Source: Pseudomonadota bacterium (GTDB lineage Bacteria > Pseudomonadota > Alphaproteobacteria > Reyranellales > Reyranellaceae). Taken from it: DNA of 64,000 nt. The notes below the pieces were generated by a model. The model did not search any database. It saw only the letters and a program-made list of their open reading frames with translations, and had not been told where the DNA came from. The translations under genes and the position numbers were made by a program. This document shows, in pieces, positions 1 through 64,000 of this stretch. Position 1 is the first letter of the stretch. The number at the start of each line of letters is the position of its first letter. The stretch spans positions 1-64,000 of the forward strand of contig JAFEFF010000194.1 in NCBI GenBank assembly GCA_018240745.1, given 5' to 3'.

Positions 1-830
1 CCGGCGCGGGCTTCAGGCTGCGCGTGTTCGATCTCTCGCAGAAGGCGGTGTCGGATTTCGTCGGCACGTATCCGACGGCGCTCGCCACCGCGTCGGCCGG
101 GGCCGCGGGGCAGGGCGCCGACGCGTTGATCACCATGCTGCCCGACGGCAAGGCAGTGCGCGCCGCCGTGCTGGAAGGCCGCGACGCCGCGGTCGAGGGC
201 CTCGGTGCCGGCGCGCTGGTGATGGACATGAGCTCGTCCAATCCGGTCGACACCCAGAAGCTCGCGCGCGATCTCGCCGCCAGGGGCCTGGCGCTGCTCG
301 ACGCGCCGGTGTCGGGCGGCGTGAAGCGCGCGGTCGACGGCTCGCTCTCGATCATGGTCGGCGGCGCGGCGGCCGACCTCGAGCGCGCGCGGCCGGTGTT
401 CGGGGCGATGGGGAAGACCATCACGCTCTGCGGTCCGGCTGGCGCGGGCCATGCGCTGAAGGCGCTGAACAACTATCTCTCCGCGGCAGGCGTGGTGGCG
501 ATGTGCGAGGCGCTGATCGTCGGCGAGGCGTTCGGCCTCGATCCCGGCACGATGGTCGACGTGTTCAACAGCTCGACCGGCAAGAGCAACGCGACCGAGG
601 TGAAGGGCCGCCAGTTCGTCGTGCCGCGCAACTTCGCCGCCGGCTTCTCGATGGCGCTGATGGCCAAGGACCTGCGCACCGCCGGCGACGTCGCCTCCCA
701 CCTCGAGCTCAAGATGCCCAACCTCGAACAGGCGGTCGCCTACTGGACCGCCGCCGACGGCAAGCTCGGCAAGGGTGCCGACCACACCGAGATCTTCCGC
801 TATGCCGAGATGCTGGCGGAGGAGGAGTGA
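1..830 (+). CDS. NAD(P)-dependent beta-hydroxyacid dehydrogenase, 5'-truncated by window edge
   Basis: Member of the 3-hydroxyisobutyrate / 2-hydroxy-3-oxopropionate (tartronate semialdehyde) reductase family, which oxidises or reduces beta-hydroxy acids with NAD(P). The frame is open to base 1 (it reads GAGFRLRVFDLSQ), so the true start and the N-terminal glycine-rich nucleotide motif lie upstream. Visible family signatures are DAPVSGGVKRA (substrate site), the SIMVGG strand, and GHALKALNNYL, which carries the catalytic lysine and the NN pair. The C-terminal helical domain (AKDLRTAGD) is complete to the TGA at 828-830. The exact substrate cannot be read from sequence. It runs in the same direction as rho, but rho has its own strong promoter downstream. 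Confidence 0.9.
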   Translation, partial: GAGFRLRVFDLSQKAVSDFVGTYPTALATASAGAAGQGADALITMLPDGKAVRAAVLEGRDAAVEGLGAGALVMDMSSSNPVDTQKLARDLAARGLALLDAPVSGGVKRAVDGSLSIMVGGAAADLERARPVFGAMGKTITLCGPAGAGHALKALNNYLSAAGVVAMCEALIVGEAFGLDPGTMVDVFNSSTGKSNATEVKGRQFVVPRNFAAGFSMALMAKDLRTAGDVASHLELKMPNLEQAVAYWTAADGKLGKGADHTEIFRYAEMLAEEE

Positions 831-844
831 TGGCCTGTCCGGCT

Positions 845-873
845 TTGACAGTCTTCGACCGCGCAATTATATA
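845..873 (+). promoter_or_regulatory. Near-consensus sigma-70 promoter for rho
   Basis: TTGACA at 845-850 and TATATA at 868-873 are separated by exactly 17 bp. Transcription would start near 880, giving a leader of about 130 nt before the rho ATG at 1012. The leader holds a GC-rich self-complementary stretch around 895-915. Rho is autoregulated in other bacteria by attenuation in its own leader, so the leader length is suggestive, but regulation here is inferred. Confidence 0.75.
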
Positions 874-1011
874 AGCCTCACCCAGGGCCTCTGGCGCCGC
901 CGCCCGGCGGTGATCGACGGGGTCCACATCGTACGACACAGCACTCATTTCATGGTTGGCCGCCCTGGCTGATCGAGCGCGTGCGTCATTCCCAACTTGT
1001 TGAAAAGACTT

Positions 1012-2394
<1,383 letters not shown>

Positions 2395-2396
2395 CT

Positions 2397-2465
2397 CTTG
2401 CCGGACCGCGGGCGTCCCGCCCGCTCATGATCATGAGGCGGGCCAGAGGCCCGCGGTCCGGCAAG
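2397..2465. repeat. Large palindromic repeat between convergent rho and aroE
   Basis: Outer arms of 17 bp (2397-2413 and 2449-2465, CTTGCCGGACCGCGGGC) are perfectly complementary. A second nested inverted repeat lies inside, centred on TCATGATCATGA near 2431. The element nearly fills the gap between the rho and aroE stop codons. There is no T-run on either side, so it is not a textbook intrinsic terminator. It may act as a bidirectional transcript end or be a copy of a dispersed REP-like palindrome. Confidence 0.75.
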
Positions 2466-2474
2466 ACGAAGACG

Positions 2475-3356
2475 TCAGGCGGCCAGCACCGCCTGACGCT
2501 GCTCCTCGGTCACCTCGACGTCGTGGCCGAACCAGGCCTCGAAGCCCATGCGGCCCTGGTGGAGCAGCATGCCGAGACCGTCGATGCAGGTGTTGCCGCG
2601 GGCCCGGGCTGACGCGAGCAGCGCCGTCTCGAGCGGCACGGAGACGATGTCGTCGACCACGGCGCTGATCGGCAGGCGCGCGAGGTCCAGCTCGAGCGGC
2701 GGCTGGCCCTTCATGCCGAGCGAGGTGGTGTTCACCAGCAGGGTCGCGTCGTCGAGCATCTGCGAACGCTCGTCCCAGCGCTCGATCATGATCTGGCGGC
2801 CGTCGTTGGGCGTGAAGGCGACGCCGAGATTGACCGCCGCCTCCTGCGTACGGTTGATCAGGCGCAACTCCGGAACGCCGGCGTCGATCAGGCTCGCCAC
2901 CACCGCGCGCGCCGCGCCGCCCGCGCCCAGCACCACCACGGGTCCCGCCGCGGCGGCCCATTGCGGCGCGCCCTGCTTCAGCGCGGCGAGGAAGCCGAAG
3001 GCGTCGCTGTTGCGGCCCTCGAGGCTGCCGTCGGGCTGCTTGATCACCGTGTTGACTGCGCCGATCCGCTCGGCATCGGGATGGATGCGGTCGAGCAACG
3101 GCATGATGTCGACCTTGTGCGGCAGGGTGAGGTTGCAGCCGCGCGCGTTGGCTGTCGCCTTCAGGAACGCGACCAGCGCTTTCAGCGCCTCCGGCTTCGG
3201 CTCGACCGGCAGGCGGCCGTAGTAGCCGTCGATATCGTGTTTCTTCAGCCAGTAGCCGTGCAGCGCCGGCGAGCGCGAATGCTCGACCGGCCAGCCGACG
3301 ATCGCCGCGAACGGCCGTCCGTCAGCCTCTGCCAGCAGGGTCTCGAACGGGCTCAT
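2475..3356 (-). CDS. aroE: Shikimate dehydrogenase
   Basis: NADP-dependent reduction of 3-dehydroshikimate to shikimate in the aromatic amino acid pathway. The 293-residue protein shows the substrate-binding SRSPALH segment near residue 28, the NLTLPHK motif containing the catalytic lysine, and a Rossmann GAGGAARAV motif for NADP, followed by an NRT segment typical of NADP-preferring AroE. The C-terminal helix containing MLLHQG is present. Its ATG overlaps the maf stop codon (ATGA at 3353-3356), so the two are translationally coupled. The maf-aroE pairing is common near the origin in alphaproteobacteria, usually with coaE and dnaQ, which here lie further on and on the other strand. Confidence 0.96.
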   Translation of the reverse strand: MSPFETLLAEADGRPFAAIVGWPVEHSRSPALHGYWLKKHDIDGYYGRLPVEPKPEALKALVAFLKATANARGCNLTLPHKVDIMPLLDRIHPDAERIGAVNTVIKQPDGSLEGRNSDAFGFLAALKQGAPQWAAAAGPVVVLGAGGAARAVVASLIDAGVPELRLINRTQEAAVNLGVAFTPNDGRQIMIERWDERSQMLDDATLLVNTTSLGMKGQPPLELDLARLPISAVVDDIVSVPLETALLASARARGNTCIDGLGMLLHQGRMGFEAWFGHDVEVTEEQRQAVLAA

Positions 3357-3973
3357 GCCGCCTTCTCGAGGCCGATGCCATGGCCCGCCAGGAAGGAGAG
3401 CAGCGGCAGCAGCGGCAGGCCGAGGATGGTGAAGTAGTCGCCGTCGACCCGGGTGAAGAGATGCGCGCCCAGGCCCTCGAGCTGGTAGGCGCCGACCGAG
3501 CTCAGCACGTCGTTGCCGGCGCGAGAGAGATAGGCGTCGACGAACGCCTCGTTGAACGAGCGCATGGTGAGCCGGGCCCGCTCGGTCCAGTGCCAGATGC
3601 GCGCGCCGCCGCGCGCCACGACCACGGAGGAGAAGAGCTCGTGCGTCTGGCCGCGCAGCGCCATCAGCTGCTTGCGCGCGGCCTCCATCGTCGCCGGCTT
3701 GTCGAACAGCCGGCCGTTGCAGGCGAGCGTCGAATCGGCGCCGATCACGAACGCCTCGGGATGCTTCGAGGAGACGCGTACTGCCTTCATCTCGGCCAGC
3801 GTCGAGGCGAGTTCCTGCGGTGCCGCCCTGCTGCCGAGGCTGCGCGTGATCTCCTCCTCGTCGACTCCGGAGGGCTCGATGTCGAAGGATAGACCGGCAC
3901 TGGCGAGCAGCTTGCGGCGGGAGGGGCTGGCGGAGGCCAAGATCAGGGACGGGGGGATCAGGGACGCGGGCAT
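3353..3973 (-). CDS. maf: Maf-family nucleoside triphosphate pyrophosphatase
   Basis: House-cleaning enzyme that hydrolyses modified or non-canonical NTPs to the monophosphate. The 206-residue protein begins with the diagnostic LILASASPSRRKLL strand-loop, where the SRRKLL residues bind phosphate. It carries the VIGADSTLA motif with the catalytic Asp, then the DKP and LRGQTHELFS segments of the family. The GADSTL signature looks closer to the YceF subgroup (7-methyl-GTP) than to the YhdE dTTP/UTP subgroup, but this assignment is tentative. First gene of a two-gene unit with aroE (4-bp overlap). Confidence 0.92.
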   Translation of the reverse strand: MPASLIPPSLILASASPSRRKLLASAGLSFDIEPSGVDEEEITRSLGSRAAPQELASTLAEMKAVRVSSKHPEAFVIGADSTLACNGRLFDKPATMEAARKQLMALRGQTHELFSSVVVARGGARIWHWTERARLTMRSFNEAFVDAYLSRAGNDVLSSVGAYQLEGLGAHLFTRVDGDYFTILGLPLLPLLSFLAGHGIGLEKAA

Positions 3974-3991
3974 GGTACCGACGGGAGACTC

Positions 3992-4378
3992 TTACGCGGG
4001 TTCGAGGCGGAACAGGCCGCCACCGTCGCTGTGGGTGACGAGGTAGAGCAGCCCGTCGGGCCCCGGCGCACGTCGCGGATATAGGGAAGCCGTCCTTCGA
4101 TCAACCGTTCCTCGCCCACATGGCGCTCGCCGTCGACCTCGATCCGGAACAGGGCGCCGGCCGACCGCGCGCCGGCGAACAGCGAGCCTTTCCGGGCCGC
4201 GAACCTGTCGCCAGTGCAAAAAGTGAGGCCGCAGCGCGAGATCGACGGCACCCAGGCGCGGTTCGGCTTGCCGACGAACGGACTGCCCGGCGGGATCGAG
4301 CCGTCGTCCTCGAGCCAGGGCGATGGCCGGCGCAGCGAGTCCGACCGTTGTAGCCGTCAGGAAATGACGGCGATTCAT
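3992..4378 (-). pseudogene. Remnant of a PQQ-dependent soluble aldose sugar dehydrogenase (YliI-like)
   Basis: The 5' end encodes MNRRHFLTATTVGLAAPAIA, a plausible export signal. About 20 codons on, a change of frame near 4320 leads into LEDDGSIPPGSPFVGKP, the region that precedes the catalytic core in this family, and this runs straight into the family's C-terminal end: PSISRCGLTFCTGDRF, GALFRIEVDGE, IRDVR. A second frame change near 4055 is needed to read GPDGLLYLVTHSDGGGLFRLEPA to the stop. Intact relatives are about 350-400 residues; here only some 125 codons remain in three frames. Most of the propeller, including its PQQ and calcium sites, is gone. Non-functional by any reading. The frame pieces are directly visible; the family assignment rests on recalled motifs. 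Confidence 0.75.
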
Positions 4379-4437
4379 CGACCTTCCCATGCTCGCTCAC
4401 TATACTCGCCCGCGAAGAAACTCATGGGGAGAGCCCA

Positions 4438-5415
4438 ATGTCGAAGTCCATCCTGATCCACGAGAATGGCGGCCCCGAGAAGATGAAGCTCGAGGACGTC
4501 GAGGTCGGCTCGCCCGGCCCGGGCCAGGTCAAGATTCGCCACACCGCGATCGGTCTCAACTTCATCGATGTCTATACCCGATCGGGCCTTTACAAGACCC
4601 CGATGCCGAACGCTGTCGGCCGCGAGGGAGCCGGGGTGATCCTCGAGGTCGGCCCCAGGGTGAAGGGCTTCAAGAAGGGCGACCGCGTCGCCTATTGCGG
4701 CGAGCTCGGCGCCTACTGCCAGGAGCGCCTGATCGGCACCGGCCAGCTGGTCAAGGTGCCGAAGGGCGTGAGCGACGAGCAGGCGGCGGCGATCATGCTG
4801 AAGGGCATGACGACCGAATACCTGGTCGACCGCACCATCAAGCCGTGGGTCAAGAAGGGCGACACCATCCTGTTCCATGCCGCGGCCGGCGGCGTCGGCC
4901 TGCTGTTCGGCCAATGGGCCAAGGCGCGCGGCTACAAGGTGATCGGCACCGTGTCGTCGCCGGAGAAGGCGGCGCTCGCCAAGAAGCACGGCTACAAGTG
5001 GGTGATCGACTACACCAAGCAGAACATCGTCGAGGAGGTGATGAAGATCACCAAGGGCAAGAAGGTGCCGGCGGTGGTCGACGGCGTCGGCAAGGACACC
5101 TGGGAAGCCTCGCTCGACTGCCTGCAGCCGCGCGGCATCATGGCCTCGTTCGGCAACGCCTCGGGCCCGGTGCCGCCGCAGTCGATCGCCATCCTGAACA
5201 CCAAGGGCTCATTGTACCTGACGCGCCCGAGCCTCGGCGCCTACACCGCGACCCGCAAGGAACTCGAGGCGTCCGCCAATTCGCTGTTCAAGATGGTCAA
5301 GAGCGGCAAGGTGAAGATCGCCATCGACCAGCGCTATCCGCTGGCCGAAGCGGCGCAGGCACACATCGATCTCGAGAGCCGCAAGACCACCGGGCAGACC
5401 ATCCTGGTGCCGTGA
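4438..5415 (+). CDS. NADPH:quinone oxidoreductase-like MDR enzyme
   Basis: Zinc-free medium-chain dehydrogenase/reductase of the quinone oxidoreductase type (325 residues). The GroES-like N-terminal half has GLNFIDVYTRSGLY and the VGREGAGV motif. The Rossmann half has HAAAGGVG (about residues 144-151) for NADPH. No structural or catalytic zinc-binding cysteine set is present, which separates it from alcohol dehydrogenases. The start is preceded by a GGGAGAG ribosome-binding site at about 4427. It is divergent from the sugar-dehydrogenase remnant. Family reactions reduce quinones or enones by NADPH; the natural substrate is not predictable. Confidence 0.92.
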   Translation: MSKSILIHENGGPEKMKLEDVEVGSPGPGQVKIRHTAIGLNFIDVYTRSGLYKTPMPNAVGREGAGVILEVGPRVKGFKKGDRVAYCGELGAYCQERLIGTGQLVKVPKGVSDEQAAAIMLKGMTTEYLVDRTIKPWVKKGDTILFHAAAGGVGLLFGQWAKARGYKVIGTVSSPEKAALAKKHGYKWVIDYTKQNIVEEVMKITKGKKVPAVVDGVGKDTWEASLDCLQPRGIMASFGNASGPVPPQSIAILNTKGSLYLTRPSLGAYTATRKELEASANSLFKMVKSGKVKIAIDQRYPLAEAAQAHIDLESRKTTGQTILVP

Positions 5416-5453
5416 AGCGATGATCGACGACAGCGGCTCCTTTGGAACGAGGG

Positions 5454-5475
5454 CCGCGCGGTGAAGACCGCGCGG
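5454..5475. repeat. Perfect 9-bp hairpin after the quinone oxidoreductase gene
   Basis: CCGCGCGGT, loop GAAG, ACCGCGCGG. It lies 38 bp after the stop codon and could fold as a stable stem at the 3' end of the transcript, but no U-run follows. The remaining sequence up to coaE (5476-5595) contains only a short Ala/Arg-rich open frame with no recognisable homology. Confidence 0.55.
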
Positions 5476-5595
5476 TCGTGATCGTGCTGGTGCCGGGCGG
5501 CGCGCCGGCCTGCGGCGCCTTCGACTGGGCTCGCGCCCGCAAGGCCGCACGCGCGGCGCCGAAGGCGGCCGCCGCAGCCTGATGGTGGTCGCTCC

Positions 5596-6258
5596 ATGGT
5601 GATTCTGGGGCTCACCGGCTCGATCGGAATGGGAAAGTCGACCGCTGCGAAGATGCTGCGGCAGATGGGGGTTCCGGTGTACGACGCCGATGCCGCGGTC
5701 CATCGCCTGCAGGCCCGCGGCGGCATCGCGCTGCCGCCGATCGAGGCGGCGTTCCCGGGCGTGGTGAAGGACGGCGTGCTCGACCGCCAGGCGCTGGGCG
5801 CGCGGGTGTTCGGCAACAAGGACGCGCTGCGCAAGCTCGAGGCGATCGTTCACCCGCTGGTCGCCCGCGAGCAGCGCCGGTTCGTCCGGCGCGCAGCGAT
5901 GAACCGCGAGCCGCTGGTGGTGCTCGACATTCCGCTGCTGTTCGAAGGCCTGGGCGAGCGGCGCGTCGACGGTGTGCTGGTGGTGAGTGCGCCGGCCTTC
6001 CTGCAGCGCCAGCGCGTGATGGCGCGGCCCGGCATGACGAGCGAGAAATTTGCCGGCATCCTGAAGCAGCAGGTTCCCGATTGGCTGAAGCGCCGCAAGG
6101 CGACGGTCGTGATCCCGACCGGCCTCGGCCTGGCGCCGACGCGCGCCGCGCTCAGCAAGGCCGTGCGGGAACTCACGAAGAAGCAGGGCCGCTCCTGGCC
6201 GTCGAATCCGTGGCGCGATCGATTCACAGCCCAGCTCGCGCGGGCGAAGCGGAAGTGA
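5596..6258 (+). CDS. coaE: Dephospho-CoA kinase
   Basis: Last step of coenzyme A synthesis: ATP-dependent phosphorylation of the 3'-hydroxyl of dephospho-CoA. The P-loop [12 protein letters not shown] lies at residues 5-16. The YDADAAVH segment holds the conserved Asp that acts as general base, and IVHPLV and LDIPLLFE are the CoA-domain and lid motifs of the family. The C-terminus (about residues 190-220) is Arg/Lys-rich and somewhat longer than usual. Followed by dnaQ in the same direction, the conserved alphaproteobacterial order, although a 27-bp hairpin separates them. Confidence 0.96.
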
Positions 6259-6275
6259 GGTAAAACGGTCGCGAA

Positions 6276-6302
6276 GCCCTCCCCCGTCTTTCGGGGGAGG
6301 GC
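6276..6302. repeat. Hairpin between coaE and dnaQ
   Basis: GCCCTCCCCCG and CGGGGGAGGGC (11 bp, perfect) enclose a 5-nt loop TCTTT. It ends 20 bp before the dnaQ start. There is no T-tract on the plus strand, so it is more likely a partial attenuator, an mRNA-stability element or a dispersed palindrome than a strong terminator. Confidence 0.6.
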
Positions 6303-6322
6303 GAAGAAGAGAAAGTTCCCGA

Positions 6323-7003
6323 ATGCGCGAGATCGTCCTCGACACCGAAACCACCGGCCTCGATCCCCTGGCCGGCCATCGCGTCGTCGAGCTGGGCTGC
6401 ATCGAGCTCGAGAACATGGTGGCGACCGGCCGCACGTTCCACGTCTACTTCAATCCCGAGATGGCGATGCCGGCCGGTGCGCAGGACATCCACGGCCTCT
6501 CCGACGAGTTCCTGGCCGACAAGCCGCGCTTCGCCGAGAAGGTCGAGGAGTTCCTGGAGTTCGTCGGCGACGCACAGCTGGTCATCCACAACGCGCAGTT
6601 CGACATCGGCTTCCTGAATGCCGAGCTGGAGCGCTGCGGCAAGGCCAGGCTGATCAACGCCTATGTCGACACCGTGTCGGTGGCGCGCAGGAAGTTCCCC
6701 GGCCAGCGGGTCAGCCTCGACGCGCTGTGCGAGCGCTTCAGCATCGACAATTCCAACCGCGTCAAGCACGGCGCGCTGCTCGATTCCGAGTTGCTGGCCG
6801 AGGTCTATCTCGAGCTGAGCGGCGGCCGGCAGCGCGACCTTGGCCTGGCGCCGGAACTCGCTGCGCGCGCGGTCGCCGGACTGGCGCTGGCGGCCGGCGC
6901 GGTCGTCCGCGCGGCCCGCCCGCATGTGCCGAACGCGGCCGAGCTTGCCGCGCACGCAGCGTTCCTCGCCAAGCTCAGCGACCCGCTCTGGCTGAAGGCC
7001 TGA
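6323..7003 (+). CDS. dnaQ: DNA polymerase III epsilon subunit (3'-5' proofreading exonuclease)
   Basis: Proofreading exonuclease of the replicase, DEDDh class. Exo I is LDTETTGLD (residues 6-14, with Asp7 and Glu9 as metal ligands), Exo II is HNAQFDIGFLN, and Exo III is HGALLDSELLAEVY with the catalytic His and Asp. The core runs to about residue 175. The remaining C-terminal 50 residues are Ala/Leu-rich; in E. coli this part tethers epsilon to the alpha subunit. Length of 226 residues is normal. The adjacent lipoprotein gene starts 3 bp after the stop. Confidence 0.96.
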   Translation: MREIVLDTETTGLDPLAGHRVVELGCIELENMVATGRTFHVYFNPEMAMPAGAQDIHGLSDEFLADKPRFAEKVEEFLEFVGDAQLVIHNAQFDIGFLNAELERCGKARLINAYVDTVSVARRKFPGQRVSLDALCERFSIDNSNRVKHGALLDSELLAEVYLELSGGRQRDLGLAPELAARAVAGLALAAGAVVRAARPHVPNAAELAAHAAFLAKLSDPLWLKA

Positions 7004-7006
7004 GCC

Positions 7007-7987
7007 ATGCGGCGCCGGATCCTTGTCGCTCCGGTCTTCTGCCTTCTGGCCGCCTGCCAGCCGCAGCAGCCGCCCGGCACCGCCGCCCCGGCCGCGCCGC
7101 AAGGCAGCATCGGCCTGCCGGCATCCGGGACCGCGCATCGCTACGACGCCGCGATCAAGCCGGGCGACGAGACCCGCACGCCGCGCACGCCCACGGCCGT
7201 CCGCGCCGCTGCGCCGGCGCGGCCGCCGGCCAACGCGCTGACCGAGCGCGAGAAGCAGGCGATCGCGCGCTGGGATCGCGAGGAGGCGGCGCTGAAGTAC
7301 GACACGCCGCCGCTCGGCGTGCGGCCTCCGCCCAGGACCGGCGTCAAGCTGGCGATGCCGGCCGACGCCGCACTGCCGCGGCCATCGCCGGAGCGGGCGA
7401 CGCCGGTGACGCGCGGCGACACGGTGTTGCCGCCGCCGGTCGAACGCCCCGGCCCGGCGGCGCCGGCCGAGCCGGTGAAAGCGAGCGCTGCAGCCTCGCT
7501 GCCACCCGCAGCGCCGGCACCGGCCGCCCGCCCGGAGCCTCCGGTCGTGGCCGCGCCCGCAGCGCCGACCGCCGCGAGCGCACCGCCGCAGCAGTCGGCC
7601 GCGGCCGCGCTGCCGATCATGGCACCGCCTCCCGCCAGGCCGCGCGCCGCGGCGCTGCCCGACACGCCGATCCCGCGCCCCACCGGTGAGCCGGCGGCCA
7701 CGGTGACGTTCGAGCCGCGATCGGCCGACCTCTCCGACGGCGATCGCCTCCTGCTCGAGCGCTTTGCGCGCAGCACCAACACGCGCCGCCTGCGCCTCGT
7801 CCTGCTGTACGGCTATGCCGGCGCCGGCGATCCGGTCGCGGCGCGCAAGCTCGCGCTCGTCCGCGTGCTCGCGGTGCATGCCGCCCTGATCGACCTCGGC
7901 CTGAAGGCCGACGTCGAGATCGGCGATTTCTCCCAGGCCAGCGAGGGAGCGACGCCCGACCGGGTCGACGTGATGCTGCGCTACTGA
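7007..7987 (+). CDS. Pro/Ala-rich lipoprotein with an OmpA-like C-terminal region
   Basis: The N-terminus MRRRILVAPVFCLLAAC is a signal peptide with lipobox LAAC, so a lipid-anchored envelope protein is expected. Residues about 20-230 are low complexity, dominated by Pro, Ala, Arg and Thr, as in periplasm-spanning linkers. The last 95 residues (ATVTFEPRSADLSDGDRLLL onward) resemble the start of an OmpA peptidoglycan-binding fold: a beta strand, a helix, then LRLVLLYGYAG, RKLALVRVLAVHAAL and DRVDVML. The canonical peptidoglycan ligands (NxxLSxxRA) are not obvious. Possible role: tethering outer membrane to cell wall. Close spacing suggests co-transcription with dnaQ. Confidence 0.6.
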   Translation: MRRRILVAPVFCLLAACQPQQPPGTAAPAAPQGSIGLPASGTAHRYDAAIKPGDETRTPRTPTAVRAAAPARPPANALTEREKQAIARWDREEAALKYDTPPLGVRPPPRTGVKLAMPADAALPRPSPERATPVTRGDTVLPPPVERPGPAAPAEPVKASAAASLPPAAPAPAARPEPPVVAAPAAPTAASAPPQQSAAAALPIMAPPPARPRAAALPDTPIPRPTGEPAATVTFEPRSADLSDGDRLLLERFARSTNTRRLRLVLLYGYAGAGDPVAARKLALVRVLAVHAALIDLGLKADVEIGDFSQASEGATPDRVDVMLRY

Positions 7988-8054
7988 CCGGCGTCGTCGA
8001 CGGCTGAAGAGCGCGGGCGCGCACGCGTCTCCATTTTCGTTGCGATCTCGCCGG

Positions 8055-8567
8055 TCAGAGCGGACGATGGGTGGTGCGGGTGAAGCGGACCAGCACCGCC
8101 AGCGCGCGACAGCCGAGATAGCCGGCGCACAAGGCCGACACCGAGGCGACATGAGCCGGCGCGACGACCGGCTGGCCGCTGGCGGCCGAGATGAAATCGA
8201 CGATGGCCATGGCGACGATGGCTGCCGCGACCACCAGCCCGTCCCAGGCGGCATGCAGCCGGATCACGTCGCCGGTCGGCGCGACCTCGACCGACAGGCT
8301 CCAGCCGCGCATCCGGCCGAAGGCGGCGCCCAGCGCCAGCGCGCCAACCCACTCGGCATCGCTGATCCACGTCGCCTCGAACACGCCGCCCAGCAGCACG
8401 ACGGCGACCACGCCGCCGAACGCCGCGGGCACCGCCAGCGCCCACAGCCGGATCGCCGCGCCGCGCGCCTGCGGCGAGATCGCCCACAGGCAGGCGAGTG
8501 CACACAGCACGGTCAGGACGTTGCAAAGGCCAAGTGGGGCGTCGAGCGGAGAGGTAAGAGGAGCCAC
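8055..8567 (-). CDS. Hypothetical multi-pass membrane protein
   Basis: No family recognised. The 170-residue protein, starting at a GTG, has four or five hydrophobic stretches: about residues 12-30, 38-62, 75-88, 108-128 and 132-155. These are separated by short charged loops, and the C-terminus is basic. It is convergent with the lipoprotein gene (67 bp apart). It is the last apparent backbone gene before the arsenic island. Confidence 0.6.
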   Translation of the reverse strand: MAPLTSPLDAPLGLCNVLTVLCALACLWAISPQARGAAIRLWALAVPAAFGGVVAVVLLGGVFEATWISDAEWVGALALGAAFGRMRGWSLSVEVAPTGDVIRLHAAWDGLVVAAAIVAMAIVDFISAASGQPVVAPAHVASVSALCAGYLGCRALAVLVRFTRTTHRPL

Positions 8568-8659
8568 GGTGCGCTCTGAGGTTTGGCGGAGTCTACACAG
8601 GCCGTGGACCTCTGCCCATGCACAGCAAAGGCACGCTTGGCCTTCTGTGCGGAATCGTC

Positions 8660-9024
8660 TCAGCGGTCGAGGTAGCGCGCCGTGAGCCAGGCCAGCAGGG
8701 CGCCCACCATCTGCGCGGCGATGAACGCGGGTGCGTCGCCGGGCGCGATTCCCGCGAACGTGTTGGACGGCGCCCGCGCGACACGGTCACTGCCGGATTG
8801 GCGAACGAGGTCGAGGCGGTGAACCAGTAGGCGCCGACGATGTACACTGAGACTGCAGTTGGCAGCCGCTCGGGCGCCTTGCGCAGGCCGATCAGGATCA
8901 GCAACACCAGGCCGAAGGTGGCGGTGGCTTCCGCCGCCCATTGTCCGGCGCCGGTGCGCACCTTGGTCGACGCCTGCAGGATCGGCAGGTCGAACATCAG
9001 GTGCGTCAACCACACGCCCAGGCC
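8660..9024 (-). pseudogene. Truncated, frameshifted aquaglyceroporin (MIP family)
   Basis: C-terminal half of a MIP channel of the kind found in arsenic operons. Readable pieces are LTHLMFDLPILQAS, GAGQWAAEATATFGLVLLI, a membrane helix, and FTASTSFANPAVTV with the second NPA box. After this the frame changes; the neighbouring frame continues as NTFAGIAPGDAP and AAQMVGALLAWLTARYLD to the stop at 8660. The N-terminal half with the first NPA box is absent, replaced by an IS481-type transposase fragment. In ars operons such channels are thought to let arsenite pass through the membrane. This copy cannot make a channel. Confidence 0.75.
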
Positions 9025-9177
9025 TTCGGCGTGGAAGCGGCCGACCCATTTGCGCACCGTGCGAGGGCAAACGCCTACGGCTTCACTGACGACCTTCGGC
9101 GTTTGCCCACTGAGAACCATGTTGACCATGTGCTCTCGACCGTACGGCGTCAGGCGGGCATTGTGATGGATGTCCAT
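9025..9177 (-). mobile_element. 5' fragment of an IS481-family transposase
   Basis: Starting at the ATG at 9177, the minus strand encodes MDIHHNARLTPYGREHMV followed by SGQTPKVVSEAVGVCPRTVRKW, the N-terminal helix-turn-helix of IS481-type transposases. The DDE catalytic domain is missing. After about 50 codons the frame passes directly into aquaporin sequence, making a chimeric open frame. The upstream stretch CTGTCCTTGGAGGAGCCG (minus strand, just before the ATG) probably belongs to the left end of the element. It marks an old insertion or deletion at the edge of the arsenic cluster. Confidence 0.7.
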
Positions 9178-9399
9178 TCGGCTCCTCCAAGGACAGGTGA
9201 CGTCTCGACAACATCAGCTTCCTCGGCCGGGCCGGATGGACAACCTATTGAAAGTTCACAGCTACCAGACGCGTGGTATCGTTGCGTGCCTTGTTGGGCC
9301 CGCTGTCATGCTCTTGCTATGCTGGGCCACTACGTTCCTCCTGCCCGGCCGCGACCCTGCCGTGGTGTCCGCAAAGCATCAGCCCATTCTTCGGTGATA
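9178..9399. other. Non-coding stretch upstream of the arsenite efflux gene
   Basis: No supported gene. The first part is probably the end of the IS481 fragment. The rest must hold the promoter for the ACR3 gene; TATCGT near 9277 is a possible -10 with only a weak -35 upstream. A clear ArsR operator was not identified here. Confidence 0.4.
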
Positions 9400-10443
9400 A
9401 TGTCCCGTTTTGAACGCTATCTCACGCTGTGGGTCGCGCTTTGTATCGTCGCCGGTGTGGCCCTGGGACATGGGTTTCCCGGCCTCTTTCACGCCATCGG
9501 CGGCGCCGAACTGGCGCACGTCAACCTGCCGGTCGCGCTGTTGATCTGGCTGATGATCATCCCGATGCTGCTCAAGGTCGATTTCGCCGCGATCGGCAAG
9601 GTCGGCCGCCATTGGCGCGGCATCGGCGTGACCCTGTTCATCAACTGGGCGGTCAAGCCGTTCTCCATGGCGCTGCTCGGCTGGTTCTTCATCGGCCATC
9701 TCTTTCGCCCCTGGCTACCTGCGGGACAGATTGACAGCTACATCGCCGGCCTGATCCTGCTGGCCGCGGCACCGTGCACCGCGATGGTGTTCGTGTGGAG
9801 CAACCTGACCGACGGCGAGCCCGATTTTACGCTGACCCAAGTCGCGCTCAACGACACCATCATGGTGTTCGCCTTCGCGCCGATCGTCGGCCTGCTGCTC
9901 GGTCTGTCGGCGATCACCGTGCCGTGGGAAACGCTGTTGCTGTCGGTCGGGCTTTACATCGTCGTTCCGGTGGCGTTGGCGCAGTTCGTGCGCGCCGCCG
10001 TCCTGCGCAGCCGCGGCATGCCGGGGCTCGTTGCATTGTTGAAGCGCCTGCAGCCGATCTCGCTGGTGGCCTTGCTTGCGACGCTGGTGCTGCTGTTCGG
10101 CTTCCAGGGCGACCAGATTCTCGGCCAGCCGCTTACGATCGCCCTGCTCGCCGTGCCGATCCTGATCCAGGTCTATTTCAACGCTGGCGTCGCCTACCTG
10201 CTGAATCGGCTGTCCGGTGAGGCGCATTGCGTCGCCGCGCCCTCGGCCCTGATCGGCGCCAGCAACTTCTTCGAGCTGGCTGTGGCGGCCGCCATCAGTA
10301 TCTTCGGCTTCTCGTCGGGCGCGGCGCTCGCCACCGTGGTCGGCGTGCTGATCGAAGTGCCGGTCATGCTCACGGTGGTGCGGATCGCCAACGCCAGCAA
10401 GCGCTGGTACGAGGCCGGCGATGCGGTGGCACGCCGGGCTTGA
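9400..10443 (+). CDS. acr3: Arsenite efflux permease, ACR3 type
   Basis: Ten-helix transporter of the bile/arsenite/riboflavin superfamily that exports As(III) using the proton gradient. The 347-residue length is typical. The essential cysteine is Cys126 in the motif APCTAMVFVWS, and the conserved glutamate is Glu292 in GASNFFELAVAAAI; both match residues known to be required in characterised ACR3 proteins. The ATG at 9400 gives a normal N-terminus; the frame is open upstream, but that extension shows no family similarity. Followed by arsR, the flavoprotein and arsM in the same direction. Confidence 0.95.
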   Translation: MSRFERYLTLWVALCIVAGVALGHGFPGLFHAIGGAELAHVNLPVALLIWLMIIPMLLKVDFAAIGKVGRHWRGIGVTLFINWAVKPFSMALLGWFFIGHLFRPWLPAGQIDSYIAGLILLAAAPCTAMVFVWSNLTDGEPDFTLTQVALNDTIMVFAFAPIVGLLLGLSAITVPWETLLLSVGLYIVVPVALAQFVRAAVLRSRGMPGLVALLKRLQPISLVALLATLVLLFGFQGDQILGQPLTIALLAVPILIQVYFNAGVAYLLNRLSGEAHCVAAPSALIGASNFFELAVAAAISIFGFSSGAALATVVGVLIEVPVMLTVVRIANASKRWYEAGDAVARRA

Positions 10444-10446
10444 CGA

Positions 10447-10499
10447 TATTTCGAATATTCTAGAAATACCGTTGACAGTGGCGTGACACGGATTACCTT
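10447..10499 (+). promoter_or_regulatory. Candidate arsR promoter and ArsR operator
   Basis: An AT-rich imperfect palindrome, TATTTC (10447-10452), then GAATATTC, then GAAATA (10463-10468), resembles ArsR/SmtB operators. It is followed by TTGACA (10472-10477) and, 16 bp later, TACCTT (10494-10499). The predicted transcript start falls at or next to the arsR ATG at 10506, so the mRNA would have almost no leader. Repression by the adjacent ArsR, relieved by As(III), is the expected logic. Confidence 0.55.
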
Positions 10500-10505
10500 G
10501 AGGGC

Positions 10506-10829
10506 ATGAAGCTCGATGACGCTGCCGCTCGCCTGGAAGCCCTCGGCAACCCGACCCGGCTCCGCATCTACCGCACGCTGGTGCGCGCGGGCGCGGAGGG
10601 CATGGCGGTCGGCAAGCTGCAGGATCGGCTCGATATCGCCGCCTCGACCCTGTCGCACCATCTCAAGGCGCTGGTCGGCGTCGGCCTGGTGACGCAAACC
10701 CGCGAAGGCACGACGCTGATCTGCCATACCAACTACGAAATCATGCGCGGGCTGCTCGAATACATGGTCGAGGAGTGCTGTGCGGAGAGCTGCGCACCGG
10801 CCGGCATTCGGTTGCCCAAGGTCGCGTAA
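10506..10829 (+). CDS. arsR: ArsR/SmtB-family arsenic-responsive repressor
   Basis: Winged-helix repressor of 107 residues. The DNA-reading helix is STLSHHLKALVGVGLV (about residues 47-62). There is no CVCDL motif in the alpha-3 helix; the likely As(III) site is C-terminal, Cys91, Cys92 and Cys96 in EECCAESC. This arrangement resembles the C-terminal three-cysteine site described for Acidithiobacillus ferrooxidans ArsR, with different spacing. It lies within the ars cluster behind its own promoter and operator and probably controls the downstream flavoprotein-arsM genes and possibly ACR3. Confidence 0.93.
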   Translation: MKLDDAAARLEALGNPTRLRIYRTLVRAGAEGMAVGKLQDRLDIAASTLSHHLKALVGVGLVTQTREGTTLICHTNYEIMRGLLEYMVEECCAESCAPAGIRLPKVA

Positions 10830-10878
10830 AAAATTTTGGCCACTTATTTCCAAGATTCCGGAAGGACTGGAGAACAAG

Positions 10879-12312
10879 ATGCCCGACTCGATCACCACGC
10901 CGAAGACGGTCGCCATCCTGGGTGGCGGCCCGGTAGGGCTCGCCGCCGCGGCCCATGTGCTGGAGCGCGGCCTGGAGCCGGTCGTGCTGGAGGCGGGGCC
11001 GCAGGTGGCCCACGCCGTGCGCCAGTGGGGCCGTGTCCGCATGTTCTCGCCTTGGGAGTACAACGTCGACAAGGCGGCCGAGCGGCTGCTGAGGGCCACC
11101 GGCTGGAACGCACCCGTTGGGTGCGAGTATCCAACCGGTGACGAGCTGGTCGAGCGTTACCTCGAGCCGCTGGCGACGCGCACGCCGCTCAAGGATCGCA
11201 TCAGGACCTCGAGCCGAGTCACCGCGGTCGGCCGCGCCGGCTTCGACAAGATGAAGAGCAATGGCCGCGCGTTCGGGCCTTTCACCATCCGCTACCAGAA
11301 CGGCAGGGGCCCCGAGCACCTGAAGGCCGATGCCGTGATCGACGCCTCGGGCACCTGGTTCTCGCCCAATCCCGCGGGCGCCGACGGGCTGCCGGCCATC
11401 GGCGAGGAACCGGATCATCCGCAGATCGCCTACGGCATGCCGGACGTGCTGGGCCGCGACCGAGCCCGCTATGCCGGCAAGACGGTGGCGGTGCTGGGCG
11501 CCGGCCATTCGGCGATCGGCACGCTGATCGAGTTGGTGAATCTGAAGGACGAGGCGCCGGCGACCGAGGTGGTCTGGGTGCTGCGTGGCGACAAGCCTGA
11601 GAAGGCCTTCGGCGGCGGCGCCAACGACAAGCTCTCGGCCCGCGGCGCCCTGGGGAGGGCTTTCGCGGCTCTCGTCGTGGCCGGCAAGGTCCGGGTCGAG
11701 GCCGGCTTCAAGGTCGCCTACATCGGCAAGGACGGTGGCCGGCTGCGCATCGCCACCGGCAAGGCGCAGTGCTGCCGGTCGGTCATCGTCGACGAACTGG
11801 TCGTCGTTACGGGCTTCCGCCCGCAGCTCGACTTCCTGCGCGAGATCAGGCTGTCGCTCGATCCCGCGGTCGAGAGCCCGACCGCGCTGGCGCCGCTGAT
11901 CGATCCCAACGTCCATAGCTGCGGCACGGTACGGCCGCACGGCGCGCGCGAGCTGGGTCAGCCCGAGCCGGCCTTCTATCTCGCCGGCATGAAGAGCTAC
12001 GGCCGCGCCCCGACCTTCCTGATGATGACGGGTTATGAGCAGGTACGCTCGATCGTGGCCGAGATCGCGGGCGACCGCGAGGCTGCCGCCAAGGTCGAGC
12101 TGGTGCTGCCGGAGACCGGTGTCTGCTCGGGGCCGGGACCAGTGGCGAGTCTCGCGCCCGCGGCAGCCCTCGGCGGGTCGATCAATGCAGAGGCCGGCTG
12201 CTGCGGCGGTCCTGCGCCGAAGCCGATAGAACCGGCCGCCGTGAACGGGTGCTGCGTCGCCGACGTCAAAGCCAAGGAAGAGGGCAAGGCCGGCTGCGGC
12301 TGCAACTCATAA
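10879..12312 (+). CDS. ArsO-like FAD/NAD(P)-binding monooxygenase with Cys-rich tail
   Basis: Flavoprotein with an N-terminal FAD-binding ILGGGPVGLAAA motif (about residues 13-24) and a second dinucleotide motif VAVLGAGHSAIGT near residue 205, the two-Rossmann plan of flavin monooxygenases. VVVTGFRPQ is the ATG-like linker of this class. The C-terminal 62 residues contain seven cysteines: Cys416, the pairs 441/442 and 458/459, and 473/475, separated by Gly/Ala/Pro-rich spacers. Similar proteins in ars operons are called ArsO. The start at 10879 follows a GGAAGGACTGGAG ribosome-binding region; the upstream part of the frame overlaps arsR and is not coding. The reaction (perhaps oxidation of an arsenical) is unproven. 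Followed by arsM after 64 bp. Confidence 0.75.
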   Translation: MPDSITTPKTVAILGGGPVGLAAAAHVLERGLEPVVLEAGPQVAHAVRQWGRVRMFSPWEYNVDKAAERLLRATGWNAPVGCEYPTGDELVERYLEPLATRTPLKDRIRTSSRVTAVGRAGFDKMKSNGRAFGPFTIRYQNGRGPEHLKADAVIDASGTWFSPNPAGADGLPAIGEEPDHPQIAYGMPDVLGRDRARYAGKTVAVLGAGHSAIGTLIELVNLKDEAPATEVVWVLRGDKPEKAFGGGANDKLSARGALGRAFAALVVAGKVRVEAGFKVAYIGKDGGRLRIATGKAQCCRSVIVDELVVVTGFRPQLDFLREIRLSLDPAVESPTALAPLIDPNVHSCGTVRPHGARELGQPEPAFYLAGMKSYGRAPTFLMMTGYEQVRSIVAEIAGDREAAAKVELVLPETGVCSGPGPVASLAPAAALGGSINAEAGCCGGPAPKPIEPAAVNGCCVADVKAKEEGKAGCGCNS

Positions 12313-12376
12313 CGTGCGTCTTGCCGTCCCGAGACCAGTCCCGGCAACCTGTCGGAGAGCAAGAGAGGACAGATCC

Positions 12377-13165
12377 ATGGATGCCACCCAGGTCAAAGAG
12401 CTGATTCGATCAAGATACGGCAACATCGCTGCAGGTGCCTCTTCAGGCACTTGCGCGCCGTCCTGTTGCGGCGGATCGAGCTCGAAGACGCTCGATGATA
12501 AGTCGCAGCAAATGGGCTACTCGAAGGAGGAGCTTGCTGCCGTGCCTGACGGCGCAAATCTTGGACTGGGCTGCGGCAATCCGCAGGCCATTGCAGACAT
12601 GAAGCCCGGCGAAGTCGTCATCGACCTCGGTAGCGGAGCGGGCATCGATTGCTTTCTGGCGGCCAAGCAGGTCGGCCCGCAGGGCCATGTCATTGGCGTG
12701 GACATGACACACGAGATGCTGGCCAAGGCGCGCGAGAACGCGGTCAAACTGGGCGCCGGCAACGTCGAGTTTCGCCTCGGAGAGCTTGAGCATTTGCCCA
12801 TCGCCGACAACACCGCGGATGTCATCCTGTCGAATTGCGTCATCAATCTCGTGCCGGACAAGGCGCAGGTTTTCCGTGAGGCTTTCCGGGTACTCAAGCC
12901 CGGCGGTCGTTTGGCAATATCCGACGTGGTGAACACTGCGCCGCTGAGTCCCGAGCTCGCCTGCGATCCGACCTTGGTTTGCGGGTGCGTCGTCGGTGCG
13001 GCACCTGCACATCAGATCGAGGCCTGGCTTGCGGACGCTGGCTTCACCGCCGTCCGCGTGACAGTGAATCCTGGGAGCCGGGACCTTATCGCGACATGGG
13101 CTCCCGGTCGCGGCGTCGAGAAGTACGTCGCCTCGGCGGCTATCGAGGGACGGAAACCGAGCTGA
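12377..13165 (+). CDS. arsM: Arsenite S-adenosylmethionine methyltransferase
   Basis: Methylates As(III) stepwise to volatile or excretable forms. SAM-binding motif I is VIDLGSGAGIDCFLAA (81-96), followed by the acidic loop GVDMTHEML (107-115). The three cysteines needed for arsenic binding are visible in family context: Cys66 in GLGCGNP, Cys154 in LSNCVINL and Cys204 in CGCVVGA, corresponding to Cys72, Cys174 and Cys224 of algal ArsM. An additional N-terminal cluster, Cys26, Cys30 and Cys31, lies in CAPSCCGG, as in many bacterial ArsM. The start at 12377 has GAGAGGAC upstream. Length is 262 residues. Confidence 0.95.
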   Translation: MDATQVKELIRSRYGNIAAGASSGTCAPSCCGGSSSKTLDDKSQQMGYSKEELAAVPDGANLGLGCGNPQAIADMKPGEVVIDLGSGAGIDCFLAAKQVGPQGHVIGVDMTHEMLAKARENAVKLGAGNVEFRLGELEHLPIADNTADVILSNCVINLVPDKAQVFREAFRVLKPGGRLAISDVVNTAPLSPELACDPTLVCGCVVGAAPAHQIEAWLADAGFTAVRVTVNPGSRDLIATWAPGRGVEKYVASAAIEGRKPS

Positions 13166-13211
13166 CCGTGCGCGCAATGCATCAGAGAGCAAGAGTGGCG
13201 TCGGTCTGTTG

Positions 13212-14384
13212 ATGGACAAAGGTCGCCTGTTCACCGTTCTCGTTCTGGGCTCGACGCAAACCCTCGCCTGGGCGTCGAGCTACTACCTGCCGGCCGTGCT
13301 GGCTGACGCCATCGCGCACGACACAGACGTGTCGACCAACTGGCTTTTCGGCATCTTCTCCGGATCGCTGATCATTTCCGCGTTGCTCGGCCCGCGCATG
13401 GGCCGCATGAGCGACGCCGGGGGCGGCAATCGTATGCTCGCCGGTTCCAATCTCCTGTTCACGGCCGGCCTGGTGCTGCTGGCATTCACGCACTCCCTGC
13501 CGATGCTGGCGTTGGCCTGGCTGGTGCTCGGCGTGGGCATGGGCTTTGGGCTGTATGATGCGGCTTTCGCCGTGCTCGGCCGCATCTACGGCACCAACGC
13601 CCGTGGCGCGATCACCGGCATCACCTTGCTTGCGGGCTTTGCCAGCACGATCGGCTGGCCGCTGACCGCATGGGGCGCCGCGACCATCGGCTGGCGCGAC
13701 ACCTGTCTGGCGTGGGCGGCGCTGCATCTCTTTGTAGCCCTGCCGCTCAACTACTGGGCCTTGCCGCAACCGACCGTGACGGCCGAGAACAAAAAGACGA
13801 TGGACAAGCCGGTGCCGATCGACCGACCCATGATCCTGCTCGGCTTTGCCTTTGCCGCCGCCTGGATCGTCACCGCGGGCTTCGCCGCACACTTTCCGCG
13901 CATTCTCGAAGCCACCGGGGCCTCGCCCGCGCAGGCGATCGCCGCTGGCGCGCTGATGGGCCCGGCTCAGGTCGGCGCACGGGTCCTCGAGGCGAGCGTG
14001 CTGAGGCGCTTCCATCCGTTGGTGTCGGCGCGGCTGGCGATGCTCACTCATCCCGTAGGCGCCGCCGTCATCCTTACGGCTGGCGGCGGGGTTTCGGCGG
14101 GCGCCTTCGCCCTGCTGCACGGCGCAGGCAACGGCGTCATTACCATCGCTCGCGGGACCGTGCCGCTCATGATTTTCGGTCCCGAGAACTACGGCTATCG
14201 ACTGGGCATTCTCGGCATGCCCGCGCGCTTCCTGTCGGCGGCCGCGCCGCTGGGCTTCTCGCTGCTGATCGACCGCATGGGCGGTGACGTGCTGCTGGTC
14301 TCGACCGCCCTCATGCTTGCGGCGTGCGGCGCGCTTTGTGTCCTGCGCCAGCCGAGAGAACCCGCGGCAGCGCATGCCGACTGA
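13212..14384 (+). CDS. MFS transporter of the arsenic cluster
   Basis: Major facilitator with about 12 transmembrane segments, 390 residues. The loop between helices 2 and 3 is GPRMGRMSDAGGG, a degenerate MFS A-motif. Position directly after arsM, 46 bp away, suggests export of an arsenical, comparable to the MFS pumps ArsK or ArsJ, but no arsenical-binding residues can be pointed to and the assignment is contextual. There is no neighbouring GAPDH gene, which argues against ArsJ. The ATG at 13212 is preferred over an adjacent TTG. The 3' end overlaps the next MFS gene by 11 bp. Confidence 0.7.
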   Translation: MDKGRLFTVLVLGSTQTLAWASSYYLPAVLADAIAHDTDVSTNWLFGIFSGSLIISALLGPRMGRMSDAGGGNRMLAGSNLLFTAGLVLLAFTHSLPMLALAWLVLGVGMGFGLYDAAFAVLGRIYGTNARGAITGITLLAGFASTIGWPLTAWGAATIGWRDTCLAWAALHLFVALPLNYWALPQPTVTAENKKTMDKPVPIDRPMILLGFAFAAAWIVTAGFAAHFPRILEATGASPAQAIAAGALMGPAQVGARVLEASVLRRFHPLVSARLAMLTHPVGAAVILTAGGGVSAGAFALLHGAGNGVITIARGTVPLMIFGPENYGYRLGILGMPARFLSAAAPLGFSLLIDRMGGDVLLVSTALMLAACGALCVLRQPREPAAAHAD

Positions 14385-15606
14385 CCAGAGGACCGCCGCC
14401 CGCCTCGTCGCCATCGTCTGCGCCGCGCAGGTCTTCGTGCAGCTCGGCGCCGGCTACTGGCCGGTGCTGCTGCCCGAGCTGATGGGCCGCTGGTCGCTCA
14501 GCAACAGCGAGGCCGGCTGGATCACCTCGGCCTTCTACGCCGCCTACATGGTGTGCGTGCCGGTGCTGGTGACGCTCACCGACCGCATCGACGCCAAGCG
14601 CGTCTATCTGTTCGGCGTCGGCTGCACGACGGTGGCGCACTTCGCCTTCGGCGCGCTGGCCGACGGTTTCTGGTCGGCGCTGCTCCTGCGCGGCCTGGCC
14701 GGTATCGGTTGGGCTGGTACCTACATGACCGGGCTGAAGCTGCTGGCCGATCAGGTCGACGCCCGGATGATGTCGCGTGCCGTCACCGGCCACGCTGCGA
14801 GCATCGGCATCTCTGGCGCCGCGTCCTACGTGCTGGGCGAGGTGCTTGCCGACGCGTTCGGCTGGCGCGTCGCCTTCGCCAGCGCGGGCCTCACCGCGGC
14901 GATTGCCTGGCTCACGGTGGCAACAGCGGTGCCGGCGCGGCCGGCGCCAGCGAAGACGGCGGCGGCGCTGTTCGATTTCCGCCCGGTGCTGCGCAACCGC
15001 TCGGCCGTGGCCTATTCGCTGGCCTATTGCGTGCACACGCTCGAGATGAACGCGCTGCGCGGCTGGGGCGTGGCGTTCCTGACCTGGGTGGCGGCGAGCA
15101 CCGGCCGCTCAGCCGGGCTGCTGTCGCCCGCCGTCGTGATCACGGTGCTCGGCCTGCTCGGCACCGCCATGAGCGTGCTGGGGAACGAGGCCTCGATCCG
15201 GCTCGGCCGCCGGCGGCTCATCGTCGTGGCGATGGGGCTGTCGATCGTCGTCGGCGCATCGATCGGCTTCGTCGGCTCGACCGGCTACTGGATCGCGGTC
15301 GGGCTGATCGTGCTCTACGGCATGATCATCTGGCTCGATTCGTCGTCGCTCACCGCCGGAGCGGCGGGCTCGGCCGATCCCTCGCGCCGAGGCGCGCAGC
15401 TCGCGATGCATTCGATGCTGGGCTATGCGGGCGGCTTCGTCGGACCGTTGGCGATCGGCTGGACGCTCGATCTCGCGGGCGGCATGTCGCCGACCGCATG
15501 GGGCCTGTCGTTCCTGGTCATCGCCGCGCTGATGATGCTGGGCCTTGCGGCCTTCACGCTCCTGCGGCCGCGCGACCTGGAGGGCGATCGCCCGACTTCG
15601 AGATAA
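14374..15606 (+). CDS. Second MFS transporter
   Basis: A 410-residue protein with about 12 membrane segments. It has the MFS signature TDRIDAKRVYLFGVG between helices 2 and 3 and a related LGRRRLIVVAMGL loop in the second half. The gene starts inside the end of the preceding MFS gene (11-bp overlap), so it is translated from the same mRNA. The two MFS proteins are not obvious duplicates. Substrate unknown: it may be part of the arsenic unit or a neighbouring gene brought under its promoter. A 14-bp hairpin follows the stop. Confidence 0.75.
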   Translation: MPTDQRTAARLVAIVCAAQVFVQLGAGYWPVLLPELMGRWSLSNSEAGWITSAFYAAYMVCVPVLVTLTDRIDAKRVYLFGVGCTTVAHFAFGALADGFWSALLLRGLAGIGWAGTYMTGLKLLADQVDARMMSRAVTGHAASIGISGAASYVLGEVLADAFGWRVAFASAGLTAAIAWLTVATAVPARPAPAKTAAALFDFRPVLRNRSAVAYSLAYCVHTLEMNALRGWGVAFLTWVAASTGRSAGLLSPAVVITVLGLLGTAMSVLGNEASIRLGRRRLIVVAMGLSIVVGASIGFVGSTGYWIAVGLIVLYGMIIWLDSSSLTAGAAGSADPSRRGAQLAMHSMLGYAGGFVGPLAIGWTLDLAGGMSPTAWGLSFLVIAALMMLGLAAFTLLRPRDLEGDRPTSR

Positions 15607-15608
15607 TT

Positions 15609-15639
15609 CTTCCCCTTGCCGGAGTCCGGCAAGGGGAAG
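15609..15639. terminator. Hairpin between convergent MFS and secB
   Basis: CTTCCCCTTGCCGG and CCGGCAAGGGGAAG (14 bp, perfect) with loop AGT, starting 3 bp after the MFS stop. It probably ends the arsenic-cluster transcript. The U-tract is poor on both strands, so efficiency as an intrinsic terminator is uncertain. Confidence 0.6.
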
Positions 15640-15732
15640 TGCCCGCGTCTTGCGCGGGTGACGGGGTCATGGGCCGCTGGCTTGAGCTCAAGTCCGTACG
15701 CAAGCGGCCGCCGGCGCGAGCTTCGCTCGCGC

Positions 15733-16245
15733 CTAAGCGTGCCCGACCTGGCCGGAGGGGACGCCAGGGATGTTGCCGCCCTGCGCCTCGAGCTGCTGGC
15801 GGTAGAGGGCGACGAAGTCGACCGGCGCGATGTTGAGGGGCGGGAAGCCCGCCTCGCGGGTCGCGTTGGCGACGATCGCGCGCGCGAACGGGAAGAGCAG
15901 CCGTGGCGTCTCGATCAGCAGCAGCGGGCCGAAATGATCCTGCGGCACGTCGCCGATGGTCACCGTGCCGGCGTAGATCAGCTCGAGCACGAACAGCGGC
16001 TCCTTCTCCGGCGTGGTCGCGGTCGCCTCGATGGTGAGCGACACCTCGAAGGTCTTGGGCTCGAACTGGCGGGTGGCCACGTTGACGTTGAGCTGGAGCT
16101 GGGGCTGCTTCTGCTCGATCAGGCTCTGCGGCGCCCGGGGATTCTCGAAGCTCAGGTCCTTGATGTACTGGCCGTGGATGGTGAGCGGGCTCGGGGCCTG
16201 CTGCTGCGGCTGCGGATTGGGACCGCCGGGAGGAGGTGTCGACAT
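15733..16245 (-). CDS. secB: Protein-export chaperone SecB
   Basis: Tetrameric cytosolic chaperone that keeps preproteins unfolded and passes them to SecA. The protein has 170 residues with a Pro/Gln-rich N-terminal tail before the conserved core: YIKDLSFENP, the strand LQLNVNVATR, FEVSLTIEATA, and the LLLIETPRLLFPFAR helix region, ending in PVDFVALYRQQ. The start MSTPPPGG at 16245 is chosen because the upstream codons do not resemble SecB and a purine-rich GGAAGAAAGCAGG precedes it. In related genomes secB is near dnaQ; here the arsenic genes separate them. Confidence 0.95.
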   Translation of the reverse strand: MSTPPPGGPNPQPQQQAPSPLTIHGQYIKDLSFENPRAPQSLIEQKQPQLQLNVNVATRQFEPKTFEVSLTIEATATTPEKEPLFVLELIYAGTVTIGDVPQDHFGPLLLIETPRLLFPFARAIVANATREAGFPPLNIAPVDFVALYRQQLEAQGGNIPGVPSGQVGHA

Positions 16246-16364
16246 GGCCTGCTTTCTTCCAGAGGCGGGCCGGTACCATGCAAGGCTGCCCTGCACAAGC
16301 CGCGCCGGGGCCGCGACGGCGCGGCAATTGCCAAGGGACTCCCGCAGCGCGAGAATAAAACGTC

Positions 16365-17177
16365 ATGAACTCGAAGCGGTTACGCCCCCTGATCGGCGTG
16401 TCGGCCTGTCTCAAGGACAACGGTCGTGGCTGGGTCCATTCGGTGGGCGACAAGTATGTGCAGGCGGCGATCCGGGCCGTCGGCGGCCTGCCGGTGATCA
16501 TCCCCGCCTTCGGTGGCGAGTTCGAGGCCGAGCAGGGCGTGGTCGAGGCGCTCGACCGGCTGCTCGACAATCTCGACGGCGTGCTGCTGACCGGCAGCCC
16601 GTCCAACGTCGAGCCGCATCACTACGAGGGCGATCCCAGCCGCGAGGGCACGGCGCACGACCCGGCGCGCGACGCGACCATCCTGCCGCTGATCCGGCAC
16701 GCGATCGACGATGGCGTGCCGCTGATCGCGATCTGCCGCGGCGCGCAGGAAGTGAACGTGGCGCTGGGCGGCACGCTGCACCAGCTGGTGCACGAGGTGC
16801 CCGGCCGGCGCGACCATCGCTCGCCGCGGACCAACAACACCGACGTCAACTATGCGCCGGCGCACGAGATCGAGATCGTCGAAGGCGGCCTGCTGCATCG
16901 CCTGGTCGGCGAGCGCCGGGTGATGGTGAACTCGCTGCACGCGCAGGGCGTCGATCGGCTGGCGCCCCGCGCCCGCGCCGAGGCGTTCGCCGATGACGGC
17001 CAGATCGAGGCGTTCAGCGTGCCCGATGCACGGGCCTTCACGCTGGCGCTGCAATGGCATCCCGAGCATCGCGCGCTGGAGAACGCGGTGTCGATGAAGC
17101 TGTTCGGCGCCTTCTCCGCCGCCTGTCACGAACGCGCCGAGCGGCGGCTCGCCCCGATGCGCGCCGCGGCCGAATAA
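16365..17177 (+). CDS. Gamma-glutamyl-gamma-aminobutyrate hydrolase-like class I amidotransferase (peptidase C26)
   Basis: Glutamine-amidotransferase fold enzyme of the PuuD type, which hydrolyses gamma-glutamyl amides such as gamma-glutamyl-GABA. The nucleophile elbow is AICRGAQEVNVALGG with Cys near residue 125, and the catalytic His lies in LQWHPEH followed by the partner Glu. GVLLTGSPSNVEPHHY is the oxyanion-side motif of the family. Length of 270 residues is normal. The gentisate dioxygenase gene follows 17 bp later, suggesting one operon, an unusual pairing that makes the real substrate uncertain. Confidence 0.88.
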   Translation: MNSKRLRPLIGVSACLKDNGRGWVHSVGDKYVQAAIRAVGGLPVIIPAFGGEFEAEQGVVEALDRLLDNLDGVLLTGSPSNVEPHHYEGDPSREGTAHDPARDATILPLIRHAIDDGVPLIAICRGAQEVNVALGGTLHQLVHEVPGRRDHRSPRTNNTDVNYAPAHEIEIVEGGLLHRLVGERRVMVNSLHAQGVDRLAPRARAEAFADDGQIEAFSVPDARAFTLALQWHPEHRALENAVSMKLFGAFSAACHERAERRLAPMRAAAE

Positions 17178-17194
17178 CACCCGAGAGGTTCGCC

Positions 17195-18238
17195 ATGGCC
17201 CATGGCATGGACGGGGGCACCCGCAACAACGCCTGCCGCGATTTCTACGAGCGTCTCGGCACGCTTTCGATGGCGCCGCTGTGGGAATCGCTGCACCAGC
17301 TCGTGCCGCCCGCGCCGGCGCCCAGGTACGTGCCGGCATCGTGGGACTACGACAAGGTGCGGCCGTTCCTGATGGAGTCGGGGACGCTGATCACCGCCAA
17401 GGAAGCGGTGCGGCGCGTGCTGATCCTCGAGAACCCGTCGATGCCGGGCAGTTCCTGCATCACGCCGACGCTCTATGCCGGGCTGCAGCTCATCCTGCCG
17501 GGCGAGGTTGCGCCGTCGCACCGACACACCCAGTCGGCGCTACGCTTCATCGTCGAGGGCGAGGGCGCCTACACCGCGGTCGACGGCGAGCGCACGATCA
17601 TGCACGAAGGCGACTTCGTCATCACGCCGACCTGGACCTGGCACGACCACGGCAACGATTCGAGCAAGCCGATGGTGTGGCTGGATGGACTCGACATCCC
17701 GCTGGTGGCGATGTTCAACGCGGGCTTCGCCGAGAACGGCGCCGAGGACGAGCAGGCGGTGACCACGCCCGAGGGCACGTCGGACGCCAGGTTCGCGAGC
17801 GGCCTGCTGCCGGTCGACTGGAAGCCGTCGCGCCAGACCTCGCCGATCTTCAACTATCCCTATGCGCGCACCCGCGAGGCGCTCGCCGGGCTCGCCAAGG
17901 CCGGCCCGCCCGATCCCTGCCACGGCTACAAACTGCGCTACGTCAACCCGGCAAGCGGCGGCGCGCCGATCGCGACCATGGGCACCTTCATGCAGCTTCT
18001 GCCCGGGGGCTTCGAGACCGCGCCCTATCGCAGCACCGACGGCACGGTGTTCTCGGTGGTCGAAGGCGAGGGCGAGAGCACGATCGGCGACAAGACCTTC
18101 CGCTGGAAGAAGCGCGACCACTTCGTCGTGCCGAGCTGGGCCCGGGTCGTGCACAAGGCGAAGGGCGAGGCGGTCCTGTTCTCCTTCTCCGACCGCCCGG
18201 TCCAGGAACGCCTGGACCTGTGGCGCGAGCAGCGCTGA
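17195..18238 (+). CDS. Gentisate 1,2-dioxygenase (bicupin)
   Basis: Fe(II) ring-cleavage enzyme converting gentisate to maleylpyruvate. Two cupin domains: the first, with APSHRHTQSALRFIVEGEG and TWTWHDHGND, carries the metal-binding histidines; the second, around GFETAPYRSTDGTVFSVVEGEG and FVVPSW, has lost most ligands, as usual. The protein is 347 residues. The ATG at 17195 with GAGAGG upstream is chosen. No maleylpyruvate isomerase or fumarylpyruvate hydrolase is adjacent, so the pathway must be completed elsewhere. Other bicupin substrates, such as salicylate or 1-hydroxy-2-naphthoate, are possible. Confidence 0.88.
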   Translation: MAHGMDGGTRNNACRDFYERLGTLSMAPLWESLHQLVPPAPAPRYVPASWDYDKVRPFLMESGTLITAKEAVRRVLILENPSMPGSSCITPTLYAGLQLILPGEVAPSHRHTQSALRFIVEGEGAYTAVDGERTIMHEGDFVITPTWTWHDHGNDSSKPMVWLDGLDIPLVAMFNAGFAENGAEDEQAVTTPEGTSDARFASGLLPVDWKPSRQTSPIFNYPYARTREALAGLAKAGPPDPCHGYKLRYVNPASGGAPIATMGTFMQLLPGGFETAPYRSTDGTVFSVVEGEGESTIGDKTFRWKKRDHFVVPSWARVVHKAKGEAVLFSFSDRPVQERLDLWREQR

Positions 18239-18248
18239 CATTCTTTCT

Positions 18249-18273
18249 CCTCCCTGCGCTGGGCGCAGGGAGG
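18249..18273. terminator. Hairpin between convergent dioxygenase and lipoprotein genes
   Basis: CCTCCCTGCGC, loop TGG, GCGCAGGGAGG: an 11-bp perfect stem between two convergent stop codons. A-rich rather than U-rich sequence follows on the plus strand, so it is only a probable transcript end. Confidence 0.55.
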
Positions 18274-18287
18274 AAAATCGCGTCTGA

Positions 18288-18677
18288 TTAGCTGAGGCCG
18301 CGCTTCTGGGTTGCGACCGAGCCGGCGCAGGCGTCGAGCGGCAGCGGCCGCATCTGCGGGTCGAGGGCGTCGGCGAACTGGGCGCGGTCGTTGGTCATGT
18401 AGACGAACAGGGTGCAGCCGTCGGAGTGGTAGCGCAGCGTGCGGGTCGCGGCGTCGCGGCGGTCGAGGTCGGGCTTGCCGAAGGTCGCCAGCACCTGGCG
18501 CTCGTCCATGCCCTTGATCGTGTCGAGCGAGATCGGCCGGCCGGCATTGGCCGAGCGGAACACACCGGCCTCGCCGCTGCCCAGCGAATAGCGCGGAGTC
18601 TGCTCGACGCAGCCCGTCAGCAGGAGCACGACCAGTAGCGGGGCCGGAAACGGCACCAAAAACGGCGACAATCTCAT
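18288..18677 (-). CDS. Small lipoprotein, possibly BamE/SmpA-like
   Basis: A 129-residue protein with signal peptide and lipobox LLTGC (cysteine near residue 23). The middle, ISLDTIKGMDERQVLATFGKP, resembles the SmpA/BamE pattern in which a short helix is followed by xxxGxPd, but the match is weak and no further Bam motif is evident. Two cysteines, in HSDGCTLFVYM and LDACAGS, could form a disulfide. It lies just downstream of the EI24 membrane protein on the same strand (12 bp). Confidence 0.6.
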   Translation of the reverse strand: MRLSPFLVPFPAPLLVVLLLTGCVEQTPRYSLGSGEAGVFRSANAGRPISLDTIKGMDERQVLATFGKPDLDRRDAATRTLRYHSDGCTLFVYMTNDRAQFADALDPQMRPLPLDACAGSVATQKRGLS

Positions 18678-18689
18678 CGGGCCGCCAGC

Positions 18690-19388
18690 TTAGCGGGCAC
18701 TTTCTGGGGAACGAAAGGGCGGCGGCCTGAGCGTTTGTGCCACATGCACCATGGCGGCGGTGCCCAGCACCGGCACGATCAGGTTCAGGATCGGGATGGT
18801 CCCCAGGAACACGATCACGATGCCGGTCAGCCAGAGCGGCCAAAGGTTGGCCTTCCGCCACGCCTTGACGTCGCCCGGGGGGCGGCGGCGCAGGGCCACC
18901 AGCTCGTAGTACATGCGACCGGTCAGCCAGCCGTTCAGGGCGTAGAACAGGACCGCGCCGCTGCCGAAGAATACCAAGGCTACGAGGTAGGGCAGCAGCA
19001 TCAGCACGTTCAGAACGACCAGCACGATGAAGAATACTAGACCTGTCCAGATCCCGGTCCAGACCGGGATGCCGTGTGCGCGCCCAAGCTGCGGGTAGTG
19101 CTCTTCCTCGACGATGTCGGCGATTCGCTCCATGAAGACCGACACGACGATGCCGAAGCTCGCCGGGAATAGCATCAGCGCCAGCACCACCACGGCCGCG
19201 CCACCCAGCCAGCGGATCGGGGTGTTGATCCATTCCGAGTCGAAATGGGCATAGTGCTGCAAGCACCACCAGGCGAGCACGCCGGTTGCGACCTGCAGCA
19301 CCAGCGACAGCGCCAGCGACTGCCAGATCACCGTCCTCAAGCGCGGATCGGCGAGCTGGTGGACGGCGAGCTCGAAGGCTCGGATCAC
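18690..19388 (-). CDS. EI24-domain membrane protein
   Basis: Integral membrane protein of the EI24/CysZ-like family, 232 residues. Hydrophobic segments lie at about residues 24-44, 60-84, 112-150 (double) and 180-215, with the family motif ALNGWLTGRMYYELVALRR in a cytosolic loop. It starts with GTG 1 bp after the stop of the CoA-transferase gene, so it is probably translated by re-initiation. Relatives include CysZ sulfate permeases, but most bacterial EI24 proteins have no assigned function. Confidence 0.8.
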   Translation of the reverse strand: MIRAFELAVHQLADPRLRTVIWQSLALSLVLQVATGVLAWWCLQHYAHFDSEWINTPIRWLGGAAVVVLALMLFPASFGIVVSVFMERIADIVEEEHYPQLGRAHGIPVWTGIWTGLVFFIVLVVLNVLMLLPYLVALVFFGSGAVLFYALNGWLTGRMYYELVALRRRPPGDVKAWRKANLWPLWLTGIVIVFLGTIPILNLIVPVLGTAAMVHVAQTLRPPPFRSPESAR

Positions 19389-19389
19389 G

Positions 19390-20553
19390 CTACTGCGCGC
19401 CGATCACGCCCGAATCGCGTAGCGCACCGACCTCCTTGGAGGAGAAGCCGCTCTCCAGCAACACCTCGTCGGTGTGCTGGCCGCGCTTGGCGGCGGCGCC
19501 GGCGATGCCCTCCTTGGTGCGCGAGAAGCGCGGCGCTGGTGCCGGCTGCGGAAAGCCCTGCACGTCGACATAGGCGCCGCGCGCCTTGGCATGCGGATGC
19601 TGCGAGGCTTCCTTCATGGTGAGCACGGGCGCGAAGCAGACGTCGCTGCCTTCCATGATCGCGCACCATTCGTCGCGCGTCTTGGTCTTGAAGATACTCT
19701 CCAGCCGGCTCTTGAACTGCGCCCAGGCGTTGCGGTCGTTCTGGTTCGGCAGGCTCTCGCCCTTCAGCCCGGTCTTCTCGAGCAGCAGGTCGTAGAATTG
19801 CGGCTCGATCGAGCCGATCGAGACGTATTTGCCGTCCTTGGTTTCGTAGGTGCCGTAGAAGTGCGCGCCGCCATCGAGCAGGTTCACGCCGCGCTCGCCG
19901 TCTTTCCAGATGCCCGCGCCGGCGAGGCCGTAGATGCCGCCCAGCAGCAGCGCCGCACCGTCGACCATCGCCGCATCGACCACCTGGCCCTTGCCCGAGC
20001 GCTGTGCTTCGAGGAGGCCGCACACCATGCCGAAGGCGAGCAGCATGCCACCGCCGCCGAAGTCGCCGACCAGGTTGAGCGGCGGCATCGGCTTGTCCTT
20101 GCCGCCGATCGCATGCAGGGCGCCGGTCAGCGCGATGTAGTTGATGTCGTGGCCGGCGGCCTTGGCGAGCGGGCCCTCCTGGCCCCAGCCGGTCATGCGG
20201 CCATAGACCAGCTTCGGGTTGCGCGCGAGGCAGACGTCGGGGCCGAGGCCCAGACGCTCGGCGACGCCGGGACGGAACGGCTCGGTCATGCCGTCCGCCT
20301 TGTCGATCAGGCGCAGCACGACCTCGACGCCTTCCTTCTTCTGCAGGTCGACCGACACCGATCGGCGGCTCCTGTTGTGCACGGCGAACTTGGGATCGGC
20401 GAGGCGATCCATCACATGCGTCTTCGTGCGATCGATGCGGATCACGTTGGCGCCCATGTCGCCCAGCATCATGGAGCACATCGGACCGGGCCCGATGCCC
20501 GCCAGCTCGACGATCGTCAGCCCCGAAAGCGGCCCACCCGAATCTGTGCCCAT
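19390..20553 (-). CDS. CaiB/BaiF-family CoA-transferase, alpha-methylacyl-CoA racemase-like
   Basis: Class III CoA-transferase fold. The first conserved block is [24 protein letters not shown]. The active-site Asp of CoA-transferases and the His/Asp pair of racemases fall in [15 protein letters not shown] and VGDFGGGG, an arrangement typical of alpha-methylacyl-CoA racemase; [18 protein letters not shown] supplies the Glu region. Length is 387 residues from the ATG at 20553, which is preceded by AGGAAAG on the minus strand. It would epimerise 2-methyl branched acyl-CoAs so that beta-oxidation can proceed. Confidence 0.9.
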
Positions 20554-20585
20554 GACTTTCCTCCTGCGAAATTCAATTGCTTCGA

Positions 20586-20750
20586 TCAGTGTAGCGGAAT
20601 GTGCCGCGCCAAGAAGCCCTGCACCCGTTGGCACGAGCCGGCGCGTGCCTCCGGCCGGTCGCCGGCATCGAATGACGGAAAGTGCACAGTGCCTTGCGCC
20701 ATCGCGGCGAACGACGCGAACTGCACGATCAAGGCGAGAAGCCGGCGCAT
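20586..20750 (-). pseudogene. Mini-ORF: fused ends of a deleted dienelactone-hydrolase-like gene
   Basis: A 54-codon open frame starts with [20 protein letters not shown], a good signal peptide, then [13 protein letters not shown]. This resembles the N-terminus of secreted dienelactone-hydrolase-like alpha/beta hydrolases. It ends with [15 protein letters not shown], resembling their C-terminal helix. The whole catalytic core of roughly 200 residues would be missing. The frame is still open, so a small secreted peptide could be made, but a decayed gene is more likely. Assignment is from recalled family patterns only. Confidence 0.4.
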
Positions 20751-20828
20751 GAGCTGCGGAATGGTAGCCGATCCCCTACGTCCGGTCTAAAGTCCGCGCG
20801 CGGCCGCAGTCGGGGTCGGAGGAAACGG

Positions 20829-22571
20829 ATGCGTGTTGCTGGGTATTTGACTTGGGCGGTGCTGGCGCTTGCGGTCGCGAGCGGCGCCTTCGCCCAGCAG
20901 GCTCCGCCCGCCGGCACGCCGCCGCCGGCTGCCCCGGCCGCGGGGGATGCAAAGCCCGCACCGCCTCCGGCGCCCCGGGAATATGATCAGCGGATCCTGG
21001 TGCCGGGCTCGTGGTTCCACGGCGTCCACGGCCTCGCCTTCAACAAGGACGACCAGCTTTTCGCCGGCTCGGTGCTGGGCCAGACGATCTATCGCGTGCA
21101 GGTCGATGCCGGCGAGGTCGATCGCTTCATCGAGCCGCCGATCGGCATGGCCGACGACATCGCCTTCGCCGAGGACGGCAGCATGGCCTGGACGGCCTTC
21201 CTGATGGGCAAGGTCTATCTGCGGCGCGGCAACAAGACGATCGAGATAGCCAACGGCTTGAGCGGTCCCAACTCGATCGCCTTCACCAAGGACGGCCGGC
21301 TGTTCGTCTCCGAGGTGTTCCTGGGCGACGCGCTCTACGAGATCGACATCAAGAACGTCGACAAGCCCGACTTCAAGCCGATCCCCCGTGCCGAGCTGCG
21401 CCGCGTCGCCGAGAAGCTGGGCGGCCTGAACGGCTTCGAGATCAACAAGGACGACGGCTTCCTCTACGGCCCGCTGTGGTTCAAGGGCCAGGCGGTGAAG
21501 ATCAACATCGAGACCGGCGCGGTCGAGGTGATCGCGAGCGGCTTCAAGATCCCGGCCGCCGCCAACATCGATCCGCAAAGCCGCGACGATCTCTACGTCG
21601 TCGATACCGGCACCGGCTCGGTGTGGAAGGTGAGCCTCAGCAGCAAGGCCAAGCGCCTGGTCGCGACGCTGAAGCCCGGCCTCGACAACCTCGCCTTCGA
21701 TTCGCGCGGCCGGCTGTTCGTGACCTCGATGACGGACAACGGCGTCTACCTGGTCGACAAGGTGACCGGCGCGTCCCGGACCATCGTCGAAGGCAAGCTC
21801 GCGATCCCGAGCGACCTCGCGGTGGCGTCGGAAGGCGGCAAGGACACGGTACACGTTGCCGACGTCTTCAGCTACCGCACGGTCGACGGCACCAGCGGCG
21901 TCGTGAGCGATGTGCTGCGCGTGCATGGCGACACGCATTCCTATCCGCTCGGCATCTCGGTCGGGCCGCGGCACGTGCTGCTGTCGAGCTGGTTCTCCAA
22001 CACGGTCGAGAAGGTCGACCGCAAGACGCACAAGCTGGTCGCCAGCCTGAAGGACTTCGCCCAGCCCGTCGATGCGGTCGAGATGGCCGACGGCACGGTT
22101 TATGTCGCCGAGCTCGGCAGCGGCAACCTCGTCAAGGTCGGCGCCGACGGCAAGGAGCGCGTGACCGTCGCCAAGGAGCTGCGGGCGCCGGCAGCCCTGG
22201 CGAAGGGCCGCGACAACATCCTCTACGTCACCGAGAACGCGGCCGGCACGGTGACCCAGATCGACCTTGCCTCGGGCGCGCGCAAGGTGGTGGCGGACGG
22301 GCTGGCCGGTCCGGAGGGGATCGATGTCGGCCCGGACGGCAAGCTCTATGTCGCCGAGGTCGGCCAGAAGCGAATCGTCTCGATCGATCCGGCATCGGGC
22401 GCCAAGACGGTGATCGCCTCCAACCTCGATATCGGCCTGGAGACCTATCCCGGCGGGCCGCCGATGCTGGTGACGACCGGCGTGGCGGTCGGCGCGGGCG
22501 GCGCGATCTATGTCAGCTCCGACCGCCGCAACGCGCTCTACAAGCTGACGCCGCCCGATCCGAAGGATTAG
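20829..22571 (+). CDS. Secreted NHL/SMP-30-like beta-propeller protein
   Basis: A 580-residue protein with a signal peptide (MRVAGYLTWAVLALAVASGAFA, cleavage near residue 22), then a Pro/Ala-rich spacer (about 24-50). After this come many repeats of the type GLAFNKDDQLFAGS, SIAFTKDGRLFVSE, NLAFDSRGRLFVTS, GIDVGPDGKLYVAE. Such hxhxxDGxLYVxE units are blades of NHL or SMP-30 propellers; the number suggests two propellers or one long one. SMP-30 members can be lactonases, but no metal-ligand set can be assigned. An MBL-fold hydrolase gene starts 5 bp after the stop, so the two are probably one functional unit. Confidence 0.82.
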   Translation: MRVAGYLTWAVLALAVASGAFAQQAPPAGTPPPAAPAAGDAKPAPPPAPREYDQRILVPGSWFHGVHGLAFNKDDQLFAGSVLGQTIYRVQVDAGEVDRFIEPPIGMADDIAFAEDGSMAWTAFLMGKVYLRRGNKTIEIANGLSGPNSIAFTKDGRLFVSEVFLGDALYEIDIKNVDKPDFKPIPRAELRRVAEKLGGLNGFEINKDDGFLYGPLWFKGQAVKINIETGAVEVIASGFKIPAAANIDPQSRDDLYVVDTGTGSVWKVSLSSKAKRLVATLKPGLDNLAFDSRGRLFVTSMTDNGVYLVDKVTGASRTIVEGKLAIPSDLAVASEGGKDTVHVADVFSYRTVDGTSGVVSDVLRVHGDTHSYPLGISVGPRHVLLSSWFSNTVEKVDRKTHKLVASLKDFAQPVDAVEMADGTVYVAELGSGNLVKVGADGKERVTVAKELRAPAALAKGRDNILYVTENAAGTVTQIDLASGARKVVADGLAGPEGIDVGPDGKLYVAEVGQKRIVSIDPASGAKTVIASNLDIGLETYPGGPPMLVTTGVAVGAGGAIYVSSDRRNALYKLTPPDPKD

Positions 22572-22576
22572 CGTTC

Positions 22577-23467
22577 ATGCCCGGCATTCCGTTCATCAGG
22601 GAGTTCAAGTTCGACTACGGCACGGCAACGGAGGTCACGCCTCTGGTCCGCCGAGTGGTCGCGCGCAATCCCAATCCGTTCACCTTCAAGGGCACGGGCA
22701 CCTACATCATCGGCCACGGCAAGGTCGCGATCGTCGATCCCGGCCCCGACCGGCAGGACCATATCGATGCGGTACTCGAGGCGGTGCGCGGCGAGACGGT
22801 GACGCATATCTTCGTCACCCACACGCATGTCGACCACGTTCCGGCGACGCCGGCGATGGCCAGGGCGACCGGCGCCCAGGTCTACAGCTACGGCCCGCAT
22901 CCGACGCCCGCCGGCCTGGCGACCGAGCAGGAGGGCGATTTCTCCTTCGCGCCCGACATCAAGCTCGACGATGGCGACGTCGTGCACGGCGACGGCTGGA
23001 ACGTCGAGGCGGTCTACACGCCGGGCCACATCTCCAACCATCTCTGCTTCGCGGTGAAGGAGGACAACGCGCTCCTGTCCGGCGATCACGTGATGGGTTG
23101 GTCGACTGCGGTGATCTCGCCGCCCGACGGCAACATGGCCGACTACTTCGCTTCGTTGCGCAAGCTCCTGCCGCGCGCCGAGCAGCTCTTCATCCCGACG
23201 CATGGTGCCGAGATCCGCAATCCGCGTCCCTTCGTCGAAGCCTATATCGAGCACCGTCTCGGCCGCGAGGCGCAGATCGTGGCGCGACTCAAGGAAGGAC
23301 CGCAGACCATCCCGCAGATGGTCGCCAGGAACTACGCCGACGTGCCGCAGCACCTGCACGCCGCCGCCGGCCGATCGATGCTGGCCCACCTGATCCAGAT
23401 GGTGAAGGACGGCCGCGTGAAGACCGAGGACGGCCAGGCGAGCATCGACAGCCTCTACCATCTCTAG
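22577..23467 (+). CDS. MBL-fold metallo-hydrolase with C-terminal winged helix (LACTB2-like)
   Basis: Metallo-beta-lactamase fold hydrolase, 296 residues. The metal motif THTHVDH lies near residue 79, with further ligands in YTPGHISNH, LLSGDHVMG and PTHGAEI. The last 80 residues (LGREAQIVARLKEGPQTI onward) form the BLACT winged-helix extension found in LACTB2-like and glyoxalase-II-like enzymes. It is cytoplasmic (no signal peptide), unlike its upstream neighbour. The 3' end overlaps the convergent flippase-like gene by 4 bp. The substrate may be a thioester or ester; not resolvable. Confidence 0.9.
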   Translation: MPGIPFIREFKFDYGTATEVTPLVRRVVARNPNPFTFKGTGTYIIGHGKVAIVDPGPDRQDHIDAVLEAVRGETVTHIFVTHTHVDHVPATPAMARATGAQVYSYGPHPTPAGLATEQEGDFSFAPDIKLDDGDVVHGDGWNVEAVYTPGHISNHLCFAVKEDNALLSGDHVMGWSTAVISPPDGNMADYFASLRKLLPRAEQLFIPTHGAEIRNPRPFVEAYIEHRLGREAQIVARLKEGPQTIPQMVARNYADVPQHLHAAAGRSMLAHLIQMVKDGRVKTEDGQASIDSLYHL

Positions 23468-24465
23468 AGGCGGCTCACCTCGTGCCGGGCGATCAGGACG
23501 CCCGGCAGCATCGGCAGCCAGAACGTGAAGCCGCGCAGCAGGATCGTGACCGAGAGTGCCGCTTCCAGCGGCATGCCGAGCAGCGCCAGCATGCCGGTCG
23601 TGCCGGCTTCGAAAGTGCCGAGCCCAAGCGGGCTCGGCGCCAGCATCGCGACCATGTCGCCGACCGTGAAGCTGCAGAACGCCACCCAGAAGGGCACCGC
23701 GATGCCGATCGCATGGGTCATGAACCACAGGGTCAGTGAATCGAGCAGGATGATCGCGATCTGGCAGCCGAAAGCTCCGGCGACCAGCGACGACGAGTGC
23801 AACAGAGCATCGGGTGCTTCGGCTACCGCGTCGAGGATCATCGGCAGGCCGGGCAGACGTTGCACCAGCGCCCGCACGACGCTTCGGTTGGCCTGCCGTT
23901 TGCCCCAGAGTACGGCGCCGGGGATCGCGACCTCGACGGCGGCGAACGCGACGACCAGCGCCAGGATCGGGAAGCTGGCGGCATCGTGCAGCCCCAGCAG
24001 AGCGAGACAGGCCAGCGCGGCGGCAACATCGGCGGCATAGTGCGACACCATGCCGACCAGCAGGGCCGCCATCGCGGCGTGGCTCGGCACGCCGCGTCGG
24101 GTGAGCGCCTTCACCACCAGCAGCGTTCCGCTCACGCCGCCGGTCGGGATCGCCTGGTCGGTGTAGAGCTTGGCGACGCTCAGGCGGAACAGCGTGCGGA
24201 ACGGCCGCTGCTGTTGGACGCGATGCAGCACCAGGCGCCAGGAGAGGGCGGCGAAGACGTAGGTGGCGACCTGGGCGGCGAGCGCCGGCAGCAGCCATTC
24301 CGGCTGTACGCCCTGAGCCAGCTCGATGAACCTCTCGATGCTGCTGTGTTCCCAGACCACCGCGACCAGGGCGGGCAGGACGATCAGGGCGGGCAGCCAT
24401 GACAACAGGCGCCGCCACCCCGGCAGGGGCGCTGGGGGGTCGGGCAGGAGCGGAGGCTCGGACAT
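23464..24465 (-). CDS. Lysylphosphatidylglycerol synthase-type flippase-domain membrane protein
   Basis: UPF0104/YbhN-like membrane protein (333 residues, about eight transmembrane segments). Signature regions are LYTDQAIPTGGVSGTLLVVKAL and VAMLAPSPLGLGTFEAGTTGML, the repeated PxGxG/E motif of this fold. It has no C-terminal lysyl-transferase domain, so it is not a full MprF; a role in moving lipid or glycolipid across the membrane is possible. The start MSEPPLLPD at 24465 is chosen because upstream codons run into the divergent SDR promoter. Confidence 0.85.
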   Translation of the reverse strand: MSEPPLLPDPPAPLPGWRRLLSWLPALIVLPALVAVVWEHSSIERFIELAQGVQPEWLLPALAAQVATYVFAALSWRLVLHRVQQQRPFRTLFRLSVAKLYTDQAIPTGGVSGTLLVVKALTRRGVPSHAAMAALLVGMVSHYAADVAAALACLALLGLHDAASFPILALVVAFAAVEVAIPGAVLWGKRQANRSVVRALVQRLPGLPMILDAVAEAPDALLHSSSLVAGAFGCQIAIILLDSLTLWFMTHAIGIAVPFWVAFCSFTVGDMVAMLAPSPLGLGTFEAGTTGMLALLGMPLEAALSVTILLRGFTFWLPMLPGVLIARHEVSRL

Positions 24466-24541
24466 GAGCGGCCAGTCTAGCCCGCTTCGGCGCGCCGTGT
24501 AGGATGCGCCGCACGACTCGAAAAAGGGGAGAGGATCGACC

Positions 24542-25315
24542 ATGGACCTGAAGATTGCCGGCAAGACGGTTCTCATCACCGGCGGCAGCCGCGGCATCGG
24601 CTATGCCTGCGCCGAGGCGTTCGCGGCCGAGGGCTGCGCCGTGCACATCGCCTCGCGCTCCAGGGAATCGCTGGAGAGCGCGCGCGACAGGATTCGCAGC
24701 CGCCACAACGTGCCGGTCGAGATCCATGTCGCCGACTTCTCCAGGGGCGACACGGTGCGCAGCGTGGTCGAGGCGGTCGGTCACGCCGACATCCTGGTCA
24801 ACAATGCCGGCGCCATCCCGCGCGGCGACATCTTCGCCATGACCGAACCCAAGTGGCGCGAGGCGTGGGAGCTCAAGATGTTCGGCTACGTCAACGCCAC
24901 GCGCGCGATGCTGGAAAAGATGTACGCGCGCAAGAAAGGCGTGGTGGTGAACGTCATCGGCCTGGCCGGGGAGAGCTTCAACTACGACTACGTCGCCGGT
25001 ACCACGGCCAATGCCGGCCTGATGGCCTTCACACGCGCGGTCGGCTCCAAGAGTGTCGATCACGGCGTGCGGGTGGTGGCGATCAACCCGCCCGGCACCC
25101 GCACCGACCGCATGACGACCCTGCTGCGCAGCCAGGCCCAGCAGCAGTGGGGCGATCCCGAGCGCTGGCCCGAGCTCACCAAGCACATGCCGTTCGGCCG
25201 CCCGGCCGAGCCGACCGAGGTGGCCGATCTCGCGGTTTTCCTGGCGTCGGACCGCGCCAGCTATATCAGCGGCGTGGTGATGACCCTCGACGCCGGGCAG
25301 GCCGCGCGGCACTAG
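24542..25315 (+). CDS. SDR-family protein lacking the YxxxK lysine
   Basis: Short-chain dehydrogenase/reductase, 257 residues. The cofactor motif TGGSRGIG (13-20) and NNAG (87-90) are intact. The catalytic region, however, reads NVIGLAGESFNYDYVAGTTA: the usual Ser is not in its normal place, and four residues after either tyrosine (148 or 150) there is Ala or Thr in place of Lys. GTTANAGL replaces the usual SKAAL. Related proteins with this GTTANA signature exist, so it looks like a stable subfamily, not a broken copy. AGGGGAGAGG precedes the ATG. Confidence 0.85.
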   Translation: MDLKIAGKTVLITGGSRGIGYACAEAFAAEGCAVHIASRSRESLESARDRIRSRHNVPVEIHVADFSRGDTVRSVVEAVGHADILVNNAGAIPRGDIFAMTEPKWREAWELKMFGYVNATRAMLEKMYARKKGVVVNVIGLAGESFNYDYVAGTTANAGLMAFTRAVGSKSVDHGVRVVAINPPGTRTDRMTTLLRSQAQQQWGDPERWPELTKHMPFGRPAEPTEVADLAVFLASDRASYISGVVMTLDAGQAARH

Positions 25316-25356
25316 GGGATGCCTCAGCGCCGCGCGGCCCGGTTCTGGAGGGGGCG

Positions 25357-26025
25357 TCAGAACCGGTAGTTGAAGCCGACGCGAACCAGGTTGCCGATCG
25401 AGCGTTCGCTGATCGACGTCGTGGCCGGCGTCGACAGCGGCGTGTCCGGCGTGCCGATCCACAGGTACTCGAGCTTGGCCGACCAGCGGTCGTTGATATG
25501 ACCTTCGACGCCGCCGCCGAAGGTGTAGGTCCAGAAGTTGTTCGAGTTGTCGAACGAGCCGAACTGCGAGTCGAAGCCCGCCAGCCGCTGCTGGCCCCAC
25601 ACCGCGCCGCCGGTGAGGTACGGCATCACCGAGCCGACCGGATAGCCGACGCGGGCGCGGAAGGTCGAGAACCACGGGATGCTCTGGGTCGCGCTGATGA
25701 ACGACGGCCCGGCGCCGCCGGTGACGCCGCCGGTCAGGGTCGAGCCCTGGAAATCGATCTCACCGCCCAGCAGCACGGGACCGACCAGGTAATTGTAGCC
25801 CGCCTGCGCACCGCCGACGAAGCCGCTGCTGGTGCCGTTGAAGCCGCCGCCGGTGTTGTTCTCGACGATCGAGGCCGAGGTCGAGCTCCACAGGCCGCCG
25901 GCGTTGAGACCGGCGTAGAAGCCTTCCCATTGGCTGTTGCTCTGGGCCTGCGCCGCGAACGGTATGGCCGTCGTCGCCGCAAGGATCGCCGCAGCCGCGG
26001 CGATCGAGGTCCGTTTGGATGTCAT
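25357..26025 (-). CDS. Outer-membrane beta-barrel protein (porin-like, OmpA-type small barrel)
   Basis: A 222-residue exported protein. The signal peptide (to about residue 28, ...PFAAQAQ) is followed by WEGFYAGLNAGG and a series of alternating amphipathic strands with Gly/aromatic ends (GFVGGAQAGYNYLVG, VMPYLTGGAVWG, KLEYLWIG). It closes with RVGFNYRF, whose terminal Phe is the classical outer-membrane insertion signal. Likely an eight-stranded barrel, common as abundant surface proteins of Rhizobiales and relatives. Its mRNA carries a hairpin covering the ribosome-binding site. Confidence 0.88.
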   Translation of the reverse strand: MTSKRTSIAAAAAILAATTAIPFAAQAQSNSQWEGFYAGLNAGGLWSSTSASIVENNTGGGFNGTSSGFVGGAQAGYNYLVGPVLLGGEIDFQGSTLTGGVTGGAGPSFISATQSIPWFSTFRARVGYPVGSVMPYLTGGAVWGQQRLAGFDSQFGSFDNSNNFWTYTFGGGVEGHINDRWSAKLEYLWIGTPDTPLSTPATTSISERSIGNLVRVGFNYRF

Positions 26026-26031
26026 CGCTTA

Positions 26032-26077
26032 CACTCCACGCATTGAAGAGAGGGGACGTCGGTGGGTGCGTGGAGTG
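26032..26077 (-). promoter_or_regulatory. 5'-UTR hairpin sequestering the Shine-Dalgarno of the barrel gene
   Basis: On the minus strand CACTCCACGCA (26077-26067) pairs perfectly with TGCGTGGAGTG (26042-26032), leaving a 24-nt loop. The only good ribosome-binding sequence, GGAG (26037-26034, 8 nt before the ATG at 26025), is inside the 3' arm. The mRNA would therefore fold to hide its ribosome-binding site, suggesting translational control by temperature, a small RNA or a protein. The pairing is directly visible; the regulation is inferred. Confidence 0.6.
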
Positions 26078-26276
26078 AGCCGCCCAAACGCGGCGCTCGC
26101 GGGGCATCACTGGGGAAGCCGCGTGACCGCCATTTGCAGTGTCAGTCCTGCACCAGTCAGGCAAATGGGACCGGGTCATGCGGGTGGCACCGCCGATTGC
26201 AGCCAGCGATCGCTTGCCGCGGCGTGATCCACAGTGCAGCAGGGGCGTCGCGACGGTACCTTTGCGCACCTCGCCA

Positions 26277-28091
<1,815 letters not shown>

Positions 28092-28109
28092 ATCCGCAGG
28101 AACCCGGCG

Positions 28110-28931
28110 TTAGCGGCGCGCCTTCAGGACCCGGTAGCGGCCGTCCTGGATCTCCGCCGCAACGACCACCCCGGTGAGCGCGCTGCCGCCGTCGAGGCTG
28201 AGGCGGCCGTGCGCCAGGACGTGCGGGTCATCGAGGCCGCTGAATTTGCGGTGCTTGGCCGGCGGCGTGTGGCCGTGGACGACCAGCGTGCCATCGAAGC
28301 CGCCCTGCCAGTCGAGGAATCCGCGCGTGATCCAGGCCCAGCGCGCGTTGACGCCCGCGGTCCAGGGCCGCTGCAGGAAGGCGGCGGCGTCATGGCCGCC
28401 GGCGAGGCCGCCATGCACGAGCAGCGTATTGCCGAGCCTGAGGTGCGAGCGCTGGGTGAGCAACAGATCGAGCGCGTGTCGGCCGAGCGCGGCACGCGCC
28501 AGGGCATAGGTCGGCGGCGCGGCCGGGTCGTGCACGCGTGCGCGCATCTCGTCCACCACCCTGGCGCCGCCCATGCGCTCGGACTGCCACATGGCGTTCG
28601 CCCGCCCGGCGCGGGGGCCGCCGCGCAGGGTGAGCAGCATCAGGATTTCGTGGTTGCCGATGATGCGGTCGACCTTGTCGACGCTACACGCCGCGGCATC
28701 CTGCGCCCACAGCCGGAGCACACCCAAGGTGTCCGGGCCGCGATCGATCAGGTCGCCGAGATAGACCAGGCGGCGCGGGCCGGTGGTTTCGCCGGCGAGC
28801 GATCGGATGGTATCGAGCAGGCTGCGCAGATGGCCGGCACAGCCGTGCACGTCCCCGACCGCGAACACGGTCTCGCCGTTCAGCGCGAACGGCGCAGGCG
28901 TCCAGGGAGAGACTTCGACGGCGACCGACAT
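28110..28931 (-). CDS. Calcineurin-like metallophosphoesterase (Ser/Thr phosphatase type)
   Basis: Binuclear-metal phosphatase of 273 residues. All four metal-site motifs are present in order: GDVHG (about residue 27), GDLIDRGPD, GNHE and LVHGG, with HGHTP as the last histidine motif. This is the PPP/ApaH-like arrangement seen in bacterial protein phosphatases and diadenosine-tetraphosphate hydrolases; the loop lengths do not decide between them. Convergent with recQ, 18 bp apart. Confidence 0.88.
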   Translation of the reverse strand: MSVAVEVSPWTPAPFALNGETVFAVGDVHGCAGHLRSLLDTIRSLAGETTGPRRLVYLGDLIDRGPDTLGVLRLWAQDAAACSVDKVDRIIGNHEILMLLTLRGGPRAGRANAMWQSERMGGARVVDEMRARVHDPAAPPTYALARAALGRHALDLLLTQRSHLRLGNTLLVHGGLAGGHDAAAFLQRPWTAGVNARWAWITRGFLDWQGGFDGTLVVHGHTPPAKHRKFSGLDDPHVLAHGRLSLDGGSALTGVVVAAEIQDGRYRVLKARR

Positions 28932-28947
28932 TGGCCCGAGTCTAGCG

Positions 28948-29754
28948 CTAGTCGGCGGCGCGCGCTTCCTCGCGCTGCGGGGCGCTGCGCTGGAACTCCT
29001 CCTTCACCATCCGGTTGAGGTCGAAATGAACCTGCGGCGCCTGCTCGCGCGTCACCCAGACGCGCACGACCAGCACGTAGTTGGCTTCGTTCACCGTATC
29101 GACGCCGATCTGCGCCACGCGCTTGATGCGGCGATCCTGATTGACCAGCTCCCGCACGCGCGACACGGCGGTCTCGATGTCGTCGCTGAACGGCCGGGTG
29201 AACTTGAGCTCGACGCGCTCGGTGTCGTTGCGCGACGGCACCTTGACGACCTCACCCCACAGCTTGCCGTTGGGGAAGATCACGCGCACGTTGTCGTCGG
29301 TATCGAGCTCGCTGTAGAACAGGTTGATCTCGCGGACTCGGCCGGCGATGCCGCCTGCCTCGACGCGATCGTCGATATGGAAGGGCCGGAACAGCACCAG
29401 CATGATGCCGGCGGCGAGATTGCTGAGCGTTCCCTGCAGCGCCAGTCCGACCGCGATGCCGAGCGCACCCAGCACCGCGACGAAGCTGGTGGTGGCGACG
29501 CCGAAGGTCGACAGCACCGCGCTGAAGGTGAGGACGAGGACGAGATAGCGGACCGCGTTGGCGAGGAACAGCGTGATCGTACGGTCGATGCGCTGGGTGC
29601 GCACCAGCAGGCGCTGCACGCCCTTGTACAGAAGACGCGATATCCACCAGCCGATCAGCAGGATGATGATCGCGCCGACGACGCGCAGGCCGTATGTCGT
29701 GACCAACGCCACCAGGGTATTGGCGGCGTTGGTCCATTGCTGTTCGAAGTTCAT
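28948..29754 (-). CDS. Small-conductance mechanosensitive channel (MscS family)
   Basis: Pressure-release channel of the inner membrane, 268 residues, the minimal MscS size. Three membrane helices lie at about residues 20-42, 62-84 and 88-118. The pore helix carries the Gly/Ala-packed VLGALGIAVGLALQGTLSNLAAG. The cytosolic beta domain begins with RPFHIDDRVEAGG, and INLFYSELDTDDNVRVIFPN is the family signature. It may form an operon with the phosphatase (16 bp downstream). Confidence 0.93.
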   Translation of the reverse strand: MNFEQQWTNAANTLVALVTTYGLRVVGAIIILLIGWWISRLLYKGVQRLLVRTQRIDRTITLFLANAVRYLVLVLTFSAVLSTFGVATTSFVAVLGALGIAVGLALQGTLSNLAAGIMLVLFRPFHIDDRVEAGGIAGRVREINLFYSELDTDDNVRVIFPNGKLWGEVVKVPSRNDTERVELKFTRPFSDDIETAVSRVRELVNQDRRIKRVAQIGVDTVNEANYVLVVRVWVTREQAPQVHFDLNRMVKEEFQRSAPQREEARAAD

Positions 29755-29801
29755 GCGTTACGCCCGGAACTGTTGACCGTTACGGGCTTAACGCCCCAGG
29801 G

Positions 29802-30134
29802 TCAGTTCCAGTGGCCTTCGATGTAGACCCAGCCGCGCGGACGCTGCTCCCAGCGGCCGGGGATCCACTCGGCGCGCGGCCGCGGACGGTCGACATAGTG
29901 GCCCGACACCCAGACGTGCTCGTGGCCGTTCCAACGCCAGTAGCCCGGCTGCCAGCGCTCGACCTCGACGCGGTCAGGCGGCAGGGTGGGGATGACCTCG
30001 ACCCGGGGCGGCGGGGGCGCCATCGGCACATAGACCTCGGCCTGAAGCTGCGCCAGGGCTGGGCCGGCCACGACGGCGGCACCGGTCAGGACGGTGAACC
30101 CGCCGATCAGGCTGCGACGTGAAAAGCTCTTCAT
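29802..30134 (-). CDS. Exported YXWGXW/WXXGXW-repeat protein
   Basis: A 110-residue protein with a signal peptide containing RRSLIGG, compatible with Tat or Sec export, cleaved near ALA at about residue 28. The C-terminal half is built from three aromatic repeats: WQPGYWRWNGHEHVWVSGHY, WIPGRWEQRPRGWVYIEGHW and partial copies, the WxxGxW pattern of BcpO-related periplasmic proteins. Function of this family is not established. Confidence 0.8.
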   Translation of the reverse strand: MKSFSRRSLIGGFTVLTGAAVVAGPALAQLQAEVYVPMAPPPPRVEVIPTLPPDRVEVERWQPGYWRWNGHEHVWVSGHYVDRPRPRAEWIPGRWEQRPRGWVYIEGHWN

Positions 30135-30211
30135 TCAGAACCTCCGTGCTGGACCTCGTTGTAACGGCGGTCCCCCGGAGCGGTTGCGGGCGGTGTGGCC
30201 GACCTGTGACC

Positions 30212-31429
30212 TTATCCTTCGTTGTCACGAATGAAGTTGCGCACCCGCGGCATGATCTGCTCGCGCCACTTGCGGCCGTTGAAGATGCCGTAGTGGCCGA
30301 CTCGCGGCTGCTCCCAGTGCACATGACGCGCGCCCGGGATGTTGGGCGTGAGCGCGTGCGCCGCCTTGGTCTGTCCGAGGCCGGAGATGTCGTCCAGCGC
30401 GCCCTCGACCGTCATCAGGGCCGTCTCGATGCGCGCCGGCTCGATCGGCCGGCCGCGGCTCACCCAGATGCCGCGCGGCAACTGGTGCTCCTTGAAGACG
30501 ATCTGGATGGTCTGGAGATAGAAGTCGGCGGTGAGGTCCATCACCGCAAGATATTCGTCGTAGAACTTGCGATGGGCCTCGGCGGAGTCGTCGTCGCCTT
30601 TGATCAGGTGCTCGAACTGGCGCATGTGGGCGTTCACGTGCCGGTCGAGGTTCATGGTGATGAAGCTGGTGAGCTGCACGAAGCCCGGATAGACGCGACG
30701 CATCGCACCGGGATAGGTGAACGGCACCGTCGAGATGACGTTCTGCCGGAACCACATCATCGAATTGCGCATGGCCAGGTCGTTGGGGACGGTCGGGCTG
30801 ATGCGGGTATCGATCGGGCCGCCCATCAGGGTGAGCGAGCGCGGCTGGCGCGGATCGCGGGCATGCGCCATCAGCGAGGCCGCGCCCATCACCGGCACCG
30901 ACGGCTGGCAGACAGCGATGACGTGCAGGTCCGGGCCGAGATAGCGGCAGAACTCGATGATGTAGTCGATGTAGTCGTCGAGATCGAAGTTGCCCTGGGC
31001 GAGCGGCACCTCGCGGGCGTCGATCCAGTCGGTCATGTAGACGTTGTGCTCGGGCAACAGCGCTTCGACGGTGCCGCGCAGCAAGGTGGCGTAGTGGCCG
31101 CTCATCGGCGCCACCAGCAGCACCTTGGGATCGCGGTGCGGGGTGTCGCGATGGAAGTGCAGCAGCTGGCAGAACGGCTTGCGCAGCAGGATCTCCTCGT
31201 TCACTGCGACGGTCCTGCCCTGGACCTCGGTGGTCGGCAGGTCGAAAGCGGGCTTGCCGTAGGTGCGGGCCAACCGGGCGACGATCTCGGCGCTCGCCGC
31301 GAGCGACTTGCCCAACCAGGTCTCGGTCAGCGGATTGTAGGGATTGGAGGAGGCGCGCCCGACGGCGTTGGCCCAAAGCCGTACCGGCTCCGCGAGCTGA
31401 CGCTGGAACTCGTACGCGTGGTACAGCAT
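30212..31429 (-). CDS. phaZ: Intracellular polyhydroxyalkanoate depolymerase
   Basis: Degrades stored PHB granules. Alpha/beta hydrolase of about 405 residues. As in the Ralstonia PhaZa1 type, the nucleophile is cysteine rather than serine: Cys174 in HVIAVCQPSVPVMGA. Other family blocks are VLLVAPMSGHYATLLRGTV, TDWIDAREVPL, the C-terminal IFNGRKWR and the catalytic His in RVGHYG. The start MLYHAYEFQRQ at 31429 matches the family N-terminus; GTG at 31453 and ATG at 31444 are in-frame alternatives. The product indicates that the organism stores PHA. Confidence 0.92.
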   Translation of the reverse strand: MLYHAYEFQRQLAEPVRLWANAVGRASSNPYNPLTETWLGKSLAASAEIVARLARTYGKPAFDLPTTEVQGRTVAVNEEILLRKPFCQLLHFHRDTPHRDPKVLLVAPMSGHYATLLRGTVEALLPEHNVYMTDWIDAREVPLAQGNFDLDDYIDYIIEFCRYLGPDLHVIAVCQPSVPVMGAASLMAHARDPRQPRSLTLMGGPIDTRISPTVPNDLAMRNSMMWFRQNVISTVPFTYPGAMRRVYPGFVQLTSFITMNLDRHVNAHMRQFEHLIKGDDDSAEAHRKFYDEYLAVMDLTADFYLQTIQIVFKEHQLPRGIWVSRGRPIEPARIETALMTVEGALDDISGLGQTKAAHALTPNIPGARHVHWEQPRVGHYGIFNGRKWREQIMPRVRNFIRDNEG

Positions 31430-31707
31430 GTTTGGGACGAACATTTCAGGCACACACCAGCATGGAACCGTTCAACGACAGGCAGTGACCATCGCTGCGA
31501 TGCCACACAGAGAACGCAGCCGGAGCTGCGGTCAGAGTGCCGGGCGTCCTTTCCGGCGCGCACACGCAACGCCGGCCGGACGCTCTACATCTTGGGCTCG
31601 TTCCACTCCCCCGCCGGCGCTGTCTTCACGATCTGATTTTTACACCGGCGCAGCGTAAAGAGTCGGGTGTCGAACCCAAAGTGTCAAGCGCGGCGAGTGC
31701 TTTCCGC
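31430..31707. other. Intergenic region between phaZ and SCO1 gene
   Basis: No supported gene. On the minus strand a 31-residue open stretch without a start codon reads HFGFDTRLFTLRRCKNQ and ends in GEWNEPKM before a TAG at 31585-31587. It could be the tail of a lost gene, but nothing recognisable supports it. The phaZ promoter presumably lies in the right-hand part (31450-31580). Confidence 0.35.
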
Positions 31708-32286
31708 TCAAAGAAGTCGCTGGACAGCCGCTGCAATCGCCTCCGCCTTCGCTTCGTGCGTGAAGTGTGTAACGAAGCGGCCGTTGCGATCGAGCACATA
31801 GACGATCGACGAGTGATCCATCAGGTAGGGCCCGCCGTCCTTGCTCGGCACCTTCTGGTAGTAGACGCGGTAGGCGCGCGCCACCTGCGCGATCTGGTCG
31901 GGCGTGCCGGTCAGGCCGATGAAGGTCGGCCCGAAATTCCCGACATAGCCCTTGAGCAGTTCCGGCGTGTCGCGCTCGGGATCGATGGTGATGAAGACCA
32001 GGTTGACCTTCTTCGCGGCGGCGTCGCCGAGCTTCTCGACGGCAGTCTCCATCAGCAGCAGCGAGGTCGGGCAGACGTCGGGGCAGTAGGTATAGCCGAA
32101 GTAGATCAGGGTCGGCCTGCCCTTCAGGCTCTCGCTCGAGAAGGGCTTGCCGTTCTGGTCGGTCAGGGCGAACGGGCCGCCGATGGTCGGCTGCTTGCCC
32201 TGCCAGGCATCCCAGCCGATCCAGCCGGCGGCGCCGACGAGAACGGCGATCCAGATGCCCAGCAGGGCCTTCATGGTGCGCGACAT
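31708..32286 (-). CDS. SCO1/SenC-family copper chaperone
   Basis: Thioredoxin-fold protein that helps deliver copper to the CuA site of cytochrome c oxidase. An N-terminal membrane anchor (about residues 5-24) precedes the periplasmic domain. The copper-binding motif is YCPDVCPTSL (CxxxC), and the distal His is in YLMDHSSIVYVLD. ITIDPERDTPE is the family signature. Start chosen at MSRTMKALLG (32286); MKALLG at 32274 is equally plausible. Divergent from the small alarmone hydrolase gene. Confidence 0.92.
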   Translation of the reverse strand: MSRTMKALLGIWIAVLVGAAGWIGWDAWQGKQPTIGGPFALTDQNGKPFSSESLKGRPTLIYFGYTYCPDVCPTSLLLMETAVEKLGDAAAKKVNLVFITIDPERDTPELLKGYVGNFGPTFIGLTGTPDQIAQVARAYRVYYQKVPSKDGGPYLMDHSSIVYVLDRNGRFVTHFTHEAKAEAIAAAVQRLL

Positions 32287-32351
32287 GGCTCGAACATGGC
32301 GGGCCACGACGGCCTCGACAAGCCGGGCGCAGCGCCGCACAACCGCGGTCG

Positions 32352-32897
32352 ATGACCCACGAGCTGGTTCAACTGGTGCAGGCGGCCGACTACGCGGCGC
32401 GCCAGCACATCGCGCAGCGGCGCAAGGGCGACGCGGCCGAGCCCTATATCAACCACCTGACCGAGGTCGCGGCCCTGCTGGCCGAGGCCACCGACGGCGA
32501 CGACATCGTGCTGCTGATGGGCGGGTTGTTGCACGACACGCTCGAGGACACCGATTCGACCTACGAGGACCTGGTGCAGCGCTTCGGGTCCGAGGTCGCG
32601 GCGCTGGTGGCGGAGGTCACCGACGACAAATCGCTGCGCAAGGAAGAACGCAAGCGCCTGCAGATCGAGAAAACGCCATCGAAGTCCCGGCGCGCGAAAC
32701 TGCTCAAGATCGCCGACAAAACCTCGAACCTGCGCAGCCTGGTCCGCAGCCCGCCGAGCGGATGGACAGCCGAGCGACTGCGCGACTATGTGGTATGGGC
32801 CGAGGCGGTGGTGCGCTCGTGCCGAGGCCTCAACGCGCGCCTCGAAGCGGGGTTCGACGCGGCCTTTGCGGAAGCGAAGCGATGCTTCGGCACCTGA
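32352..32897 (+). CDS. Small HD-domain hydrolase, (p)ppGpp hydrolase-like (MESH1/SAH type)
   Basis: A 181-residue HD protein resembling the hydrolase half of RelA/SpoT without a synthetase domain. Visible motifs are the first metal His in YINHLTEVAALL, the HD pair in GGLLHDTLEDTDST, and ADKTSNLRSL, where the last Asp completes the Mn site. Stand-alone enzymes of this kind (small alarmone hydrolases, MESH1) remove the 3' pyrophosphate from ppGpp or act on NADPH. The flavin reductase gene follows 13 bp later in the same direction. The specific substrate is inferred. Confidence 0.82.
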   Translation: MTHELVQLVQAADYAARQHIAQRRKGDAAEPYINHLTEVAALLAEATDGDDIVLLMGGLLHDTLEDTDSTYEDLVQRFGSEVAALVAEVTDDKSLRKEERKRLQIEKTPSKSRRAKLLKIADKTSNLRSLVRSPPSGWTAERLRDYVVWAEAVVRSCRGLNARLEAGFDAAFAEAKRCFGT

Positions 32898-32910
32898 AGG
32901 GGGAGAGGAA

Positions 32911-33546
32911 ATGTTCTACGACGCCGCCAAGCGCGACCACGGTCTGGCGCAGGATCCGCTGAAGTCGTTGATCGTGCCGCGCCCGATCGGCTGGATCTCG
33001 ACGGTCGACGGGCAGGGCCGTGTGAACCTTGCGCCCTACAGCTTCTACAACGCGGTCAGCGAGTTTCCGCCGATGGTCTACTTCGCCATCACTGGCCGCT
33101 ACGGCGACACGCCGACCAAGCACAGCCGCATGAACGCCGAGGAGACCGGCGAGTTCGTGGTCAACATGGTGTCGGGCTCGCTGACCGAGAAGATGAACAT
33201 TACCACCTCCATGGTGGCCTATGGCGTCGACGAGATGAGGCTCGCCGGCCTCACGCCCGCACCCTGCCGCTACGTGAAGGCGCCGCGCGTCGCCGAATCG
33301 CCGATGGCGCTGGAGTGCAAATACTGGAAGACGCTCGAGATCCCGCTCGAGCCGGGTCACGAGAACCACAGCGCCGCGGTCGTGTTCGGCCAGGTGGTCG
33401 GCGTGCATATCGACGACGGCATCCTCAAGGACGGCCGCGTCGACGTGATGGCGTTCAAGCCGGTCGCGCGGCTGGGTTACAGCGAATACACCACGCTCGA
33501 GAACGTCTGGAAGATGCGCCGTCCGGACGACCCGAAATATCAGTAG
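32911..33546 (+). CDS. Flavin reductase-like FMN-binding protein
   Basis: A 211-residue protein of the flavin-reductase / DIM6-NTAB split-barrel family. LIVPRPIGWISTVDGQGRVNLAPYSFYN is the FMN-binding strand-loop and GEFVVNMVS the second block. It probably reduces FMN or uses it as a cofactor in a small oxidoreductase. It is preceded by GGGGGAGAGGAA and shares the direction of the HD-domain gene, suggesting co-expression. Confidence 0.88.
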   Translation: MFYDAAKRDHGLAQDPLKSLIVPRPIGWISTVDGQGRVNLAPYSFYNAVSEFPPMVYFAITGRYGDTPTKHSRMNAEETGEFVVNMVSGSLTEKMNITTSMVAYGVDEMRLAGLTPAPCRYVKAPRVAESPMALECKYWKTLEIPLEPGHENHSAAVVFGQVVGVHIDDGILKDGRVDVMAFKPVARLGYSEYTTLENVWKMRRPDDPKYQ

Positions 33547-33589
33547 GTCGACGCGCTGGCGCAGCGGCAGGTCCAATCAGGCGGCCCCT

Positions 33590-34213
33590 TCAAGCACCCC
33601 ACGCGAAGGGCGCGAAATGGCCGTTGTTGCCCTTGCCGAGGAGGCTGAGGGAAAGGCCGAAACCCTGCACCTCGGTCTTCTTCGACCGGGCAAGCGCCAG
33701 CCGGCGATTGGCCGGGTGGGCGGTATTGTCGATGTAGAACGGCTCGCCCGAGCGATTGCGGGACGCCACGCCCTCGATCTCGAAGCTCAGCACGCCGGGG
33801 ATGTCGGTGATGCGCCGCAGACCGTCGGCCGTGAAATCGATTCGCTTGTATTCGACACCGCGAAAATCCGTCACGAGGTTGTCGCGAATCATCTGCGGCG
33901 GGCCGCCAGCCTTGCCGCTCACGATCTCGGCCAGCGCCTTGCGCTGCGCGTCGATCGCGCCTTCGTCGACGACAACGCCGAACACCCAGCCGCCGTCGGC
34001 CATGACACGGCCGGACCGTATGACGAAGGCGAACTTCAGGCCGTCGAGAGAAACGGCGCCATGACGGCCACGATCGATGCGGTAGACCATCAGCGCATAG
34101 CAATGCTCGTGCGTCGCCGCGGCCTGGGGGTTGGTGTAGATGCAGGGACAGAGATAGTCGCAGTTGCAGCTTTCCATGTACTGGCCGCTCAGCTCCCACG
34201 TCTTCTCAGCCAT
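33590..34213 (-). CDS. DUF1326 family protein
   Basis: A 207-residue protein of unknown function with the DUF1326 hallmark YMESCNCDYLCPC near the N-terminus, four cysteines in nine residues that could bind a metal or form disulfides. In many genomes DUF1326 lies beside a DUF2182 membrane protein; none is visible here. No signal peptide. It precedes, on the same strand, nothing closely spaced except the oxidoreductase 39 bp upstream. Confidence 0.85.
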   Translation of the reverse strand: MAEKTWELSGQYMESCNCDYLCPCIYTNPQAAATHEHCYALMVYRIDRGRHGAVSLDGLKFAFVIRSGRVMADGGWVFGVVVDEGAIDAQRKALAEIVSGKAGGPPQMIRDNLVTDFRGVEYKRIDFTADGLRRITDIPGVLSFEIEGVASRNRSGEPFYIDNTAHPANRRLALARSKKTEVQGFGLSLSLLGKGNNGHFAPFAWGA

Positions 34214-34252
34214 AGCTGCCTCCCGTGATCGCGTCCGTAGTCCAGGGCAATT

Positions 34253-35500
34253 CTAGCCGAAGCGGCCTGGATCGCACGCGGCGAGCGCCGCCGGCAACTC
34301 CTCGCCTTCCATCTGCCTGGCGATCAGCCGGCCGGTCGCGGTCGCGAGCGTCAGGCCGACATGCTGATGGCCGTAGCCGCAATAGACGTTGGCGAGCCGC
34401 GGCGCGCGGCCGATTGCCGGCCGGAAGTCGGGCAGGCTGGGGCGCTCGCCGATCCAGCGGCTGCGCTCGGCGCCGCCGACCCCGGGGAAGATCGCCTTGA
34501 GGTGCTGCACCAGCAGGTCGGCGCGATGCCACGACGGCGGCTGGTGCGGAGCCGCCAGCTCGACGGTGCCGGCGACGCGCAGGCCATCCTCCATGGGCGT
34601 GATGAAGAAGCCGCGCTCGGCCGGGCTGACCGGCATCTCGAAGCGTACATTGTCGGGCGCCAGCATGACGTGATAGCCGCGCTCGGCGACCAGCGGGGCA
34701 TTGAAACCCAGGAGCCGCGTCAGCTCGCCGGACGCGCGGCCGGCGGCGATCACGACCGCCCTTGCCGGCAGCGTCCTGTCGGTGAGCTGCACGCCGGTGA
34801 CCTGGTGGCCGTTGCGCTCGAAGCCGCGCACGCGGCCGCGCTCGACCGTGCCGCCCTCGGCCGCGAAACGCTCGGCCAGCGTCTCCACGACGCGATAGGG
34901 ATTGATGGTGTGCATGCCGTGCGGGTAGTAGACGCCGCGCACGATGTGACTCGACAGGCCGGGCGCCAGCTCACGCGCGCGATTGCCGTCGACGATCTCG
35001 AACTCGGTGCCCTTGGCCTTCTGCAGCTCGCGCTCCTCGGCGCCGCCGGCGAACGCCGCCTCGCTCTCGTAGACGTAGAGCGCGCCGCGACTCTTGAACA
35101 GCTCGCCCAGGCCCGAGGCCTGGATCTCCGCCTTCCAGGCGACGTTCGCCTCGGCCATCAGCGGCCCGAACGAATCCATGCCCTTGCGCACCTCGGTCAT
35201 GCTGTAGGCGGCGCGGGCGAAGCGCAGCATCCAGGGCAGCAGATAGGGGATGCTGGGTGGATGCACGGTCAGTGGCCCGTTGCGATCCATCAGCATCTGC
35301 GGCACGCGCTTCAGTGTCGACGGCCGGGCGAGCGGGAGGACGTGGTCGATGGCGATGAAGCCGGCATTGCCGTAGGACGTGGCCTTGCCCGGCTCGGCGC
35401 TGTCGACCAGGGTGACCGCATGGCCCGCTCGCTGCAGGGCGCGGGCGATGGCGGTCCCGACGATGCCGGCGCCGACGACGATGACGGAGTCGCTGCTCAT
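34253..35500 (-). CDS. FAD-dependent D-amino-acid dehydrogenase-like oxidoreductase
   Basis: DadA/DAO-family flavoprotein of 415 residues. The FAD-binding motif VIVVGAGIVGTAIARAL (6-22) is followed by SYGNAGFI, a segment typical of DadA small-subunit-like dehydrogenases. ERGYHVML and GRAPRLANVYCGYGHQHVGLTLA form the substrate and C-terminal FAD regions. It would oxidise a D-amino acid or secondary amine and pass electrons to the respiratory chain. Same strand as, and 22 bp downstream of, the extradiol dioxygenase gene. Confidence 0.88.
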   Translation of the reverse strand: MSSDSVIVVGAGIVGTAIARALQRAGHAVTLVDSAEPGKATSYGNAGFIAIDHVLPLARPSTLKRVPQMLMDRNGPLTVHPPSIPYLLPWMLRFARAAYSMTEVRKGMDSFGPLMAEANVAWKAEIQASGLGELFKSRGALYVYESEAAFAGGAEERELQKAKGTEFEIVDGNRARELAPGLSSHIVRGVYYPHGMHTINPYRVVETLAERFAAEGGTVERGRVRGFERNGHQVTGVQLTDRTLPARAVVIAAGRASGELTRLLGFNAPLVAERGYHVMLAPDNVRFEMPVSPAERGFFITPMEDGLRVAGTVELAAPHQPPSWHRADLLVQHLKAIFPGVGGAERSRWIGERPSLPDFRPAIGRAPRLANVYCGYGHQHVGLTLATATGRLIARQMEGEELPAALAACDPGRFG

Positions 35501-35522
35501 CGTGCGACGTTAGCACAGCGGC

Positions 35523-36521
35523 CTAGAAGAACACCGGCAGTTTGGGCGGATCGAGCGGCGTGTCGCCGGCGGCGATATCCGGCGTACCGTACTGGATGAA
35601 GCTCTCGGGCAGAGCGCCGCCCCAGTAGGTGCCGCTGCCGCGTTCCCGCTCGTCCCAGGTCACCGGCTCCCAGTCGGGCGCCATCACGAGATAACTGCCG
35701 GAATAGATCTCCACGCGGTTGCCGCCCGGCTCGTAGGAGTAGAGGTAGAAGCCCTGGCTGTTGTTGTGCTTGGCCGGCCCCGCCTCGATGAAGATGCCGT
35801 TCTCGGCGAGGATGTCGGCGGCGCGCAGCACGTCTTCCCGATTGTCGACCCACAACGAGAAGTGATGCAGCCGGCCGTGGCCACCCTTCACATCGCGCAC
35901 ATAGGCGAGCTGGTGATGCACGGCGTTCGGGCTCATCCAGGATCCCAGCTCGGTCTTGCCCTGGTCGAACATGACCTGCTCGCGCAACTGGAAGCCCAGG
36001 AGGCCGGCTGCGAACCGGCGGTTGGCCGCCACGTCGGACGCCAGCAGGGCCAGGTGGTCGCTGCGCCGCACGCCGACGCCCCGGCCGGCATATTTCTGTG
36101 GCTGGTTCTTCAGGCTCGATCGCAGCTCGGCCGGCGCCCGGTACTTCTGCTCCTCGTAGTAGATCTCCATCGTGTGGCCGTCGGGATCGTGGAAGCGATA
36201 GCCGCGGCCGCGACCGAAATCGCCGTTGGTCCAGCCGATGCCCAGCTCCGCCGCCTCGATCGCCCGGGCCCTGCGCTCCAGGGCCTCGGGGCTCGTCGCC
36301 CGCCAGGCGATGCAGCCGACGCCGGCCGTCCGTGCGGCGGTGAGCTTCAGGGTGCTGACGGCATAGTCGCCGTAGCCGCGCAGATAGGCGCTGTCGCCGG
36401 CTTCATGCGCCACGGTCATGCCAAGCACGTCGCGGAAGTACCATAGGCTGCGATCGGGCCGTGGCGTCAGCAACTCGACGCTGCCGAGATGGGCGATGTC
36501 GTGCAGAGGCTCCGGGGCCAT
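35523..36521 (-). CDS. Extradiol ring-cleavage dioxygenase (catechol 2,3-dioxygenase-like, VOC fold)
   Basis: Type I extradiol dioxygenase, 332 residues, with two vicinal-oxygen-chelate domains. Fe ligands fall in the C-terminal domain: RRSDHLALLAS (His), GRLHHFSLWV (His) and NRVEIYSG (Glu). The N-terminal domain starts at IAHLGSVELLTP. The start at 36521 (MAPEPLHD) is chosen because it precedes the first VOC strand by the usual distance. Probably cleaves a catechol or biphenyl-diol intermediate. Divergent from hslV. Confidence 0.9.
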   Translation of the reverse strand: MAPEPLHDIAHLGSVELLTPRPDRSLWYFRDVLGMTVAHEAGDSAYLRGYGDYAVSTLKLTAARTAGVGCIAWRATSPEALERRARAIEAAELGIGWTNGDFGRGRGYRFHDPDGHTMEIYYEEQKYRAPAELRSSLKNQPQKYAGRGVGVRRSDHLALLASDVAANRRFAAGLLGFQLREQVMFDQGKTELGSWMSPNAVHHQLAYVRDVKGGHGRLHHFSLWVDNREDVLRAADILAENGIFIEAGPAKHNNSQGFYLYSYEPGGNRVEIYSGSYLVMAPDWEPVTWDERERGSGTYWGGALPESFIQYGTPDIAAGDTPLDPPKLPVFF

Positions 36522-36556
36522 GCTTAAGCATACGACCGCAGGGTCGGATACGTACA

Positions 36557-36584
36557 TTGATTTGGCTCAAGGAATGATTATTTA
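36557..36584 (+). promoter_or_regulatory. Candidate hslVU promoter
   Basis: TTGATT (36557-36562), 16-bp spacer, TATTTA (36579-36584) in an AT-rich patch. The transcript would begin within a base or two of the hslV ATG at 36592, so translation would be leaderless; no Shine-Dalgarno precedes the ATG. A heat-shock sigma-32 promoter was not evident. Confidence 0.5.
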
Positions 36585-36591
36585 GGCGCCC

Positions 36592-37173
36592 ATGTCCCCA
36601 CAATCCGATTCGACCCCATCCCCCGGCGGGACACCCGGCTGGCACGCCACGACCATCCTGTCGGTCCGCAAGGGCGGCGAGGTGGTGATGGCCGGCGACG
36701 GCCAGGTCTCGATGGGCCAGACCATCGTCAAGGGCAACGCCAAGAAGGTGCGCCGCCTGGGCAACGGCCAGATCATCGCCGGGTTCGCCGGCGCCACGGC
36801 CGACGCCTTCACCCTGTTCGAGCGCCTGGAAGCGAAACTGGAACGCCATCCCGGCCAGCTGCTGCGCGCTGCCATCGAGCTCGCCAAGGACTGGCGCACC
36901 GACCGTTACCTGCGGCGCCTCGAGGCGCTGATGGCGGTGGCCGACAAGGATGTCTCGCTGCTGCTGTCGGGCACCGGCGACGTGCTGGAACCCGAAGGCG
37001 GCATCATCGCCATCGGCTCGGGCGGCAACTATGCGCTGTCGGCGGCGCGCGCGCTGATCGACGTCGAGGACCTCGATGCCGAGACGATCGCCCGCAAGGC
37101 GATGGCCATCGCCGCCGACATCTGCGTCTACACCAACCACAACATCGTCATCGAGAAGCTCAAGGTCGCCTGA
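36592..37173 (+). CDS. hslV: HslV (ClpQ) peptidase subunit of the HslVU protease
   Basis: Proteasome-like threonine peptidase forming a double hexameric ring with HslU. The mature N-terminal Thr is the first Thr in [21 protein letters not shown]; the 19 residues before it ([19 protein letters not shown]) are a propeptide removed autocatalytically, an alphaproteobacterial trait. [11 protein letters not shown] and the conserved Lys/Arg residues of the active site are present. Its stop shares one base with the hslU start (TGATG), so the two are translationally coupled. Confidence 0.96.
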
Positions 37174-38483
37174 TGGGCAACGACTTTTCCCCCCGCGAGA
37201 TCGTCTCCGAGCTCGACAAGCACATCGTCGGCCAGCAGGAAGCCAAGCGTGCCGTCGCCATCGCGCTGCGCAACCGCTGGCGCCGCCTGCAGCTGCCCGA
37301 AAGCCTGCGCGAGGAAGTGCTGCCCAAGAACATCCTGATGATCGGCCCGACCGGCTGTGGCAAGACCGAGATCGCGCGGCGGCTGGCCAAGCTCGCCAAC
37401 GCGCCGTTCCTCAAGGTCGAGGCGACCAAGTTCACCGAGGTCGGCTATGTCGGCCGCGACGTCGAGCAGATCGCGCGCGACCTGATGGAAGCCGCCCTCG
37501 ACATGGCGCGCGAGCGCATGCGCAAGGACGTGAAGGCCAAGGCCGAGCTTGCCGCCGAGGATCGCGTGATCGAGGCGCTGTGCGGTCCAACCGCCAGCCA
37601 GGAGACCAAGCTCCGCTTCCGCCACAAGCTGCGCGACAACGAACTGAACGACAGCGAGATCGAGATCGAGGTCGCCGACACCGGCGGGCCGATGCAGTTC
37701 GAGATCCCGGGCCAGCCGGGCGCCTCGGTCGGCATGATCAATATCGGCGACATGCTTGGCAAGGCGTTCGGCGGGCGCACCAAGAGGCGCAAGATGAAGG
37801 TGGGCGAGGCCTACGAGACGCTGATGCGCGAGGAGAGCGACCGCCTGCTCGACCAGGAGAAGGTGGTGCGCGAGGCGCGCGACTCGGTGGAGCAGAACGG
37901 CATCGTGTTCATCGACGAGATCGACAAGATCACCGCCCGTAGCGAGTTCCGCGGCGGCGGCGACGTCAGCCGCGAGGGCGTGCAGCGCGACCTGCTGCCA
38001 TTGATCGAGGGCACGACGGTCAATACCAAGCACGGCCCGGTGAAGACCGACCATGTGCTGTTCATCTGCTCGGGCGCGTTCCATCTCGCCAAGCCGTCCG
38101 ACATGCTGCCCGAGCTGCAGGGCCGCCTGCCGATCCGCGTCAGCCTCGCCTCGCTCAATCAGGAGGATTTCAAGCGCATCCTGACCGAGCCCGAGGCCAG
38201 CCTGGTGAAGCAGTACAAGGCGCTGCTGGCGACCGAGCAGGTCGACCTCGAATTCAAGCCCGACGCGATCGACGAGCTGGCCAAGCTGTCGGCCGAGATC
38301 AACGAGACGGTCGAGAATATCGGCGCCCGCCGGCTGCACACCGTGATGGAGAAGCTCCTGGAGGAGATCAGCTTCACCGCCTCGGACAAGCCCGGCGAGA
38401 AGATCGAGATCGATGCCGCCTATGTGCGCGAGCGCGTGAGCTCGCTGGCCAAGGACGCGGATCTGTCGAAGTTCGTCCTCTGA
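37173..38483 (+). CDS. hslU: HslU (ClpY) ATPase subunit of the HslVU protease
   Basis: AAA+ unfoldase that feeds proteins to HslV. N-terminal [17 protein letters not shown], Walker [16 protein letters not shown] (57-71), pore loop EVGYVGRDV, intermediate domain (about 105-235), Walker [11 protein letters not shown], arginine-finger region and sensor 2 [14 protein letters not shown]. The C-terminus SKFVL is the peptide that inserts into HslV. The 436-residue length is standard. Confidence 0.97.
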
Positions 38484-38484
38484 C

Positions 38485-38622
38485 CTAGAGGCAGTACGCC
38501 GCGACCAGGTCGACGATGTAGGCCGGCCCGTTCGTGCCCCAGAGCACGAACGAAAGTCCTGTCAGGACAAGCAGCAGGGCGAGCGCGCTCCAGCCCAGCA
38601 GGGAGCGCCAGCCCCGAATCAT
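38485..38622 (-). CDS. 45-residue single-span membrane peptide coupled to an MFS gene
   Basis: Too short for usual gene calls. Starts MIRGWRSLLGWSALALLLVL and continues TGLSFVLWGTNGPAYIVDL to AAYCL. Residues about 8-30 are one hydrophobic span with a positively charged N-terminus. Its ATG overlaps the MFS stop codon (ATGA, 38619-38622), so it would be translated by termination-reinitiation straight after the transporter. Such small membrane proteins often assist transporters; the function here is unknown. Confidence 0.6.
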   Translation of the reverse strand: MIRGWRSLLGWSALALLLVLTGLSFVLWGTNGPAYIVDLVAAYCL

Positions 38623-39866
38623 GCGGGCTGCGCCGCGAGTTGCGGCCGCACCACCGGCTTCTCGACGATCGGCCAGTGGAGCAGCGCGGACAGGAGCCCC
38701 AGCGCGATCGACAGCCACCACATCACGTCGTAGTTGCCCTGCAGGTCGAACATCACCCCGCCGCCCCAGCCGCCGACGAAGCTGCCGACCTGGTGGCCAA
38801 GGAACACGAAGCCGTTGAGCATCGTGAGATGCACCGGGCCGAACATGGTGCCGACCAGCGACGTGGTGAGCGGCACGGTGCCCAGCCACAGGAAGCCGAG
38901 CGCCGCGGCGAAGGTCAGCACCGAGGCCGCCGACAGCGGCGCCAGCACGAAGGCCAGGAACACGCCGGCGCGCAGGAGATAGAGCAGCGACAAGAGGTTC
39001 TTGCGCTGGTATCGCGCGCCCATCGAGCTCCACAGGATCGAGCCGGCGATGTTGAACAGGCCGACCAGGCCGATGCTCCAGCCGCCGAGCTCGGCCGGGG
39101 AGAGCGTGACGCCGAACAGCGAGAGCCCGATGCCCTTGTCGGAGATATAGGCCGGCAGGTGGCCGCCGACGAAGGCGACGTGGAAGCCGCAGACGAAATA
39201 GCCCACGACCAGCAGCACGTAGCTCCGCTGGCTGAACGCCTCCCTCAGGGCCTCGCGCGAGGTCTGCTGACCGCCCTTCGCCTTGCGCGCGGCGACGATC
39301 TGCTGGCTGTCGTTGAGGCCGGCCGCCAGCAACACCATCAGAACCGCCAGCGCCGTCAGCGCCCACATGGTGGGGCGCCAGTCGCCGAAATAGCCCTGCA
39401 GCACCGAGGCGAGCGGCACGATGAAGAACTGGCCGAACGAGCCGCCGGCCGAGCAGATGCCGACCGCCAGCGCCGCCTTGTGCGGCGGAGCAAGGCGCAG
39501 GATGACGCCGAGCACCGGTCCGAAGGTCGCCGCCGACAGGCCGATGCCGACCAGGGCGCTGCCCAGCACCAGCATGAACGGGGTGTGCATCGTCGCCGTG
39601 ACGACCATGCCCCCGACATAGACCGCGGCGCCGCCCGCGATGGTGACGGCCGAGCCGAAGCGGTCGCACAGCCGGCCGGAAAACGGCGCGAAGAAGCCCA
39701 TCAGCAGCATCGACAGCGCGGTGCCGAAGGAGAACAGCTCGCGGCCCACATGCAACTCGGCCGACACGGGCTTGAGGAAGATGCCGAAGCTCTGGCGCAC
39801 GCCCAGGCCGATGGTGAGGACGAGGAAACCGCACCACACGGCGGTCCAGTAGGAGCGGGAGGTCAT
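38619..39866 (-). CDS. MFS transporter, oxalate/formate antiporter-like
   Basis: Twelve-helix major facilitator of 415 residues. VLTIGLGVRQSFGIFLKPVS in helix 1 and FSGRLCDRFGSA (the A-motif between helices 2 and 3) are typical of the oxalate/formate:anion and monocarboxylate branch. The second half begins after a basic loop (ARKAKGGQQTS). The start MTSRSYW at 39866 has AGGAGCGGGAGG nearby on the plus-strand complement but no strong Shine-Dalgarno; an upstream in-frame start is less likely. Probably carries a monocarboxylate or dicarboxylate. Confidence 0.82.
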   Translation of the reverse strand: MTSRSYWTAVWCGFLVLTIGLGVRQSFGIFLKPVSAELHVGRELFSFGTALSMLLMGFFAPFSGRLCDRFGSAVTIAGGAAVYVGGMVVTATMHTPFMLVLGSALVGIGLSAATFGPVLGVILRLAPPHKAALAVGICSAGGSFGQFFIVPLASVLQGYFGDWRPTMWALTALAVLMVLLAAGLNDSQQIVAARKAKGGQQTSREALREAFSQRSYVLLVVGYFVCGFHVAFVGGHLPAYISDKGIGLSLFGVTLSPAELGGWSIGLVGLFNIAGSILWSSMGARYQRKNLLSLLYLLRAGVFLAFVLAPLSAASVLTFAAALGFLWLGTVPLTTSLVGTMFGPVHLTMLNGFVFLGHQVGSFVGGWGGGVMFDLQGNYDVMWWLSIALGLLSALLHWPIVEKPVVRPQLAAQPA

Positions 39867-39973
39867 GGCGCGGAAAGTGCGGCGGAGAGTCGGCGCTTGC
39901 AAGCCGCCGCCGCGGCATTCAGCCATAGAATTACTTCATGCCGTCACAAGCCGTTGTGTGGCACAAGGCAGGC

Positions 39974-41521
39974 ATGGTGCTATCCGGCCGTCGCATCGCG
40001 TTGGCGAGCTTGTTCTTGCTGATGACGGCCTGCTGCGCATTCGCTGCCGCGCCGGTGCCACGGCTCGATCGCGAACGCTGCGTGTTCCGGCCGCCGCGCG
40101 GCGACAAGATCGAATGCTACACGCTGGTCGTCCTGGAGAACCGGGCCAGGCCCAAAGGTCCCGAGGTGCGGCTCAAGGTGGCGATCCTGAAGGCCAAGCG
40201 GCCGCTCGCCGCCGATCCGGTGATCTATCTCGCCGGCGGGCCGGGCGATGCACCGCTCGTTGCGTCGGCCGCCGGCGCCGATCCATTGGCCGAAGGCGAC
40301 TGGTGGAACGACACCGCGGTCATCCGCCGTCGTCGCGACGTCATCATCATGAGCGAGCGCGGCGCGGGTGGCTCGAACCCCAATCTCGACTGCTTCGAGC
40401 CGCGGACGACCGAGCCCGCGCGCGCCAGGCGGCGCGCGGTCACCGAACCGCAGGAGCGGGACATCCTGCTGCGCTGCCGCGCCGACTTCGACAAGCGCAG
40501 GATCGACGTGGCGATGTTCAGCACGCCGGCGCTGGCCGACGATGTCGCCGATCTGGTGTCGGTGTTGCAGATCCCCAAGGTCAACCTCTACGGCATCTCC
40601 TACGGCACGCGCTGGGGCCTCGAGGTGATGCGCCGCCATCCCGGCATCGTGCGCGCGGCGGTGCTCGACGGCGTCTACCCGCCGCAGATCAACGGCGAGC
40701 AGAACGAGCCGGAGATCGTCCGCACCGTGTTCGAGCAGCTCTACAGCGAATGCGCCTCCGACAAGCTCTGCCGCGAGCGCAATCCCGACCTCGCGAACAA
40801 TGTGCGGTTGCTGCTCGCCGACGCCGATCGCAACCCGCTGCCGCTCACCCTGGATCTGGATGACGGCCCGCAGCCGGTGAAGCTCGACGGCGCCAAGCTC
40901 CTGCTGGTGATGCTGCACATGATGCGCCAGGGTGAGGCGGAGCTGGTGCCCGAGGCGGTGACGGCGCTGAAGCGCGGCGACATCCGGCTGATCAAGCAGT
41001 TCGCCGAAGACCTCGAGGAAGATGATGGCGGCCTGCTCGAGACCAATGCCCAGCAATTCGGCGGCTTGTTCAACACCATCGAGTGCCGCGAGACCTGGGC
41101 CGGCGTCGACCAGGGGGCGCGCGATGCGGCGATCCAGGCCGGCGGCGTCTACAGCCTGACGGCGCAGCTCAGCAAGCTGCCGGCCTTCTGCCCGGTGTGG
41201 CGCGTGCCGGTGGCGCCGCCCGCCGAGCGCCAGCCGGTGACGGCGGCGATCCCGACGCTGCTGCTGAGCGGCGGCTACGACTGGCTGACGCCGCCGAACT
41301 GGGGCCGCGATGCCGCCAAGCACCTGCCGGACTCTCGGCACGTGATCTTCCGCGCACAGGGCCACGGCGTGTCGAGCCAGGACCAGTGCGCGGCCCGTCT
41401 GCGCGACGAGTTCTTCGACTCGCCCGATCCGCGCTGGCCGCTGCCCTGCCGCGCCGATACGCCGCTCGATTTCCAATCGGCGGCGGAACAGGTCCGGAAG
41501 ATGGGCGGTGGGAAGAAATAG
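39974..41521 (+). CDS. Exported alpha/beta hydrolase with TAP-like C-terminal domain
   Basis: A 515-residue hydrolase of the tripeptidyl-aminopeptidase (SlpD/Tap) type. The N-terminal signal MVLSGRRIALASLFLLMTACC may be a lipoprotein signal (MTAC). YLAGGPGDAP is the oxyanion-hole HGGPG-like segment, and the nucleophile elbow is YGISYGTRWGLE. The catalytic Asp and His lie in the C-terminal domain, in LLSGGYDWLTPP and QGHGVSSQD. Several cysteines (CFEP, CRAD, CASDKLC) suggest disulfides in the periplasm. ATG at 39938 is an alternative start. Likely an aminopeptidase or esterase. Confidence 0.85.
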   Translation: MVLSGRRIALASLFLLMTACCAFAAAPVPRLDRERCVFRPPRGDKIECYTLVVLENRARPKGPEVRLKVAILKAKRPLAADPVIYLAGGPGDAPLVASAAGADPLAEGDWWNDTAVIRRRRDVIIMSERGAGGSNPNLDCFEPRTTEPARARRRAVTEPQERDILLRCRADFDKRRIDVAMFSTPALADDVADLVSVLQIPKVNLYGISYGTRWGLEVMRRHPGIVRAAVLDGVYPPQINGEQNEPEIVRTVFEQLYSECASDKLCRERNPDLANNVRLLLADADRNPLPLTLDLDDGPQPVKLDGAKLLLVMLHMMRQGEAELVPEAVTALKRGDIRLIKQFAEDLEEDDGGLLETNAQQFGGLFNTIECRETWAGVDQGARDAAIQAGGVYSLTAQLSKLPAFCPVWRVPVAPPAERQPVTAAIPTLLLSGGYDWLTPPNWGRDAAKHLPDSRHVIFRAQGHGVSSQDQCAARLRDEFFDSPDPRWPLPCRADTPLDFQSAAEQVRKMGGGKK

Positions 41522-41660
41522 TGCTGCGCCCGAAGCCCACACCGACCGGCGCCGTGTGAACTTCCGGCCTTCTGTTCGCAGCCAACCTTTTGCTACACTG
41601 GAGACGATTAAACACAAAAAAAGAGTATTTTAACTCCAGCGGGAAAGGCCAAGGCAGCCG

Positions 41661-43661
41661 GTGCTTGGCGTATATGGGTTGGGCGGCGCCTTGGGCGTGC
41701 TGGCGGTCGCGGCGCTTCTCGCAACGCTGACGCGGTCTGCGCTCGCGCTCGTCTATCCTTTGTGCGCCATCGCGGCTGTGGTCCTCGGCGCGGTCGACCT
41801 TCACGTCCTGCTGAGCGACGGCAGCCTGTCGGCCAGCCTGCCGCTCGGCCTGCCGACGATCGGCCTGCGGCTGCGGCTCGATCCGCTGTCGGCATTCTTC
41901 GGCATCGTGGTCAATGGCGGCGTGCTGGCCGCGTCGCTCTACGGCTTGGGCCTCGATCGCCGAACCGAGCTCACCCCTCGGGTCGAGCCGCTGTTCCCGA
42001 TCTTCGCTGCCGCAATGAACCTCGTTCTGATCGCCGACGACGCCTACGGCTTCCTGTTCTTCTGGGAGCTGATGTCGCTCAGCTCATGGGCGCTGGTGGT
42101 CGCGCGCCACACCGATCCGGAGAGCCGGCGCGCGGGCCATCTCTACCTGGTGATGGCCGCGCTCGGCACGGTGTCGCTGCTGTTCGCCTTCGGCGGCCTG
42201 GCCGGTCCGGCGGGCGGCTACTCCTTCGAGGCGATCCGGGCCCTGCCGCCGGGTCCCGCGGTCGCGGCTCTGGTGCTGGCGGCGGCGCTGGTCGGCTGCG
42301 GCTCGAAGGGCGGCCTGATCCCGCTGCACGCCTGGCTGCCGCTCGCCCATCCCGCTGCGCCCAGCCACGTCTCCGCGCTCATGAGCGGCGTCATGACCAA
42401 GGTGGCGATCTACGGGTTCATGCGTATCGCCTTCGATCTGCTCGGCCCGCCGGCATGGTGGTGGGCGCTGCCGCCGATCGTGCTGGGCGCGCTGACGGCG
42501 GTGCTCGGCCTGCTCTACGCGGTGCTCGACCGCGACCTCAAGCGCGTACTGGCCTATTCCACGGTCGAGAATGTCGGCGTGATCTTCGTCGCCCTGGGCC
42601 TGGCGCTCGCCTTCAAGGCCAACGCCTTCTCCGCCGCTGCCGCGGTGGCGCTGACCGCGGCGTTGCTCCATGTGCTGAACCACTCGTGGTTCAAGTCGCT
42701 GCTCTTCCTCGGCGCCGGCGCGGTGCTGCACGCCACCGGCCGCCGCGATCTCGACGGGCTCGGCGGCCTGATCCGCGCCATGCCGCGGACGGCGGTGCTG
42801 TTCCTGGTGGGCGCCCTGGCGATTTCCGCGCTGCCGCCGCTCAACGGCTTCGTCTCCGAATGGCTGCTCTTCCAGGCGGTGCTGGCCGGGCCGACCCTGC
42901 CGCAGGCATCGCTGCACTTCGCGGCGCCTGCGGTCGGCGCGATGCTCGCCCTCGCTGCGGCGCTGGCGGCGGCGTGCTTCGTGCGCGTCTACGGCACCGC
43001 CTTTCTCGGCCGCCCGCGCAGCGTCGAGGCGGCGCGCGCGCACGACGTGGCCGTGGTCCAGCAGGTCGCCATGGGTCTGCTCGCACTGCTCTGCATCCTC
43101 GGCGGGCTGCTGGGTGGGCCGCTCGCGGGGGCCCTCGGCCCTCTGGTCAGGGAGATCGCCAACAGCGCGCTGGCTGCGGGCGGCGGTCCGACACCGCTGT
43201 CGCTGGTCGCCTTCGACGCCCGCCGCAGCGTCTACGATGCGCCGGTCATCGCGCTGTTCGTCGCCATCGCCTCGCTCACGACACTGGTGATCGTGCACCG
43301 CATATCCGAGCGGCGCACCCGGCGCGGCCCGGCCTGGGACTGCGGCTTCCCCGATCCGTCGCCCGCCACGCAGTACACCGCATCGAGCTTCGCCCAGCCG
43401 CTGCGCCGCGTGTACGGCACGGTGGCCTTCGCGGCGCGGGAAACGGTCACCATGCCGCCGCCCGGCGACCGCGCACCGGCGCACTTCTCCGTTGCGCTGG
43501 TCGATTACGCCTGGCGCATCTTCTACGCCGGCCCGGCGCGCGCCGTGCTCGGCCTGGCGCAACGGCTGAATGCGCTGCAGTTCCTGACCATCCGGCGCTA
43601 CCTGGTGCTGATGTTCGCCGCCCTGGTGATCCTGCTGTCGATCGCGGCGGTGACGACATGA
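41661..43661 (+). CDS. hyfB: HyfB/HycC-type proton-pumping membrane subunit
   Basis: NuoL/MrpD-like antiporter subunit of group 4 hydrogenase-related complexes, 666 residues. About 16 membrane helices with the family's essential Glu in FFWELMSLSSW and Lys in CGSKGGLIPLHAWLPLAHPA and VMTKVAIYGF. The C-terminal part with RRGPAWDCGFPDPSPATQYTA is characteristic of HyfB/HycC and absent from NuoL. Starts with GTG preceded by GGAAAGG. First gene of a seven-gene unit; an AT-rich upstream stretch (about 41595-41635, with TACACT as a possible -10) may hold the promoter. The stop overlaps the next start (ATGA). Confidence 0.93.
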   Translation: MLGVYGLGGALGVLAVAALLATLTRSALALVYPLCAIAAVVLGAVDLHVLLSDGSLSASLPLGLPTIGLRLRLDPLSAFFGIVVNGGVLAASLYGLGLDRRTELTPRVEPLFPIFAAAMNLVLIADDAYGFLFFWELMSLSSWALVVARHTDPESRRAGHLYLVMAALGTVSLLFAFGGLAGPAGGYSFEAIRALPPGPAVAALVLAAALVGCGSKGGLIPLHAWLPLAHPAAPSHVSALMSGVMTKVAIYGFMRIAFDLLGPPAWWWALPPIVLGALTAVLGLLYAVLDRDLKRVLAYSTVENVGVIFVALGLALAFKANAFSAAAAVALTAALLHVLNHSWFKSLLFLGAGAVLHATGRRDLDGLGGLIRAMPRTAVLFLVGALAISALPPLNGFVSEWLLFQAVLAGPTLPQASLHFAAPAVGAMLALAAALAAACFVRVYGTAFLGRPRSVEAARAHDVAVVQQVAMGLLALLCILGGLLGGPLAGALGPLVREIANSALAAGGGPTPLSLVAFDARRSVYDAPVIALFVAIASLTTLVIVHRISERRTRRGPAWDCGFPDPSPATQYTASSFAQPLRRVYGTVAFAARETVTMPPPGDRAPAHFSVALVDYAWRIFYAGPARAVLGLAQRLNALQFLTIRRYLVLMFAALVILLSIAAVTT

Positions 43662-44626
43662 CGCCCGCCATCGTCGTGCAGTTCCTTGCCCAGGGCGCGC
43701 AGATGTTCCTGGTCCTGCTGATCGCGCCGCTGGCGGTCGGCGTGACGCGGCGCGTCAAGGCGCGGCTGATGCGCCGGCAGGGCGCGCCGCTGCTGCAGGG
43801 CTATCGCGATCTCGCCAAGCTCGTGCGCAAGGAATCGGTGCTGGCCGAGAGCGCGTCGTGGCTGTTTCGCACCGCCCCGTATCTCGTCTTCGCGCTCACC
43901 TGGGTGGCGGCGGCGCTGGTGCCGTCGTTCGCCTCGGGCCTGATGTTCAACTGGGCGGCCGACGTGGTGGCGCTGGTGGCCCTGCTTGGCGCTGCGCGTG
44001 CCCTGCTGGCGCTCGCCGGCATGGATGTCGGCACCAGCTTCGGCGGCATCGGCTCGTCGCGCGAGATGATGATCGCTACCCTGGCCGAGCCCGCCATGAT
44101 GCTGATCGTGCTCACCTTCGCGATCGCCGCCGGCACGACGCGGCTCGCCGGCGTCGCCGACTTCTTCATCGCCGAGCCGATCGCGGTGCGCGTGTCTCTG
44201 GCGCTGTCCCTGGTGGCGCTGGTGATCGTGGCGCTGGCCGAGAATGCCCGCATCCCGGTGGACAACCCGGTGACGCACCTGGAGCTCACCATGGTCCACG
44301 AAGCCATGGTGCTCGAATACTCCGGCCGCCATCTGGCGCTGATCGAGGCGGCCAGCATGCTGAAGCTCACCCTCTACCTGTCGCTGCTGATCTGCCTGTT
44401 CGTGCCGTTCGGCATGGCGCCGGCGGCGGCCGGGCTCGGCGGCTGGCTGATCGGCACCCTCGCCTGGTCGGCCAAGCTGCTGCTCGGCGCGGCGCTGCTC
44501 GGCGTATGGGAAGTGAGCATCGCCAAGATGCGGGTGTTCCGCCTGCCCGACTTCCTGGGCGTCGCCTTCGTCTTCGCCTTCATTGCCATCCTGCTGGCCT
44601 ACCTGTCGCGCGGGGCCACCGTGTGA
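43658..44626 (+). CDS. hyfC: HyfC/HycD-type (NuoH-like) membrane subunit
   Basis: Membrane subunit that joins the soluble redox arm to the proton pumps, 322 residues, eight or so helices. RRQGAPLLQGYRDLAKLVRKE is the cytosolic loop conserved in NuoH/HycD, and ENARIPVDNPVTHLELTMVHEA is the acidic loop near the quinone or Ni-Fe pocket. LEYSGRHLALIEAASMLK completes the family pattern. Overlaps the previous stop and the next start by 4 bp each. Confidence 0.93.
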   Translation: MTPAIVVQFLAQGAQMFLVLLIAPLAVGVTRRVKARLMRRQGAPLLQGYRDLAKLVRKESVLAESASWLFRTAPYLVFALTWVAAALVPSFASGLMFNWAADVVALVALLGAARALLALAGMDVGTSFGGIGSSREMMIATLAEPAMMLIVLTFAIAAGTTRLAGVADFFIAEPIAVRVSLALSLVALVIVALAENARIPVDNPVTHLELTMVHEAMVLEYSGRHLALIEAASMLKLTLYLSLLICLFVPFGMAPAAAGLGGWLIGTLAWSAKLLLGAALLGVWEVSIAKMRVFRLPDFLGVAFVFAFIAILLAYLSRGATV

Positions 44627-45282
44627 AGCTCGCCTACGAGATCTCCCACCTGCTGGCGGGCGTGATGCTGGTCGTGAGCTTTGCCTTGCTCTACCAGCAG
44701 CGCATCGCCGCCGTGCTGAACGCCTTCGCCGCACAATCGATCACGCTGGCGCTGGCGGTCGCCTGGGCGGCCTGGTCCGAGGACCGCCCCGACCTGTTCA
44801 TCACCGCGACCATCGCCTTCCTGCTGAAGGGCATCGTCATCCCGGTGGCGTTGCATCGCACGGTGACGCGGCTCGGCGTCCATCGCGAGGTCGAGAAGGT
44901 GGTGGGCGTCGGCATGGCCCTGCTGGTCGGCCTGGCGCTGTGTGGCCTGTCGCAGGCGCTGGTCGTGAAGATCGCGCCGGTGGCGGCCGGCCTGGCGCGC
45001 GACGAGCTCGCACTCGCCATGGCGATCGTGCTGCTGGGCTTCCTGATGATGATCGTGCGGCGCAACGCGGTGACCCAGGTGGTGGGCTTCATGTCGATGG
45101 AGAACGGCCTGATCCTGGCCGCGACCGGGGCGCAGGGCATGCCGCTGGTGGTCGAGGTCAGCGTCGCCTTCTCGGTGCTGATCGCGCTGTTCGTGTTTGC
45201 GGTGTTCGTGTTCCGCATCCGCGAGCGCTTCGACACGATCGACATCGAGGCGCTCGACCGCATGCGGGGAGACCGCCGATGA
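44623..45282 (+). CDS. hyfE: HyfE-type (NuoK/MrpC-like) membrane subunit
   Basis: A 219-residue membrane subunit with six or seven helices; HyfE of E. coli is 216. IAFLLKGIVIPVALHRTV and VGFMSMENGLILAATG (the NuoK-like conserved Glu region, here MEN) are visible. Starts at GTG inside the preceding TGA (GTGA overlap) and ends within the hyfF start. The presence of HyfE, without a separate HycC-only layout, places the operon with hydrogenase-4-type rather than hydrogenase-3-type architecture. Confidence 0.9.
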   Translation: MKLAYEISHLLAGVMLVVSFALLYQQRIAAVLNAFAAQSITLALAVAWAAWSEDRPDLFITATIAFLLKGIVIPVALHRTVTRLGVHREVEKVVGVGMALLVGLALCGLSQALVVKIAPVAAGLARDELALAMAIVLLGFLMMIVRRNAVTQVVGFMSMENGLILAATGAQGMPLVVEVSVAFSVLIALFVFAVFVFRIRERFDTIDIEALDRMRGDRR

Positions 45283-46715
45283 TCGAGGCCTACCAGGCGG
45301 TCGTGCTGGTGCCCTATGCCGCGGCCCTGGTGCTGGCGGCGGTGCCGGGCTACCGGGTCGGCGCCATCGGGAACGTGATCGCGTCGGCAGCCGCCTTCGC
45401 GGCCGGCCTGTGGCTGATGCTCGGCCCGCCGACCGTCGGCAGCTACGCTATCGTCGACGAGTTCAACGTGCTGTTCGTCGCCATCAACACGCTGGTGGGC
45501 TTCACGACGGCGCTGTTCAGCGCCTCCTACATCGGCCACGAGATCGAGACCGGACGGCTGTCACCGGGCTTCCTGCGATTTTACCACGCGATGTTCCAGG
45601 CGATGATGGGCTCGATGAACCTCGCCTTGGTAGCCAACAACATCGGCCTGATGTGGGTCGGGCTGGAGCTGGCGACCCTGATCACCGTGGTGATGGTCGG
45701 GCTCTACCGGACGCCGCAGGCGATCGAGGCCGCGTGGAAGTACTTCATCCTGGCGAGCGTCGGCATCTCGCTCGCCTTCTTCGGAACCATCCTGGTCTAC
45801 CTCGCCGGCCAGCCGGTGCTGGGCGAGGGCCTGCAGTCGATGACCTGGAGCCTGCTGCAGGCGACGGCGGTGCGCATGGACCCGGCGCTGCTCGATCTCG
45901 CCTTCATCTTCCTGCTGATCGGCTACGGCACCAAGGTGGGCCTGGCCCCCTTGCATGCCTGGCTGCCGGATGCCCATGCCGAGGGCCCGACACCCATCTC
46001 GGCGGTGCTGTCGGGCCTGCTGCTCAACGTGGCGCTCTACGCCCTGCTGCGCTTCAAGATGCTGATGGCAGGCCAGCCCGCGGCGCTCGATCCCGGACCG
46101 ATCATGGTCGTGATGGGGCTGGTCTCGCTGATCTTCGCCGCGTTCATGCTCTACCAGCGGCGCGACATCAAACGCTTCTTCGCCTACTCCTCGATCGAGC
46201 ACATGGGCCTGATGGTGTTCGCCTTCGGAATGGGCGGCCCACTCGCCAACTTCGCCGGCCTGCTGCACATGGCGATGCACAGCCTCACCAAGTCGAGCAT
46301 CTTCTTCGCCGTCGGCCATGTCGCCCAGGCCAAGGGCACGCAGCGCTTCGCCGAGATCCGCGGCTTGAGCGTCAGCCATCCCCGGCTGGCGGTCGCCCTG
46401 GCGCTCGCGGTCCTGGCGATCGCCGGCCTGCCGCCGTTCGGCGTGTTCACCAGCGAGTTCCTCATTCTGACCACGACTTTCGCCCGCCAGCCCTGGCTGG
46501 CATTGTTGCCGGCCTTTGGCCTGCTGGTCGGGTTCGGCGCCCTGCTGCTGCGTCTGCAGGACACGATCTTCGGCGAGCCGGTCGGTCCGGCGCACCGGGT
46601 CGACGCCTCGTCGGTGCCGATGGTGCTGCACCTGATGCTGGTGCTGGCGGCTGGCCTCTATCTGCCGCCGGCGCTGGTCATCTGGTTCCGCCGCGCCGCG
46701 GAGCTGCTCGGATGA
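45279..46715 (+). CDS. hyfF: HyfF-type (NuoN/M-like) proton-pumping membrane subunit
   Basis: Second antiporter-like subunit, 478 residues, somewhat shorter than E. coli HyfF. The conserved Glu is in MWVGLELATLI, and the Lys is in YGTKVGLAPLHAWLPDAHAEGPTPISA, the most recognisable complex I antiporter signature. A second charged helix carries HSLTKSSIFFAVG. Together with HyfB this gives two putative proton or sodium channels. Coupled on both sides by ATGA overlaps. Confidence 0.93.
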   Translation: MIEAYQAVVLVPYAAALVLAAVPGYRVGAIGNVIASAAAFAAGLWLMLGPPTVGSYAIVDEFNVLFVAINTLVGFTTALFSASYIGHEIETGRLSPGFLRFYHAMFQAMMGSMNLALVANNIGLMWVGLELATLITVVMVGLYRTPQAIEAAWKYFILASVGISLAFFGTILVYLAGQPVLGEGLQSMTWSLLQATAVRMDPALLDLAFIFLLIGYGTKVGLAPLHAWLPDAHAEGPTPISAVLSGLLLNVALYALLRFKMLMAGQPAALDPGPIMVVMGLVSLIFAAFMLYQRRDIKRFFAYSSIEHMGLMVFAFGMGGPLANFAGLLHMAMHSLTKSSIFFAVGHVAQAKGTQRFAEIRGLSVSHPRLAVALALAVLAIAGLPPFGVFTSEFLILTTTFARQPWLALLPAFGLLVGFGALLLRLQDTIFGEPVGPAHRVDASSVPMVLHLMLVLAAGLYLPPALVIWFRRAAELLG

Positions 46716-48196
46716 CGGCGCCGCTTTCCCTCGCCGCGGCGATCGCCGGGCAGGCCGCCGGCCCCGACGGCTACGCACGCCTCGAGGTCGGCGAGGCCGC
46801 CTGGGAGGCGCTGGCGGCCGGCTGTGCGGCCGGCCTGCACGACCTGTCGGCGTTGTGGGCGGACGAGGGCCTGATCCGCATGGCGCTCAGCGACAGCGAG
46901 AGAGCCTTGCGGGCGATCGCCTCGCTGCGCCCGGAGGGAGGCGTCTATCCGTCGGTCGCCCGCCACCATGCGCCGGCGCTGCGGCTCGAGCGGGCCATGC
47001 GCGATCTCTACGGCATGCGTCCCGAGGGTCTGCCCGACCCGCGGCCGTGGCTCGATCATGGCCGGTGGCCCGGCCGGCTGAACGATGCCCGCTACGAGTT
47101 CCTGCCGGCCGACGGCGAGGGGCTGCATCAGGTTGCCGTCGGGCCGATCCATGCCAGCATCATCGAGCCTGGGCATTTCCGCTTCACCGCCAATGGCGAG
47201 ACGGTGGTGCGGCTCGAGCAGCGGCTCGGCTATGTGCACAAAGGCATCGAGGTTCTGCTGGCAGGCGCCGACCTCGAACGCGGTGCGCGACTGGCGGGCC
47301 GCATCTCGGGCGACAGCACGGTGGCTTATGGCTGGGCCTTTGCCAGTGCGGTCGAGGCGGCGCTGGGCTGGCGGGTACCACCGCGCGCCGTGCTGCTGCG
47401 CGCGATCATGGCCGAGCTCGAACGCATGGCGCACCACATCGGCGATGTCGGCGCGATCTGCAACGACGCCAGCGTGATCGCCATTCACGCCCAATGCGCG
47501 CTGGCCCGCGAGGATGTGCTGGCGATCGCGCAGGCCTGCTTCGGCCATCGCCTGATGATGGACCGCATCGTGCCGGGCGGCGTCACCGACGACCTGTCGC
47601 CCGAAGGCATCGGGACGGTACGCAATCTTGTCGGCCGCCTCGACGCAACCCGCGCCGAGATCCGGCGGGTCTACGATTCGATGCCGTCGCTGCAGGACCG
47701 CACCGTCACGACCGGGATCACGAGGCCGGAGCTGGTGCGCCAGTACGCCGCCGGAGGCTTCGTCGGCCGCGCCGCCGGCCGCGCTTTCGACGCGCGCAAG
47801 ACGTTCGCCTATGGCCCGTACGGCATCCTGGACTTCGCTCTCAGCACGCGCACGGCCGGCGATGTCGACGCGCGCCTGATGGTACGGCTCGACGAGATCG
47901 AGGAAAGCGTGCGCCTGATGAGCCAGCTGCTGGACCGCCTGACACCCGGCGCGATCTGCAGCGAGCCGCCGGCCTTGGTTGCCGGCGAGGGCGCCGCGCT
48001 GGTCGAAGCGTTCCGCGGCGATGTCTTCGTGAGCGTGCGCCTCGGCTCCGACGGCCGGCTTGCCCGCGTGCACGCGCGCGATGCGAGCTCGTTCCAATGG
48101 CCGCTGCTGGAAGCGGCGATCGAGGGCAACATCATCGCCGACTTCCCGATCTGCAATAAGTCGTTCAACTGTTCCTACTCGGGGCACGACCTGTGA
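46712..48196 (+). CDS. hyfG: HyfG-type large subunit (NuoC-NuoD fusion) without [NiFe] cysteine ligands
   Basis: A 494-residue fusion: an N-terminal NuoC-like part (about 1-130) and a NuoD / hydrogenase large-subunit part starting near FLPADGEGLHQVAVGPIHASI. RLGYVHKGIE and ELERMAHHIGDVG are conserved large-subunit motifs. In true [NiFe] hydrogenases nickel is held by two CxxC pairs. Here the N-terminal site reads RISGDSTVAYGW with Ser199 and Ser202 in place of the cysteines. The C-terminal site reads DFPICNKSFNCSYSGHDL, where the positions matching CxxC are Ser488 and Gly491. Instead there is a different pair, Cys481 and Cys487. No C-terminal processing extension is present; the protein ends at Leu494. 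It cannot be a conventional hydrogenase. Such proteins belong to the Ehr (energy-converting hydrogenase-related) class of unknown substrate. Confidence 0.9.
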   Translation: MTAPLSLAAAIAGQAAGPDGYARLEVGEAAWEALAAGCAAGLHDLSALWADEGLIRMALSDSERALRAIASLRPEGGVYPSVARHHAPALRLERAMRDLYGMRPEGLPDPRPWLDHGRWPGRLNDARYEFLPADGEGLHQVAVGPIHASIIEPGHFRFTANGETVVRLEQRLGYVHKGIEVLLAGADLERGARLAGRISGDSTVAYGWAFASAVEAALGWRVPPRAVLLRAIMAELERMAHHIGDVGAICNDASVIAIHAQCALAREDVLAIAQACFGHRLMMDRIVPGGVTDDLSPEGIGTVRNLVGRLDATRAEIRRVYDSMPSLQDRTVTTGITRPELVRQYAAGGFVGRAAGRAFDARKTFAYGPYGILDFALSTRTAGDVDARLMVRLDEIEESVRLMSQLLDRLTPGAICSEPPALVAGEGAALVEAFRGDVFVSVRLGSDGRLARVHARDASSFQWPLLEAAIEGNIIADFPICNKSFNCSYSGHDL

Positions 48197-48708
48197 GAAC
48201 GTTCCTGCGCGACGCGATCCTGAAGGGCATGGCGACGATCCCCTCTCCCGGCCCGGGCCCGTCGGCTCTGGAAGAGGTGGCGCGCGCGCTGGGCGAACGG
48301 GCGCGCCGGCGGCTCGGCCGCTCGCTGTCGATCCGTGAGGTCGACGCCGGCTCCTGCAACGGCTGCGAGCTCGAGATCCACGCCCTCAGCAACCCGGTCT
48401 ACGACGTCGAGCGCTTCGGCCTGAAGTTCGTCGCCTCGCCGCGCCACGCCGACGTGCTGCTGGTCACCGGGCCGGTCACCTGGAACATGCGCGAGGCCCT
48501 GCTGCGCGCCTACGATGCCATGCCGGCGCCCAAGTGGGTGGTGGGTGTCGGCGATTGCGCGGCCGATTGCGGCGTGTTTGCGGGTTCGCCGGCGGTCGTC
48601 GGACCGCTCAGCGGCATCCTGCCGGTCGACCTGCACGTCCGCGGCTGCCCGCCGCCGCCGCTCGATCTTGTGAAGGGATTGCTGGCGCTGATAGAAGCGC
48701 CGGGATGA
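48193..48708 (+). CDS. hyfI: HyfI-type (NuoB-like) [4Fe-4S] small subunit
   Basis: A 171-residue NuoB/HycG homologue. The proximal-cluster ligands are visible: Cys55 and Cys58 in GSCNGCELEI, Cys122 in GVGDCAADCG and Cys152 in RGCPPPP, with an extra Cys126. ALSNPVYDVERFG and VTGPVT are family blocks. It is shorter than E. coli HyfI (about 250). The cluster is therefore retained although the partner large subunit has lost nickel ligands, so the complex can still carry electrons. Starts at GTG within the hyfG stop (GTGA) and ends inside the next start (ATGA). Confidence 0.93.
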   Translation: MRTFLRDAILKGMATIPSPGPGPSALEEVARALGERARRRLGRSLSIREVDAGSCNGCELEIHALSNPVYDVERFGLKFVASPRHADVLLVTGPVTWNMREALLRAYDAMPAPKWVVGVGDCAADCGVFAGSPAVVGPLSGILPVDLHVRGCPPPPLDLVKGLLALIEAPG

Positions 48709-49706
48709 GTTCGCTGACGCTTCTGCTGTCGGCCTTCGCCCGGCAACGCTGGGGAGACCGCATCCAGGCCGCGGCGGCTGGTGATCTGATCCTCGTGACG
48801 GCCGAGGAGGCGCTGGCGGCAAAGGCGCCGTGCGCCGCCGACATCGCTTTCATGACCCGCGAGGTGACCGGCAGGTCGAGCAAGAACAATCCCACGCCCG
48901 AATTGGTCGGCTTCGACACGGTGGTACGCGCCGCCCCGAAGCTCAAATGGCTGCAGATCCATCCCGCCGGCGCCGAGCGGCCGATCTACCGCGAGCTCAG
49001 GGCGCGTGGCGTGAAGGTCACGACGGCGTCCGGCGCCACGGCCGTGACGGTGTCGCACAGCGTGCTGGGCGCGCTGATCACCATCAACCGGCGATTCCCG
49101 CTGCTGGCCGATGCCCAGCGCCGCCATGCCTGGGAGCCGCGGCTGGGCGAGCGCTCGCCGCGCGACCTCGCGGGCCAGTGCGCGGTGATCGTCGGGCTGG
49201 GCCCGATCGGCCGCAACATCGCCCGGCTTCTTAAGGCGCTCGAGATGCGCACGATCGGCGTGCGTCGCAGCGCCGAGGCGGTGCCCCATTGCGATCGCGT
49301 CATCGCCTACGCCGACCTGATGGGTGTGCTGCCGGAGGCCGACTGGCTGATCCTGTGCTGCCCGGCCTCGCCGGTGACGCGAGGTATCGCCAATGCGGCC
49401 GTCTTCGCCGCCATGCCCAGGGGCGCGCAGTTCATCAACGTTTCGCGCGGTGAGATCGCGGTCGAGAAGGACGTGATCGCCGCGCTCCAGAGCGGTCATC
49501 TGGCCGGCGCCTACCTCGACGTGTTCGAGCGCGAGCCGCTCGATCCCGCCTCGCCGCTGTGGGACATGCCGAACGTGCTGATCTCGCCGCACACCGCGAG
49601 CCACTCGCTCGGCCAGAACGAGGCGATCTTCGAGATCTTCCTCGACAACCTGGCGCGCTTCCGGGCGGGCCAGAAGCTGCGGAATGATGTCGACGACCTG
49701 GGTTAA
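48705..49706 (+). CDS. D-2-hydroxyacid dehydrogenase coupled to the Ehr-like operon
   Basis: A 333-residue NAD(P)-dependent dehydrogenase of the D-isomer-specific 2-hydroxyacid family. Rossmann motif GLGPIG at 164-169, followed by GVRRSAE, whose arginines suggest NADPH preference. Catalytic triad: Arg248 in NVSRGEI, Glu277 in FEREPL and His296 in SPHTASHS. Glyoxylate/hydroxypyruvate or phosphoglycerate-type substrates are possible; NAD-formate dehydrogenases share the fold, but this protein lacks their length and signature. The ATG overlaps the hyfI stop by 4 bp, so it is the seventh gene of the unit. Confidence 0.9.
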   Translation: MSSLTLLLSAFARQRWGDRIQAAAAGDLILVTAEEALAAKAPCAADIAFMTREVTGRSSKNNPTPELVGFDTVVRAAPKLKWLQIHPAGAERPIYRELRARGVKVTTASGATAVTVSHSVLGALITINRRFPLLADAQRRHAWEPRLGERSPRDLAGQCAVIVGLGPIGRNIARLLKALEMRTIGVRRSAEAVPHCDRVIAYADLMGVLPEADWLILCCPASPVTRGIANAAVFAAMPRGAQFINVSRGEIAVEKDVIAALQSGHLAGAYLDVFEREPLDPASPLWDMPNVLISPHTASHSLGQNEAIFEIFLDNLARFRAGQKLRNDVDDLG

Positions 49707-49717
49707 CGAATCGGGGG

Positions 49718-50557
49718 TCAGCGCCGGGTCGCCAGGCTCTTGAACAGCGCGTCGCTGCGTTCGTCGGCCGGGAAGAAGCACTCGATCCGCACCTCCTGCA
49801 GCGTCACGTCCTGCGGGGTGCCGAGCGTGGCGATGGTGGTGAAGACCGAGAGCGAGCGGCCGTTGACGATGTAGTCGAGCGTCAGGACCGGCTGCGGCCG
49901 TTCCTCGAAGCGCAGCTTGCGGAAGGAATCGGGCACGCCGGGAAAGGCCATCACCTCCTCGATGAAGGCGAGCGCCCTGGGCTCACCGCCATCGGCCAGG
50001 ATCTCGGCGTAGGTGGTCGAGACGAGATGGCGTGCGACTTCCTCCCAGTTGGCGAGCTTGGGCCGCAGCGCCGTGGGGTCGAGCAGCCAGCGCAGGATGT
50101 TGGGCGCCTTGCCCGGCGGCGACGCGGGCGGCGGGCCCTCGAACAGGAACAGGGTGAAGGCGTTGGCCGCGTCGTTGCCCTGCATGAAGTTCCACAGCCG
50201 GTCGACGACGATCGCCGGGTAGGGCTCCTGCTGCTTCAGCATGCGGTCGATTGCCTGGCGCACCGGGGCGAGCTCCGGGGCGGCGAGATTGCTCTCGCGA
50301 TAGACCGGCGCGAAGCCCGCGGCGAGCAGCATGGCGTTCCTCTGGCGCAGCGGGACATCGAGCGCAGAGGTGAGCTGCACCACCATCTCGCGGCTGGGCC
50401 GGGCACGGCCGGATTCGAGGAAGCTGACGTGGCGCTGCGACACGCCGGACTGCAGCGCCAGGGCGAGTTGGCTGGCGCCGCGCCGGCGCCGCCAGGCGCG
50501 CAGCATGGGACCGAACAGGTCGGGCTGGGGCGGGGTCGAGGGCTGGGTGATCGACAT
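49718..50557 (-). CDS. XRE-family regulator with MmyB-type ligand-binding domain
   Basis: A 279-residue transcription factor. The N-terminal helix-turn-helix is LALALQSGVSQRHVSFLESGRARPS (about residues 31-55). Then come a family block around LLAAGFAPVYRES and WNFMQGNDAANAF, and the C-terminal PAS-like MmyB domain ending in LTLDYIVNGRSLSVFTTIATLGTPQDVTLQEVRIECFFPAD. These regulators commonly control a divergent oxidoreductase or small membrane gene; here the divergent position holds only a gene remnant (50667-50779). Confidence 0.9.
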   Translation of the reverse strand: MSITQPSTPPQPDLFGPMLRAWRRRRGASQLALALQSGVSQRHVSFLESGRARPSREMVVQLTSALDVPLRQRNAMLLAAGFAPVYRESNLAAPELAPVRQAIDRMLKQQEPYPAIVVDRLWNFMQGNDAANAFTLFLFEGPPPASPPGKAPNILRWLLDPTALRPKLANWEEVARHLVSTTYAEILADGGEPRALAFIEEVMAFPGVPDSFRKLRFEERPQPVLTLDYIVNGRSLSVFTTIATLGTPQDVTLQEVRIECFFPADERSDALFKSLATRR

Positions 50558-50666
50558 GGGATGCAAATTAGCACCCTCCGCGGGTCCGGCGATTACCTCT
50601 CCCGTAATTGCCGGGACGGCGGTCCGGCGGGAATGTCGGGACGTCCAACCAGCCGAGAAGGACGTC

Positions 50667-50779
50667 ATGACCGCTTCATCCGACCGACTGCTGCGGAACG
50701 CTGTAGGCGAACGCCGATCGTGGCCGACATAGCGGTTCTGGAGTATCCCGGGCTGCGCCGGCTGAGCGCTGCCGCCTGA
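50667..50779 (+). pseudogene. Two-ended remnant of a small membrane-protein gene
   Basis: Preceded by a good Shine-Dalgarno (GAGAAGGA, 50655-50662), the ATG at 50667 opens MTASSDRLLRNAV, which looks like a genuine N-terminus. The frame closes after 21 codons at 50732. In another frame, VADIAVLEYPGLRRLSAAA runs to a stop at 50777-50779 and resembles the end of a helical membrane protein. The two pieces together suggest a gene divergent from the XRE regulator that lost its middle. Small and hard to prove. Confidence 0.35.
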
Positions 50780-50791
50780 ACGGAGAGGACC

Positions 50792-51187
50792 ATGGACAAG
50801 CTTCAGTTCCTGAACGACCGACCGCTGCCCTTCGCCAAGGTGCTGGGACTGAAGTTCGTGGCCGCCAGCGAGACCGGCGTGAAGGCGGAGATGGTGGTCC
50901 GGCCCGAGCTCTGCACGCGGCCCGACATCCTGCATGGCGGCGCGGTGATGGCCTTCGCCGACACGCTGGGCGCGGCCGCCACTATCCTCAACCTGCCGGA
51001 AGGCAAGGGCACCACGACGATCGAGAGCAAGACCAACTTCGTGGGGCCTGCGCCGGTCGGCACGACGGTGATCGGCGAGACCACGCCTGTTCATCGCGGC
51101 CGCCGTACCCAGGTCTGGACCACCCGCATCACCACCGCCGAAGGCAAGCTGGTGGCGGTCGTCACCCAGACGCAGATGGTGCTGTAG
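50792..51187 (+). CDS. PaaI-family hotdog-fold thioesterase
   Basis: A 131-residue acyl-CoA thioesterase of the 4HBT/PaaI group. The signature helix is DILHGGAVMAFADTLGAAA, containing the conserved HGG and the catalytic Asp/Glu region. TIESKTNFVGPAPVGTTV is the second family strand. It probably hydrolyses hydroxyphenylacetyl-CoA or related aryl- or acyl-CoA esters to recycle CoA. Preceded by GGAGAGGACC. Confidence 0.9.
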   Translation: MDKLQFLNDRPLPFAKVLGLKFVAASETGVKAEMVVRPELCTRPDILHGGAVMAFADTLGAAATILNLPEGKGTTTIESKTNFVGPAPVGTTVIGETTPVHRGRRTQVWTTRITTAEGKLVAVVTQTQMVL

Positions 51188-51195
51188 CGCGCCGC

Positions 51196-55396
<4,201 letters not shown>

Positions 55397-55400
<4 letters not shown>

Positions 55401-56515
55401 ACCCGCATCGGCATGAGCACGTAGAGCGCGCTCTCGTCGGCACCGTCGCGCACCAGGGTGGGCGAGCCCGCGTCAGCCATCAGGAAGTGGACGTCCGAAC
55501 CGGCGATCTGCTCGGTGATGTCGAGCAGGTAGCGGGAATTGAAGCCTATTTCGAGCGGGGCCGCCTTGTAGTCGACCTCGATCTCCTCGGTGGCGCTGCC
55601 GGCATCCGGGCTGGTGGCCGACAGCGTGACCACGCCCTTGTTGACCGCGAGCTTGATGGCGCGCGACTTCTCGGTGGAGATGGTCGAGACGCGATCGACG
55701 GCCGAGGCGAACTCCTTGCAGGGGACGTTGAGGACCTTGTCGTTGCCGGTCGGAATCACCCGCTCATAGTCCGGAAAGGTGCCGTCGATCAGCTTGCTGA
55801 TCAGGGTGACGTTCGACGAGGCGAAGCGGATGCGGGTGTCGGAGAGCTCGACATCGACCGAACCGTCGCTCTCGTCGAGGAGCTTGCGCACCTCGCCGAC
55901 GGTCTTGCGCGGCACGATCACGCCCGGGATCTCGCCGGCGCCCTTGGGCAGGGGCACCTCGACCCGGGCCAGGCGATGGCCGTCGGTTGCCACGCCGCGC
56001 AGCACATCGGTATTTCCCGACTTGGCGGCGTGGAAATAGATGCCGTTCAGGTAATAGCGCGTCTCCTCATTGGAGATGGCGAACCGGGTGCGGTCGATGA
56101 TGCCCTTGAGGTCGGTCGCCGGGATCTGGAAGCGGTGCGGCAGGTCGCCTTCGTTCATCGCCGGGAAGTCGGCCGGCGGCAAGCACTGCAGGGTGAAGCG
56201 GGACCGGCCGGCCCGGATGGTGAGGCTGTTGCCGTCGCTCGACGTCTCGAGCTCGACCTGGGCGCCGTCAGGCAGCTTGCGCACGATCTCGTAAAGCGTA
56301 TGGGCCGGCGCGGTCGTGGCGCCGGTCTTGGCGGCGCTCGCATCCACCGCCTCGGTGATGGCGAGGTCCATGTCGGTCGCAGCCAGGCTCAGCCTGCCCT
56401 TCTGGGCGGTGATCAGAACGTTCGACAGAATGGGAATGGTGTTCCGGCGTTCGACGACACTTTGCACGTGGGCGAGGGCCTTCAGGAGGGCTGCCCGTTC
56501 GATCGTCAATTTCAT
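55397..56515 (-). CDS. dnaN: DNA polymerase III beta sliding clamp
   Basis: Ring-shaped processivity clamp, 372 residues, three repeated domains. The start MKLTIERAALLKALAHVQSVVERRNTI shows the highly conserved NTIPILSNVL segment. LPHRFQIPATDLK, ALRTDGHRLA-like VATDGHRLARVEV and the C-terminal ALYVLMPMRV complete the family pattern. Transcribed from its own promoter (extended -10 at 56603-56611) because a terminator separates it from dnaA. Confidence 0.97.
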
Positions 56516-56602
56516 GGTTTGGTCGCTGTCACGAGGGCCAAAGGAAGCGGTTTAGACACCCCGTTTCGCGGGCTCTCGAGGCCGACTGCGGAACGGTTGC
56601 GG

Positions 56603-56611
56603 AGTATAGCA
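56603..56611 (-). promoter_or_regulatory. Extended -10 promoter for dnaN-recF-gyrB
   Basis: On the minus strand TGC followed by TATACT (56608-56603) is an extended -10 element; the -35 region 17 bp upstream is poor, as is common with extended -10 promoters. Transcription would start near 56596, giving a leader of about 80 nt. Confidence 0.5.
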
Positions 56612-56675
56612 TGGCGCGTCGTTGCCGGAAGCGATTTCGCCCGCTTTTAGAGGCTCTTAACCCTTCTTCGGACAC

Positions 56676-56701
56676 AAAAAACGGGGCCTTTCCGGCCCCG
56701 T
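56676..56701 (-). terminator. Intrinsic terminator after dnaA
   Basis: Reading the minus strand: ACGGGGCC (56701-56694), loop GGAAA, GGCCCCGT (56688-56681), then a run of T (56681-56676). Eight-bp GC-rich stem plus U-tract, 25 bp after the dnaA stop. The clearest intrinsic terminator in the window. Confidence 0.85.
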
Positions 56702-56725
56702 TCGTTCGTGCTCATACGAAGCGCG

Positions 56726-58132
56726 TCAACCCTGCAACTGCCGTTTGAGCAACTCGACATCCTCTGCAATCGAAATGTCCGAGACCTTCAGCTCCTCGAT
56801 CTTGCGCACCGCATGCATGACCGTGGTGTGGTCCCGGTTGCCGAAGCGCTTGCCGATCTGCGGCAGGCTCAAGGTGGTCAGCTGCTTGGCGAGATACATC
56901 GCTACCTGGCGCGGCCGGGCGACCGAGCGGGCGCGGCGCGGCGAGGACATCTCGGCCAGCTTGATGTTGTAGTGGGCGGCGACCCGCTGCTGGATCTCGT
57001 CCACCGTCACCTTGCGGTCGGCCTGGCGCAGCAGGTCGTGCAGCACGTCCTGCGCCATGTCGACGGTGATCTCGCGGCCGATCAACTGGCCGTGCGCGAC
57101 GACACGGTTCAGTGCACCCTCGAGCTCACGGATGTTGGTGCTGATCTTGTGCGCGAGGAACTCCAGCACCGGCAGCGGCACCGGCACGCGGGCGCTCTCG
57201 GCCTTGGTCTGCAGGATCGACAGCCGCAACTCGTAGGTCGAGGAATGGATGTCGGCGACGAGGCCCGAGCCCAGCCGCGAGCGCATGCGCTCCTCGATGT
57301 CCTGCAGCTCGGACGGCGGCTTCTCCGACGACAGCACGATCTGCTTGTTTTGCTCGACCAGGCTGTTGAAGGTGAAGAAGAACTCGTCCTGGCTGGCCTC
57401 CTTGCCGCAGATGAACTGGACGTCGTCCACCATCAGCACGTCGACGTTGCGGAACAACTCCTTGAACTGGCCGGTGTTCTTGGTCCGCAGCGCCGTGATG
57501 AAGCGGTTCACGAAGCTCTCGGCCGTGAGATAGAGCACGCGCGTCTTGGGATCGCGCTCGCGGATGGCGTGCCAGATGGCATGCATCAGGTGGGTCTTGC
57601 CGAGGCCGACGCCGCCGAAAATGTAGAGAGGGTTGCGCTCGGGCAGCGGCTTGTCCTGCTCGGCGATGTTGCGCGCGGCGGCGTAGGCGAACTCGTTCGG
57701 CTTGCCGACCACGAAATTGGCGAAGGTGTAGCGTGCCTCCGGACCCGAGAAGCCGTCGTCGGCGCCGCGGCCGATCGCCGGTCCCAGCCGCGGCATCGGC
57801 TGCTGGTAGTTCTGCGGCGCCGGCACGGGCGGCATGGCGATGATGTCGTTGGGCCGACGCGGCGGCGCCGGCGGCACGAGGTTGACCTCGACGCTCGACA
57901 CCTCGCCGTCCACCGCATGCCAGTAGGCGAGCACGCGGTCGCCGTAGTGACGGCTCACCCAGTCACGCACGAACCGGGTCGGGGCATAGAGACGGACCTT
58001 GCCACCCTTGGATTCGCCGGGCTCGACCTCGCCGAACCAGGTCTTGAAGGCCTTGTCACCGATCTCCTTGCGGAGTCGGTCGCAAACCTTCGACCATTGT
58101 TCGACCAGTTCCTTTCGCCCCTCATCATCCAT
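56726..58132 (-). CDS. dnaA: Chromosomal replication initiator DnaA
   Basis: Binds DnaA boxes and opens the origin. Domain I: ELVEQWSKVCDRLRKEIGDKAFKTWFG. Domain II is a Pro-rich linker (PPAPPRRPNDIIAMPPVPAPQ region). Domain III is AAA+ with Walker A GGVGLGKTHLMHAI and Walker B VLMVDDVQFI. Domain IV carries the DNA-binding signature RPRQVAMYLAKQLT and GKRFGNRDHTTVMHA. The start MDDEGRKE at 58132 is preferred because it fits the family N-terminus and has GGGGA upstream; METDLNKIL at 58222 is an in-frame alternative that would overlap the rhodanese gene. Confidence 0.95.
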   Translation of the reverse strand: MDDEGRKELVEQWSKVCDRLRKEIGDKAFKTWFGEVEPGESKGGKVRLYAPTRFVRDWVSRHYGDRVLAYWHAVDGEVSSVEVNLVPPAPPRRPNDIIAMPPVPAPQNYQQPMPRLGPAIGRGADDGFSGPEARYTFANFVVGKPNEFAYAAARNIAEQDKPLPERNPLYIFGGVGLGKTHLMHAIWHAIRERDPKTRVLYLTAESFVNRFITALRTKNTGQFKELFRNVDVLMVDDVQFICGKEASQDEFFFTFNSLVEQNKQIVLSSEKPPSELQDIEERMRSRLGSGLVADIHSSTYELRLSILQTKAESARVPVPLPVLEFLAHKISTNIRELEGALNRVVAHGQLIGREITVDMAQDVLHDLLRQADRKVTVDEIQQRVAAHYNIKLAEMSSPRRARSVARPRQVAMYLAKQLTTLSLPQIGKRFGNRDHTTVMHAVRKIEELKVSDISIAEDVELLKRQLQG

Positions 58133-58206
58133 GCCGGTCCCCGCGATACTCTTTTTGCCGTGGCTGTACGCTGCGTCGTTGGCCGACGTCGAGGATAGAA
58201 TTTTGT

Positions 58207-58668
58207 TCAAGTCTGTCTCCATGGAAGCCCAGTCGCCTTCCACCCCGCCGCTGAACCCCGCTTTCCCGAAGCATCCAGCGGCCCCTCGAACCCCTCCGAC
58301 ACGTTCAAACACGTACTATATCCGGCTGCGGTCATGGCTTTCGCCGCCGCAGCCGACCTCGCCCCGCTCCGACACAAGAACAGCAGTGGCGTATCCTTGT
58401 CCGCAACGGCGTTCCCCAACGTCGATACGAACTCTGGATTCTGTTGCATGCCCGGGAAGACCTGCCACTCGAGCAGTGCCGGCTTCTTGCCGATCGACTC
58501 GAGCTCCGGCAGTCCAACGTAGCTCCATTCGGCGCGAGTCCGGACGTCGATCAGGACTGCGTCCTTGTGCTCGCTCAGGATCTTGAAGGCGGTCGCCGGA
58601 GTCACATCGCCCGCGTAGCCGGCGGCGATGGAGACTTCGTACGCGCCGGTGATCCTGTTGTTGGCCAT
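58207..58668 (-). CDS. Single-domain rhodanese-like protein
   Basis: A 153-residue sulfurtransferase domain. AVLIDVRTRAEWSYVG is the CH2A block, and the active-site loop is FLCRSGARS with Cys99. It ends with GFEGPLDASGKRGSAAGWKATGLPWRQ, a typical end of bacterial single-domain rhodaneses. Start at 58668 with GCGGGGG upstream. It lies between rpsT and dnaA on the same strand. Role in sulfur transfer or detoxification; the partner is unknown. Confidence 0.92.
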   Translation of the reverse strand: MANNRITGAYEVSIAAGYAGDVTPATAFKILSEHKDAVLIDVRTRAEWSYVGLPELESIGKKPALLEWQVFPGMQQNPEFVSTLGNAVADKDTPLLFLCRSGARSAAAAKAMTAAGYSTCLNVSEGFEGPLDASGKRGSAAGWKATGLPWRQT

Positions 58669-59202
58669 GGCCCCCGCTTCATTCTTCTTGCGAGCCGGAG
58701 CACCGACAGCGAGCCTCGAGTTGGAAGTCGAGACCCACAGCGCGGACAGGAACGACGACGGCTCGTTGGGGGTTAGCGTGATCTCACGCGCCCGACTCTT
58801 CAAGTGCTCGTCGCGTCGCTGTTGCGCGCTGTAGCTCCTCTCCTTCTTCTTCTTGCGGCGAAGAGGAAGTGCCCCCTCGTCTTCGCCTTGGCTCGCTCTT
58901 CAGCGCCCCACGCCCCGAATTGCGATGCGCCAACTCTTAGACACACTTGGCGGTCAGCGCAAACAGCGCTCGTCCCACCTCCACACATGATTCAATGCGC
59001 GTCGTGATTGACATTGAACCGGATTCGACTTCCGCGCGACTCGCGACGCATCGACGATCGATGACGCGCCTCAACATCTTGCGCTCGCGTCTCCGCGCCA
59101 TCCGATAAAAGCGAATTGCATGAATTTGGCCGATCTCGCACCCAAGCTCCGATTGCCGAGACCGGTCGGAAAAATTTTCAAAAAATTTTGGAGCGTGCGC
59201 TG
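58669..59202. other. 534-bp intergenic region between rhodanese and rpsT
   Basis: No supported gene on either strand. Contents: an upstream pyrimidine-rich patch (58845-58880), two GATTC sites (GANTC, potential CcrM methylation) near 58989 and 59023, and an AT-rich stretch (GGAAAAATTTTCAAAAAATTTTGG, about 59168-59191) next to the rpsT terminator. No good DnaA box (TTATCCACA) was found by eye. It is the longest gap near dnaA and the only candidate location in the window for an origin, but support is weak. Confidence 0.4.
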
Positions 59203-59236
59203 CAAAAACGAAAACGCCGCTCGTATGAGCGGCGTT
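59203..59236 (-). terminator. Intrinsic terminator after rpsT
   Basis: Minus strand: AACGCCGCTC (59236-59227), loop ATAC, GAGCGGCGTT (59222-59213), followed by TTCGTTTTTG. A 10-bp stem with a U-rich tail, 27 bp beyond the rpsT stop. Confidence 0.85.
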
Positions 59237-59263
59237 CATCTTCGATACAGGGGTCGAGTTGCC

Positions 59264-59527
59264 TCAAGCCATCGCCTTGATGCGTGCGTTGAGTCGCGAG
59301 ACGCGCCGCGATGCGGCGTTCTTCGCGATCACCCGCGCGCCGGCGCCGCGCTGGATCTCGGGTTGCGCGGCCTTCAGCGCATCCATCGCCTTCTTCTTGT
59401 CGCCGCCCTTGATCGCCTCTTCGACCTTCTTGATCGACGAGCGCACGCGGCTGCGGCGCGCGGCGTTCGCGGCGGTGCGGCGCTCGGTCTGGCGGGCGCG
59501 CTTCTCAGCCGACTTGTGATTAGCCAT
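59264..59527 (-). CDS. rpsT: 30S ribosomal protein S20
   Basis: Small basic ribosomal protein binding 16S rRNA, 87 residues. MANHKSAEKRARQTERRTAAN is the invariant N-terminus, and the SRVRSSIKKVEEAI and KNAASRRVSRLNARI helices follow. Located beside the dnaA region, as in many alphaproteobacteria. It has its own terminator. Confidence 0.97.
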   Translation of the reverse strand: MANHKSAEKRARQTERRTAANAARRSRVRSSIKKVEEAIKGGDKKKAMDALKAAQPEIQRGAGARVIAKNAASRRVSRLNARIKAMA

Positions 59528-59602
59528 TCAATCCTCTTGCTCGGAAGCGGGCGCTTATACGGGGCGCGGCGAAGAGGGTCAACCCCGCCGGAACTCCCTG
59601 AT

Positions 59603-60382
59603 TCAACGGTGTTTCCAGCGGGCCTTGCGCTTGTCGGCGAAGGCGCTCATGCCCTCGGCGCGGTCCTCGAAGGCGAAGGTGGCGTGGAAGGTCCGGCGCT
59701 CGAACCGCACGCCCTCGGCCAGCGTCGTCTCGAAGGCGCGGTTCACCGCCTCCTTGGCGACCATCGTCGCGGGCAGCGACATCCCTGCAATTTTTTCTGC
59801 GGCTGTGACGGCTTCGTCCATCAACTGCGCGAGCGGCACGACGCGGCTCACCAGGCCGCAGCGCTCGGCTTCCGCCGCGTCCATCATGCGTCCGGTCAGG
59901 ATGAGATCCATCGCCTTGGACTTGCCGACGAATCGCGGCAGGCGCTGGGTGCCGCCGGCACCCGGGATTGTACCAAGTGTAATTTCCGGCTGACCGAACT
60001 TCGCGTTGTCGGCGGCGATGATGAAGTCGCACATCATGGCCATCTCGCAGCCGCCACCCAGCGCGTAGCCCGCGACGGCGGCGACGATCGGCTTGCGGAT
60101 CTGGCTCACCTTCTCCCAGCCGACGGTGATGAAGTCCTGCAGGAAGACGTCCTGGTAGGACTTCTCCTTCATCTCCTTGATGTCGGCACCGGCGGCGAAC
60201 GCCTTGTCGCTGCCGGTCAGCACCACGCAACCGATCGCGGGATCTCCCTCGAATGCATCGAGCGCCATGCCGAGCTCGCGTATCAGGTCGGCGCACAGCG
60301 CGTTCAACGCCTTTGGCCGGTTCAGGCGGATGATGCCGACCCGGTCCTTGGTCTCGGTTTGTATGTTGTCGTACGAAGCCAC
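59603..60382 (-). CDS. Enoyl-CoA hydratase
   Basis: Crotonase-fold enzyme adding water to trans-2-enoyl-CoA in beta-oxidation, 259 residues. The oxyanion hole lies in FAAGADIKEM and GGGCEMAMMCD. The two catalytic glutamates are in GGGCEMAM-adjacent helix and GQPEITLGTIPGAGGTQRLPR. Starts at GTG (60382) with a strong GAGGAGGAA site upstream; longer in-frame starts run into mutM. Likely the general fatty-acid beta-oxidation hydratase. Confidence 0.92.
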   Translation of the reverse strand: MASYDNIQTETKDRVGIIRLNRPKALNALCADLIRELGMALDAFEGDPAIGCVVLTGSDKAFAAGADIKEMKEKSYQDVFLQDFITVGWEKVSQIRKPIVAAVAGYALGGGCEMAMMCDFIIAADNAKFGQPEITLGTIPGAGGTQRLPRFVGKSKAMDLILTGRMMDAAEAERCGLVSRVVPLAQLMDEAVTAAEKIAGMSLPATMVAKEAVNRAFETTLAEGVRFERRTFHATFAFEDRAEGMSAFADKRKARWKHR

Positions 60383-60413
60383 GCGTTCCTCCTCAAACCG
60401 ACGAACTTGAATA

Positions 60414-61253
60414 CTATCGCTGGCAGTGGGCGCAATAGAATGTCGAGCGGCCGGCCTGCACCAGCCGCTTGACCAGATGCCCGCAGTCGCGGGTCGGGCA
60501 GGGCGCACCGGCGCGGTCGTAGACCTTGAAGCGGGCCTGGAAGTAGCCGAGCTCGCCGCCGGGCTGGACGTGGTCGCGCAAGGTCGAGCCGCCATCGTCG
60601 ATCGAGCGCAGCAGCACCTGCTTGATCGCTGCCACGAGACGCTCGGCCCGATCGCCCTGGACCGTGTGCGCCGAGCGGCGTGGCGAGATGCCGGACATAT
60701 AGAGGGCCTCGCAGGCATAGATGTTGCCGACGCCGACCAAAGTCTTCTGGTCGAGCAGCGCGGCCTTTATCGGGGTGCGGCGGCCCTTCAGGCGCGCGGC
60801 AAGAACGGCGCCATTGAATGCCATGTCCAGCGGCTCCGGGCCCAACCCCCTGAACGCCTTGTGCTTCTCGACCGATTCGGTCGGTACCAGCAGCATCAGG
60901 CCGAAGCGACGTGCGTCGTTGAAACGAACCTGCCAGCCATCGTCCATATCGAAAACCACATGGTCGTGACGCTCGAATGGATGCTCGGCCGCGCTCCTGG
61001 CATCGTGCAGGGTCATCCGGCCCGACATGCCGAGATGCACGATCAGCGTCTGGCCGTCGTCGAGGCGCATCAGCAGGTATTTCGCGCGCCGGTCGATTGC
61101 GGTGACAGTGCGGCCTTCGACCCTCGCCGCGAACTTCGTCGGCAGCTTGACCCGCAGGTCCTTGCGGCGCTGGGTCAGGCGGGCGATGCGATGGCCGACC
61201 ATGCGCGGGACGAGGCCGCGGCGGACGGTTTCGACTTCAGGCAGCTCAGGCAT
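60414..61253 (-). CDS. mutM: Formamidopyrimidine-DNA glycosylase
   Basis: Removes 8-oxoguanine and ring-opened purines, with AP-lyase activity. The mature N-terminus is PELPEVETVRRGL, where Pro2 is the nucleophile and Glu3 the partner, so the ATG at 61253 is certain. LGMSGRM contains conserved lesion-site residues. The helix-two-turn-helix is in VGVGNIYACEALY, and a C-terminal zinc finger has cysteines in CPTRDC and FYCAHC. The 279-residue length is standard. Downstream of the YggS-like gene by 7 bp. Confidence 0.97.
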   Translation of the reverse strand: MPELPEVETVRRGLVPRMVGHRIARLTQRRKDLRVKLPTKFAARVEGRTVTAIDRRAKYLLMRLDDGQTLIVHLGMSGRMTLHDARSAAEHPFERHDHVVFDMDDGWQVRFNDARRFGLMLLVPTESVEKHKAFRGLGPEPLDMAFNGAVLAARLKGRRTPIKAALLDQKTLVGVGNIYACEALYMSGISPRRSAHTVQGDRAERLVAAIKQVLLRSIDDGGSTLRDHVQPGGELGYFQARFKVYDRAGAPCPTRDCGHLVKRLVQAGRSTFYCAHCQR

Positions 61254-61260
61254 GGACCAG

Positions 61261-61926
61261 CTAGTGCCGCGCTCCGAACAGGGCACTGCCGACGCGAACA
61301 TGGGTGGCGCCCAGCCGCACTGCGGTCTCGTAGTCGGCGCTCATGCCCATGCTGACCTTCGCCAGTCCGTTGCGCTCCGCCATCTTGCGCAGCAGGGCGA
61401 AGTGCAACGCCGGCTCCTCGTCGACCGGCGGAATGCACATCAGGCCGACCACCGGCAGCTTGTGGACGTCGCGGCAGGAGGCGACGAAGCCGTCGAGCTC
61501 GGCCGGCAGGATGCCGGCCTTCTGCTCTTCTTCGCCGGTGTTGACCTGGATGAAGCAGGGGGGCCGCCTGCCGGCGCGCTCCATCTCCCTGGCCAGCACG
61601 CCCGCCAGCCGCTCGCGGTCGACCGACTCGATGACGTCGAACAAGGCCACCGCGTCGCGCGCCTTGTTGGTCTGCAGCGGCCCAATGAGGTGCAGCTCGA
61701 GGTCGGGATAGTCCGCCTTCAGCGCGGGAAACTTGTCCTGTGCTTCCTGCACGCGGTTTTCGCCGAACACGCGATGGCCGGCCTCGAGCAGCTCGCGCAC
61801 GCGCTCGGGACCGTGGGTCTTCGAGACGGCGACCAGGGTGACGTCGGCGGGCTGCCGGCCGGCCGCCTTCGCCGCCTCCGCGATGCGCCGTCTGACCTCG
61901 GCGAGGTGATCGGCACCCTCGCTCAT
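61261..61926 (-). CDS. yggS: YggS-family PLP homeostasis protein
   Basis: Pyridoxal-phosphate-binding protein of the alanine-racemase-like barrel, 221 residues. VAVSKTHG carries the PLP lysine (near residue 36), GENRVQEAQDKF and LHLIGPLQTNKAR are family blocks, and SMGMSADYETAVRLGATHVRVGSALFG closes the barrel. It buffers PLP in other bacteria; no catalytic reaction is known. The ATG overlaps the TPR gene stop by 4 bp, and mutM follows directly, forming a TPR-yggS-mutM unit. Confidence 0.94.
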   Translation of the reverse strand: MSEGADHLAEVRRRIAEAAKAAGRQPADVTLVAVSKTHGPERVRELLEAGHRVFGENRVQEAQDKFPALKADYPDLELHLIGPLQTNKARDAVALFDVIESVDRERLAGVLAREMERAGRRPPCFIQVNTGEEEQKAGILPAELDGFVASCRDVHKLPVVGLMCIPPVDEEPALHFALLRKMAERNGLAKVSMGMSADYETAVRLGATHVRVGSALFGARH

Positions 61927-63260
61927 GCGTCGAGACCCGCGCGGGCGATGAGCGCGTCGTCGTTGTTCGGGTCGGCCGCGAGCGCGTCGTCCAGCGTCTC
62001 GCGGGCGCGGTCCTTCTCGCCCAGCGCGGCCAGGCAGATGCCGTAGTTGGCCAGAAGCCGGGCATCGTTCGGCAACGCCCGCAGCGCCTGCTCGTGCACT
62101 GGCCGGGCCTCGGCGGCGCGGCCGAGGTCGACCAGCACCGCACCGAAGTTCGTCAGGATCAGCGGATCGTCGCCGCTGCGGCGCAACGCGCGCTTGAAGG
62201 CGCGGCGGGCTTCGTCGAAGCGCTTCAGGCTGCGCAGCGCCACGCCCTGGTTGTTCAGCGCCCGGCCGTCGTCGGGCACCGCCTTGTGGTAGGGCTCCAG
62301 CACCTGCAGCGCCTCCTCGTAGCGCTTGGCCTCGAGATACCGGAAGGAGAGCTGCAGCACCGCGTCGCGGTCGAGCGGGTTCTGCGCCAGGATGCGCTGC
62401 AGCACCGCGAGCGCCTCGTCGGTCTTGCCGGCGGCAGCCTGGGCAAGCGAGAGCGTCCGAAGGGCCGGCGTGAAGGTCGGGTCGAGCGCCAGGGCCGTCT
62501 CGATCCGGGCGATCGCCTCGGTCAAGCGGCCGGCGAAGTAGAGCACGAAGCCCAGCACATGGTTGAGGCTGGCATTCTGGGGCGCCAGCGCCACCGCTTG
62601 CTCGGCTTCGGCGATCGCATCCCCATGGCGGCCGAGACCGCCCATCGCCAGGGCGCGGTCGCCCATGATCTGGGCGCGGCGCGTCGGCTCGTCGCCGGCC
62701 GCCTGCAGGGCCTGGTCGAGGATCTCGAGCGCCGGCGCGAAGTGGCCGAGACGATAGAGCACATGGCCCAGCATGTTGCGGGCGCGCGCCAGGGTGGGTT
62801 TGAGTTGCGCGCCGTCGGGATGCTCCAGCGCCCGGTCGAGATTGGCGACCACCTCGGAAAGCTCGCGCTCGGCGGCAGTGAACTTGTGCTGGTCGACATG
62901 GATGCCGGCCAGCGCCAGCCGCGCCTCGACATGGGCAGGCGCGCGGCGAATGGTATCGCGAAAGCGCCGCGCCGCCTCGTCGAGCCGGCCCATGCGCCGG
63001 GCGATCATCCCGAGGTTATAGGACAGCATCGGCTCGTTGGGGTCCTTGGCGATCGCCTTGCGCCACAGGGTCTCGGCCTCGCCGAGCTCGCCGCGCTGCG
63101 ACAGACAGACGGCGAGATAGTGCAGGATCACCGGCTGGTCGCCATGGCGGCCACGGGCTGAGCGGAAATGCGGCTCGGCGCGATCGAACCAGCCGGCGCG
63201 CAAGAACTGCAGGCCAGTCTGCAGATCGGGATCAGGCTGGGCTTGGGGGGCGGTCGCCAT
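61923..63260 (-). CDS. Tetratricopeptide-repeat protein
   Basis: A 445-residue protein consisting almost entirely of TPR units. Clear examples are AVCLSQRGELGEAETLWRKA, NLGMIARRMGRLDEAARRF, LGFVLYFAGRLTEAIARIE and NYGICLAALGEKDRARETLD, about eleven repeats. No signal peptide, so cytoplasmic. TPR superhelices act as protein-binding scaffolds; the partner is unknown. Translationally coupled to the YggS gene. Confidence 0.9.
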   Translation of the reverse strand: MATAPQAQPDPDLQTGLQFLRAGWFDRAEPHFRSARGRHGDQPVILHYLAVCLSQRGELGEAETLWRKAIAKDPNEPMLSYNLGMIARRMGRLDEAARRFRDTIRRAPAHVEARLALAGIHVDQHKFTAAERELSEVVANLDRALEHPDGAQLKPTLARARNMLGHVLYRLGHFAPALEILDQALQAAGDEPTRRAQIMGDRALAMGGLGRHGDAIAEAEQAVALAPQNASLNHVLGFVLYFAGRLTEAIARIETALALDPTFTPALRTLSLAQAAAGKTDEALAVLQRILAQNPLDRDAVLQLSFRYLEAKRYEEALQVLEPYHKAVPDDGRALNNQGVALRSLKRFDEARRAFKRALRRSGDDPLILTNFGAVLVDLGRAAEARPVHEQALRALPNDARLLANYGICLAALGEKDRARETLDDALAADPNNDDALIARAGLDA

Positions 63261-63306
63261 GGCGGGCTGTGTAGACCCGCGTTCGGGCCAAGGCTAGATC
63301 AAACGG

Positions 63307-63900
63307 ATGGCCAAGGACGTCGACTTGTTCCGGGCGGCGATGGCGGACGTGAAGCCGCTGAAGAGCCGCAAGAGAGGCCGGAAGCGTCCGCCTGCCCGCA
63401 AGCCGCCCGCCGTCGTCCCGAAGCCGAAGGTTGAGGGATCTCTACCGGGTCCGGAAAGGTCCCTCGCTTCACCCGGCCTGACAGAGGTCCCGCGCGTGGC
63501 GACAAGGAGGCCCCCGCCATCCCTTTCATTCGACGGCGATGTCGAACGCGCCTTGTCGAAGGGCAAGCGCCGGCCGGAAGCGAAGCTCGACCTGCACGGC
63601 ATGACGCTCGCGGCGGCCGAGCGGGCGGTGACGGCGTTCATCGCCGAGGCGTCGGCGCAGAATCGCCGCGTCGTGCTGATCGTCACCGGCAAGGGGCTGC
63701 GTCTCGAGGGCGGCCGCGTTTTCGGCGGCCGCATCCGCGCGGAGTTGCCCGGCTGGCTCGAACGGGCCGAGAACCGGGCGCGCGTGGCGGGGGTGCGGCC
63801 GGCCCATCCCCGTCACGGCGGCAGCGGCGCGTTCTACGTGCTGCTGCGCCGGCGTTCCTCGGCCAACAGTCGCTCCTTGCGCGCCACCCCCCAGCGGTAG
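63307..63900 (+). CDS. Smr (MutS2-type) domain protein
   Basis: A 197-residue protein. Residues 1-90 are a basic, Pro/Arg-rich, disordered region. The Smr nuclease-like domain follows: LDLHGMTLAAAERAVTAFI, VLIVTGKG and the end HGGSGAFYVLLRR (about 90-185). Smr domains nick or bind branched nucleic acids. The linker contains a stretch (GSLPGPERSLASPG) encoded by partly palindromic DNA (63435-63475), perhaps an inserted repeat. The 3' end overlaps the convergent alkyltransferase by 67 bp. Confidence 0.9.
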   Translation: MAKDVDLFRAAMADVKPLKSRKRGRKRPPARKPPAVVPKPKVEGSLPGPERSLASPGLTEVPRVATRRPPPSLSFDGDVERALSKGKRRPEAKLDLHGMTLAAAERAVTAFIAEASAQNRRVVLIVTGKGLRLEGGRVFGGRIRAELPGWLERAENRARVAGVRPAHPRHGGSGAFYVLLRRRSSANSRSLRATPQR

Positions 63901-64000
63901 CCGGTCAGCGAGCCGTTCGAGCCGACCGCGCGATGGCAGGGGATGATGCCGGCGGCCTGGTTGGTCGCGCAGGCGCGGCCGACGGCGCGAGCGGAACCCG
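63834..64000 (-). CDS. Methylated-DNA-protein cysteine methyltransferase, C-terminal part
   Basis: Only the last 54 codons lie in the window. They read GSARAVGRACATNQA, then GIIPCHRAVGSNGSLTGYRWG. PCHR is the alkyl-acceptor motif of Ogt/Ada proteins, with the reactive Cys, and the GYRWG loop follows at normal spacing. The protein ends in a basic tail (EERRRSST). Whether the rest is a plain Ogt or an Ada fusion cannot be seen. Confidence 0.9.
   Translation of the reverse strand, partial: GSARAVGRACATNQAAGIIPCHRAVGSNGSLTGYRWGVARKERLLAEERRRSST

Follow-up and report, generated by a model that had tools for sequence, protein, structure and literature searches.

A hairpin over the ribosome-binding site of an outer-membrane barrel gene in a Reyranella-type alphaproteobacterium, and a fixed-length upstream module of which its 5' arm may form the end

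The 5'-UTR of Yersinia pseudotuberculosis ompA is described as an RNA thermometer: its Shine-Dalgarno (SD) sequence lies in an imperfect duplex that leaves an A bulged, and it melts between 25 and 37 °C (PMC8245352). In Brucella, BvrR boxes lie upstream of omp25, for which starts at -131 and -82 are reported (PMC10538546), and alphaproteobacterial outer-membrane genes are named as ChvI or CenR targets (PMC9731502 and PMC9275681). Like the Yersinia leader, the locus studied here has a stem that covers a GGAG SD ahead of an outer-membrane gene; unlike that leader, its SD pairing is perfect and predicted to be stable to 70 °C, resembling the locked form reported in the same paper. As with omp25 and the ChvI and CenR targets, an alphaproteobacterial outer-membrane gene is preceded by conserved upstream blocks, and the omp25 starts make a long leader plausible here. 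However, compared by eye with the ChvI (TTGC-N3-GCAA) and CenR (TGA-N8-TGA) motifs as quoted in these papers, the conserved upstream module described below keeps neither as a feature, and both were set aside as candidate sites; only one sequence (G023) happens to show a TGA-N8-TGA. The open-licence literature yielded nothing on this leader and no study of such regulation in the genus.

The DNA analysed, referred to as the window, is a 64-kb stretch whose host is a Reyranella-type alphaproteobacterium; named relatives of the barrel locus include several Reyranella records. The gene downstream of the hairpin had been taken for an outer-membrane barrel in an earlier note on this DNA, and its Pfam match bears this out (Table 1). 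By eye the N terminus of the protein is signal-peptide-like, and its match to the porin OmpA model is weak, under the model's cut-off. The gene and recQ diverge, and on its other side it converges with a short-chain dehydrogenase gene.

Table 1. Features of the barrel gene and of the region upstream of it (window coordinates)
Feature	Position	Strand	Basis
Outer-membrane beta-barrel protein gene, 222 aa	25357..26025	-	ORF; PF13505 E 4.8e-14
Hairpin 3' arm TGCGTGGAGTG, carries SD	26032..26042	-	inverted-repeat scan
SD, GGAG	26034..26037	-	only GGAG within 100 nt upstream, 8 nt before ATG
Hairpin loop, 24 nt; 5' portion is the invariant CCCACCGA	26043..26066	-	inverted-repeat scan and alignment
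Stretch of 121 columns free of gaps across 9 sequences; includes the conserved module	26051..26171	-	alignment
ACCCACCGA, invariant in 9/9 sequences	26059..26067	-	alignment
Hairpin 5' arm CACTCCACGCA	26067..26077	-	TCC invariant in 9/9 sequences
Small upstream hairpin GCCGC-N6-GCGGC; 4/5 pairs invariant in 9/9	26079..26094	-	fold and alignment
Conserved motif, ACTGRTG, 7 nt, RTCACAGC-like half (GACACTGC in the window)	26136..26157	-	alignment
recQ, divergent neighbour; start codon position provisional	26277..28091	+	TIGR01389 E 6.4e-226

The two arms are perfect reverse complements on the minus strand, forming a stem of 11 bp that ends 6 nt before the ATG (26025-26023), and both this geometry and the enclosure of the only GGAG in the 3' arm are as the earlier note had claimed. 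A bare 11-bp inverted repeat is not rare in this G+C-rich window: a scan for perfect stems (11 bp or longer, loop 3-60 nt) finds 8, where three first-order Markov sequences gave 5, 7 and 3. Since such stems are common, the interest of this hairpin rests on its position over the SD. Elsewhere in the window, at 2396-2466, 18 bp are perfectly paired around a 35-nt loop that itself holds CCCGCC/GGCGGG repeats. This inverted repeat lies directly after an apparent stop codon and may be a large hairpin of the terminator or repeat type. Perfect stems with 3-nt loops occur at 15609-15639 (14 bp) and 18248-18274 (12 bp).

A fold of the transcript from 26095 to 26000, proposed as a check along with the hairpin, gave -38.4 kcal/mol (z -3.54, with 1 of 200 shuffles equally good), a leader more stable than its shuffles. 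The predicted probability that GGAG is unpaired at 37 °C is 0.000-0.001 across three fold windows, and freeing it would cost 10.8 kcal/mol, a value reached or exceeded by 3 of 200 shuffles of the upstream letters. Fourteen genes with a recognisable SD were scored, out of 48 ORFs of the window whose starts and SDs were picked by a crude rule, and a probability of 0.001 was seen in two: the barrel gene and a start around 4438 on the plus strand, whose SD is likewise strongly occluded in this crude scan. These predictions make SD occlusion plausible in the window species, if the leader is transcribed.

A protein search of 61 genomes gave 14 barrel-protein loci at 55% identity or more, and two added records (L035 and L038) brought the comparison to 16 loci. 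The upstream element is present in ten of these (G000, G023, G015, G003, G002, G072, G010, G001, G036 and G027) and missing from six: G012 and five sister sequences, whose conserved leader is another one. The upstream letters of G036 and G027 are identical and were counted once, and a second G027 copy was left out of the alignment, giving nine distinct sequences, all from one genus; the two G027 copies, on contigs C104 and C125 of one assembly, score equally and are likely assembly redundancy. Among 65 genus genomes, a covariance model of the element matched the same ten strongly (E <= 1.1e-12) and gave no other match below E 0.003; 11 other genomes of the order gave two weak matches and no strong one. 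No barrel protein was seen among the longest ORFs at four of the weak model matches (L087, L088, L089 and L099). Weak sequence matches at query positions 42-62 were examined in G061 and G030 and dismissed as chance, as both lie in coding sequence that we take to be rpsP. The element always precedes the barrel gene, in one copy per locus.

Across the nine sequences RNAalifold places both hairpins in the consensus, the SD stem with 8 bp. The core TCC/GGA never varies and is uninformative on covariation. Both-sided changes are seen at 2 of 16 pairs, one each (in G036 and G010), a score reached by 38 of 500 column shuffles, and they stand beside one-sided wobble changes and many broken cells: in the nearest relative, G023, two T residues face each other and break one pair, the first stem pair is lost in G072 and G010, and the second in G010 and G036. 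Paired cells make up 87.4% against 85.0 +/- 0.8 in shuffled columns (3 of 500 as high), in a test that relatedness inflates. When the arms were exchanged between species, own arms averaged -15.29 kcal/mol and permuted arms -14.91 +/- 0.45 (fraction 0.20, or 0.16 without G023), so that the two arms of one species are matched no better than arms taken from different species. Covariation of the stem arms thus appears weak or absent, and the compensatory changes in homologues on which the earlier note had staked its reading seem largely missing.

Occlusion itself is more widely predicted. GGAG is mostly covered in all nine element sequences (P unpaired 0.001-0.25, -100/+40), against 0.51-0.83 in the five sister sequences, where the values depend on the fold window and some fall to 0.01-0.05. 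The cost of freeing it (-60/+20) is 4.0-10.8 kcal/mol with the element, 0.6-2.4 in the sisters and 4.5 in G012. In G003, G001 and G015 this cost tends to lie above shuffles (reached by 10, 11 and 17 of 200); no clear excess is seen in G023 (94), G002 (136), G036 (40), G010 (167) and G072 (43). With 40 or more of the 200 shuffles matching the cost in these five of the nine species, base composition suffices for occlusion there. The claim that the hairpin hides the SD is supported as a prediction for the window sequence; conserved riboregulation does not emerge from these comparisons.

What the relatives do preserve is spacing. ACTGRTG and the anti-SD bases AYTCC stand 81 nt apart in all nine sequences, as would be expected of the boxes of a DNA promoter or operator module, whereas the distance from AYTCC to GGAG takes seven values (39, 37, 46, 43, 40, 40, 44, 41 and 43 nt), and that from GGAG to ATG is 10-12 nt. 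Because the first distance is fixed while the second drifts, the 5' arm is anchored to the upstream module and not to the ribosome-binding site, and, as judged from the alignment, seems to be part of that rigid module. The fixed spacing also makes a transcription start inside or after the hairpin a serious possibility. Pairwise identity in the gap-free stretch is only 0.5-0.8 in most 10-column bins, the strongest invariance lying in GCCGC-N6-GCGGC, TCC and ACCCACCGA, the last almost entirely loop and not stem.

In our judgement there is an even chance that the recQ-omp intergenic region holds a cis-regulatory module (about 26157-26059), confined to this lineage and present in single copy, whose downstream end is the 5' arm. 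Such a module would act mainly as an upstream-anchored control block, more probably a promoter or operator than a sensor that folds together with the SD. The C-rich end of the module (ACTCC..CACCCACC) has an anti-SD-like composition, so any transcribed part would tend to mask the SD; the window species has a shorter leader and differs at a few bases, which may have turned this tendency into an 11-bp perfect stem. If transcribed there, that stem would lower translation constantly, with no response to temperature. The fixed 81 nt, the 121 gap-free columns, arms that pair no better than swapped ones and the single copy before the barrel gene count for the module. Against it count the RNAalifold consensus hairpins, the 3 of 500 paired-cell shuffles, the covering of GGAG in 9/9 sequences and the lack of a sigma-70-type promoter match, as judged by an E. 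coli consensus that is perhaps unsuited to this organism. Furthermore, if transcription starts upstream of 26077 the stem is in the mRNA whatever its history, and constant spacing could equally belong to a structured RNA of fixed length. Folding of the whole stretch by RNAalifold gave an unfavourable covariation term (+0.56 kcal/mol), yet 7 of 26 pairs show both-sided change.

No known operator could be named for the module, and several candidates for its content were rejected. A sigma-54 site picked out by eye (GG-N10-GC, 26081-26068) is not kept in G002, G072, G010 or G036. The module alignment has no coding signature in six frames; for an upstream ORF (ATGCC.., reading MPRERRFSAAHSTHPP..), changes are not enriched at third positions in any frame, G001 lacks its ATG, and it is in frame with the barrel gene only in some species. 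With up to one mismatch, the upstream motif was found at the barrel locus alone in five of seven genomes and nowhere in G000 and G023, where the copy has diverged. Besides the element itself, pieces of the module at up to three mismatches occur in five extra places, all at three mismatches, against seven for a backward-pattern control, and at this stringency a regulon was discarded, with no convincing second site in the seven genomes or by the covariance model. The comparison shows how an SD-hiding hairpin of one genome can mislead, as its relatives preserve a fixed-spacing upstream module and not the stem. If transcribed, the module would make a compact leader for an outer-membrane protein, open to testing.

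The next most probable explanation, possible though rather doubtful, is a riboregulated leader, in which the stem closes the SD until a partner acting in trans (a small RNA, an RNA-binding protein or a chaperone) opens it at the ACCCACCGA loop or at the 5' arm. The strong occlusion predicted in the window would fit this, as would the invariance of the loop letters and of the anti-SD TCC and the higher opening cost in element sequences than in their sisters. It is weakened by the swap test, by occlusion not clearly beyond composition in five of nine species and by the anchoring of the 5' arm upstream instead of to the SD. Nor did exact matches to an 11-nt loop antisense in four genomes give any sign of a shared second copy: G023 and G015 have only the element itself, and G000 and G003 three and one further places. 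A small RNA pairing perfectly over all 11 nt was accordingly rejected as partner in these genomes; a shorter seed would escape this search.

Pure chance complementarity, with no effect, is unlikely. The number of such stems in the window (8 against 3-7 in random sequence) and the T-T mismatch in the nearest relative speak for it, but it must contend with the z of -3.54, the 3 of 200 upstream shuffles and the place of the 5' arm inside a conserved block. There is only a slight prospect of a clade-specific two-part leader, in which tandem anti-SDs (ACTCCAC and CACCCACC) would compete for one SD strand and a trans partner would select between burying the SD perfectly and a bulged-A fold. Slighter still is the case for hairpins that would mainly protect the mRNA of an abundant outer-membrane protein against decay. 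E. coli ompA is an outer-membrane gene with such stabilising leader hairpins, and this leader has two adjacent stable stems, but protection calls for neither a covered SD nor invariant loop letters.

The weakest reading is the RNA thermometer, one of two possibilities in the earlier note, in which warming would melt the stem and free the SD. The stem is predicted to cover the SD, the Yersinia precedent concerns an outer-membrane gene, and in G003, G015 and G072 the predicted fold bulges the A of GGAG, as is reported for ompA there (PMC8245352). The isolated window hairpin, however, retains -10.1 kcal/mol at 60 °C (-17.3 at 37 °C), and with folding parameters extrapolated in temperature GGAG is predicted to open at no more than 0.009 from 20 to 70 °C, so that the stem is predicted to lack marginal stability and matches the perfectly paired variant described as locked shut in the same paper. 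Warming to 50 °C raises the value little in most relatives; the largest rise, in G023, is from 0.001 (20 °C) to 0.114 (50 °C; -100/+40). Rfam gave 0 matches (E up to 1 over 24500-28000; gathering cut-off over the whole window). On its predicted stability a thermometer is thus very unlikely, and it was rejected.

The intergenic regions of related genomes hold other conserved blocks. A GATTCAYG-N4-GTTCGC-like motif, by eye absent from the window, occurs between recQ and omp in G003, G002, G072, G010 and the sister clade, at a distance from the barrel gene that differs between clades. The other leader of the sister clade (L011, L012, L013, L014 and L038) has a mean column identity of 85% over five sequences and carries a GGCACGA..TCGTGCC-type hairpin with apparent G-U variants and an GGGGGAGTTCAAC box before the SD.
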